A stretch of DNA of 45,803 nucleotides from positions 1 to 45,803 of the forward strand of contig JAQXNC010000103.1 in NCBI GenBank assembly GCA_029097145.1, given 5' to 3'. Position numbers and translations under genes: made by a program. The DNA comes from Bacillota bacterium (GTDB taxonomy: Bacteria; Bacillota_I; Bacilli_A; Erysipelotrichales; Erysipelotrichaceae). Positions 1-45,803 of this stretch are shown here, one piece after another; position 1 is the stretch's first letter; every line of letters begins with the position of its first letter. The notes beneath the pieces are model-generated. The model had not been told where the DNA came from. It ran no database searches and worked only from the letters and a program-made list of their open reading frames with translations.

Positions 1-25
1 AAAAAGATATCTCAGATGAGATATC
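1..25 (-). terminator. Intrinsic terminator of the minus-strand ECF S-component gene
   Basis: Inverted repeat GATATCTC..GAGATATC with A-tract at 1-5 (U-tract on the minus strand); overlaps the ORF stop codon. Confidence 0.7.
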
Positions 26-533
26 AGTCATATGATATGCCATTTTTGATAAGTAATGGTTTGATTATCTTAAGGAAGATAATAATCAGAATGATTTCAA
101 AAGGCAGCAATGTAATATTTTTAATAAAACTCTTTACAAGATAATAGATATAACCCTTTGAATACAGCATGGCACTCCAGATGGAATTCAGTCCAACATT
201 CACAAAGAGATTGACCATCGTTTTGGCGATGATAATTCTTTTGATTGAGACATGCCGATAGAGACATAGACTGTATATCAGCATTGAAGCGACGGCAGTC
301 AGGGTATATCCAAGAAAGAAAGGACCACTGGGGAAGGCGATAAAGGCGACGATGTCTTCAATTGCTGCATAAGCCAAAGCAATCTTTAAAGGGAAGACAG
401 CTGCGACTATCACTACCACAAGATAGGTGAAGTAAATCCTCAGGTTTTCACCGACTGGAATATATTGCATAGATATGACAACCTGCAAGGCCATCAGTAA
501 CGAAAGTATAACTAACTGTTTTGTTTTGCTCAT
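24..533 (-). CDS. ECF transporter S component, FolT-like membrane protein
   Basis: 169 aa, multiple TM segments, ECF S-component-like N-terminus (LVILSLLMALQVVISMQYIPVGENLRIYFTYL). Confidence 0.7.
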   Translation of the reverse strand: MSKTKQLVILSLLMALQVVISMQYIPVGENLRIYFTYLVVVIVAAVFPLKIALAYAAIEDIVAFIAFPSGPFFLGYTLTAVASMLIYSLCLYRHVSIKRIIIAKTMVNLFVNVGLNSIWSAMLYSKGYIYYLVKSFIKNITLLPFEIILIIIFLKIIKPLLIKNGISYD

Positions 534-589
534 GAAGTTATTCTATCATAATGTACATATTTTTGTGTTAAATATGGTAATATTTAGCT

Positions 590-1465
590 ATGGAATTACT
601 GGTTACTTTAAAAAATATAGATTATATTAAAAGATTTAAGGATTATGGAGTATTTGGAGTCATTGCAGGGACTCCTGTCTTTTCTTCAAGATATATGTTT
701 GACCTGGAGGATTTAAAAATAATTAAGGATGAATGCGAACGTTATAATCTTGATATGTATATCAGTATTGATACGATGATTGAAGAAAAAGAACGCGCTT
801 TATTATATGAATATCTGGAATTTATCAAGGGACTGGATGTCAAAGGGATATATTTTACCGATCTGGCTATCCTAAAGGCTGCGAAAGATTTAAAACTTGA
901 ATCAAAGCTGATTTATGATCCATCAACACTGATAACAAATTCACTTGATGCCTATTTCTATCTGAGTCAGGGAATTGACAGTGTCATGGCTGCTAGAGAA
1001 ATCACGCTGGATGAGATCACTGAGATATCAAAGAATAATAACTGTGATATTGATATGCAGATTTTTGGATATGTTAAAACAGCGATGTCAAAAAGACATT
1101 TCCTGTCAAACTATTTTAAACATCTGGGGCAGAATTATAATGTATCGAATAAAGAGACTCTTAAAATAGTCGAAGAGAGTCGTGATTATGAAATGCCTAT
1201 AACTGAAACCAAATATGGTACAAATATCTATACTGACTATATCTTATGTACATATGAAGAATATCATCATTTAAGACATTATATTAAAAGAGCGATTATT
1301 GATGATATCTTTATCAGGGAAGATATGCTTTTTGATGTATTAAAGGATTATCAGAGATGTAATGATGACAATGCATCACTGCTTTTAAATAATCTTAAAC
1401 TTAAATATTATAAATATACTTTTGATAAAGGTTATCTGTATCAGAAAACCAATTTAACCAAGTAG
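590..1465 (+). CDS. Peptidase U32-like protein (TrhP1/YrrN-like, tRNA U34 hydroxylation)
   Basis: 291 aa, directly upstream of a full U32 peptidase, as in the yrrN-yrrO arrangement. Confidence 0.65.
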   Translation: MELLVTLKNIDYIKRFKDYGVFGVIAGTPVFSSRYMFDLEDLKIIKDECERYNLDMYISIDTMIEEKERALLYEYLEFIKGLDVKGIYFTDLAILKAAKDLKLESKLIYDPSTLITNSLDAYFYLSQGIDSVMAAREITLDEITEISKNNNCDIDMQIFGYVKTAMSKRHFLSNYFKHLGQNYNVSNKETLKIVEESRDYEMPITETKYGTNIYTDYILCTYEEYHHLRHYIKRAIIDDIFIREDMLFDVLKDYQRCNDDNASLLLNNLKLKYYKYTFDKGYLYQKTNLTK

Positions 1466-1476
1466 GAGGTAAGAGG

Positions 1477-2703
1477 ATGGATAGAATAGAACTGCTGGCT
1501 CCTGCTAAGGATCTTGAAAAGGCTAAAACCGCTATCAGATATGGAGCAGATGCGGTATATCTTGGGGGCAAACGTTTTTCCTTAAGATCGAGAGCGTCAA
1601 ATTTTGATATTGAAGATATCAGGGAGATTGCTGATTTTGCCCATGGATTTAATAAGAAAATCTATGTGACAGTTAATATGGTATTCCATGATGATGATTT
1701 ATATGGAATCAGGGAATACCTTGAAAAACTTGATGAGATAGGTGTTGATGCGATAATTGTTGAATCATTGGCAGTAGCTTCATTATCAAAGAAATATGCA
1801 CCACATATGGAATGTCATATTTCAACACAGACCTCAATTACCAATTCAATGACGGTAAAGATGATGGAAGAATTTGGAGCAGATCGCGTTGTTTTGGCAA
1901 GAGAAGTTGATATGAGCGAAATTGAAGTGATTGCCAAGCGTGTAAGTGTTCCACTTGAGGTATTCATTCATGGTGGCATGTGTTCAAATTATAGTGGACG
2001 CTGTACACTTTCAAATCGTATGACTCTGCGTGATGCCAATCGTGGCGGCTGTGCTCAAAGCTGCCGCTGGAAATATCGTGTTTATGATGGCAATACACTG
2101 ATTTCTAGTAAAGAGTGTCCTTTATCAATGTCATCAAAGGATTTGAGGGCGACAGCCTATATTGAAAGAATGATTAAGGCTGGAGTTGCTTCTTTAAAAA
2201 TTGAAGGACGTATGAAGTCTGATTATTATATTGCACAGGTCGTTAAGACATATCGCAAGATGATTGATGAAATATATGAAAAGGGTCATCTTGATGATGA
2301 TAGAATTGCCTATTATGATGATGAACTATCCAAGGCTGAAAACCGTTTGAGTGATGATGGTTTCTTAAGTGGCAAATGTGATGATACCAAACATCTCTAT
2401 GGGATTAATGGGGCAGGTGTTACTCATGAATTTATCGGCTATGTCAAGGATTATGACAGAGTATCACAAATGGCTTTGGTTGAAGTGCGTAACAAATTCA
2501 GTCTGAATGATGAACTTGAAGTATTTGGACCGAAGGTTGATAATGAACATTTTATCAATACACTGATGTATAATCAGGATTTTGAAAATGTTGAAGTAGC
2601 TAATCAGCCAATGGAACTGCTTTTTGTCAGGATCCCGTTTAATGTGAGTGAACATGATATGATAAGAAAGGTTGATAATCATGATCGTCGAAGGAGCTAT
2701 TAG
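1477..2703 (+). CDS. Peptidase U32 family protein (TrhP2/YrrO-like)
   Basis: ELLAPAKDLEKAKTAIRYGADAVYLGG; CSNYSGRCTLSNRMTLRDANRGGCAQSCRWKY cysteine signature of U32. Confidence 0.9.
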   Translation: MDRIELLAPAKDLEKAKTAIRYGADAVYLGGKRFSLRSRASNFDIEDIREIADFAHGFNKKIYVTVNMVFHDDDLYGIREYLEKLDEIGVDAIIVESLAVASLSKKYAPHMECHISTQTSITNSMTVKMMEEFGADRVVLAREVDMSEIEVIAKRVSVPLEVFIHGGMCSNYSGRCTLSNRMTLRDANRGGCAQSCRWKYRVYDGNTLISSKECPLSMSSKDLRATAYIERMIKAGVASLKIEGRMKSDYYIAQVVKTYRKMIDEIYEKGHLDDDRIAYYDDELSKAENRLSDDGFLSGKCDDTKHLYGINGAGVTHEFIGYVKDYDRVSQMALVEVRNKFSLNDELEVFGPKVDNEHFINTLMYNQDFENVEVANQPMELLFVRIPFNVSEHDMIRKVDNHDRRRSY

Positions 2704-3400
2704 TACCAAAGCTGCGCTTTTTAATGGACGCAGAAGGGTTGAATGTGTTTATATCGATGAAGATAAGGTTTCAAGAGATGTGACATATATTCTAAATTAT
2801 CTGAACAGACATGATATCAGATATCAGTTATGCAGGCGTGAATATATTGATTCGATAGCCAGTGGTAAGACCCATGGTGGAATAATTGCTGAAGTATCTT
2901 CAAGAGAATATGACGATATATCAAAGCTTAAAGACAGAACTGTTTTTCTTGTTGATGGAGTAGAAGATCCTTTTAATCTAGGTTATATCTTTAGAACTCT
3001 CAGAGCCTTTAACTATCATCAGGTAATTATGCCATCAAGAGACTTATCTAATATGGAGTCATCAATTCTGAAATCAAGTGCCGGTGCTTTTGATGAACTT
3101 GATATCATCATGAGTGATGATTTATATAATGACTTAATAAAACTGAAAGATCGCTATAAGCTATTATCTCTCTCAAGAAGTGATAAAGCCAAAGATATAA
3201 TGACTTATCACTTTCCATCAAAGAAGATTATTCTTTTAGGCGGAGAGAAAAGGGGTATTAAAAAGGATATCCTGAAGATATCTGATGAAGAGATTTTTAT
3301 TGATTATCCAGGAGATTTCAGAAATGCCTTAAATGCTTCAAGTGCCTTAAGTGTTATGACAGCAGTATTAGAAATGCGCAAGAGGAATGGCTATGATTAG
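2681..3400 (+). CDS. SpoU/TrmH-family RNA methyltransferase
   Basis: LVDGVEDPFNLGYIFRTLRAF, LLGGEKRGIKKDI, RNALNASSALSVM. ORF track starts at TTG 2672; ATG 2681 is preferred. Confidence 0.8.
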   Translation: MIVEGAISTKAALFNGRRRVECVYIDEDKVSRDVTYILNYLNRHDIRYQLCRREYIDSIASGKTHGGIIAEVSSREYDDISKLKDRTVFLVDGVEDPFNLGYIFRTLRAFNYHQVIMPSRDLSNMESSILKSSAGAFDELDIIMSDDLYNDLIKLKDRYKLLSLSRSDKAKDIMTYHFPSKKIILLGGEKRGIKKDILKISDEEIFIDYPGDFRNALNASSALSVMTAVLEMRKRNGYD

Positions 3401-4112
3401 TTCACTTGGCAATCAAAGAGTTAAGGACTGGATGCGCCTTTATCAGAAAAAATACCGCAGGAATCAGTATCTGATCTTTGATGAAGATATGATCAGGTCG
3501 GCTATTGAATATGGATATCTCGATACACTGATATACTGTCAGAATAGTGAAATAGCTTTTGCAAACAGTGTTGAAGTCAGTATTGAGGTAATGGATAAAC
3601 TCTCAAAAGGTAAAGGTCTCAGGTATATTGGTGTTGCCAATATGTTAAAAGAAGGCCTAAATAATCCTCGAAGGATTGTTATTCTTGATGATCTTCAGGA
3701 TCCAGCTAATGTGGGAATGATTATCAGCAGCGCCTATCTTTTTGGATATGACAGCGTCATTCTTAATTCATTTACTGCTGATATCTATCATGAAAAATGT
3801 CTCGATAAAGCTTCAGACAGCCTCTATAAGGTTAATATTCTAAGATGTGATGTCAGAGAAATAATTCCTGAACTGAAAAGAGAAGGTTTTAAAATATATG
3901 CGACTGGTCTTAGGAAAGAGACCAAAGAACTTGAAGAGACTCTGGTATATGATAAAATGGCTTTCATTTTAGGTAATGAAGGATCAGGAGTTAAAGAAGA
4001 GTTATATGAACTTTCGGATGAGATCGTAAAGATCAGAATGGAGAATATCGATTCTTTAAATGTAGCGATAGCTGGTTCAATTGTCATGTATCACTTTGCG
4101 ACAAAACAGTAA
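3387..4112 (+). CDS. SpoU/TrmH-family RNA methyltransferase
   Basis: ILDDLQDPANVGMIISSA, ILGNEGSGVKEEL, DSLNVAIAGSIVMYHF: canonical SpoU motifs 1-3. Confidence 0.9.
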   Translation: MAMISSLGNQRVKDWMRLYQKKYRRNQYLIFDEDMIRSAIEYGYLDTLIYCQNSEIAFANSVEVSIEVMDKLSKGKGLRYIGVANMLKEGLNNPRRIVILDDLQDPANVGMIISSAYLFGYDSVILNSFTADIYHEKCLDKASDSLYKVNILRCDVREIIPELKREGFKIYATGLRKETKELEETLVYDKMAFILGNEGSGVKEELYELSDEIVKIRMENIDSLNVAIAGSIVMYHFATKQ

Positions 4113-4128
4113 ATATAATATAAACAGT

Positions 4129-4166
4129 AAATCCGACCTGTATCTCTGTGTTTTCAGGTCGGATTT
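4129..4166. terminator. Probable bidirectional intrinsic terminator between convergent genes
   Basis: AAATCCGACCTG ... CAGGTCGGATTTT. Confidence 0.85.
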
Positions 4167-4219
4167 TATTGAATAATCAATAGTCAGCAAATGTTTTATC
4201 AAATAGAACTTTTTTAATA

Positions 4220-4492
4220 TTAATAGATAACTTTAAAATTACTGTCATTAACACATGGGACTTCTTTCATATAATAGTCATCAATTCTGATAAAACCACT
4301 GATATGATAAAGATCACGCAGAAGATTATAGATTGCTGATTCTTCTCCTTCGAAATATGCTTCGACATTACCGTCATCAAGATTTCTGATAGAACCGGTA
4401 ATATTCAGATCTCTGGCTTTCATCATAACGGTAAAACGAAAGCCAACTCCCTGTATCTGTCCTTTAAATAATACATAAAAGCGTTTTTTCAT
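4220..4492 (-). CDS. Acylphosphatase
   Basis: FKGQIQGVGFRFTVMMKA and GSIRNLDDGNVEAYFEG signature motifs, 90 aa. Confidence 0.92.
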   Translation of the reverse strand: MKKRFYVLFKGQIQGVGFRFTVMMKARDLNITGSIRNLDDGNVEAYFEGEESAIYNLLRDLYHISGFIRIDDYYMKEVPCVNDSNFKVIY

Positions 4493-4522
4493 ACCTCTAG
4501 TATAACAAAAAGGTGTAGAATA

Positions 4523-5881
4523 TTGCGTATGAGATTTATTAATGATCTAGGAAGTAAGAATCTTAAAGGCCTGGTTTTATCACTGGCTGTTCCTTCAATG
4601 TTGTCACAACTGGTGAGTGTTTTTTACAGTATAGTCGACCGTATGTATATTGGAAATATTGATGGTATTGGAGATATGTGTCTGGCTGGTGTTGGGGTTG
4701 TATCACCAATTGTCACCATGATTACATCATTTGCCTTTCTTGTCGGTATTGGTTCATCACCATTACTTTCAAGAAGCCTTGGTGAGAAAAGAGAAGATAA
4801 AGCTTTTGACATTGTGGCCAATGCCTTTTTACTGATACTGATTATTGCGTTATCAGTTATCGGTGTTTCATATATGCTTAAAGACTGGATGCTTTATACA
4901 TTTGGAGCCAGTGATAATATCTATCAGTATGCCAATGATTATTTTTCGATCTATCTATTTGGCATTATCTTTTCACTTATTGGGACAGCCATGAATCAAC
5001 TGATTATCTGTCAGGGATTTGGTAAACAGGGAATGTTGTCGGTGATGCTTGGTGCAGTAATCAATATTGTATTAGACCCAATATTTATCTTTATTCTGGG
5101 TATGGGTGTTAAGGGTGCAGCGATTGCGACTGTGATATCACAATGTATATCCTGTCTTTATGTGCTCAGGTTTCTGTTTTCTAATGATGCCTATATCAGA
5201 ATTACTTTTAAGGGTTACAGTCTTAAACTGATGATTAATATTCTGAAAATGGGTTTTACCTGTTTTATTATTATCATGTTTGATAATTTTATGTTAATAG
5301 GATTAAATACAGTCTTGACGAAATATGGTGGTGCCGGATATGGTGATATGCTTCTGACATGTAATACCATACTCCAGTCATTTATGCTTATAATTACCAT
5401 GCCTTTAGGCGGCCTGACAACCGGTACGCAGACTGTACTCGGCTACGCTCTTGGGGCGAAAGATTACTGGCGTATCAGGGATGCTCAGAAACTTATTTTT
5501 AAACTTGCATTAATATTTACTGGAATCATGTTTATTGTGGCCAATATACTCAGTCGCTATTTTGTCATGATTTTCACATCAACCCCTGAATATATCGAAA
5601 TGACCATTAGGATTATACGGTTATCTACACTGGGTATTATTCCACTTGGTATCCAATATGAGATTGTCGATGGCTTTACAGGTCTTGGTAAGGTTAAGGT
5701 ATCGTTATTCTTATCAGCTTTAAGAAAGGTTGTCTATTTTATCTGTATATTTGTTTTACCATTATATATACCAATCAGATATGTATTTATTGCTGAAACG
5801 ATATCTGATACTATCCCAGTAGTTGTATCAGTAATCATCTATATCATTGTAATAAGAAAATTACAGAATGAATGTAATTGA
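4523..5881 (+). CDS. MATE family efflux transporter
   Basis: 452 aa, about 12 TM; N-terminal LSLAVPSMLSQLVSVFYSIVDRMYIGN typical of MATE. Start is TTG 4523 or ATG 4529. Confidence 0.92.
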   Translation: MRMRFINDLGSKNLKGLVLSLAVPSMLSQLVSVFYSIVDRMYIGNIDGIGDMCLAGVGVVSPIVTMITSFAFLVGIGSSPLLSRSLGEKREDKAFDIVANAFLLILIIALSVIGVSYMLKDWMLYTFGASDNIYQYANDYFSIYLFGIIFSLIGTAMNQLIICQGFGKQGMLSVMLGAVINIVLDPIFIFILGMGVKGAAIATVISQCISCLYVLRFLFSNDAYIRITFKGYSLKLMINILKMGFTCFIIIMFDNFMLIGLNTVLTKYGGAGYGDMLLTCNTILQSFMLIITMPLGGLTTGTQTVLGYALGAKDYWRIRDAQKLIFKLALIFTGIMFIVANILSRYFVMIFTSTPEYIEMTIRIIRLSTLGIIPLGIQYEIVDGFTGLGKVKVSLFLSALRKVVYFICIFVLPLYIPIRYVFIAETISDTIPVVVSVIIYIIVIRKLQNECN

Positions 5882-5913
5882 TGTATAATAGTTAAAGACT
5901 GGAGGAATAATGT

Positions 5914-7287
5914 ATGAAAACAGTATGGGATAAATATAACGATGAGAAATTAAATGAACTGATGAATTTCTCAGAAGGTTATAAAGATTACTTAACAAAC
6001 GGAAAAACAGAAAGAGAATGTACAAAGAAGGCTATTGAAATAGCTAAGAGCTATGGCTTTAAAGATATCAGTGAATACGATTCTTTAAAGACAGGAGATA
6101 AGGTTTATGTCAATAACCGTAATAAAGGTTTATGTGCTTTTATCATTGGTGAAAAACCAATGGAAGAAGGTATGAATATTTTAGGTGCACATATTGATTC
6201 ACCTAGAATTGATATCAAACAGAATCCTTTATATGAAGACCATGGACTGGTACTCATGGATACTCATTATTATGGTGGTATCAAGAAATATCAGTGGGTA
6301 GCTCATCCAATGGCTTTACATGGTGTTGTATGTAAAAAGGATGGAACTACAGTTGATGTCGTAATTGGTGAAAAGGATGATGATCCTGTAGTAGGTATCA
6401 GTGATTTATTAATTCATTTATCTGGTGATCAGATGCAGAAGACTGGTGCCAAGGTTGTTGAAGGTGAAGATTTGAATGTTCTGGTAGGTTCAATGCCTTT
6501 AAAGACTGAAGATGAAGATAAGAAGGATCTGGTAAAGGAAAATATCCTGAAGATTCTTAAGGATACATATGGTATTGAAGAAGATGATTTCATCAGTGCT
6601 GAACTTGAAATAGTACCAGCTGGCAAGACCAGAGATTATGGTTTAGACCGTTCAATGGTTATGGGTTATGGTCATGATGATCGTATCTGTGCCTATACAT
6701 CTTTAATGGCTATATTAGATACAGTTAATCCTGAACGTACTGCCTGCTGTATCCTGGTTGATAAGGAAGAAGTTGGATCACAGGGTAATACAGGTATGCA
6801 GTCAAGATTCTTTGAAAATACAATAGCTGAAATTATGGATAAACTTGAAGGATACAGTGAATTAAAACTTAGAAGAACTCTAAGAAATTCATATATGTTG
6901 TCAAGTGATGTCAGTGCTGGATTTGATCCTAACTATCCATCTGTTAATGAATTAAAGAATACTGCTTTCCTTGGTAAGGGTATCTGTTTTAATAAGTATA
7001 CAGGCGCAAGAGGAAAGAGTGGATGTAATGATGCCAATCCTGAATATATTGCCAAGTTAAGAAGAGTTATGGATGATAATGAAGTAATGTTCCAGACATC
7101 TGAACTTGGAAGAGTTGACCAGGGCGGTGGAGGCACTATTGCCTACATTTTAGCCAATATGGATATGGAAGTTATTGATGCAGGTATTGCCGTACAGAAT
7201 ATGCATGCATGTTACGAAGTGGCATCAAAGGCTGACATCTATGAAGCATATCTGGCTTATAAAGCATTCCTCAAGGATATGAAATAA
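5914..7287 (+). CDS. M18 family aminopeptidase
   Basis: AHIDSPRIDIKQNPLYE, YGHDDRICAYTSL, VDKEEVGSQGNTG; SD GGAGG upstream. Confidence 0.9.
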   Translation: MKTVWDKYNDEKLNELMNFSEGYKDYLTNGKTERECTKKAIEIAKSYGFKDISEYDSLKTGDKVYVNNRNKGLCAFIIGEKPMEEGMNILGAHIDSPRIDIKQNPLYEDHGLVLMDTHYYGGIKKYQWVAHPMALHGVVCKKDGTTVDVVIGEKDDDPVVGISDLLIHLSGDQMQKTGAKVVEGEDLNVLVGSMPLKTEDEDKKDLVKENILKILKDTYGIEEDDFISAELEIVPAGKTRDYGLDRSMVMGYGHDDRICAYTSLMAILDTVNPERTACCILVDKEEVGSQGNTGMQSRFFENTIAEIMDKLEGYSELKLRRTLRNSYMLSSDVSAGFDPNYPSVNELKNTAFLGKGICFNKYTGARGKSGCNDANPEYIAKLRRVMDDNEVMFQTSELGRVDQGGGGTIAYILANMDMEVIDAGIAVQNMHACYEVASKADIYEAYLAYKAFLKDMK

Positions 7288-8390
7288 TGTTTGTAAACTA
7301 TGATGAAAGTATTCTGAACTATATCGCTTCTATCAGGGAGTATTATGGGCTTGAATCTTCATATGCTCCAAAAGATGATTTCAGTAAATATTTAAATGAT
7401 ATTCAACCTGAAAGAATATATCTTCTTTTGATTGATGGGATGGGATCAAGACTGATTCAAAGAAAACTTAAAGAAGATTCATTTATCAGAAGGCATCAGA
7501 TAGCTGAAACATTTACTGTCTTTCCGCCAACCACAACAGCTGCTACTACTTCCATACTTAACGGCAAGGCTCCTAATGAGAATGCCTGGATTGGATGGAC
7601 ACAGTATGTTAAAGAGGTTGATGATATAGTGGTACCATTTTATGGCAGTAGCTATTATGGTGATAAAAAGTATGGCAAAGAGTTCTTTTATAACACTATC
7701 GAAGTTAGTGATATCATGTCTGAATTAAATGCCAAAGGTATTAAAGCTTCAGAAATATATCCAGCTTTCAGAAAGAATGGTGCTAAAGATTTTGAAGAAC
7801 TCATGACAAAGATGGTTAAGGCTACTAATGAAAGTGATGATAAATTCATCTATCTTTACTGGGATAAATATGATTCTCTAATGCACGATAATGGTGTTAC
7901 ATCTTCAGTTTCTGATGATTATCTTAATCATATGAATTCTTTACTGGAGAAAAGTGTCAAGGAACTAAAGAGTAATACTTTACTGATAGTCGTGGCTGAT
8001 CATGGACAGGTTGATATTGAAGAAGAGATTAATATCTATGATACAAATCTGTCTGAATATCTTATAAGACCTGTGACATGTGAACCAAGGGCGACAGTCT
8101 TCTATGTTAAGGAAGAATATAAAGATATCTTTGCACATGAATTTAAAAAGCAATTCAGTGATGATTTCATACTTTTAAGTCATGAGCAGGTTCTTGATAC
8201 ACATCTATTTGGAGATAGAGAGAATCATCCACGCTTTGAAGAAATGATTGGTGACTATATTGCGATAGCCAAAAAACATAAACATCTGGTTTATCAGGAA
8301 AAACCAAAAGATAAGAAATTTAAAGGTGGACATGCTGGATGTCACCTTGATGAACTGATGATACCATTTATTATCTATTACCAAAAATAA
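7287..8390 (+). CDS. Alkaline phosphatase/nucleotide pyrophosphatase superfamily protein
   Basis: LLLIDGMGSRLIQ, TVFPPTTTAATTSILNGKAPNENAWIGW, VVADHGQVD, HAGCH metal/nucleophile motifs. Confidence 0.82.
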   Translation: MFVNYDESILNYIASIREYYGLESSYAPKDDFSKYLNDIQPERIYLLLIDGMGSRLIQRKLKEDSFIRRHQIAETFTVFPPTTTAATTSILNGKAPNENAWIGWTQYVKEVDDIVVPFYGSSYYGDKKYGKEFFYNTIEVSDIMSELNAKGIKASEIYPAFRKNGAKDFEELMTKMVKATNESDDKFIYLYWDKYDSLMHDNGVTSSVSDDYLNHMNSLLEKSVKELKSNTLLIVVADHGQVDIEEEINIYDTNLSEYLIRPVTCEPRATVFYVKEEYKDIFAHEFKKQFSDDFILLSHEQVLDTHLFGDRENHPRFEEMIGDYIAIAKKHKHLVYQEKPKDKKFKGGHAGCHLDELMIPFIIYYQK

Positions 8391-8409
8391 GCCCTAAAAG
8401 GGCTTTTTT
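8389..8409 (+). terminator. Intrinsic terminator
   Basis: AAGCCC TAAAA GGGCTTTTTT. Confidence 0.85.
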
Positions 8410-8983
8410 AGAATCTGGATTTAACCTGCCAGTTATCGAGATCGGATAGATGAATATCTTTTAATTTGTTGATATTATAAGTTTTGACTTTCGTATTTTT
8501 AGTGATAATCAGTCCAATTATTTTTGAAGCTTTTTCTTCATTATCAACCCTTAATACAATTATTTTATCATTATCACCAGTTTTTATAGTGACACCATGG
8601 TTTCCTTTGTATGGATGTCTAACTTTTTCAAATATATTATCGTTATGTATTACTTCCTTAATCTTATCGTATGAAATTACAATATACTTGCCATATGAAT
8701 AGCTGTATACATTGTTTTCAGTGAAAACGGTATTATCAATGATTCTGAATTCTTTTTCATTGATTTGACGAGTAAAAGTCAACATTTTAACGGTGTCTAA
8801 AACCCATAAAACTATGGCTATTATAAAAGTTATTTGTACTAATAACAGAAAACATAATGTAATTTGGCTGTTTGATGATAAATACAGTAATAAAAAAACA
8901 ATAGAAAGAACTGCTAAAATTATCAGATAGAATCGGTATTTATCAAGTATGATGGTTCTGAATGTCTTGTTAATCATTTTCAT
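8408..8983 (-). CDS. Hypothetical membrane protein (two N-terminal TM plus soluble domain)
   Basis: 191 aa; SD-like AAGAGG upstream; no family recognised with confidence. Confidence 0.6.
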   Translation of the reverse strand: MKMINKTFRTIILDKYRFYLIILAVLSIVFLLLYLSSNSQITLCFLLLVQITFIIAIVLWVLDTVKMLTFTRQINEKEFRIIDNTVFTENNVYSYSYGKYIVISYDKIKEVIHNDNIFEKVRHPYKGNHGVTIKTGDNDKIIVLRVDNEEKASKIIGLIITKNTKVKTYNINKLKDIHLSDLDNWQVKSRF

Positions 8984-9077
8984 TTGCCTCTTTTAAACTG
9001 CGATAAATTTTACGATCTTGGTTGTTAAATTATAATATTCCCATTTATATTGTAATATATTAAATTCAATTTTTAAT

Positions 9078-9105
9078 AAAAAAAGATATCTCAGACTGAG
9101 ATATC
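9078..9105 (-). terminator. Intrinsic terminator after the tRNA-Leu pair
   Basis: GATATCTCA GAC TGAGATATC with A-tract (U-tract on minus). Confidence 0.85.
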
Positions 9106-9120
9106 GGTTTATCTTATAAG

Positions 9121-9203
9121 TGGTGCACCAGACAAGATTTGAACTTGCACGATCGCTCACACGCCCCTCAAGCGTGCGCGTCTACCAATTCCGCCACTGG
9201 TGC
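9121..9203 (-). tRNA. tRNA-Leu(GAG)
   Basis: Revcomp GCACCAG...CACGC TTGAGGG GCGTG...GTTCAAATC...CTGGTGCACCA; type II variable arm, encoded CCA. Confidence 0.95.
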
Positions 9204-9212
9204 TTTATTGAG

Positions 9213-9296
9213 TGGTGCGCCAAACAGGACTTGAACCTGCACGAGTAAATCACATGAACCTGAATCATGCGCGTCTACCATTTCCGCCATTGGCGC
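9213..9296 (-). tRNA. tRNA-Leu(CAG)
   Basis: Revcomp GCGCCAA...CATGA TTCAGGT TCATG...GTTCAAGTC...TTGGCGCACCA; encoded CCA. Confidence 0.95.
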
Positions 9297-9317
9297 ATAC
9301 AAGTATTATAATTATTC

Positions 9318-9346
9318 TTGCGCATATTTGTCAATGTGTTTATAAT
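9318..9346 (+). promoter_or_regulatory. typA promoter (TTGCGC, 17 bp, TATAAT)
   Basis: -35 9318-9323, -10 9341-9346, ATG only 8 nt downstream. Confidence 0.75.
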
Positions 9347-9354
9347 ATTCAAGT

Positions 9355-11187
9355 ATGGAATTTAGAAAGATTATTAACGTTGCGGTTATAGCGCACGTCG
9401 ATGCAGGGAAGAGTACTTTAGTTGATGCCTTTTTAAGTCAGTCACACGTTTTTTCTGACCACGAGGAGGTTCAAGAATGCGTAATGGATTCAAACGATTT
9501 GGAAAGAGAACGTGGCATTACAATCTATTCAAAGAACTGCTCAGTTAACTACAAAGACTACAAGATTAATATTGTAGATACTCCAGGACACGCTGACTTC
9601 TCAAGTGAAGTTGAACGTATTATTAAGACAGTTGATACGGTTATTCTCTTGGTAGATTCAAGTGAAGGACCAATGCCTCAGACACGTTTTGTATTAAAAA
9701 AATCTCTTGAAGCTAATCTGAAACCAATCCTTTTAATCAACAAGATAGATAAAAAGGATGCCCGTCCAATCGAAGTAATTGATGAAGTATATGATCTGTT
9801 CCTTGACCTTGGAGCCAGTGATGAACAGTTAGACTTCCCAATCTTATATGGTATTGCCAAACAGGGAATTGTCAGATATCAGATTGATGACACTAATGAA
9901 GACATCAACCCATTATTTGAAACAATCGTTAAACATACTGACTATTATCCTGATTTGATGGATGAAAGTCTTGTGATGCAGGTATCTGCTCTGGCTTATG
10001 ATGATTATATTGGACGTATTGGAATTGGTCGTGTATATCAGGGTATCATTAAGACTAACAGTACAATAACTGTATGTAATAATGATGGTAAGAATGAAAC
10101 AGCTAAGATTGCTAATCTCTTTAATTATCAGGGATTAAAGCGTACCGCTGTTGAAGAGGCACAGTGTGGTGATATTGTGCTTATCAGTGGTATCTCAGAT
10201 ATTGAAATTGGCGATACTATCAATACTTTAAATAACCCAATGCCTATGCCATCGATTGCCATTGAAGAGCCAACTCTTTCGATGAATTTCATGGTTAATA
10301 CTTCACCATTCCAGGGCCGTAGTGGTAAATATGTCACATCAAGAAATATCCGTGACCGTTTAATGAAGGAACTGGAAGTTAATGTTGGTTTAAGAGTTGA
10401 GGAAACTGATTCAACAGATACTTTTAAGGTTTCAGGTCGTGGTGAACTCCATTTATCAATTTTGCTTGAAAATATGCGTCGAGAAGGATATGAGATTGCA
10501 GTAAGTAAACCAGAAGTAATTCTGAAAACTATTGATGGTGTATTATCAGAACCAGTAGAAGAGGTAATCTGTTCAGTTCCAAATGAGTATAGTGGTACTG
10601 TAATTAATAAGCTTAATCTGAGAAAAGGTCAGATGATTGATATTGAAGACGAAGGAAGCTATACAAAGATTATCTATCATGTTTCAACAAGAGGCTTACT
10701 TGGATATCGCAGTGAGTTTATCAATGATACTAAGGGCGAAGGTGTTCTGGTACGTAAGTTTATTGCCTATGAAGCATATAAGGGTGAAATACCAGGAAGA
10801 CAGAATGGTGTTCTGATTTCATGTGATAGTGGTAAGGCTATGACTTATGCCTTATGGAATATTCAGGAACGTGGTTCATTATTCATTACACCTCAGACTG
10901 AAGTATATGAAGGTATGATTATTGGCGTTGCATCTAAGAATATGGATATGGAAGTCAATCCTATCAAGAATAAGAAGATGACAGCCGTGAGATCAACCGG
11001 TAATGATGAAGCTATGAAACTGGTTCCAGCCAAGATATTATCTCTTGAAGAAGCTCTTGAATTCATCAATGACGATGAACTGGTTGAAATAACACCTGAT
11101 TCTATCAGATTAAGAAAGAAATATCTGACAAATCTTGATCGTCGCAGATACTTAAGAACTATCAATAAAACTGAAGAAGAAGCGTAA
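9355..11187 (+). CDS. typA: TypA/BipA ribosome-associated GTPase
   Basis: [44 protein letters not shown]; full-length C-terminal TypA region. Confidence 0.97.
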
Positions 11188-11201
11188 AGGCTTCTTTTTT
11201 T
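11177..11201 (+). terminator. Intrinsic terminator overlapping the typA 3' end
   Basis: AAGAAGC GTAAAG GCTTCTT followed by TTTTT; the typA stop codon lies in the loop. Confidence 0.75.
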
Positions 11202-11237
11202 GATATAATGGTAAAGTTACAAAGGGGGGTTATCAGA

Positions 11238-12989
11238 ATGCTTAAAAGATTTATTGCGTACTACAGGCCACATATGAAGCTTTTTATCATGGACATGCTG
11301 GCATCATTAATGATATCGGTAATAGGTATGGGATATCCGATTCTGACAAGAAAGATGCTGAATGAATATATTCCTGATCATAATATACAAATGGTAATTA
11401 ATGGAGCACTCTTACTCTTTGTATTGTACTTTGTGAGAATGCTTTTGAGGTATTTTGTCCAGTTTTATGGTCATATGGTTGGCACATATATGCAAGCAGC
11501 CATGCGTAAGGATATGTTTTTAAAACTGCAGAAACTGCCTTTTACTTATTTTGATAATCACGAGACCGGTAAAATCATGTCGAGAATGACCAATGATTTA
11601 ATGGATGTTTCAGAATTGGCTCATCATGGTCCTGAAAACATCTTTATGTCATCAATCATGATTATTGGCTCATTTATCTATCTTTCAACGATTAATCTGA
11701 AACTGACGCTGATCATCTTTATCTGTGTTCCAATTCTGGCAGTAATTTCATCTTTACTTCGTAAAAAGATGCGTGATGCCTTTGCAGAAGCCAGAAAGAC
11801 AATTGCGATTATCAATGGTGCCCTGTCTTCAAGTATCAGCGGTATCAGGGTAACTAAGGCTTTCTCTAATTCTCAAAAAGAAGCAGAAAAATTTGAAACT
11901 GGTAATAATGCCTATGTCGAAGCCAGAAGAAAATCATACAAGTATATGGGTCTTTTCCATTCTTCAACCAGCTTTATTACAGATGTCTTTAATGTTGTAT
12001 GTCTTTTGTCAGGCGGTATATTCCTCTATAATGGTGAAATTTCATTTGGAGATTATTCGACATTTATTGTATCAATCAATCTCTTTATATCGCCAGTAAC
12101 TACTCTGATTCAGTTTATGGAACAGTTCCAGAATGGTGTAACAGGCTTTGAAAGATTCCTTGAAATCATGGATGAGAAGGAAGAAGACGAAAGAGCGAAT
12201 GCTATCGATATTGGTAAGGCTCATGGTGATATTGAATTTAAACACGTTTCATTCAGATATAATGAGAAGGAACAGATTCTTGATGATGTATCTTTTGAAG
12301 TTAAAAGTGGTGAAACTTTAGCTTTAGTTGGACCAAGTGGTGGTGGTAAGACAACAATCTGTCATCTTTTACCTGACTTTTATCATGTGAACAGTGGTGA
12401 AATCCTGATTGATGGTAGAGATATTAGAGATATTACCTATGCTTCACTCAGAAAGAATATAGGTATTGTTCAACAGGATGTCTTCTTATTTGGCGGTACA
12501 ATCTACGATAATATTCTCTATGGAAGGCTTGATGCGACATTTGAAGAGGTTGTAAAGGCGGCTAAAGATGCTAATATCTATGATTTTATTATGAATCTTC
12601 CGGACAAGTTTGACACTGAAGTTGGTGAAAGAGGTGTCAGATTATCTGGAGGACAGAAACAGCGTATTTCAATTGCCAGAGTATTCTTAAAGAATCCAAA
12701 GATTCTGATTCTTGATGAAGCTACCAGCGCTCTTGATAATACAACTGAAATTCTGATACAGAAAGCACTGGATAAACTGTCAAAAGACCGTACGACAATC
12801 GTTGTTGCACATCGTCTGAGTACTATCAGAAATGCTGATAAGATTGCGGTTATCCAAAAAGGTAAGGTTAAGGAAATCGGTTCACATGATGAACTTATCG
12901 ATAGAAATGGAATCTATACGCATTTATATAATCTTCAGTTTAAGACATATGAAGATGATGTTTTTGACATTGAACAAAATCTGATATAA
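11238..12989 (+). CDS. ABC transporter, fused permease/ATP-binding protein
   Basis: GPSGGGKTT Walker A, LSGGQKQRISIAR, ILDEATSALD; SD AAAGGGGGG before ATG 11238 (ORF track starts at 11208). Confidence 0.95.
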   Translation: MLKRFIAYYRPHMKLFIMDMLASLMISVIGMGYPILTRKMLNEYIPDHNIQMVINGALLLFVLYFVRMLLRYFVQFYGHMVGTYMQAAMRKDMFLKLQKLPFTYFDNHETGKIMSRMTNDLMDVSELAHHGPENIFMSSIMIIGSFIYLSTINLKLTLIIFICVPILAVISSLLRKKMRDAFAEARKTIAIINGALSSSISGIRVTKAFSNSQKEAEKFETGNNAYVEARRKSYKYMGLFHSSTSFITDVFNVVCLLSGGIFLYNGEISFGDYSTFIVSINLFISPVTTLIQFMEQFQNGVTGFERFLEIMDEKEEDERANAIDIGKAHGDIEFKHVSFRYNEKEQILDDVSFEVKSGETLALVGPSGGGKTTICHLLPDFYHVNSGEILIDGRDIRDITYASLRKNIGIVQQDVFLFGGTIYDNILYGRLDATFEEVVKAAKDANIYDFIMNLPDKFDTEVGERGVRLSGGQKQRISIARVFLKNPKILILDEATSALDNTTEILIQKALDKLSKDRTTIVVAHRLSTIRNADKIAVIQKGKVKEIGSHDELIDRNGIYTHLYNLQFKTYEDDVFDIEQNLI

Positions 12990-12996
12990 TTGACTC

Positions 12997-13776
12997 ATGA
13001 CAAAGAAAAAAGCAATTGTATTTGATGTCGATGGAACATTAATACCATATGGGAAAAAGGGAATAGATACAAAACTTGTAGAAATACTTAATACTCTTAA
13101 GAATGATTATTATCTTTTTGTTGCGACAGGCAGACATATGCTTGAATTGAGTGATCTTGGTGGAGTAGACTTTGATGCCTATATTACATCTGATGGTCAG
13201 GTAGTAACTATTAATTCTGGAGAAGTTTATGCATCTACTATTCCTAAAGATGACATTGAAAATGTTGTGAGATATGTAACCAAGAATCAGATTGCCTGCG
13301 CCTTTACTGAAATGGATGAATATTATATTAATTTTACTAATCGTAAGGTTGAGAAATATCATGATTATGTCGTATTTAATACACCCAAGATTAAAGATAT
13401 AAATAAGGCAATCGATGGTGAGGTACTGGTTGTGACAGTATTTGATAATGATTATGAAGTTAAAGAAATATTAAAACTGATGCCTGATTGTAAAATGATG
13501 CGTTCTAATCAGTATGGGGCTGATATTGTATCAGCTAAAAGTGGTAAGGGCACAGGCTTAAGGAAAGCTCTTAAACACTTTAATATCAGTAATAAGAATG
13601 TAATTGCCTTTGGTGATGGTGAAAATGATTTAGATATGTTCAAGGTATGTTTGAAGACATGTGCCATGGGTAATGGTGATGAAACATTGAAAAAAGAAGC
13701 TTCATATGTATCAAGTGATGCCAGTGAAGATGGAATTATAAATGGACTTAAATATTTTAAGGTTCTGGAGGATTAA
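12997..13776 (+). CDS. Cof-type HAD-IIB family hydrolase
   Basis: VFDVDGTLIPYG, FGDGENDLDMFKVC. Confidence 0.92.
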   Translation: MTKKKAIVFDVDGTLIPYGKKGIDTKLVEILNTLKNDYYLFVATGRHMLELSDLGGVDFDAYITSDGQVVTINSGEVYASTIPKDDIENVVRYVTKNQIACAFTEMDEYYINFTNRKVEKYHDYVVFNTPKIKDINKAIDGEVLVVTVFDNDYEVKEILKLMPDCKMMRSNQYGADIVSAKSGKGTGLRKALKHFNISNKNVIAFGDGENDLDMFKVCLKTCAMGNGDETLKKEASYVSSDASEDGIINGLKYFKVLED

Positions 13777-13779
13777 ATT

Positions 13780-15033
13780 ATGATTAATGAAATGCTTAAA
13801 TTTCTGGATCAAAGCCCAACAGCTTTTAATGCGATTAAGAATTTTACAGATGAACTTGACGCTAATGGTTATGAAAGGCTCAGTGAAAAAGAAATATTTC
13901 AGATTGAAAAAGGACATAAGTATTATGTGACAAGAAATGGTTCAAGTTTAATTGCCTTTAATGTTGGTGAAAGACTTGATAATGCAGCTTTAAAGATCGT
14001 TGCATCACATTCAGACTGTCCTGGTTTTAAAGTTAAACCAAATGCCTTGATTAAAAATGGTAAATTTACCCGTCTAAATGTTGAGGTGTATGGTGGTCCT
14101 ATTCTTTCAACGTGGTTAGATCGACCACTTGGACTTGCTGGCAGAATAATCTATCGTGAAAATGGTCTTGTCAAGACAAAGGCTGTTAATATTGATGAGG
14201 ATTTTGCGATTATTCCAAGTGTGGCAATTCATATGAATCGTGAAGCTAATAATGGATATAAGAATAATCCACAGGTTGATATGATACCGCTTGTCGCTTT
14301 GGGTGATGATTTTGATCTCATTAACTATCTAAAGGAAAAGACTGGTCTTGATGTGGTAAATTATGATCTTTATTTATCATTAAGACAAAAGGCTGTCATC
14401 TACAGTAATAAGCAGTTCTTCTCATCTAATCATATTGACAATCTTGAATGTGCATATACATCATTTAAGGCTTTTCTGAATAATTTTGAAGAAGATGCGA
14501 TTAATATCTGTGCTGTCTTTGATAATGAAGAAGTTGGTTCCCTGACAAGACAGGGTGCCAATAGTGACTTTATGTATTACACAATTAAGCGTGTGCTTGA
14601 AAGTCTAAATCTTGATTATCCATCAACTGTCGCAAGATCAATGCTGGTATCAGCTGATAATGCTCATAGCGTTCATCCAAACCATGAAGAGTTGTCTGAT
14701 CCCGTTAATCGTCCTTGTATGAATCAGGGTATTGTCATTAAATATAACGCCAATCAGTCATATACAAGTGATGCCTTAAGTTCAGCACTTTTTACAGAAG
14801 TATTAAAGAAACGTGATGTACCATATCAGTATTTTACCAACCGTTCTGATATGCGCGGTGGAGGTACTTTAGGTAATATATCTAATTCACATGTATCAAT
14901 TGTATCGGTTGATATCGGATTACCACAGCTGGCAATGCACTCATGTTATGAGACGGCTGGAGTTAAGGATTTTGAATATATGATTAAAGGATTGAGTGCT
15001 TTTTACCAAGAAAAGATTCAAATTCCTGAATAA
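13780..15033 (+). CDS. M18 family aminopeptidase (second paralogue)
   Basis: MLKFLDQSPTAFNAIKN, ASHSDCPGFKVKPN, FDNEEVGSLTRQGANS, DMRGGGTLG. Confidence 0.94.
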   Translation: MINEMLKFLDQSPTAFNAIKNFTDELDANGYERLSEKEIFQIEKGHKYYVTRNGSSLIAFNVGERLDNAALKIVASHSDCPGFKVKPNALIKNGKFTRLNVEVYGGPILSTWLDRPLGLAGRIIYRENGLVKTKAVNIDEDFAIIPSVAIHMNREANNGYKNNPQVDMIPLVALGDDFDLINYLKEKTGLDVVNYDLYLSLRQKAVIYSNKQFFSSNHIDNLECAYTSFKAFLNNFEEDAINICAVFDNEEVGSLTRQGANSDFMYYTIKRVLESLNLDYPSTVARSMLVSADNAHSVHPNHEELSDPVNRPCMNQGIVIKYNANQSYTSDALSSALFTEVLKKRDVPYQYFTNRSDMRGGGTLGNISNSHVSIVSVDIGLPQLAMHSCYETAGVKDFEYMIKGLSAFYQEKIQIPE

Positions 15034-15054
15034 ATCGCCTTTGGGCGATTTTTT
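15032..15054 (+). terminator. Intrinsic terminator
   Basis: AAATCGCC TTTG GGCGATTTTTT. Confidence 0.88.
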
Positions 15055-15098
15055 AATATAAAAGTATGATAGAATTACAAAGTTAGGAGGGAGATAGG

Positions 15099-15410
15099 AT
15101 GGAATTAAAGGATATTAAAGAGTTGATTGAATTTGATCATGACACAATGCAGGCTGTAATTGATATTCATTCCAAGAAGGAAACTACACTTAAAGAGATT
15201 GCTCTTGAAAAAGATGAAATCTATAAGAGTTCCTGGGAAGCTGTCAATAAGCAGGTTGAAGAGACCAAGAAAAAGCTTGATGAAAAGATTGCATCTGATG
15301 CAGCACTTAATGAAAAGAAATATAACGAAATGTCATCTTTAATTACCAGCACTTTCCAGAGTTCAAAAGAACAGTGGAAAAAGGAACTTTTTGATCGTAC
15401 GATTAAATAG
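15099..15410 (+). CDS. V/A-type ATPase peripheral stalk subunit G/H-like (NtpF-like)
   Basis: 103 aa coiled-coil-like sequence, first gene of the V-ATPase operon; identity mainly positional. Confidence 0.65.
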   Translation: MELKDIKELIEFDHDTMQAVIDIHSKKETTLKEIALEKDEIYKSSWEAVNKQVEETKKKLDEKIASDAALNEKKYNEMSSLITSTFQSSKEQWKKELFDRTIK

Positions 15411-15430
15411 TTTCTCAAAAGGAGGTAAAA

Positions 15431-16468
15431 ATGACAAATAAAGCTGCAAATGCAATGACTGCTAAAACGAAGGCTATCTATGCCAAACGTCTTAAGGAAT
15501 CTGATTATCAGAACCTGTTGCAGAAAAAAAGTGTTGCTGAAATAGCTTCTTATTTAAAGAATGATACATATTTTAAAGAAAGCCTTGATGGAATTAATGA
15601 AAAGGCCTTACATCGTGGACAACTTGAAGTAATTATCAGAAATGATCTGATTAAGCGTATTTCAAGAATACTGAAATATAGTCCTCAAAAAAATGGTGGT
15701 TTCTTTAGAATAGTTGTCATTCAAAGTGAGATAAATCTTCTATTGGCAAGTATCAGATCAATTCTGTCTGGTGATTATCAGAAAGTAATTATAGAATTAC
15801 CTTTGATTATTGAATCAGAAATCTGCTTTGATATCAAAAAGGTTGCCAACTGTAGAGAACTGAGTGAACTTGCTGAAATAGTTAAGGGTACACCATATTA
15901 CGATATTATCTATAAATATCGTCATACGGAAATAAGTGAATTTAACTTTGTTGGACTTGAACAGGAATTACAACGCCATTACTACGAAGAAATGGGAAAA
16001 CTTGTCAAGACATCAATCAGTAAGTCCAGTAAGGATGCAATAGAAGAGATATTCTATACTGAAGTTGAATTAGATAATATATCGAAAATATATCGTCTTA
16101 AGAAATACTTTAATGCACCAAAAGAGATGATTAAGGATATGATAACCCCGGTATATTCAAGATTCACTAAAAGAGATCTTGAAGATATTATTGATAATGT
16201 GAGTGCTGATCATATTATTGATCGATTATGCGAAACATCATATCGCAATTATCTGGATGATAGTCGTTTTATGTTCATCGAACATACTACTAAAATGATT
16301 AACTACAATTTAAACCATAAACATTTGCTCTTCTCAAGTGATGCCGATCTGGTATTACTGACATATTTAAGTTTAATGGGAATTGAAATACAAAACATAG
16401 TCGATATTATCGAAGGTGTCAGATATCATATTCCTGCTGAACAGATTAAGAAGATGCTTATATATTAA
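15431..16468 (+). CDS. V-type ATP synthase subunit C
   Basis: 345 aa subunit C/AC39-like helical protein in the V-ATPase operon; SD AAAGGAGG. Confidence 0.88.
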   Translation: MTNKAANAMTAKTKAIYAKRLKESDYQNLLQKKSVAEIASYLKNDTYFKESLDGINEKALHRGQLEVIIRNDLIKRISRILKYSPQKNGGFFRIVVIQSEINLLLASIRSILSGDYQKVIIELPLIIESEICFDIKKVANCRELSELAEIVKGTPYYDIIYKYRHTEISEFNFVGLEQELQRHYYEEMGKLVKTSISKSSKDAIEEIFYTEVELDNISKIYRLKKYFNAPKEMIKDMITPVYSRFTKRDLEDIIDNVSADHIIDRLCETSYRNYLDDSRFMFIEHTTKMINYNLNHKHLLFSSDADLVLLTYLSLMGIEIQNIVDIIEGVRYHIPAEQIKKMLIY

Positions 16469-16483
16469 AAAGGAGGATAGTTA

Positions 16484-18310
16484 GTGTCGATTGTTAAAAT
16501 GAAATTCGTTAGTGTTTCAACTGATAAGAGTCATCTTGATGAGATGCTTATCAGAGCACTTGATTCTAAACTGCTCAATCCTGAACTGGCTACCAGCATC
16601 ATTAATGAAGATACTGGTGGTAAGGTAATAAACAGTGAAAATGTCTATGATGAATATTTAAACAGTCTGAAAAATATGTCTCATAGTATTGGAATGGATA
16701 TTACCGGTAAGGAAAAGAGTGACAGAACATATACTAACGAAGAAATTGAAAAGGTCATCAAGGAATTTTCTGACAAGGTAGAACTATCTAGTTGCGGTGA
16801 TGATGTATTACTGACAGCTGATGATCAGAAGGCCTTAGATGCTTTGAGTGAATGTGATTTTGAAAAGATTCACAGCTGTTCATACATTAACTTTGGACTT
16901 GGTAGATTGCCAATTGAGAGTTATAAGAAACTGAATCTTTTGGATCATCTGGATTTTGATACCTGTGTACTACATTCAAATGCACAGTATCACTGGATTG
17001 TCTATGCAGCAAGTAATACATACTTTGCAGATGCCAGAAGATTACTCAACAGTCTTTTCTTTGAAGAAATCAGAATTCCAAATATTGACGTTCATCGCGT
17101 AATAGAAGAGTATTGCGATATCTTAAAGGATATCTATGCATACTGTGAGCTAAATGATAGTCTGCATCGTTTATATGATTATGTCGTTATATATGATGAC
17201 AATTATGTATTGTCTGGATTTACTCCAGAGAGTGAAGTTGAAAACTTTAAGAAAGTTTTTGATGGAATGGATGTTAAGTTTGAGGTTAAAAACCCAGATG
17301 AAGTTCCAGATGTTAAAGCACCGACATTACTTAAGAATAACTGGTTCTTTAAACCGTTTGAAATGTTTGTCGATATGTATTCATTACCTGACTACAATGA
17401 CTTTGATCCAACACTTTTCTTAGGTATTACCTACTGTATTCTGTTTGGTATCATGTTTGGTGATTTAGGACAGGGTCTAGTACTGTTCCTTGGTGGTACC
17501 TATCTTTATGATATTAAGAAGTCTAAGAATAAACTGACTGGTATTGTATCGAGAATTGGTCTGACATCAATGGTCTTTGGATTCCTGTTTGGTTCGGTAT
17601 TTGGTAATGAAGAAGTGCTGACACCTATACATCAGATGCTGTTTAGGACTGAACATAAACTGATTGAAGTTATGGATCCAAATATGACTATGACTCTGCT
17701 TTTAGGAGCAGTAGCGATTGGTATGGTACTTATTTTATCTTCGATTGTGATGAATATATATAAGAATTATAAGCATAAGCTGTATGGTGAAATGCTGTTT
17801 TCACAAAATGGTGTTGCTGGACTTGTGCTTTATATGTATGTCGTATTTGTTGCGTTAAATATGTTTATATTGGGTGGTAATGTACTGACCCCGGTATTTA
17901 TTGTACCGTTTGTAGTAGTACCATTCTTATGTTTCTTCTTCAAGGAGCCATTAACTGCTGCCTTGAACCATGAACCTGTAACACCACATGAAGGCTGGGG
18001 AGGCTTTGTGTTACAGACTATATTTGAAATGATTACAATTGTGCTTGAATATGTCTCAAATACCATGTCATTTATGCGTGTTGGTGGATTTATTCTATCG
18101 CATGCCGGTATGATGCTTGTTGTGTCAATCCTGATGGAAATGTCGGGTAATGCCGGAATTGTTGTCTTTATACTAGGAAACATCTTCGTAATGTGTCTTG
18201 AAGGTTTAATTGTTGGAATTCAGACATTACGTCTAGAATATTATGAAATGTTCTCACGCTTCTATGAAGGCGGAGGCAAAAAGTTTAAGATTCTCACATC
18301 AGTAAAATAA
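16484..18310 (+). CDS. V-type ATP synthase subunit I (a subunit)
   Basis: 608 aa, soluble N-half and polytopic C-half (LGITYCILFGIMFGDLGQGLVL, VSNTMSFMRVGGFILSHAGMM); GTG start. Confidence 0.93.
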   Translation: MSIVKMKFVSVSTDKSHLDEMLIRALDSKLLNPELATSIINEDTGGKVINSENVYDEYLNSLKNMSHSIGMDITGKEKSDRTYTNEEIEKVIKEFSDKVELSSCGDDVLLTADDQKALDALSECDFEKIHSCSYINFGLGRLPIESYKKLNLLDHLDFDTCVLHSNAQYHWIVYAASNTYFADARRLLNSLFFEEIRIPNIDVHRVIEEYCDILKDIYAYCELNDSLHRLYDYVVIYDDNYVLSGFTPESEVENFKKVFDGMDVKFEVKNPDEVPDVKAPTLLKNNWFFKPFEMFVDMYSLPDYNDFDPTLFLGITYCILFGIMFGDLGQGLVLFLGGTYLYDIKKSKNKLTGIVSRIGLTSMVFGFLFGSVFGNEEVLTPIHQMLFRTEHKLIEVMDPNMTMTLLLGAVAIGMVLILSSIVMNIYKNYKHKLYGEMLFSQNGVAGLVLYMYVVFVALNMFILGGNVLTPVFIVPFVVVPFLCFFFKEPLTAALNHEPVTPHEGWGGFVLQTIFEMITIVLEYVSNTMSFMRVGGFILSHAGMMLVVSILMEMSGNAGIVVFILGNIFVMCLEGLIVGIQTLRLEYYEMFSRFYEGGGKKFKILTSVK

Positions 18311-18331
18311 CACAGGGAGGAAATATTAATT

Positions 18332-18766
18332 ATGTTATCAACATTAGAGATTCTATTACCACTTATCGGAGTATTTGCAGTTGTTTGTCCTTTATTATTC
18401 ATTTTAAAGCATGGTGTTAATCAGAAAAATGCTAAGCAGAGAGTATTAACTCAGGTTTGTGTATTTGTTGCAGTATTTGCCTTTACTTTCCTTTTTGGTG
18501 TAAATAAGGTATTCGCAGAAGAAACTGCTGTAAATTCTATTAATGGCACTTTAGCACAGGGTTTAGGTTTTATCGCTGCTGCAATCGTTACTAGCTGTTC
18601 ATGTCTTGGTGCTGGTATGGCCGTTACAAGTGCTGCACCTGCTGCTATCGGTGCAATTTCAGAAAATCCTGAAAACTTCGGTAAAGCTATGATCTTCGTC
18701 GTATTAGGTGAAGGTGTTGCCATTTACGGTCTTCTGATTTCAATCTTAATTATCAATAAGCTCTAA
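18332..18766 (+). CDS. V-type ATP synthase subunit K (c-ring)
   Basis: C-terminal c-subunit hairpin GLGFIAAAIVTSCSCLGAG ... FVVLGEGVAIYGLLISILI with one ion-binding Glu; divergent N-terminal TM pair. Confidence 0.9.
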   Translation: MLSTLEILLPLIGVFAVVCPLLFILKHGVNQKNAKQRVLTQVCVFVAVFAFTFLFGVNKVFAEETAVNSINGTLAQGLGFIAAAIVTSCSCLGAGMAVTSAAPAAIGAISENPENFGKAMIFVVLGEGVAIYGLLISILIINKL

Positions 18767-18770
18767 TCCC

Positions 18771-19079
18771 ATGAAGGTTTTCTGTATTAGTGATAATATC
18801 GATACTCAGATGGGTTTAAGACTTGGTGGTATTGACGGAACAGTTGTTCATACTGCACAAGAAGTTTTAAGTCTGCTTGATAATCTTATCAAAGATAAAG
18901 ACATGGGTATCGTATTAATGACTACTAAGATTGTGAATCTGTGTCCAGAAGTTATATCTAAATATAAACTGGAACTCAAATCACCTTTGCTGGTTGAAAT
19001 ACCTGACCGTCATGGTGGTACCAATATAGGTGAGACTATTGATTCATATATCAGTGAAGCTATTGGAATCAAGATTTAA
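18771..19079 (+). CDS. V-type ATP synthase subunit F (NtpG-like)
   Basis: 102 aa; GLRLGGIDGTVVHTAQEV, LLVEIPDRHG typical of subunit F. Confidence 0.88.
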   Translation: MKVFCISDNIDTQMGLRLGGIDGTVVHTAQEVLSLLDNLIKDKDMGIVLMTTKIVNLCPEVISKYKLELKSPLLVEIPDRHGGTNIGETIDSYISEAIGIKI

Positions 19080-19088
19080 AGGGGCACT

Positions 19089-19661
19089 ATGAAAAAAGAA
19101 ATTATTGAGAATATTAAAAGAGATGTTGAAGATCAGGCAAATCTCGTTATAAATCAGATAGGTAATGAAATATCTGCTCTGTATAATAATGAGATTGAGA
19201 ATTTTAAAGAAGGCCTCAAGAAGGAACAGGATACTTTTCTCGAAAAAGAACTTAATGATTTAAGAGTGTTATCGGTAACTGAAAGTTCAAGAGCCAAGCT
19301 CAATACTAAACACAAATTATTGAATCTGCGTCAGGAACTGGTCGATTCACTGTTTGATGAAACAAGAGAAATGCTTGTGGAATTTACAAAAGGTAAGGAC
19401 TACAGCGATTATCTTGCAAGAAAGATTGATGAGACAGTCTTTGATGAGGGATATATGCTCGTTAGAGAATGTGATAAGGATTTGATAAGTAAGTTATTAA
19501 AGGGAAAGAAAATTAACACTGAAATTAAGACAGCTAATATTCTGATTGGTGGTTTTAAATATGTTTCAGAATCAAGAGGCATAGAGTATGATTATACTCT
19601 TGATAACAGTTTCGAAGAACAGATGCAGTGGTTTATCAGTAATTCGAAGTTTACTGTTTAA
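19089..19661 (+). CDS. V-type ATP synthase subunit E
   Basis: 190 aa helical N-terminus, C-terminal GGFKYVSESRGIEYDYTLDNSFEEQM. Confidence 0.85.
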   Translation: MKKEIIENIKRDVEDQANLVINQIGNEISALYNNEIENFKEGLKKEQDTFLEKELNDLRVLSVTESSRAKLNTKHKLLNLRQELVDSLFDETREMLVEFTKGKDYSDYLARKIDETVFDEGYMLVRECDKDLISKLLKGKKINTEIKTANILIGGFKYVSESRGIEYDYTLDNSFEEQMQWFISNSKFTV

Positions 19662-19674
19662 TTAGGAGGCTAAC

Positions 19675-21423
19675 GTGGAGAATAGAATATATTCAATCAA
19701 CGGGCCAGTTGTAACTGTTAAGGATACCAGTGATTTTTCAATGATGGAAATGGTCTATGTCGGAAATAAGAGACTGCTTGGAGAAGTTATTGGAATATCA
19801 AAAGGTAAGACAACAATTCAGGTTTATGAGTCGACAACAGGACTAAAACCTGGTGAGATTGTTGAAGGATCAGGTACTTTATTATCAGTTACATTAGGTC
19901 CTGGTATATTAAAAAATATCTTTGATGGTATTGAAAGACCGTTAAAAGACTTATTAGAACATGATGGAGCCTTCATCAGTGAAGGACAGACTGTCAGCGC
20001 ATTAGATGATACCCGTAAATGGGATGTCGAAATGCTTGTTAAAAAAGGTGATAAGGTTATAGGTGGTCAGATCTTTGCGACATGTGTCGAAACGCCTTTA
20101 ATTACTCATCGTTCAATGATTCCACCATTTGTTTCTGGTGAAGTTGTTGAAGCTAAGGGAAATGGATCATATACAGCATACGAAACACTGTTATGTGTTG
20201 TGGATGAAAATGGTGAAAGACATGAGGTGTCACTTTCACAGAAATGGCCAATCAAAAAGCCACGTCCAATTAAAAACAGAAAGCCAATCGGTATTCCACT
20301 GATTACAGGTCAGCGTGTAATTGATACAACCTTCCCAATTGCTAAAGGTGGTGCAGCAGCTGTGCCTGGAGGTTTTGGAGCTGGTAAGACAATGCTTCAA
20401 CACCAGATTGCCAAATGGTGTGATGCTGATATCATTGTTTATGTTGGTTGTGGAGAACGTGGTAATGAAATGACTCAGGTTCTGGAAGAATTCTCAGAAC
20501 TGATTGACCCACGTACTGGTAAACCATTATTAGACCGTACAGTACTCATTGCCAATACATCAAATATGCCAGTAGCAGCCAGAGAAGCAAGTATCTATAC
20601 AGGCATTACACTGGCTGAATACTATCGTGATATGGGTTATCATGTTGCGATTATGGCTGACTCAACATCGAGATGGGCTGAGGCTTTACGTGAAATTTCA
20701 GGACGTCTTGAAGAAATGCCAGCTGAAGAAGGTTTCCCTGCATATCTGCCATCACGTATTGCACAGTTCTATGAAAGAGCTGGATATGTCGAGAATATCA
20801 ATGAATCTGAAGGTTCAGTAACGATTATCGGTGCTGTATCACCTCAAGGTGGTGATTTCTCTGAACCGGTAACTCAGAATACTAAACGATTTGTCAGATC
20901 ATTCTGGGCTTTAGATAAGTCACTGGCTTATGCCAGACACTATCCAAGTGTTAACTGGAATCAGAGTTACAGTGAATATACAGATGATTTAAGTGACTGG
21001 TACTATAAGAATGTTGCAAGAGACTATATGCAGCTTAGAAGTGAAATCATTGCGATACTGCATGATGAAACAGAACTGATGGAAATCGTTAAACTGATTG
21101 GTTCAGATGTATTACCTGATGATCAGAAGCTAACACTCGAAATAGCTAAGGTTGTTCGTGTAGGATTCCTGCAGCAGAATGCCTTCCATGATGACGATAC
21201 ATATGTACCACTTGAAAAACAGTATAAGATGCTGAAGGTTATTTCTTACCTGTATGCCAGCGCCAAGAAACTGGTAGCTAAGCATATCCCAGTATCACTG
21301 ATTGTCAAGACAGGTATTTTTGATGATCTGATTAAGATCAAATATGATGTACCAAACAGTAATATTGCCATGCTTGATACTTATTTTGATAAGATTGATA
21401 AAGCATTGGCAAGTATAGAATAG
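19675..21423 (+). CDS. V-type ATP synthase catalytic subunit A
   Basis: [18 protein letters not shown]-loop, [34 protein letters not shown] start. Confidence 0.97.
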
Positions 21424-21433
21424 GGGGTGCCAC

Positions 21434-22849
21434 ATGGCAAAACAATTATTAGGATTAAGTGAAGTCAGTGGTTCTCTTGTAGTCTACAATAATGTAGAAG
21501 ATGTCTCATTTGAAGAAGTTGTCAATATTGAGATGGCTGATGGAACTACTAGAACTGGTAGAGTTGTTGAAATCGAAGGTGATAAGGCTGTTGTTCAGGT
21601 ATTTGAAGGAACTATGGGTCTATCAAAGAAAAATACCAAGACTAAGTTGCTTGGTCATCCGGTAGAAATTGCCTTATCAAAAGAAGTTCTGGGTCGTACA
21701 TTCAACGGTTCTGGAAGACCTATCGATGGACTTGGTGAAGTTTATGCTGAAAAGTTTGCTGATATTAATGGTAAACCATTAAATCCAGTTGCCAGAGAAT
21801 ATCCAAAGAACTATATTCTGACAGGTATATCAGCTATTGATGGTTTGAATACACTGATTCGCGGTCAGAAACTGCCTATTTTCTCGGGTTCTGGTCTGCC
21901 TCATGACAAGCTGGCTGTTCAGATTGTTAAACAAGCCCAACTATCAGGAGATGACGATGAGAACTTTGCGATTGTCTTTGGTGCGATGGGTGTCAAAAAT
22001 GACGTAGCCGACTACTTCAAACGCTCTTTTGAAGAAACAGGTGTTATGGAAAAGGTTTGTATGTTTATTAATCTTTCAAATGACCCTATTATCGAAAGAA
22101 CAATCACACCGCGTTGTGCTTTGACAGTTGCGGAATATCTGGCTTATGAATGTGATATGCACGTTCTGGTTATCTTAACAGATATGACTTCATATTGTGA
22201 AGCCTTACGTGAATTCTCATCTTCAAAGGGTGAAATTCCAGGGCGTAAAGGATATCCAGGATATCTATATAGTGATTTGGCGTCACTTTATGAAAGAGCT
22301 GGTATTGTCAAGGGAGCTAAGGGTTCAGTAACTCAGATTCCTATCCTGACAATGCCTAATGACGATATTACCAACCCAGTGCCTGACCTTACAGGATATA
22401 TTACTGAAGGACAGATCGTTCTTGATAGAAATATGCATCTGAATGGTATTTATCCACCTATCGGTTCTTTACAGAGTCTATCAAGATTAATGAAAGATGG
22501 TATTGGTGAAGGTTATACCAGAAAAGACCATAAGGATGTAGCCAATCAGTTATTTGCTTCATATGCCAAGGTTATTGATGCGAGATCTTTAGCTTCAGTT
22601 ATTGGTGAAGATGAACTGTCAGATACTGATAAACGTTATATTCAGTTCGGTAAGCTTTTTGAAGAAATCTTTATTGGTCAGGGCTTTAATGTCAAAAGAT
22701 CAATTAATGAAACACTGAATATTGGCTGGGCATTACTTTCAACGCTGCCTAAGGAAGAACTTGATCGTCTTGATCCAGAACTCATTAAGCAGAATTATGA
22801 CCCTAGTCATGCTGAACGTACTATCGCTCTGGCATTAAAAGGAGAATAA
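21434..22849 (+). CDS. V-type ATP synthase subunit B
   Basis: [68 protein letters not shown]. Confidence 0.97.
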
Positions 22850-22851
22850 AG

Positions 22852-23472
22852 ATGCAGACCAGTCAAGTCTTTGCGACTAAAGGTAATCTCTTACAGGCTA
22901 AGAAATCACTGGCATTAGCGAAGATGGGTTTTGAACTGATGGATCGTAAGCGTAATATTCTGATTCGTGAAATGATGACACTTGTTGATAAGGTTAAACT
23001 GATGCGTAATGAAATAACTGAAGCCTATGCAACCGGTTATTATTATCTGCAACAGGCTAATATTTCAACTGGTGTTATTTCCAATATTGCCTCACAGGTA
23101 AGAATTGATGATACTGTCAGAATTACATATCGAAGTGTTATGGGTGTAGAAGTCCCAAGCGTTATCTATGAACCACAGCCAATAGTCATTGAATATGGTC
23201 TTAACGATACAAACTCACGTGTCGATGAAGCATATATACAGTTTCAGAAGGTTAAACAACTGACAATGGTTTTGGTTGAAGTAGACAACAGTGTCTATCG
23301 TCTGGCTGCTGCCATCAGAAAAACGCAGAAACGTGCCAATGCCCTTAAGAATATCGTAATTCCTAACTTTGAATATACAGTTAAATTCATAACTGAAGCC
23401 CTTGAAGAAAAGGAAAGAGAAGAATTCTCAAGACTTAAGGTAATTAAGGCTGTTAAGGAAAAAGAAAACTAA
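22852..23472 (+). CDS. V-type ATP synthase subunit D
   Basis: 206 aa; ATKGNLLQAKKSLALAKMGFELMDRKRNIL, RKTQKRANALKNIVIP. Confidence 0.95.
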   Translation: MQTSQVFATKGNLLQAKKSLALAKMGFELMDRKRNILIREMMTLVDKVKLMRNEITEAYATGYYYLQQANISTGVISNIASQVRIDDTVRITYRSVMGVEVPSVIYEPQPIVIEYGLNDTNSRVDEAYIQFQKVKQLTMVLVEVDNSVYRLAAAIRKTQKRANALKNIVIPNFEYTVKFITEALEEKEREEFSRLKVIKAVKEKEN

Positions 23473-23480
23473 TATAAGTT

Positions 23481-23510
23481 TATAGCTGCCATTTGGCAGC
23501 TATATTTATT
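23481..23510 (+). terminator. Intrinsic terminator of the V-ATPase operon
   Basis: TATAGCTGCC ATTT GGCAGCTATA then T-rich. Confidence 0.75.
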
Positions 23511-23518
23511 TATGTAAT

Positions 23519-23543
23519 AAAAAAAGATGTCAATCGACATCTT
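23519..23543 (-). terminator. Intrinsic terminator of tRNA-His
   Basis: AAGATGTC AATC GACATCTT with A-tract (U-tract on minus). Confidence 0.8.
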
Positions 23544-23554
23544 GATCTTTAAAA

Positions 23555-23632
23555 TGGGGCGATTGACGGGACTCGAACCCGCGAGTGCCAGAGCCACAAT
23601 CTGGTGTGTTAACCAGCTTCACCACAACCGCC
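23555..23632 (-). tRNA. tRNA-His(GTG)
   Basis: Revcomp GGCGGTTG...CCAGA TTGTGGC TCTGG...GGTTCGAGTCC...CAATCGCCCCA; G-1 and C73 present, encoded CCA. Confidence 0.95.
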
Positions 23633-23714
23633 ATTGCTTGACTATTATACTATATAAATTAGATAAATGTAAAGGATAAATTTAATTCTTATCTAAATAT
23701 ATGATGTTATGTAA

Positions 23715-23743
23715 TTGAGATATGGGGATAAATGTGATAGTAT
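23715..23743 (+). promoter_or_regulatory. degV promoter (TTGAGA, 17 bp, TAGTAT, with TGn)
   Basis: -35 23715-23720, -10 23738-23743, ATG 6 nt downstream. Confidence 0.65.
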
Positions 23744-23749
23744 CATTGT

Positions 23750-24604
23750 ATGAAAAAAAAGAAAATTGGGATTATGCTTGATTCATCATGTGATATTGAT
23801 GAAAATGAAGCTAGAGAATTAGATGTTCATGTACTTAGAATGCCGATTGTAATTGATGGATATGAATATATGGACAGTATAGATATTTCAAGTGAAGAAG
23901 TCAGTAGATTATTAGGTGAAGGAAAGCTTGCGAAGACTTCGCAGGCTACACTTGGTTCATTACTTGAAATGTATGATAGACTGCTTGAAGAATATGAAGA
24001 ACTGATTTATATTCCTTTATCAAGTGGATTGAGTGGAATGTACAATACAGCTTTTCAGTATGCAAAAGATGAGAAGTATAAAGGACGTATTCATGTGATA
24101 GATGCCAAACTGGCATGTTACCCTGTGATTACGGTTGTTAAAGATGTTAAAAAGATGCTTGATAAAGGTGTCAGCATTGAAGAGATTAAAGCCAAACTCG
24201 AAGATCATTCATATCTTTTGGCTATTATTATTCCTCATGATATCAACTATCTAAAAATGGGAGGACGTATTTCACCTGCTGCTGCCTCATTGGCAAATCT
24301 TTTAAAGATTGTACCTATACTGACAGTAAAGGATGGCATGATTGATGTCTATGATAAAGTCAGAACTGAAAAGAAGGCGATTAAGGTTGGTCTTGAACCG
24401 ATTATTGCAGTTGATGATAAGGATAAATATCGTTATATGGTTATTCATGATAATCGTTTAGAGGATGCTTTAGCTTTAAAGGCCGAAATGGAAGCTGTTT
24501 TAAAGACTGAGGTTGAAATACAGAAGTTTGGACCAGTAATCCTGTCTCATGCTGGGCCTAAGACAATAGCTTTTGGCAGAATAGAAAAACTGGTTAATGA
24601 TTAA
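23750..24604 (+). CDS. DegV family fatty acid-binding protein
   Basis: IGIMLDSSCDID, SQATLGSLLEMYDRL, YIPLSSGLSGMYNTA, LKMGGRISPAAASLANLLKIVPIL. Confidence 0.95.
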   Translation: MKKKKIGIMLDSSCDIDENEARELDVHVLRMPIVIDGYEYMDSIDISSEEVSRLLGEGKLAKTSQATLGSLLEMYDRLLEEYEELIYIPLSSGLSGMYNTAFQYAKDEKYKGRIHVIDAKLACYPVITVVKDVKKMLDKGVSIEEIKAKLEDHSYLLAIIIPHDINYLKMGGRISPAAASLANLLKIVPILTVKDGMIDVYDKVRTEKKAIKVGLEPIIAVDDKDKYRYMVIHDNRLEDALALKAEMEAVLKTEVEIQKFGPVILSHAGPKTIAFGRIEKLVND

Positions 24605-25271
24605 GATTAAAGATAAAGAGTTTAAGATTGTAATCGAACATAAAAGAATTAAAAATATATATCTGCACTTTGTATATCCTGATACCATTAGGGTAACCTG
24701 TGATTTTAATGTGAAAGAAGACTTTATCATGAAGCTGATAGAATCCAAGAAAGAATGGATATATAAGGCTTCTCAAAGAAAGGCAGAAAGAATAGCCAAT
24801 ACTAAATTGCGTATCGATGATGATATTTTTTATCGTGGGCGAAATTATCATCTTGAATGTCATGAAGGTAATAATGGTTTTAGACTAGACGGTGATAATC
24901 TGATTATCTATTCAAGAAAAACAGGAATTGAAAACGCGATTAGAGTTTTTTATGAATGTGCTAAAAATGAACTTCTGAAAGATATTATTGAATGTCAGGA
25001 TAAATATTTAAAAATTCTTAAAGATTATGGATATCAAAAGCAGCCAGTATATAAATTCAGGGTTATGAAATCCAAATGGGGCGTCTGTTATACAAGGAAG
25101 AATACAGTCACAATTAATCCGATGCTGATACATTTTGATAAGCGTTATCTTGAAGGAGTGTTGTGGCATGAACTGTTACATTTTATTATTCCAAATCACT
25201 CAAAAAGGTTTCATGAAGTACTCGAGTATCATATGAAAGATTATAAGGAACTGATGAAAGGTTTGAAATGA
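24597..25271 (+). CDS. YgjP-like (DUF45) metallopeptidase-domain protein
   Basis: WHELLHFIIPNHSKRFHEVLEYHMKDYKE; MKSKWGVCYTRKNTVTINPMLI. Confidence 0.92.
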   Translation: MIKIKDKEFKIVIEHKRIKNIYLHFVYPDTIRVTCDFNVKEDFIMKLIESKKEWIYKASQRKAERIANTKLRIDDDIFYRGRNYHLECHEGNNGFRLDGDNLIIYSRKTGIENAIRVFYECAKNELLKDIIECQDKYLKILKDYGYQKQPVYKFRVMKSKWGVCYTRKNTVTINPMLIHFDKRYLEGVLWHELLHFIIPNHSKRFHEVLEYHMKDYKELMKGLK

Positions 25272-26128
25272 TGAGTTTTATTAATGATTTACTTACAAGT
25301 GATATCTTTGACTTTGGTAAAACTATTTTTGCCAATGGTCTACTACTATCACTGTTTTATATTCTTGCGGTGTATGTCTTTTCCAATATTGTATCAAAGG
25401 CATTATGCAAGGCTCTTGATAAAATGGCGATGAAATATGGCCGTCATGAAGACATGCTTTTTATTCTGATAAAGAAGATTATTAAAGCAGTTACGTTGGC
25501 GATAGTTGTTGTGATAGCACTATATGAAATAGTTCCATTTAGAAGTCTTGGGAATGCGGTATTAGGTTTATCAGGTATTCTGACGGTTGCCTTGACTCTT
25601 GGAGCTCAGGATATTGCATCTAACTTTGTATCAGGTTTTGTCTTATCAGTTTATGAGCCTTTTAAAAAGGGTGATCTCATTTATATCAAGGAAAAAGATA
25701 TTACTGGAATTATTGAAGATATGAATTTCAGACACTGCATAATCAGAACCTATGACAACACAAAAGTGATAGTACCAAACAATACTCTTAATAACGCAAT
25801 TGTTGAAAACCGTGGATCAGCTAACAGTGAACCATATAATAATCTCTACTACATCGATATTGATTATCGAAGTGATTATCAGCTGGCTATTAGAATGTTA
25901 AAAGAGTTTCTGGTCTCATCAGATATTGTAGTGAGGAAAAAGGATGTTGCGGTAAGTGTTGGTGAACTTAAGGACAGTTCTATCAGTATCAAGATAAGAG
26001 TATATACTAAATCGCCTGATGATGGTTTTGTGCTTAAAGGTCAGCTTAATGAATTTGTATTAGATAAATTACGTAAGGCAGGTATTGAAATACCTTATCC
26101 ACATCTGAGTGTTGAAGTAAATAAATGA
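25268..26128 (+). CDS. MscS-family mechanosensitive ion channel
   Basis: LGLSGILTVALTLGAQDIASNFVSGFVLSVYEPFKKGDLI; NTKVIVPNNTLNNAIVENR. Confidence 0.94.
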   Translation: MMSFINDLLTSDIFDFGKTIFANGLLLSLFYILAVYVFSNIVSKALCKALDKMAMKYGRHEDMLFILIKKIIKAVTLAIVVVIALYEIVPFRSLGNAVLGLSGILTVALTLGAQDIASNFVSGFVLSVYEPFKKGDLIYIKEKDITGIIEDMNFRHCIIRTYDNTKVIVPNNTLNNAIVENRGSANSEPYNNLYYIDIDYRSDYQLAIRMLKEFLVSSDIVVRKKDVAVSVGELKDSSISIKIRVYTKSPDDGFVLKGQLNEFVLDKLRKAGIEIPYPHLSVEVNK

Positions 26129-26164
26129 CATTATATTACATTATGATAATATGATGTCTTTTTT
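26127..26164 (+). terminator. Intrinsic terminator after mscS-like gene
   Basis: GACATTATATTA ... TAATATGATGTC TTTTTT. Confidence 0.75.
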
Positions 26165-26213
26165 CATAATATCTGATATTTTTTTCATAGAAGCATATAA
26201 GTTAGGCTTGATT

Positions 26214-26242
26214 TATTTTATGATAGCGATTACAATCAAGGT
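26214..26242 (+). promoter_or_regulatory. Promoter of leader upstream of ankyrin/EF-G-like operon (TTGATT, 17 bp, TACAAT)
   Basis: TTGATT-tattttatgatagcgat-TACAAT read directly; predicted TSS near 26243. Confidence 0.55.
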
Positions 26243-26261
26243 ATAAGAAAGAAGAACAATC

Positions 26262-26348
26262 ATGAGAATACTATTTGGAGGACAAAACAAAAACATTCTT
26301 TTAGCTCCACAAAATGGGGTAATTTCTTATGATTTAAAGAGTTTTTAG
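26262..26348 (+). CDS. Putative 28-aa leader peptide (MRILFGGQNKNILLAPQNGVISYDLKSF)
   Basis: ATG...TAG between a promoter-like element and an intrinsic terminator; not in the supplied ORF list because it is short; SD is weak. Confidence 0.45.
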   Translation: MRILFGGQNKNILLAPQNGVISYDLKSF

Positions 26349-26350
26349 GG

Positions 26351-26378
26351 TGAACGCGTATTTATGTGTTCATTTTTT
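26351..26378 (+). terminator. Intrinsic terminator/attenuator upstream of ankyrin/EF-G-like operon
   Basis: TGAACGC GTATTTAT GTGTTCA TTTTTT (7 bp stem, one G-T). Confidence 0.75.
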
Positions 26379-26410
26379 ATTCTAGTTTGATTTAAAGGAG
26401 GAAAATAATT

Positions 26411-27082
26411 ATGGATCAAACAGTAAACAAGGAATTCTTTGATGCATGTGCAAGCGGTGACTACGCTAAGGTATGTGCAACTATTGCCAAAGGTGCTGAC
26501 GTTAATATGGCAAATGGCGATGGAAGAACAGCGCTAATGAGAGCTGCTAAACGTGGATATACAGATATCGTACGTGTTTTACTGGACAATGGTGCAAATA
26601 CCAGAGCTAGAGACAAGGATAATAAAACTGCCCTGATGGGTGCTGCCAAGAAGGGACATCTTGATATCTGCAAACTGTTAGTTGAAGCAGGTGCTGATGT
26701 TAATTCACATGATAATAACCAGCGTACATCATTAATGAGAGCTGCATTCTTAGGTAATACTGATGTCGTTGAATTCCTGGTTGATAATGGTGCACAGATT
26801 GATGCAGCTGATAATAAAGGCCGTACTGCATTAATGGAATCAGTACTGGCATTTAAAGTTGAAGTTATTCACTATCTTTTAAACAAGGGTGCTGATGTTA
26901 ACCGTAAAGATAATAATGGTTGCACATGTCTTATGAGAGCGAGCTATGGTGGTTACACCGATCTAGTTGTATTCCTGCTTAATCATGGAGCTGATAAGGA
27001 AATTCTTGATAATGATGGTAACAAGGCAATTCATTATGTTAGAACAGAATGCTTCGATGAATTAAAAGGATATCTTAAGTAG
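26411..27082 (+). CDS. Ankyrin-repeat protein
   Basis: About six ~33-aa repeats (GRTALMRAAKRGYTDIVRVLLDNGAN... pattern); SD AAAGGAGG. Confidence 0.95.
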   Translation: MDQTVNKEFFDACASGDYAKVCATIAKGADVNMANGDGRTALMRAAKRGYTDIVRVLLDNGANTRARDKDNKTALMGAAKKGHLDICKLLVEAGADVNSHDNNQRTSLMRAAFLGNTDVVEFLVDNGAQIDAADNKGRTALMESVLAFKVEVIHYLLNKGADVNRKDNNGCTCLMRASYGGYTDLVVFLLNHGADKEILDNDGNKAIHYVRTECFDELKGYLK

Positions 27083-27091
27083 GTGAATAAT

Positions 27092-29170
27092 ATGAAAGAC
27101 TACTTAGCTAATGATATTCGTAATGTCGTTTTATTAGGACATTCAGGCGCTGGTAAATCTACTCTGATTGAAGCCAGCGAATACTTTACAAAAGCCATCG
27201 AAAGAATGGGCAGTGCCAAGGAAGGAAACAGTACTGTTGACTTCGACCCAGAAGAAATTAAACGTGGAATGTCTGTCTTTACAGCCATTGCACCATGTGA
27301 ATGGAAAAATAAGAAGATTAACTTCATTGATACTCCAGGATATCTGGACTATGAGGGTGAAATGCGCAGTGGTTTAGCTGTAGGTGATAATGCACTGATT
27401 GTAGTCAGCGCTAAGGAAGGTGTTGAATCAGGCACTGAAAAAGCCTATAAACTAGTTAACAGACGTAAGATGCCGACAATCTTCTTTGTTAATAAACTCG
27501 ATGAAGAACATGCATCATTTGATAGAACTTATAATGAATTAAGGGATAAGTTTGGTAAGGCAGTTATTCCGTTTGAACTGCCAATGGTTGAAAATGGTGT
27601 AGTTAAAGGTTCAATTAATATTTTAAGAAAGAAAACCTGGTATTATGATGATTTAAGTACAGCTAAGGATGTACCTGAAAATTATATGCCAATGGTTGAA
27701 GAATACTATAATCAGATTACTGAAGCTATCGCTATGGCTGATGATGAACTGATGGAAAAATTCTTCTCTGGTGAACAGTTTGATGAAAATGAAGTTGCCA
27801 AGGGATTGAGAATTGGTGTCAGAAATGGCGATATCAAACCAGTATATTGTGGTAGTGCATCTAAATGCATCGGTATTGAAAGATTACTTGATCTGATTAC
27901 TGAATACTTCCCTAACTATGCTGAAAAGGGTACAGTTGTAGCTCTTGATGAAAATAATGAAGAAGTGATTCTTGAAACAAATGAAACTGAAGCATTCAGT
28001 GCTCAGGTATTCAAAACAATTGTTGACCCATTTGTTGGTAAGATTTCTTATATTAAAGTTATGAGTGGTGTATTAACAAGTGATTCATCAATCTATAACT
28101 CTAATAAAGATCAGCCTGAAAAGGTTAACCAGATTTATATTATCAAAGGTAAGAACCAGATAGCTGTTGGTAAACTGTTCACTGGTGATATCGGTGCGAT
28201 TGTTAAACTGCAGTATACAAATACTAATGATACTCTGGCTACCAAGGCTAAACCAATTCATTTTGAAGATATCGAATTCCCTCTGCCAATGCTTGGATAT
28301 GCTATTTCTCCAAAGACTAAGGCTGATGAAGATAAGATGTCATTTGCTTTACAGAGAATTCTTGAAGAAGATAAATCACTTAAGTTCGTTAAGAATAATG
28401 AAACTCATGAGCAGGTATTATATGCAATGGGTGATCAGGCATTTGAAGTTGTTAAGAATAAACTTAAGAATAAATATAAGGTTGAAATCGATATGAAGGA
28501 ACCTAAGGTTCAGTATCGTGAAACAATTCGTGGTAAAGCTGAAGTTCAAGGTAAATATAAGAAACAAAACGGTGGTGCTGGTCAGTATGGTGATGTATGG
28601 ATTAGATTTGAATATAATCCAGATGATGAAGGACTGGTATTTGCTGAAGAAGTATTTGGTGGTTCTGTACCTAGAAACTTCTTCCCATCTGTTGAAACTG
28701 GTTTAAGAAGCTGCATGGACAAAGGTCCATTAGCTGGATGCAAGGTTGTTAACGTTAAGGCTACACTATATGATGGTTCTTATCATCCAGTTGATTCTAA
28801 ACCAAACTCATTTGAAGCTGCTGCCAGAATCGCTTTCAAGAATGGTATTCCTAAGGCAAACCCAATGATTCTTGAACCTATTGGAAAGGTATCTGTTGTA
28901 TGTCCTGATGAATATACTGGTGATATTATTGGTGACTTCAATAAACGTCGTGGTATGATTATGGATACTGGTTCTACTGGTGAGAGTGGTGAAACCAGAA
29001 TTGATGCTGAAGTACCAATGGCTGAAATGATGAAATACGCAACGGAATTGCGTTCTATGACAAAGGGTAGAGGTTCATATGTAATTGAATTCGATCGTTA
29101 CGAACCAGCTCCACCATTTGTTGCAGATAAGGTTATCAAGGCTGCCAAGGTAGATTTAGAAGAAGAATAA
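27092..29170 (+). CDS. EF-G-like translation GTPase (FusA2-type paralogue)
   Basis: LLGHSGAGKSTLIEA, DFDPEEIKRGMSVFTAIAPCEW, DTPGYLDYEGEMRSG, NKLDEEH; EF-G domains III-V in C-terminal half. ORF track starts at GTG 27083; ATG 27092 is preferred. Confidence 0.92.
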   Translation: MKDYLANDIRNVVLLGHSGAGKSTLIEASEYFTKAIERMGSAKEGNSTVDFDPEEIKRGMSVFTAIAPCEWKNKKINFIDTPGYLDYEGEMRSGLAVGDNALIVVSAKEGVESGTEKAYKLVNRRKMPTIFFVNKLDEEHASFDRTYNELRDKFGKAVIPFELPMVENGVVKGSINILRKKTWYYDDLSTAKDVPENYMPMVEEYYNQITEAIAMADDELMEKFFSGEQFDENEVAKGLRIGVRNGDIKPVYCGSASKCIGIERLLDLITEYFPNYAEKGTVVALDENNEEVILETNETEAFSAQVFKTIVDPFVGKISYIKVMSGVLTSDSSIYNSNKDQPEKVNQIYIIKGKNQIAVGKLFTGDIGAIVKLQYTNTNDTLATKAKPIHFEDIEFPLPMLGYAISPKTKADEDKMSFALQRILEEDKSLKFVKNNETHEQVLYAMGDQAFEVVKNKLKNKYKVEIDMKEPKVQYRETIRGKAEVQGKYKKQNGGAGQYGDVWIRFEYNPDDEGLVFAEEVFGGSVPRNFFPSVETGLRSCMDKGPLAGCKVVNVKATLYDGSYHPVDSKPNSFEAAARIAFKNGIPKANPMILEPIGKVSVVCPDEYTGDIIGDFNKRRGMIMDTGSTGESGETRIDAEVPMAEMMKYATELRSMTKGRGSYVIEFDRYEPAPPFVADKVIKAAKVDLEEE

Positions 29171-29176
29171 AAAAGA

Positions 29177-29210
29177 GGAAGTTGTGTATTATTACATAAC
29201 TTCCGTTTTT
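29177..29210. terminator. Convergent intrinsic terminator overlapping the tmcAL 3' end
   Basis: GGAAGTTGTGTA/TACATAACTTCC, 12 bp stem, T-tract on the plus side. Confidence 0.8.
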
Positions 29211-30298
29211 ATTTCTGGACCTTTAAGTTCACGATTAAGAAGATATTCATAACGTTTTTCATCAAAGAGCGATGCATATAAAGCAGTAGCTTTATATTCA
29301 ATCTCTTTAGCCTTTGGAGGTAATTTTTTGAACTGAGTAATTACGTCTATATCCTTTGATTTAAGATATTTGATCACCTCACGTCCTTTGTCATTGAATC
29401 CTAATACTCTTATATAGTTAAAGTCAGTATTTTCAAGATCATTCTTTTTAATGCCGAGCATTATCTTTAAAAGAATACGTTGAATTCTGGATTGGGTATA
29501 TCTTCTTGAAGTACAATGGCTTATAAAGTCATTATATTCAGTATATTTATAGGCATTATCGATCAGAACCTTTTCAATGCCTTCTGATACCATATGAATT
29601 TCCTTTAAATATTCTCTTGAAGCTGTCAGCAGTATTCTTCTTAGATAAGGATATAAATCTTCAATAAAGACTGGGTATGGTATATCAGAAGGAGTTGCAT
29701 GATGATAGTCTAAACCTTCTTTAATCGCTTTTCTTATTGCACTGGCACTTGCAATTTCATTCAGTTCAGAAGAATGATAGTGATTGGTTCTTGCGATAGA
29801 GACTGGTTTAATATCTTTATCTCGTAATGCTTTCAGATATGATATGGCCAGAATATCATTTGGATAGAAGGAATCACTTAATAGTGATATGGCTTTTGGA
29901 TATGACAGACCTTCTTTCATGATTTCTTTAAGATTGTCTGGATTAATCTCGACAGAAGCAACTTCCATAAGGCCTTCAAGATCGTTGGTTTCAGAACCAA
30001 AACATAGTGAATTGATCTGACACTTGTTTAAGATTTCAACTGCTCCTTTAGCAAATACACTGGCACTTTGTGTTGCGTATACAAATGGCAATTCAATCAC
30101 AAGGTCAATACCATTATCCAATGCTGTTTTGGCTTTGGCAAATTTATCCATGACACTTAGATCACCGCGTTCAGTATAGTTTCCAGACATAATGGCGATG
30201 ATGGCATCAGGATTAGTCAATCTTCTGGCTTCTTTTATATGATGTATATGTCCGTTGTGAAAAGGATTATATTCAACTACAATACCGCATAAATTCAT
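29192..30298 (-). CDS. tmcAL: tRNA(Met) cytidine acetate ligase (TmcAL)
   Basis: CGIVVEYNPFHNGHIHHIKEARR, IMSGNYTERGDLSVMDKFAKAKTALDNGIDLVIELPFVYATQSA. Confidence 0.95.
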   Translation of the reverse strand: MNLCGIVVEYNPFHNGHIHHIKEARRLTNPDAIIAIMSGNYTERGDLSVMDKFAKAKTALDNGIDLVIELPFVYATQSASVFAKGAVEILNKCQINSLCFGSETNDLEGLMEVASVEINPDNLKEIMKEGLSYPKAISLLSDSFYPNDILAISYLKALRDKDIKPVSIARTNHYHSSELNEIASASAIRKAIKEGLDYHHATPSDIPYPVFIEDLYPYLRRILLTASREYLKEIHMVSEGIEKVLIDNAYKYTEYNDFISHCTSRRYTQSRIQRILLKIMLGIKKNDLENTDFNYIRVLGFNDKGREVIKYLKSKDIDVITQFKKLPPKAKEIEYKATALYASLFDEKRYEYLLNRELKGPEIKTEVM

Positions 30299-30304
30299 GG
30301 TTTA

Positions 30305-30340
30305 ATTATAATTGACTTTCAAAAGAGTGTAAACTATAAT
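30305..30340. promoter_or_regulatory. Interleaved divergent promoters for tmcAL (-) and yceD (+)
   Basis: Plus: TTGACT 30312-30317, 17 bp, TATAAT 30335-30340. Minus: TTTACA (30328-30333), 17 bp, TATAAT (30305-30310). Confidence 0.8.
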
Positions 30341-30351
30341 AGTAAGGCGCT

Positions 30352-30846
30352 ATGATTATTACAAGAAGAGAACTGTTCAATTTAAAGGGTCATAAGATAG
30401 TTGATTATCATCTCGATAATGAATTATTTGATGATAATATCTATCTTAGAGAGTTAAAGAACGTCGATGCCAGAATAGACATCAGTTATAACCCTTTAGA
30501 TGAACTGACAGCACATCTTGAAATAAGTGGTGATATGATATGTCCATGCGCGATTACACTTGAAGATGTCGAAGTTCCATTCAATATCAGCGAAGATACT
30601 GAACTGGTATTTGAAGAGAAGGAAGATGCCTATCTTGTGGAAAATCAACTGGATATAAAGGACTTTATTTTAGCATTTATTTTACCCGAAGTACCAATAA
30701 AGGTTGTAAAAAATGGAAAAATAGAGTATCCTAGAGGGGATGGCTGGAGAGTCATGACCGAAGAGACTTATAGACGACTTAAGGATGAAGAAATCGATCC
30801 CCGTCTAGCAAAGCTGAAAGAATATAAATTTGATGAGGAGGAATAA
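30352..30846 (+). CDS. YceD family (DUF177) protein
   Basis: 164 aa directly upstream of rpm[23 protein letters not shown] motif. Confidence 0.9.
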
Positions 30847-30848
30847 AG

Positions 30849-30995
30849 ATGGCTGTTCAACAGAGAAGAAATTCTAAGACACGTAAGGCAAAGAGAAGAA
30901 CTCACTACAAATTAACTGCACCTGCAATCGTAAAGTGCCCAGCTTGTGGTGAATACAAATTAGCACATAGACAGTGTGCTTGCGGACACAAATAA
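30849..30995 (+). CDS. rpmF: 50S ribosomal protein L32
   Basis: 48 aa [48 protein letters not shown]; zinc-binding CxxC/CxC pair; too short for the ORF track. Confidence 0.97.
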
Positions 30996-31016
30996 TCAAT
31001 TAAGATTAGATAAATA

Positions 31017-31038
31017 ACTGCTGAAATAAGCAGTTTTT
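31017..31038 (+). terminator. Intrinsic terminator (first of tandem pair)
   Basis: ACTGCT GAAATA AGCAGT TTTT. Confidence 0.8.
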
Positions 31039-31051
31039 ATTTTGGTTTATC

Positions 31052-31077
31052 AGAGAGTTGGAATATGCTCTCTTTTT
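31052..31077 (+). terminator. Intrinsic terminator (second of tandem pair)
   Basis: AGAGAG TTGGAATATG CTCTCT TTTTT. Confidence 0.7.
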
Positions 31078-31125
31078 TGTTTTTATAACAAAAATATATA
31101 GACAATTTGGGTTATAAGTATCATA

Positions 31126-31165
31126 ATAGTGGTATAAAGTGACATAAAGTGGGGGATAGTGGTAG
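31126..31165 (+). promoter_or_regulatory. Putative MraZ-binding box: four 10-bp direct repeats
   Basis: ATAGTGGTAT|AAAGTGACAT|AAAGTGGGGG|ATAGTGGTAG immediately before ATG 31166. Confidence 0.85.
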
Positions 31166-31600
31166 ATGTTCATTGGAGAATATTCACATAACCTTGATTC
31201 AAAGGGGCGAATAATCATTCCAAGTAAGTTTAGAGACGAACTGAACAATACTTTTATTCTGACAAGAGGCCTTGATGGATGTCTTGCGATATATTCGCTT
31301 GAACAGTGGGACAAGATGTTTGAAAAGATTAATAAACTGCCAACAACCAAAAAGAATGCTCGACAGTATATTAAGATGCTGACATCAAGAGCTACTGAGT
31401 GTACTTTAGATAATCAGGGAAGAATCCAGATTCCATCATTCTTATCTAAATCAGTCAATATTGAAAAGGAATGCGCAATTATCGGTGTTAATGATCACAT
31501 TGAAATCTGGGATCAGAAGACATGGAACAGCTACTATGATGAAGCTAGTGCTAATTTTGAAGAAGTAGCTGAAGAAATCAGCGATCTGTTAATCGAATGA
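31166..31600 (+). CDS. mraZ: Transcriptional regulator MraZ
   Basis: MFIGEYSHNLDSKGRIIIPSKFRDEL ... ECTLDNQGRIQIPSFL. Confidence 0.97.
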   Translation: MFIGEYSHNLDSKGRIIIPSKFRDELNNTFILTRGLDGCLAIYSLEQWDKMFEKINKLPTTKKNARQYIKMLTSRATECTLDNQGRIQIPSFLSKSVNIEKECAIIGVNDHIEIWDQKTWNSYYDEASANFEEVAEEISDLLIE

Positions 31601-32517
31601 AACACTACAGTGTAATGCTTAATGAATGCATAGACATGCTTGAAATTAAGCCAGATGGGATTTATATCGATGGAACATTAGGAAGAGGCGGACATTCAAA
31701 AGAGATTCTGAAACGTCTTGATAAAGGCCTTCTCTATGTATTTGACCTTGATGAAACAGCTATCAGGGAAGCTAAGGAAAGATTGAAGGATTATCAGAAT
31801 GTAGTATATATTCATGATAATTTTGCCAATATGAAAAATTATGTCAATCCAAACAGTGTTGATGGCATATTACTTGATTTAGGAGTGTCATCGCCACAGT
31901 TTGATGATGAGACAAGGGGATTCTCATATCGTTTTGATTCAAGACTCGATATGCGTATGAATCAGGAAGCTCGAGTATCTGCATATGAAGTTGTGAATAA
32001 CTATTCATACGAAGAACTTCTAAGAGTTATTAGAGATTATGGAGAAGAACCATTTGCTTCAAAAATAGCTTCAAATATCGTTAAAAAAAGAGAGATTAAA
32101 CCAGTTGAGACAACATTTGAACTGGTTGATATCATCAAATCTTCAATGAGTGCCAAATACCTTTCAAAAAAAGGTCATCCGGCAAAACAGACATTTCAGG
32201 CACTTAGAATTGAAGTAAATCATGAACTTGATTCACTTAAGGAATTCTTATATGGATTTGATGAAATATTAAAAAAAGATGGAATTGTAGCCATTATTAC
32301 ATTCCATTCTTTGGAAGATAAACTTGTAAAAGCTCGCTTTAATGAATTAAGCAAGATTAAAGTGGATAAACGTATTGCCTATCTGCCAGATCAGATAGAA
32401 AAAGCACCTTATGAATTAATTAATCATAAAGTGATTGTTGCTGGTGATGAAGAATTAAATGAAAATACACGTTCAAAAAGCGCTAAATTAAGAGGAATCA
32501 GAAAAATCAGGGGGTAA
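31597..32517 (+). CDS. rsmH: 16S rRNA (cytosine(1402)-N(4))-methyltransferase RsmH
   Basis: HYSVMLNECIDML, YIDGTLGRGGHSKEIL, GILLDLGVSSPQFDDETRGFSYR. Confidence 0.97.
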   Translation: MKHYSVMLNECIDMLEIKPDGIYIDGTLGRGGHSKEILKRLDKGLLYVFDLDETAIREAKERLKDYQNVVYIHDNFANMKNYVNPNSVDGILLDLGVSSPQFDDETRGFSYRFDSRLDMRMNQEARVSAYEVVNNYSYEELLRVIRDYGEEPFASKIASNIVKKREIKPVETTFELVDIIKSSMSAKYLSKKGHPAKQTFQALRIEVNHELDSLKEFLYGFDEILKKDGIVAIITFHSLEDKLVKARFNELSKIKVDKRIAYLPDQIEKAPYELINHKVIVAGDEELNENTRSKSAKLRGIRKIRG

Positions 32518-32523
32518 ATTATC

Positions 32524-32826
32524 ATGGCTAAGATAATCAGAAAACAGAAAAGAAGAATGAAATTTGAAGGATTTGCTTTACTGTTTTTGGTATTTGCATT
32601 AACTGCAGCTCTATTTTCAACATTATTCATTAGAACGATGAATAATTCTCTTATTATGAAAATTGAGGATATTGAAAAGGAAACGGCCAATCTGATTACT
32701 GAAAATGATAAACTCAATCTAGAAATTCAAAATTTAATAAGTAAAGACCGTGTATATGATATAGCGACAAATGGTGGTCTTGAGCAGAACCAGGATAACG
32801 TAATAAACGTCGTCAAGGGAGAATAA
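32524..32826 (+). CDS. FtsL-like cell division protein
   Basis: 100 aa single-TM plus coiled coil between rsmH and PBP genes. Confidence 0.75.
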   Translation: MAKIIRKQKRRMKFEGFALLFLVFALTAALFSTLFIRTMNNSLIMKIEDIEKETANLITENDKLNLEIQNLISKDRVYDIATNGGLEQNQDNVINVVKGE

Positions 32827-32827
32827 T

Positions 32828-35059
32828 ATGAAAAGAAGCAATCGTATGCTTCTGGTTATTGTGACTTTAATGTTGGCAGCAATGTTTTTGGTAACTGCCA
32901 ACGTTTTTGTTACGGTGATAGGTAAAGTACATTTAAGATCTTTGACTGATCTTGATAAATATGTCGATAGTGTAAGTTATATAAAAGAGAATATCATCGC
33001 TGATAGAGGTATGATTTTTGACGCTAATGGATTAACAGTAGCTCAGGATGAAAAGACCTATAATATAATCTGTTTTATGGATCCAAATCGTGTAGGTGTA
33101 GGTAATAAGGAAGCCTATGTCAAGGATAAGGAATACACCGCAAGAGTACTGTCTTCAATCCTTGAATGTGACGAAACTGCAATCTACAGTATTCTTTTAA
33201 ATGCTTCTAATCTATACCAGACAGAACTTGGTAATTATGGGCGCAATATAAAAGAGGCTACCAAAGAAAAGATTGAGGAATATGAACTACAGGGCGTTGA
33301 GTTTTATGAATCAACACATCGTGCATATCCAATGGGCGATTATTTTGCACCTTATCTTGTAGGATTCTCGCAGGCTGATGAAAATGGTAAACAGGTTGGT
33401 AAAATGGGAGTTGAACAGTATCTTAATGATGAATTAAGTGGTGTTGATGGATATCGTCTTTATCAGGCTGATAAGAATGGTTATATACTGCAGGGTATGA
33501 AAGAAGAAACTGTTGAATCAATAGATGGTTATGATATCTATCTGACTCTTGACAGTGTTATTCAAAACGCTCTTGCGACATCTTTGGAAGAAACGATGAT
33601 TTCTCGTAATGCATCTCGTGCATGGGGTGGAGTAATGGAAATAAAGACTGGTAAGATTCTGGCATGGGGCCAGACACCAACTTTTGACCCTAATAAGATG
33701 GATATTACAGATTACAACAATTTCGGTTCACAGGTCCTCTATGAACCTGGTTCAGTATTTAAGGTATTTGCCTATGCAGCAGCCATTGATTCAGGAGTAT
33801 ATGATGGTAATGCCTATGTAGATTCAGGCCCTTTCTGTTATGTATCTAATGGTAAAGATCCTGTTAGAACATATAACAGTAGTAACTATGGATGTATTAC
33901 CAATTCAGAGTATAAAAATTATGGTTATATTGAATATGACTACGGTCTGATTCTTTCTTCAAATACAATAACCAGCAGTATTATTACTGATCTGATTACA
34001 CCAGATGTTTACCGCAGTTATCTTGATAGCTTTGGATTCTTTAAACGCGTTAATACCGATGGTATAGCTGAACTTGTTGGTAATATTAATTTTAATGAAC
34101 CTGTAGAAAAACTGACCGTCACATACGGTCATGGCTTAACAGTTACAATGCTGGAACTGATGCAGGCTTATACTGCAATCTTTGGTAATGGCGAAATGAT
34201 AAAACCATACTTTATTGATAAGATTGTTGATGGCTATGATTCTAATAAAGTAATATATGAAGGGTCAAGAGAAGTTGTATCTAATCCTATCAGTGAGAGC
34301 ACAGCTAAAACACTACAGAATATACTTGAAAGAGTTGTGTCTGATGAAATAGGTACTGCCAGATTTTATGCGGTTGATGGTATGAAAATCATGGCAAAAA
34401 CAGGTACAGCACAGCTGGTATCTGAAGATGGAGAATATGATGAGGGTGGTACAACCATTACTTCAGTTATGATTGGATTCCCATATGAAGATCCACAATA
34501 TATGGTATATTATGCCTTCCAGTCAGATTATGATAAGAATAATCATTTCTTTACAGATCCTGTCAAGAGCTTAGTATCCAAGATAGCACTTATCACAAAT
34601 CTTACAAAGACTAATGTATCCGATGCGACGATTGAATCGACTATTGAAGAATATGAAATGCCATCACTTATTAATCACACGACTGATTATGCCTTTGAAA
34701 AGCTTAATGGTATTTCAGATGATGTGGTGATTGTTGGAGATGGAAATATCTTATTGAATCAGTATCCAGAAGCAGGTGATAGGGTATATACTGGTGAGAA
34801 AATATTCCTATTAACCAGCGATGATGGTTCTTTCGAAATGATGGATCTGACTTCATGGAGCCGTAAGGAAGTTATGCAGTTGTGGAATATCAGTGGTGTA
34901 GCTTTCAAACTTGATGGTTATGGTCTTGTAACTGAACAGTCAATAATTCCTGGAACATATGTCTCTAGGAATGACATTATCGAAGTTAAATTTGATAATC
35001 TGAAAGACCCAAATGCAGGTAATGTCAATATTCCTGAAGAGAATAATTCAGATGAATAG
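32828..35059 (+). CDS. Class B penicillin-binding protein with C-terminal PASTA region
   Basis: EPGSVFKVF (SxxK), LSSNT (SxN), MAKTGTAQ (KTG); 743 aa, dcw location. Confidence 0.93.
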   Translation: MKRSNRMLLVIVTLMLAAMFLVTANVFVTVIGKVHLRSLTDLDKYVDSVSYIKENIIADRGMIFDANGLTVAQDEKTYNIICFMDPNRVGVGNKEAYVKDKEYTARVLSSILECDETAIYSILLNASNLYQTELGNYGRNIKEATKEKIEEYELQGVEFYESTHRAYPMGDYFAPYLVGFSQADENGKQVGKMGVEQYLNDELSGVDGYRLYQADKNGYILQGMKEETVESIDGYDIYLTLDSVIQNALATSLEETMISRNASRAWGGVMEIKTGKILAWGQTPTFDPNKMDITDYNNFGSQVLYEPGSVFKVFAYAAAIDSGVYDGNAYVDSGPFCYVSNGKDPVRTYNSSNYGCITNSEYKNYGYIEYDYGLILSSNTITSSIITDLITPDVYRSYLDSFGFFKRVNTDGIAELVGNINFNEPVEKLTVTYGHGLTVTMLELMQAYTAIFGNGEMIKPYFIDKIVDGYDSNKVIYEGSREVVSNPISESTAKTLQNILERVVSDEIGTARFYAVDGMKIMAKTGTAQLVSEDGEYDEGGTTITSVMIGFPYEDPQYMVYYAFQSDYDKNNHFFTDPVKSLVSKIALITNLTKTNVSDATIESTIEEYEMPSLINHTTDYAFEKLNGISDDVVIVGDGNILLNQYPEAGDRVYTGEKIFLLTSDDGSFEMMDLTSWSRKEVMQLWNISGVAFKLDGYGLVTEQSIIPGTYVSRNDIIEVKFDNLKDPNAGNVNIPEENNSDE

Positions 35060-35097
35060 TGTTTTATATTAAATTAGAGAGTGGTATAATTTGTTTT

Positions 35098-36069
35098 ATG
35101 AAAAGTTATATGTTGATTTTGTTTTTAGGATTTGTGCTTTCACTGGTTGTGGTACTGGTGTTGATGCCATTTTATATAAAATTATTGCATCGTTTAAAAT
35201 ATAATCAGTCAGTAAGTGAATATGCATTGGATGAATATAAGAATAAGGCAGCTACTCCAATTATGGGAGGATTGCTATTTGTAATTATTCCGGTTCTGGT
35301 AACTCTTGTAATTGATACCAAAATCGTTAATGATCCATTATCAGTAATGGTTATTTTGTCTTATCTGTTATTCTGTCTTGTAGGTTTCCTTGATGATATT
35401 CTGATTATTATCAACAAGGATAATAAGGGTTTAAGTCCAAAACTAAAGATGCTGATGCAGATTGTCTTTGCAGCCTTAATCTATTTTGCATATCGTAATT
35501 ATTTGATTACTTCAATACATCTGCCGTTAATCAATATTGATATTCCATTAGGTTTTGTTTACAGTATTTTCATGGTTTTTGTTTATTGCGCAGAATCAAA
35601 CGCTGTTAATTTTACTGATGGTATGGATGGATTATGTTCAGGTGTATCGCTGATTTCGTTAATTCCATTTTTGGTTTTTGCGATTAATGGTAACAAATAT
35701 GATCTGGCTATTCTGATTGTTTCAATCATGGGTGCACTGATCGGTTATCTTAGATACAATTTTTATCCTGCTAGTATATTTATGGGAGATAGTGGATCAC
35801 TGGCACTTGGAGCTCTTTTTGCCTCGATTGCCATCGCTTTAAATAAAGAAATTGCCCTTATTTTTGTCGGTGGTGTTTTTGTCTACGAAATGCTTTGTGT
35901 ATGTATACAGCAGATTGCTGTTAGAGTATTTAAGAGAAGGGTATTCAGATATACACCGATACATTATGCATTTGTATTACGTGGAATGAAAGAGAAAAAA
36001 GTGGTTGTCATGTTTTATGGGATGGCTGCAATCTTTTCTTTAATAGGTTTTGTGATTGGAGTGATATAG
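35098..36069 (+). CDS. mraY: Phospho-N-acetylmuramoyl-pentapeptide transferase MraY
   Basis: ATPIMGGLLF, SNAVNFTDGMDGLCSG, FMGDSGSLALG. ATG 35098 preferred over the ORF-track start 35059. Confidence 0.94.
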   Translation: MKSYMLILFLGFVLSLVVVLVLMPFYIKLLHRLKYNQSVSEYALDEYKNKAATPIMGGLLFVIIPVLVTLVIDTKIVNDPLSVMVILSYLLFCLVGFLDDILIIINKDNKGLSPKLKMLMQIVFAALIYFAYRNYLITSIHLPLINIDIPLGFVYSIFMVFVYCAESNAVNFTDGMDGLCSGVSLISLIPFLVFAINGNKYDLAILIVSIMGALIGYLRYNFYPASIFMGDSGSLALGALFASIAIALNKEIALIFVGGVFVYEMLCVCIQQIAVRVFKRRVFRYTPIHYAFVLRGMKEKKVVVMFYGMAAIFSLIGFVIGVI

Positions 36070-37371
36070 TTGAAAGCACTGGTTATTGGAGCGGCACTAA
36101 GTGGAATTGCCGTATCAAAACTTTTATCTTCAAAGGGCTACGAAGTCTATCTGACTGATGCAAGAGAAATCAGCAGTAAATCTGAACTTGAAAGATTAGG
36201 TATCAGAGTCTATGATATGGGGCACCCAGATTTATTAAAAGAAATTGAATATGACATTATTGTTAAGAATCCAGGGATTAAATATTCAGTACCTTTTGTC
36301 AAGTATTTTAAAGATAAAGGATATAAACTACTAAACGAAATAGAAGTAGCTTCATCATATGTCAGATATAATTATGGAGCTATTACTGGTACCAATGGTA
36401 AAACTACTACAACGACATTGCTGGGTGAATTTCTTAAAACCAAAAACACCAATAATGGTCCTGCGGGTAATATTGGTTTGCCTTTGAGCGATATAGTCAT
36501 GAATCATCCTTGTGAAGAGCTGGATATTGCGGTTGAAATCGCTGCTTTTCAGTTGCTTGGATGTGAAAAGTTTCATCCAGTAGTTAGTGTCTGTATGAAT
36601 CTGACACCTGATCATGTCGACTACTTTGGTGATGTAGATGCCTATTATGAAGCTAAAATGCTGGTATATAAGAATCAAAGAGATGATGACTGGTTCCTTT
36701 TGAATGTTGATGATGATAATGTTGTCAGATTTGCCAAGGATATTAAATGTCAAACAGTGACCTTTTCTCTTAAGAAAGATGCCGATTTAATGGTTAAGGA
36801 TGGTACGGTCACACTCTTTAATGAAAAGTTATTTGATGTAAAAGATTTGAAACTGCCTGGTAGACATAATCTGCAGAATACTATGGTAGCTGCAGCCATG
36901 GCTAAAAGAATGGGTGTTAAATCTTCAGATATTGAAAATGTCATCAGGGGTTTCAATGGCGTTAAACATCGTCTTGAATTTATTGAAGAAATCGATGGTG
37001 TTCGATATTACAATGATTCTAAGGGTACAAATCCCGATTCGACAATGGTTGCGCTTGAAGCTTTTGATGATAATGTAATTCTTTTGGCAGGTGGTTATGA
37101 CAAGAAGACTGGATTTGATTCAATCAAGCCTTATCTTCATCATGTTAAAAAGATGATGGTTTTTGGAGCTACTAAATATCAGATTAAGGAATTATATCCC
37201 GATGCGATAGTGTGTGATACAATGGCTGAAGCTATCGATATTGCACATAAAGAAGCTGTATCGGGTGATGTGGTATTATTGTCACCAATGTGTGCCAGCT
37301 GGGATCAGTTTAATAATTTTGAAGAAAGAGGAGATCAGTTTGCGTCTATTGTCAGAGAACTTAAATCTTAA
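36070..37371 (+). CDS. murD: UDP-N-acetylmuramoylalanine-D-glutamate ligase MurD
   Basis: AITGTNGKTTTTTLLGEFL, GPAGNIGLPLSD, YNDSKGTNPDSTMVALEAF; TTG start. Confidence 0.95.
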   Translation: MKALVIGAALSGIAVSKLLSSKGYEVYLTDAREISSKSELERLGIRVYDMGHPDLLKEIEYDIIVKNPGIKYSVPFVKYFKDKGYKLLNEIEVASSYVRYNYGAITGTNGKTTTTTLLGEFLKTKNTNNGPAGNIGLPLSDIVMNHPCEELDIAVEIAAFQLLGCEKFHPVVSVCMNLTPDHVDYFGDVDAYYEAKMLVYKNQRDDDWFLLNVDDDNVVRFAKDIKCQTVTFSLKKDADLMVKDGTVTLFNEKLFDVKDLKLPGRHNLQNTMVAAAMAKRMGVKSSDIENVIRGFNGVKHRLEFIEEIDGVRYYNDSKGTNPDSTMVALEAFDDNVILLAGGYDKKTGFDSIKPYLHHVKKMMVFGATKYQIKELYPDAIVCDTMAEAIDIAHKEAVSGDVVLLSPMCASWDQFNNFEERGDQFASIVRELKS

Positions 37372-38899
37372 TGATAAATATACATTGATTGAAGACAATT
37401 CCTTATCTTTTAAAGATAAGGTTTTTTCTCTTTATAGCGAAGATACATTGAGAGATCTTTTTTGTGAAGATATACCTGATTTTAAACATGATGAGCTAGA
37501 ATATTTCAAAAATCTTCTTGAAGAAATAATGTCAAAAAAACTTAAAGTACTGATCGTATCTGACTATGATTGTGATGGAGTACTGGCACTTGTGATATTC
37601 TCAAGGCTGCTTGATAATTTAAAAATTGACTATAAATACTATATACCATCAAGAATAAAGGAAGGGTATGGACTTAATGATACAATTGTCGATCGTGCAA
37701 TCAAGTATCATTTTGATGTTTTGATTACCATTGATAACGGGGTTTCAGCCATAGATCAGTTAAAGAAACTTAAGGAAAACGGAATCAGAACTGTTGTGAT
37801 TGATCATCATGAATATACGAATAGACCAGATACCGATGTCTTTTTGCATCCTTTTATATTTGATGATTATTATCACTATATGTGTTCAGGAGCCCTGACA
37901 TTAATGATTTCAAGAGCATATATGATGGATGATTACTCGGTAGTTCTGGCTATGATAACTGTGTTATCTGATGTCATGAAAGTTTATGGGGTCAATCGTC
38001 AGATACTTAAGTCTGGTATTAAAATTTTGAATGAGCAAAGATACTTACCAATCGTCAATATTCTTGATAAGGAAACATATTCATATGGAGATATGAGTTT
38101 TGGTGTAATTCCTAAAATTAATGCCATATCTAGAATGGATCACATGACCAATGTCAATATTCTGGTTAAGTACTTTATGGATCTTGATCATGATAATCGT
38201 GATACAGCATTACAGATTGAAAAGATTAATAATCTGCGTAAGGATTTAAGTACAGCGATGTGTGAAAAAGGTCTAAAAATGATTAAAGAGAATAATACAA
38301 TAAATGTAATCTATGATAATGAATTTCATGAAGGTTTATGTGGGATTGCGGCTAATAAAATAGTGTCTTCGACATCAAAACCAGCAATAGTAATGGCTCT
38401 TACAAATGGTATTTATAAAGGATCTGGAAGATCGATAGATGGAATTAATCTATATGAGAGTTTAAAAAAATATGATGGATATCTGGCTTTTGGTGGTCAT
38501 GAAAAGGCTGTGGGTCTATCGATAAATAAGGATAAACTTGATAATTTTATTGATTATATCAATAATCTGAATGTAGATTATAAACCGAGTAAGAAAAAGC
38601 TAATCAGAATTGGAATGGATGATTTGACATATGATAATATCATGTTTCTTGAATCTCTTAAGCCATTTGGTGAAGGGTTTGCAGAACCGCTTTTCTATAT
38701 TGAAAAACCGGTTATTAAAAGCTGTTTCATGATTAAAAATTTATATCCAAAATATACACTGGCAAACGGAATCGAAGCCATTTCGTTTGATTCGAGGCTG
38801 AAAGTTCAAAGTTGTGAAGGATTTATTGGTAATATTGAGTTAAATAACTACAGGAATCGCATTAAAATCAATATCAGTCTAAAAGAGATTGTGCTATAA
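37340..38899 (+). CDS. DHH/DHHA1 family phosphoesterase, RecJ-like exonuclease
   Basis: SDYDCDGVLALVIF, TVVIDHHEYTNR, GGHEKAVGLSI; likely start TTG 37340 with SD AGAGGAG (ORF-track start 37214 lies within murD). Confidence 0.88.
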   Translation: MRLLSENLNLNDKYTLIEDNSLSFKDKVFSLYSEDTLRDLFCEDIPDFKHDELEYFKNLLEEIMSKKLKVLIVSDYDCDGVLALVIFSRLLDNLKIDYKYYIPSRIKEGYGLNDTIVDRAIKYHFDVLITIDNGVSAIDQLKKLKENGIRTVVIDHHEYTNRPDTDVFLHPFIFDDYYHYMCSGALTLMISRAYMMDDYSVVLAMITVLSDVMKVYGVNRQILKSGIKILNEQRYLPIVNILDKETYSYGDMSFGVIPKINAISRMDHMTNVNILVKYFMDLDHDNRDTALQIEKINNLRKDLSTAMCEKGLKMIKENNTINVIYDNEFHEGLCGIAANKIVSSTSKPAIVMALTNGIYKGSGRSIDGINLYESLKKYDGYLAFGGHEKAVGLSINKDKLDNFIDYINNLNVDYKPSKKKLIRIGMDDLTYDNIMFLESLKPFGEGFAEPLFYIEKPVIKSCFMIKNLYPKYTLANGIEAISFDSRLKVQSCEGFIGNIELNNYRNRIKINISLKEIVL

Positions 38900-38934
38900 T
38901 TTAAGTGTTTTTATTAAGAAATGAGGTTAATAAA

Positions 38935-39447
38935 ATGGATTTAAAAGAATATGTTGCAAGTGTTGAGAATTTTCCAAAAGAAGGTATCTTATTTAGAGAT
39001 ATTACTCCATTAATGCAGTCTGGTGAAGCTTTCCATGAAGCTACTGCTAAACTGATCGCTTTTGCCAAAGAAGTTGGAGCTGAAATTATTGCCGGTCCTG
39101 AATCTAGAGGTTTTATCTTTGGATGTCCAGTAGCTTATGAATTAAAGATTGGATTTGTTCCAGTTAGAAAACCTGGTAAACTTCCAAGAAAGACTATCTC
39201 TTATAAGTATGATCTTGAATATGGTTCTAATGAATTACATATGCATGCCGATTCTATTAAACCAAAGCAGAAAGTACTGATTATTGATGACCTGTTAGCT
39301 ACAGGTGGTACTGTTGAAGCTACTATTAAACTTGTTGAAGATATGGGTGGCGAAGTTGTTGGATGTGCATTCCTAATCGAGCTTGAAGACCTAAAGGGTA
39401 GAGAGCTGTTAAAAGATTATAATGTATATTCAGTAATGAAGTATTAA
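38935..39447 (+). CDS. apt: Adenine phosphoribosyltransferase
   Basis: [49 protein letters not shown]. Confidence 0.97.
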
Positions 39448-39452
39448 TAAAG

Positions 39453-39473
39453 TCGAAGGAAACTTCGATTTTT
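39453..39473 (+). terminator. Intrinsic terminator between apt and relA
   Basis: TCGAAG GAAA CTTCGA TTTTT (GNRA loop). Confidence 0.7.
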
Positions 39474-39497
39474 ACTTAGAAGAAAGGAGGCTCACGC

Positions 39498-41696
39498 ATG
39501 TCGACCAATCAATTGACCAAGAAAAAATTCTTTGATGAAGTACATTCTTATATTCAAAATAAGAACTCTTTAGATATGATTGAAAAGGCTTATCTGTTCG
39601 CTGAAGATATGCATCATTCTCAAAAGAGAAAAAGTGGTGAGCCTTATTTTGTACATCTGTTAAATGTGGCTTATGAGCTGACTAAACTTAAAGCTGGTCC
39701 AAAGACCATATGTGCTGGATTATTGCATGACTGTATGGAAGATCAGGGTGTTACAAAAGAACAGATGATTGAAGAATTTGATGAAGAGGTTTTTGTACTG
39801 GTTGAAGCTGTTACAAAAATTGGTGATATCAAATTTAAAGATGAAAATGAATATCAGGCAGCTAATCACCGTAAAATCCTTTTTGCGATGGCTAAAGATG
39901 TCAGAGTAATAATTATCAAGTTGGTAGACCGTTTGCATAATATGCGTACACTCGAATTTCAAAGTGAAGCAAAGCAGAAAAAGATTGCTAAAGAAACTCT
40001 TGATGTTTATGCGCCAATTGCACATCGCCTAGGTATTGCGGAGATTGAACATGAGTTAGAAGATTTGGCTTTCTTCTATCTTGAAAGAGAGAATTATACC
40101 AATATTGTGACTTTGCTTGATAATAAGAAATCAGAAAGAGATGCTCAGATTAATTCGATGATTGAAGAGATATCTGAAATTCTAAAGAAGAATAATATCA
40201 AGTTTAGGATTTTCGGCAGATCAAAGGATATCTACAGTATCCATAAGAAGATGCTGACCAAGAATAAGCGTTTTGATGAAATTCTTGATTTGCTGGCTAT
40301 CAGAATTGTGACAGAAACCGAACTTAACTGTTATGAAATTCTGGGATTTATACATGCAACTTTCCATCCGATTCCTGGAAGATTTAAGGATTATATTGCG
40401 ATGCCAAAAGTCAACATGTATCAGTCTTTACATACGACAATTGTCGGCAGTGATGGTCGTATCTATGAAGTTCAAATTCGAACAGAAGCCATGGATGAAG
40501 TTGCTGAAAAAGGTATTGCAGCTCACTGGTCATATAAGGAAGGCCGCAACTATTCAGCTAAAAATGAGCAGAAAGAAATTCAGAAGGAGCTTGAATGGCT
40601 CAAGAATTTTGAAGAAGACTATAGCGACAGTGATGATCCAACTGAATATATGTCATCAGTTACACATGACATGTTTAATACCAATGTCTATGCAATGACA
40701 CCTAAAGGACGCGTTATAGACCTTGTGAGTGGTTCGACACCAATCGATTTTGCATACCGTATTCATACTGAAATAGGTCATCAGACTGTTGGCGCTATTG
40801 TCAATGGTATTCTGGTTCCACTTAATACAGCTCTAAAAACTGGTGATGTGGTTGAACTTAAAACCAATAAGAATTCTGAACCAAGTGCTGACTGGCTGAA
40901 GATAGTTAAAACTTCGGGTGCCAAGAATAAAATCCGTGCCTTTTTATCAAAGAAAGAAAATGAAAGACGTGAAGAATATATTAAGCTTGGTGAGAATATT
41001 TATCGTGATGATCTGAAAAAACGTGGATTATCTGTAGAAGAATATATGGATCACAAAAAACTTGAGACCGTATATTCAGCTTTCCAGTTATCAACATATA
41101 ATGAAATGATGTATGCGATTGCCTGCAAATCGCTCTCATGTCAGGCAATTGTTGATCGACTGGTTAAACAGAAGAAAAACGAGGTCTCTGAAGAAACAAT
41201 TCAACAGATTGTTGACAAGACTAAAGAAAAACGTAAAAATAATCCATCTAATACCGGTGTTATGGTTGGTGGCATGAATTCTATGAAGACTCAGCTGGCG
41301 CCTTGTTGTTCGCCGATATATGGTGATGAGATTGTCGGTTATGTAACCAAGGGTAAAGGAATCAAGGTTCATCGAAAAGACTGCCCAAATATCATTAATG
41401 AAAAGGCACGTCTCATAGATGCGTATTGGGATCCTGATAATCGTTCAGCCAATAAATATGAGGCAGATATCAAGATATATTCCAAAGACCGCAATTTCCT
41501 TTTGACAGATATTATGACCTGTCTATCGCAATATAAGTCTAATCTGACTTATGTTAATTCGATATTGAACCCAGAGGAACTGACAGTTACAACCAAGATG
41601 CGATTGGTTGTTGAGGATCTGGAACATTTAAATACTATTATGGCTAATCTTCGCAAAGTCAACAGTGTGATTAGTGTTGAAAGAACCATTAAATAG
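39498..41696 (+). CDS. Bifunctional RelA/SpoT (Rsh) protein
   Basis: HD-domain AGLLHDCMED, synthetase YIAMPKVNMYQSLHTTIVG, TGS and ACT regions; SD AAAGGAGG. Confidence 0.96.
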   Translation: MSTNQLTKKKFFDEVHSYIQNKNSLDMIEKAYLFAEDMHHSQKRKSGEPYFVHLLNVAYELTKLKAGPKTICAGLLHDCMEDQGVTKEQMIEEFDEEVFVLVEAVTKIGDIKFKDENEYQAANHRKILFAMAKDVRVIIIKLVDRLHNMRTLEFQSEAKQKKIAKETLDVYAPIAHRLGIAEIEHELEDLAFFYLERENYTNIVTLLDNKKSERDAQINSMIEEISEILKKNNIKFRIFGRSKDIYSIHKKMLTKNKRFDEILDLLAIRIVTETELNCYEILGFIHATFHPIPGRFKDYIAMPKVNMYQSLHTTIVGSDGRIYEVQIRTEAMDEVAEKGIAAHWSYKEGRNYSAKNEQKEIQKELEWLKNFEEDYSDSDDPTEYMSSVTHDMFNTNVYAMTPKGRVIDLVSGSTPIDFAYRIHTEIGHQTVGAIVNGILVPLNTALKTGDVVELKTNKNSEPSADWLKIVKTSGAKNKIRAFLSKKENERREEYIKLGENIYRDDLKKRGLSVEEYMDHKKLETVYSAFQLSTYNEMMYAIACKSLSCQAIVDRLVKQKKNEVSEETIQQIVDKTKEKRKNNPSNTGVMVGGMNSMKTQLAPCCSPIYGDEIVGYVTKGKGIKVHRKDCPNIINEKARLIDAYWDPDNRSANKYEADIKIYSKDRNFLLTDIMTCLSQYKSNLTYVNSILNPEELTVTTKMRLVVEDLEHLNTIMANLRKVNSVISVERTIK

Positions 41697-41700
41697 TGTT

Positions 41701-41925
41701 ATCATTTGAGGGAAATCGAAGAAAAAGAATTATCTGTTTGGAGTTTTTAGAGACAAAGTGGCTGGTGAAAACTTTGAATGATAAACAGATTTGACACTTT
41801 GGAGATGTCATCAGGAAATGGGTGACCGTAAATCTGCGTTAAAGGTTAGAGGGCATATATGTTTTTATATATGAACTAAGGTGGCAACGCGTTATTAACG
41901 TCCTTAGATTTGGGGACGTTTTTAT
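41701..41925 (+). promoter_or_regulatory. T-box riboswitch, histidine specific (specifier CAC 41795-41797), controlling hisS-aspS
   Basis: AGAGA...GGCTGGTGAAAA distal Stem I, TTGA-CAC-TTTGGA specifier region, GACCGTAAATCTGCGTTAA, T-box AAGGTGGCAACGCG 41878-41891, terminator AACGTCC...GGACGTT-TTT. Confidence 0.93.
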
Positions 41926-41942
41926 TTTACAAGGAGGATAAA

Positions 41943-43214
41943 ATGTATCAGACAGTAAAAGGGACATACGATATACTGAGTGAAGACTATCGCAAATTTG
42001 AAATGGTTAATACACTGTTTAAACATTTTCTGGATCTTTATGGCTATGAAATTATGAAGACACCAGTATTTGAATATACAGGAGTATTTTCTAAAGAGAA
42101 TGATACCAGTGATATGGTTACCAAAGAGATGTATACCTTCTCGATGAATGGTAAGGATTCTCTAACTTTAAGACCAGAAGGAACAGCTGGAATCATTAGA
42201 TCATTTGTTCAGAACAAGATGTATTCAAAAGAACTGCCTGTAAAACTGGCTTATATCGAAGAAATGTTCAGACACGAAAGGCCACAAAAGGGTAGACAGA
42301 GACAGTTTACTCAGCTGGGGGTTGAAAACATTGGTGATAAGAATCCGATGATTGATGCTGAAGTAATCGCTCTTGGTTATTTCTTTGTCAAGACACTAGG
42401 ATTAAAGTCAATCAAAGTATGTATTAATACTTTGGGTGATGCGACTTCTAGACTAAAGTATAAGGAAGCATTAAAGACATATTTTGATGAATATCGTGAC
42501 CAGTTGTGTTATGACTGTCAAAATCGTCTTGATAAGAACCCATTACGTATACTGGACTGTAAGATTGATCACGATCTTGAATGTGTTAAAAATGCACCAA
42601 AAATGCATGATTATCTGACTGAAGAATCAGCAGCATATTTCAAAAAGGTTCTGGAATATCTCGATGCGCTTGAGATTCCATATACAATTGACAACAATCT
42701 TGTAAGAGGTCTTGATTACTACACTGATACTGTTTTTGAAGTTGTATCAACACATGAAGTATCTGGATCACAAAGCACAATCTTTGGTGGAGGCAGATAT
42801 GATAATCTCGTTAAAGAGATGGGTGGACCAGAAATATCGGGTATCGGCTTTGCGATTGGCGAAGAAAGACTGATTATCCTGGCTGAAGCTGAAGGAGTTT
42901 TTGATGAATATAAACCTTATGTTGATGCATATGTAATTGATATGACAAAGGGTAGTGCATATGCATTGAAGATTGCTAATGATTTGAGAATGAATTCATA
43001 TACAACAGAAATTAATTACTATGATCGTTCGATGAAGTCACAGTTTAAATCATCAGATCGTAAAGGTGCAAGATTTGTGGTAATTATTGGTGAAGATGAA
43101 ATGAATAAGAATACTGTTATGTTAAAGGATACAAGGACAAGGGAACAGTATGAAGTTAACAGTGATGAACTTGTCGATAAACTGGATTTATTAATGGAGG
43201 GTGAAGATGAATAG
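41943..43214 (+). CDS. hisS: Histidyl-tRNA synthetase
   Basis: VKGTYDILSEDYRKFE, LRPEGTAGIIRSF, MFRHERPQKGRQRQFTQLGVE, LVRGLDYYTDTVFE; ATG 41943 with SD AAGGAGG. Confidence 0.97.
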   Translation: MYQTVKGTYDILSEDYRKFEMVNTLFKHFLDLYGYEIMKTPVFEYTGVFSKENDTSDMVTKEMYTFSMNGKDSLTLRPEGTAGIIRSFVQNKMYSKELPVKLAYIEEMFRHERPQKGRQRQFTQLGVENIGDKNPMIDAEVIALGYFFVKTLGLKSIKVCINTLGDATSRLKYKEALKTYFDEYRDQLCYDCQNRLDKNPLRILDCKIDHDLECVKNAPKMHDYLTEESAAYFKKVLEYLDALEIPYTIDNNLVRGLDYYTDTVFEVVSTHEVSGSQSTIFGGGRYDNLVKEMGGPEISGIGFAIGEERLIILAEAEGVFDEYKPYVDAYVIDMTKGSAYALKIANDLRMNSYTTEINYYDRSMKSQFKSSDRKGARFVVIIGEDEMNKNTVMLKDTRTREQYEVNSDELVDKLDLLMEGEDE

Positions 43215-44949
43215 AACACACACAAATGGTGAGCTTCGAAAAGAAGATGCCGGTAAATATGTTACACTCGTTGGATGGGTAGCAAAAAGAAGAAATCTGG
43301 GCTCAATCTGTTTTATTGATTTAAGAGACAGATATGGTATTACACAGGTGACTTTTGATGAAAATATGGCTGATCAGATTAAAGATGTACGTAATGAATA
43401 TGTCATTGAGGTCAGTGGTAAGGTAGTTGTTAAGGAAAATCCTAATAATAAACTTAAGACAGGCGAAATTGAAGTTCTGGCAGATAAGTTCAGACTTATC
43501 AATGAAGCTAAGACGACACCAATGATTATTGCAGATGAGACAGATGCATTAGAAGAAACCAGACTGAAATACCGTTATCTTGATATCAGAAGAAATCCAA
43601 TCAAGGAGAAACTGATACTGCGTGATAAGGTATGCACTATTTTCAGAAATTATCTGCATGGTCTTGATTTTGTTGAAGTAGAAACTCCAATTTTATCTAA
43701 GTCAACACCAGAAGGTGCCAGAGACTATCTGGTTCCATCAAGATTGTATAATGGACGTTTCTATGCATTACCACAATCACCACAGATCTATAAACAGCTT
43801 TTAATGATTGGTGGTATGGATAGATATTTCCAGATTGCCAGATGTTTTAGAGATGAAGATTTAAGAGCTGATCGTCAGCCTGAATTTACACAGATTGATA
43901 TTGAAATGTCTTTTGCAGATGAAGAAGATATCTTTGGTGTTGTAGAAGGAGCAATGAAGAGTGTCTTTAAAGAAGTTAAAGGTGTTGAATTACCTCTATT
44001 CAGACGTATTAAATATAATGATGCCATGGAATATTATGGCAGTGATAAGCCAGATTTAAGATTTGATTTGAAGCTTAACAACCTAACTTCAGTTTTTGCT
44101 AATACAACATTCACAGTTTTTGAAAATATAATCAAAGAAGGTGGGGTTATCAAAGGTATTAAGGTTGATAACAGTGCTGATAAATTCTCAAGAAAAGATT
44201 TAGATAAGTTAACTGAATTTGTTAAGGTATATAAGGCTAAGGCTTTATCTTATTTAAAATATGCAAATGGTGAATTTACAGGTTCAATAGCTAAAGTATT
44301 AAGCGATACTGAAAAGGAAACACTCAAGAATCAGCTTGATTTACATGATAATGATATTGTGATGATAGTAGCTGACAAGAAAAAGATTGTTGATCAGTCT
44401 CTTGGAGCTTTGAGAGTTAAACTTGGACATGATTTAAAGCTCATTGACAATAATCGATTTGAATTTGCATGGATTACTGAATTCCCAATGTATGAATACT
44501 CAGAAGAAGAAAACCGTTATGTAAGTGCTCACCATCCTTTTACAGCTCCTAAAGATGAAGATGTTGATAAACTGATTGATGATAAGGCTAACTGTTATTC
44601 AAGAGCCTATGACTTGGTACTCAATGGATATGAACTGCTTTCTGGTTCTGTACGTATTCATGATCAGAAGATGCAGGCTAAGGTCTTTGATGCACTTGGA
44701 TTATCAAAGGAAGAAGCACAGGCTAAATTTGGATTCTTCCTTGAAGCTTTTGAATATGGAGCTCCACCACATTGTGGTGTCGGAATTGGTCTTGAAAGAC
44801 TGATTATGATCTTATCAGATACTGATAATATTAAGGATGTTGTGGCATTCCCTAAAACAGCTAGTGCAATGTGTCTGATGTCTGAAGCTCCAAATACAGT
44901 AGATGTCAGACAGCTTGATGATTTAGGAATCGAAATAAAGAAAAAATAA
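43207..44949 (+). CDS. aspS: Aspartyl-tRNA synthetase
   Basis: VGWVAKRRNLGSICFIDLRDRYGITQV, SPQIYKQLLMIGGMDRYFQIARCFRDEDLRADRQPEFTQID, GIGLERLIMIL; overlaps hisS by 8 nt. Confidence 0.97.
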   Translation: MNRTHTNGELRKEDAGKYVTLVGWVAKRRNLGSICFIDLRDRYGITQVTFDENMADQIKDVRNEYVIEVSGKVVVKENPNNKLKTGEIEVLADKFRLINEAKTTPMIIADETDALEETRLKYRYLDIRRNPIKEKLILRDKVCTIFRNYLHGLDFVEVETPILSKSTPEGARDYLVPSRLYNGRFYALPQSPQIYKQLLMIGGMDRYFQIARCFRDEDLRADRQPEFTQIDIEMSFADEEDIFGVVEGAMKSVFKEVKGVELPLFRRIKYNDAMEYYGSDKPDLRFDLKLNNLTSVFANTTFTVFENIIKEGGVIKGIKVDNSADKFSRKDLDKLTEFVKVYKAKALSYLKYANGEFTGSIAKVLSDTEKETLKNQLDLHDNDIVMIVADKKKIVDQSLGALRVKLGHDLKLIDNNRFEFAWITEFPMYEYSEEENRYVSAHHPFTAPKDEDVDKLIDDKANCYSRAYDLVLNGYELLSGSVRIHDQKMQAKVFDALGLSKEEAQAKFGFFLEAFEYGAPPHCGVGIGLERLIMILSDTDNIKDVVAFPKTASAMCLMSEAPNTVDVRQLDDLGIEIKKK

Positions 44950-44982
44950 AAGTCAAGACTATAATTATATAAATCTACTTGA

Positions 44983-44988
44983 TATAAT
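44983..44988 (+). promoter_or_regulatory. -10 element (TATAAT) of probable 6S RNA gene
   Basis: TATAAT about 5 nt before the closing stem of the RNA. Confidence 0.6.
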
Positions 44989-44992
44989 TTTA

Positions 44993-45150
44993 GAGCCTGA
45001 GGGATCTCGTTAAAATTCCTACATATGTAAATCGGGAATTCAGAGTTATCGTTTGGTGTTGAAAACCTGTCATTGAACAGGAATCCTAAAGAACGATATA
45101 GGATACCCACCTGGGAGAAGCCAGGAAATTTTACAACCCTTGGGCTTTAT
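44993..45150 (+). ncRNA. ssrS: Probable 6S RNA (SsrS/BsrA-like)
   Basis: Ends pair over 11 bp (GAGCCTGAGGG with CCCTTGGGCTT), continued by GTTAAAATTCC/GGAAATTTTAC; directly after aspS, where B. subtilis bsrA lies; own TATAAT and U-rich end. Confidence 0.75.
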
Positions 45151-45208
45151 TTATTTTGATAATTAATATAAAATACTAATAGAATATAAAAGGCAGGTGT
45201 GAATAATA

Positions 45209-45415
45209 ATGTTCTGGAATACATTAATGTACTTATTGATTGGATTAATTATTGGCGGTGGATTAGGATTCTTCTTTACCAGAAGATATATGGAAAAGAA
45301 AATCAAGGAAAACCCTCCTATTAACGAAAAGATGATTAGAGCGATGTTTATGCAGATGGGAAGAAAACCATCAGAAGCACAGATTCGTTCAATTATGAAA
45401 TCTATGGGTCAATAA
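45209..45415 (+). CDS. YneF family (UPF0154) protein
   Basis: MYLLIGLIIGGGLGFFFTRRYMEKKIKENPPINEKMIRAMFMQMGRKPSEAQI. Confidence 0.93.
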   Translation: MFWNTLMYLLIGLIIGGGLGFFFTRRYMEKKIKENPPINEKMIRAMFMQMGRKPSEAQIRSIMKSMGQ

Positions 45416-45436
45416 CACGATTAAATCGTGTTTTTT
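45415..45436 (+). terminator. Intrinsic terminator
   Basis: ACACGA TTAAA TCGTGT TTTTT. Confidence 0.7.
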
Positions 45437-45452
45437 AAAAGAGGTAATAAAA

Positions 45453-45623
45453 ATGGATGAAAGTCTAATTAAAAAGATTATTTCAGTGATTGCAATTGTG
45501 TTATCTATAGTGCTGCTATTTAAGATTATTGGACTTATGACCTCAATTTTCTTTAAAGTACTGGTGATTTTGATATATGCCATTGCACTTTATTATCTGT
45601 ATATAACTTTTATTAAAAAGTAA
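45453..45623 (+). CDS. Small hydrophobic membrane protein (56 aa)
   Basis: MDESLIKKIISVIAIVLSIVLLFKIIGLMTSIFFKVLVILIYAIALYYLYITFIKK; SD AAGAGG; followed by a terminator. Confidence 0.65.
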   Translation: MDESLIKKIISVIAIVLSIVLLFKIIGLMTSIFFKVLVILIYAIALYYLYITFIKK

Positions 45624-45633
45624 CTATTTTGAA

Positions 45634-45664
45634 GGAAATCGTATGTTTGATTTCCTTTTTTTCT
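45634..45664 (+). terminator. Intrinsic terminator
   Basis: GGAAATC ... GATTTCC TTTTTTT. Confidence 0.85.
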
Positions 45665-45803
45665 TTTCCCCTTCCCATTTCTCATTATTTGTGTATAATA
45701 TAAATACACACGTCATATATATTTATAATAGTAGTTATAGTTATAATATATAAAGAATATGCAAATTATGAAAAATTAATTCATTTTCTTGTTGACATGT
45801 CAT

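Follow-up and report, generated by a model that had tools for sequence, protein, structure and literature searches.

A candidate ribosome-dependent transcription attenuator with a weakly constrained leader peptide upstream of the ank-fusA2 operon of Erysipelotrichaceae

A leader ORF and a terminator stand before an EF-G-like ribosomal GTPase gene in tet(M), as they do in the ank-fusA2 operon described here, although tet(M) is an acquired tetracycline resistance gene. In their working, the systems closest to the ank-fusA2 leader are msrDL and tlrB. A ribosome stalled at the msrDL leader stop codon obstructs an intrinsic terminator (PMC10314930), and in tlrB a ribosome nearing the leader stop interferes with the terminator (PMC6851288). 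The msrDL-msrD system, whose target is the ABC-F protein MsrD (PMC10314930), shares with the ank-fusA2 leader an ORF, an intrinsic terminator, a translation-factor target and, presumably, the TTNTTT pause motif and the ribosome at the stop codon as antiterminator. However, msrDL is a 6-codon, macrolide-sensing arrest peptide, whereas the ank-fusA2 leader has about 30 codons, a peptide that is not conserved, a helix occluding the RBS, a promoter with a cre site and an EF-G paralogue as its target. The B. subtilis tlrB (yxjB) leader (PMC6851288) would resemble it in the NusG-type pause, the leader peptide and terminator, the hairpin blocking further leader initiation and the near-stop ribosome that disturbs the terminator; it differs in its 9-codon RYR stall peptide, its additional translation attenuation and its rRNA methyltransferase target. 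The vmlR, bmrBCD and hflXr leaders (PMC9226507, PMC4191407, PMC6310831) also act by ribosome-mediated transcription attenuation on translation and drug-protection genes, but they were modelled with antiterminator structures, and none was detected in the ank-fusA2 leader. We found no prior description of an ank-fusA2 attenuator in the open-access collection searched, which omits most subscription journals. What would be new among the known attenuators is its independence of the peptide and its control of an EF-G paralogue, while the principle of a ribosome acting at the stop codon was already shown for msrDL.

Here, we analysed a stretch of 45,803 nucleotides (the window; contig C103) from an Erysipelotrichaceae genome of 1.65 Mb that is 87% complete. 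The leader and the operon comprise the following features, by position in the window.

26208-26236, forward strand: sigma-70 promoter, TTGATT (26208-26213), spacing 17, TACAAT (26231-26236), read from the sequence; promoters of relatives are similar
26220-26235, forward strand: putative CcpA-type cre site ATGATAGCGATTACAA, a perfect match to WTGNNARCGNWWWCAW, overlapping the -10 element
26258-26268, forward strand: 5' strand of a long-range helix, AAUCAUGAGAA, including the leader start codon (MFE fold; matched/mismatched pairing)
26262-26348, forward strand: leader ORF MRILFGGQNKNILLAPQNGVISYDLKSF, 28 codons, stop TAG, weak SD GAAGAAC; frame conserved family-wide
26297-26311, forward strand: T-rich pause-like motif TSTTTTHRRYGGGG, a weak copy that scores 7.6 bits, where copies in relatives reach as much as 20 bits
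26324-26334, forward strand: UUCUUAUGAUU in the distal ORF, pairing as the 3' strand of the helix that occludes the RBS (fold; pairing over loci)
26350-26378, forward strand: predicted intrinsic terminator, hairpin 26350-26373 and U-tract 26373-26378, starting 1 nt past the leader stop
26411-27082, forward strand: ank, encoding a 223-aa ankyrin-repeat protein; SD at 26394-26401
27083-29170, forward strand: fusA2-type EF-G paralogue (NF009381); GTG at 27083, likelier start ATG at 27092
29177-29212, forward strand: operon-end terminator (terminator scan)

The 28-codon ORF ending in TAG and the hairpin and U-tract behind it are present as the original prediction had described them, and the promoter scan returned no promoter-like site between the U-tract and the ank start codon, again in agreement with it. 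The promoter had been given with the correct sequence and spacing, but the true site lies 6 nt further to the left. The RBS-sequestering helix, the pause-like motif and the cre site in the promoter had been overlooked, and the poor SD of the window's leader had gone unmentioned. In relatives, the -35 element is mostly TTGAAG, TTGCAA or TTGATT and the -10 element TACAAT or TAAAAT, at a spacing of 16-17. Neither scan of the region stood out from chance (17 promoters vs 23.4 in shuffles, 3 terminators vs 2.3), and the case for the leader therefore rests on the comparison of loci. At 26126-26166, 3' of an mscS-like gene, lies a palindrome with a T-run which by eye looks like the terminator of that gene and which is absent from the terminator-scan list. 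The window also holds a T-box leader (RF00230, 109.7 bits, 41710-41908, +) preceding an ORF at 41910-43214, a 6S RNA (RF00013, 62.5 bits, 44991-45150, +) and three tRNA genes (9124-9203, 9216-9296, 23558-23631, -).

The EF-G paralogue scores 872 bits against NF009381, above the cut-off, and lies below the cut-off of the canonical EF-G model TIGR00484. A separate canonical fusA is found elsewhere in the genome, and the FusA that it encodes has the DTPGH motif, while in the paralogue the position of the catalytic His is occupied by Tyr (DTPGY) in 92 of the 92 proteins counted. With its EF-G-like domains, and not being the product of the canonical fusA, the window protein is of the EF-G2/FusA2 type. 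The EF-G2 of Bacteroides works without GTP hydrolysis, as stated in PMC10294740. Among 296 genomes sampled from the class, ank was found in 26, and every one of these belongs to a single family (f1). In the spacer between the terminator and the ank SD (26379-26410 and its counterparts in relatives), TTTGA was seen in 36 of 96 loci, against 11 in mononucleotide shuffles.

The leader diverges so fast that a DNA similarity search with it returned short pieces only, in relatives. The collection of loci was therefore made through proteins, by comparing the EF-G protein with 118 whole genomes and by adding further stretches and, from the 226 loci that the ank alignment yielded, the best 80, whose named relatives are Erysipelotrichaceae and related Erysipelotrichales records. 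The distinct upstream regions numbered 124, and in 113 of them an automated screen detected an SD, an ORF of about 30 codons and a stop codon beside or inside the 5' arm of a terminator, which is the least selected frequency for this arrangement. The window locus itself failed the screen because of its weak SD (GAAGAAC, compared with GAAGGAC or AGGAG in close relatives) and was added by hand. A stricter rule, an SD and an ATG ORF ending at the terminator, held in 93 of 95 non-redundant loci, compared with 7.6 +/- 2.2 loci after dinucleotide shuffling; as these 95 loci had been preselected by a similar first screen (an ORF near a predicted terminator), the frequency is biased, and the evidence lies in the contrast with shuffles and not in the fraction. 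When SD and ATG were kept fixed, a frame open as far as the terminator survived shuffling of the ORF body in 27.1 of 95 cases. The comparison of ank-fusA2 loci, a check that had been proposed, finds the leader ORF, its stop-to-terminator position and the predicted terminator kept in most of them. Frame and SD of the putatively translated leader are conserved over the loci, although the SD of the window is weak.

The commonest distance from stop codon to terminator is -2, meaning that the stop overlaps the stem by 2 nt (36 of 95 loci). The screen admitted distances from -30 to +15, and all 95 loci fall between -25 and +13. We assumed that a ribosome standing at the stop codon hides 10 nt beyond it. 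With these nucleotides masked, every 5'-arm pair is hidden in 80 of 96 loci and at least half of the pairs in 87 of 96, and the mean hairpin dG changes from -11.3 to -0.9 kcal/mol (96 loci); in the window locus, 90% of the 5'-arm pairs would be hidden. The geometry would thus permit the masking of the 5' arm by a ribosome at the leader stop, as originally proposed.

The peptide itself carries little sign of selection. Among 31 pairs of equal-length ORFs of 70-100% identity, which are not independent of one another, a simple count gave a dN/dS of about 0.86 in frame, the two alternative frames giving 1.02 and 0.92, and changes were spread evenly over codon positions 1, 2 and 3 (184, 204 and 189). 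The synonymous-biased substitution that had been predicted for the leader ORF was therefore not borne out. Stop codons are mixed as well (48 TAA, 27 TGA, 21 TAG). The leader frame is conserved while its peptide is nearly free to change, and this speaks against an arrest peptide or the sensing of particular codons. Leader peptides are depleted in the stall motif R/K-x-R/K (16 vs 27.4 expected) and have no conserved stall peptide, and a stall-peptide reading was rejected on this count. An amino-acid-sensing leader of the his or trp kind could draw on the 1.9-fold enrichment of valine in leader peptides; however, in leaders of about 30 codons the commonest residue occurs on average only 4.9 times and is not the same from one leader to another, an antiterminator is not found and the gene under control is not biosynthetic, so that this reading was also rejected and appears to us highly improbable. 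The original view of the leader ORF as an attenuator thus holds for its positional conservation before ank-fusA2 and for the masking geometry, but not for synonymous bias or for a motif of amino-acid sensing or drug-induced stalling.

The leader of the window, including the terminator, has an MFE fold with a z of -3.87, in which AAUCAUGAGAA pairs with UUCUUAUGAUU. RNAalifold detected the terminator and no other structure in a 43-sequence alignment, and co-evolution of the helix was therefore tested by matched versus mismatched pairing. The leader RBS paired better with the distal ORF of its own locus than with partners from other loci (z -11.5 over 94 loci), while control region pairs gave -3.3 to +2.3, those reaching about -3 indicating some composition effect in this test; against shuffles, the mean z was -1.34. 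The helix differs in sequence from locus to locus and is thus co-evolving. Such a helix, together with a conserved nucleotide motif whose reading frame varies between clades and a dN/dS near 1, could also belong to a structured-RNA switch that binds a ligand or protein and for which the ORF is incidental. We consider this rather improbable: SD, ATG and an open frame up to the terminator are retained far beyond shuffles, and no Rfam family reaches its gathering score over the leader, the best cis-regulatory match being the L20 leader with 17.5 bits against a gathering threshold of 58.7. An Rfam riboswitch or leader family was rejected on this score.

We also searched for an antiterminator. The distal ORF gave no pairing signal with the terminator 5' arm (mean z +0.19 vs shuffles), and matched pairs were worse than mismatched ones (z +2.3); an antiterminator formed by upstream sequence was rejected accordingly. 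These values bear directly on an attenuator induced by a drug or a stall, as in vmlR, bmrB and hflXr, in which a ribosome stalled within the leader would free an antiterminator that disrupts the terminator. The leader ORF, pause-like motif, terminator and translation-factor gene are parts common to both, and the RBS helix could serve as an anti-antiterminator. Nevertheless, with the pairing signal absent, the stall motif depleted, no stall peptide conserved and a peptide that evolves almost freely, we hold such a mechanism to be unlikely.

By eye, the arrangement is absent from two loci (L071, L073) and from three of Holdemania (L123, L124, L126), and in L083 and L165 the leader frame seems to run through the terminator. 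In L086 the screen probably overlooked a leader. The device is thus dispensable in places. Lineages without it, and the lack of a known signal for the leader, would suit a constitutive, leaky terminator with no effect other than reduced expression, behind an ORF of no regulatory role. This is a quite improbable account of the tight stop-terminator geometry and of an RBS helix co-evolving in many genera.

The T-rich motif TSTTTTHRRYGGGG scores LL 289, compared with 80-95 in shuffles, and is often found 43 nt before the end of the stop; its reading frame is not fixed but differs between clades. TTNTTT alone is not enriched in leaders (69 vs 75.5), while TTNTTT-N4-Y-G was counted 27 times with 8.1 expected. 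The NusG of the window's genome reads VVRNTPGVTGF, which we take to contain the N81/T82 pair of B. subtilis NusG. The published NusG pause motif is TTNTTT at -11 to -6 of the paused RNA 3' end, and the elemental pause has Y-1 G+1 (PMC12288461); the pattern in the leaders appears to fit both, and the motif probably pauses RNA polymerase.

As for carbon control, the window contains a single perfect match to the cre consensus (0.15 expected), and it lies on the leader promoter. Over 96 loci, 14 matches are perfect, where shuffles gave 0, and 17 deviate at one position, where shuffles gave 1.1; Solobacterium-type loci are mostly without one. CcpA may bind at this putative site; the best LacI-family match in the genome has 269.8 bits, the ccpA cut-off being 442. 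Eight fusA2 homologues without ank from other families of the class (seven of f2, one of f6; L093, L095-L101) have cre matches at 12-13 of 13 positions, scored without a shuffle baseline, and a short 5' UTR with no leader visible upstream when read by eye, a distribution which suggests that carbon control predates the attenuator. For Bacteroides, PMC6989115 reports that fusA2 is induced on carbon limitation and that its fusA2-type EF-G is needed for gut colonisation. There an EF-G paralogue is tied to carbon supply (PMC6989115, PMC10294740), as ours may be, by BT4338 activation where our operon has a putative cre site; the regulator and the phylum are different, and the accessible parts of these two papers note no leader attenuator. 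A carbon link for the leader operon is plausible.

Conserved frame, stop position, helix, motif and cre site and the absent antiterminator signal, all from comparison of sequences, point to a reading that we favour with moderate confidence: the leader is a ribosome-dependent, peptide-independent transcription attenuator whose antiterminator is the ribosome itself, standing at the stop codon. We infer this role from the geometry and the missing antiterminator. A ribosome that finishes the leader would halt on the stop codon and cover the adjoining terminator's 5' arm, allowing RNA polymerase to continue into ank-fusA2. Should initiation come too late, the RBS of the nascent leader would pair with the distal ORF, the terminator would fold and transcription would end. 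The T-rich Y-G motif probably holds RNA polymerase, letting the first ribosome start or catch up, and the cre site would add carbon-catabolite control at the promoter. The ribosome at the end of the leader frame thus probably decides whether the operon is on, and what is sensed would be whether and when a ribosome is there, whatever peptide it has made. Much more tentatively, the leader may be a peptide-independent sensor of termination or recycling, in which any ribosome lingering at the stop codon would induce an EF-G paralogue with a possible part in freeing it; if true, post-termination ribosomes and a ribosomal GTPase would be coupled in a direct feedback loop.

If the favoured reading is correct, this family of gut bacteria would possess a widespread attenuator controlling an alternative EF-G, with the information held in the position of the ribosome rather than in the peptide. 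Such a leader would be a natural reporter of the feedback that a ribosomal GTPase receives from translation termination, from recycling and from the carbon supply.
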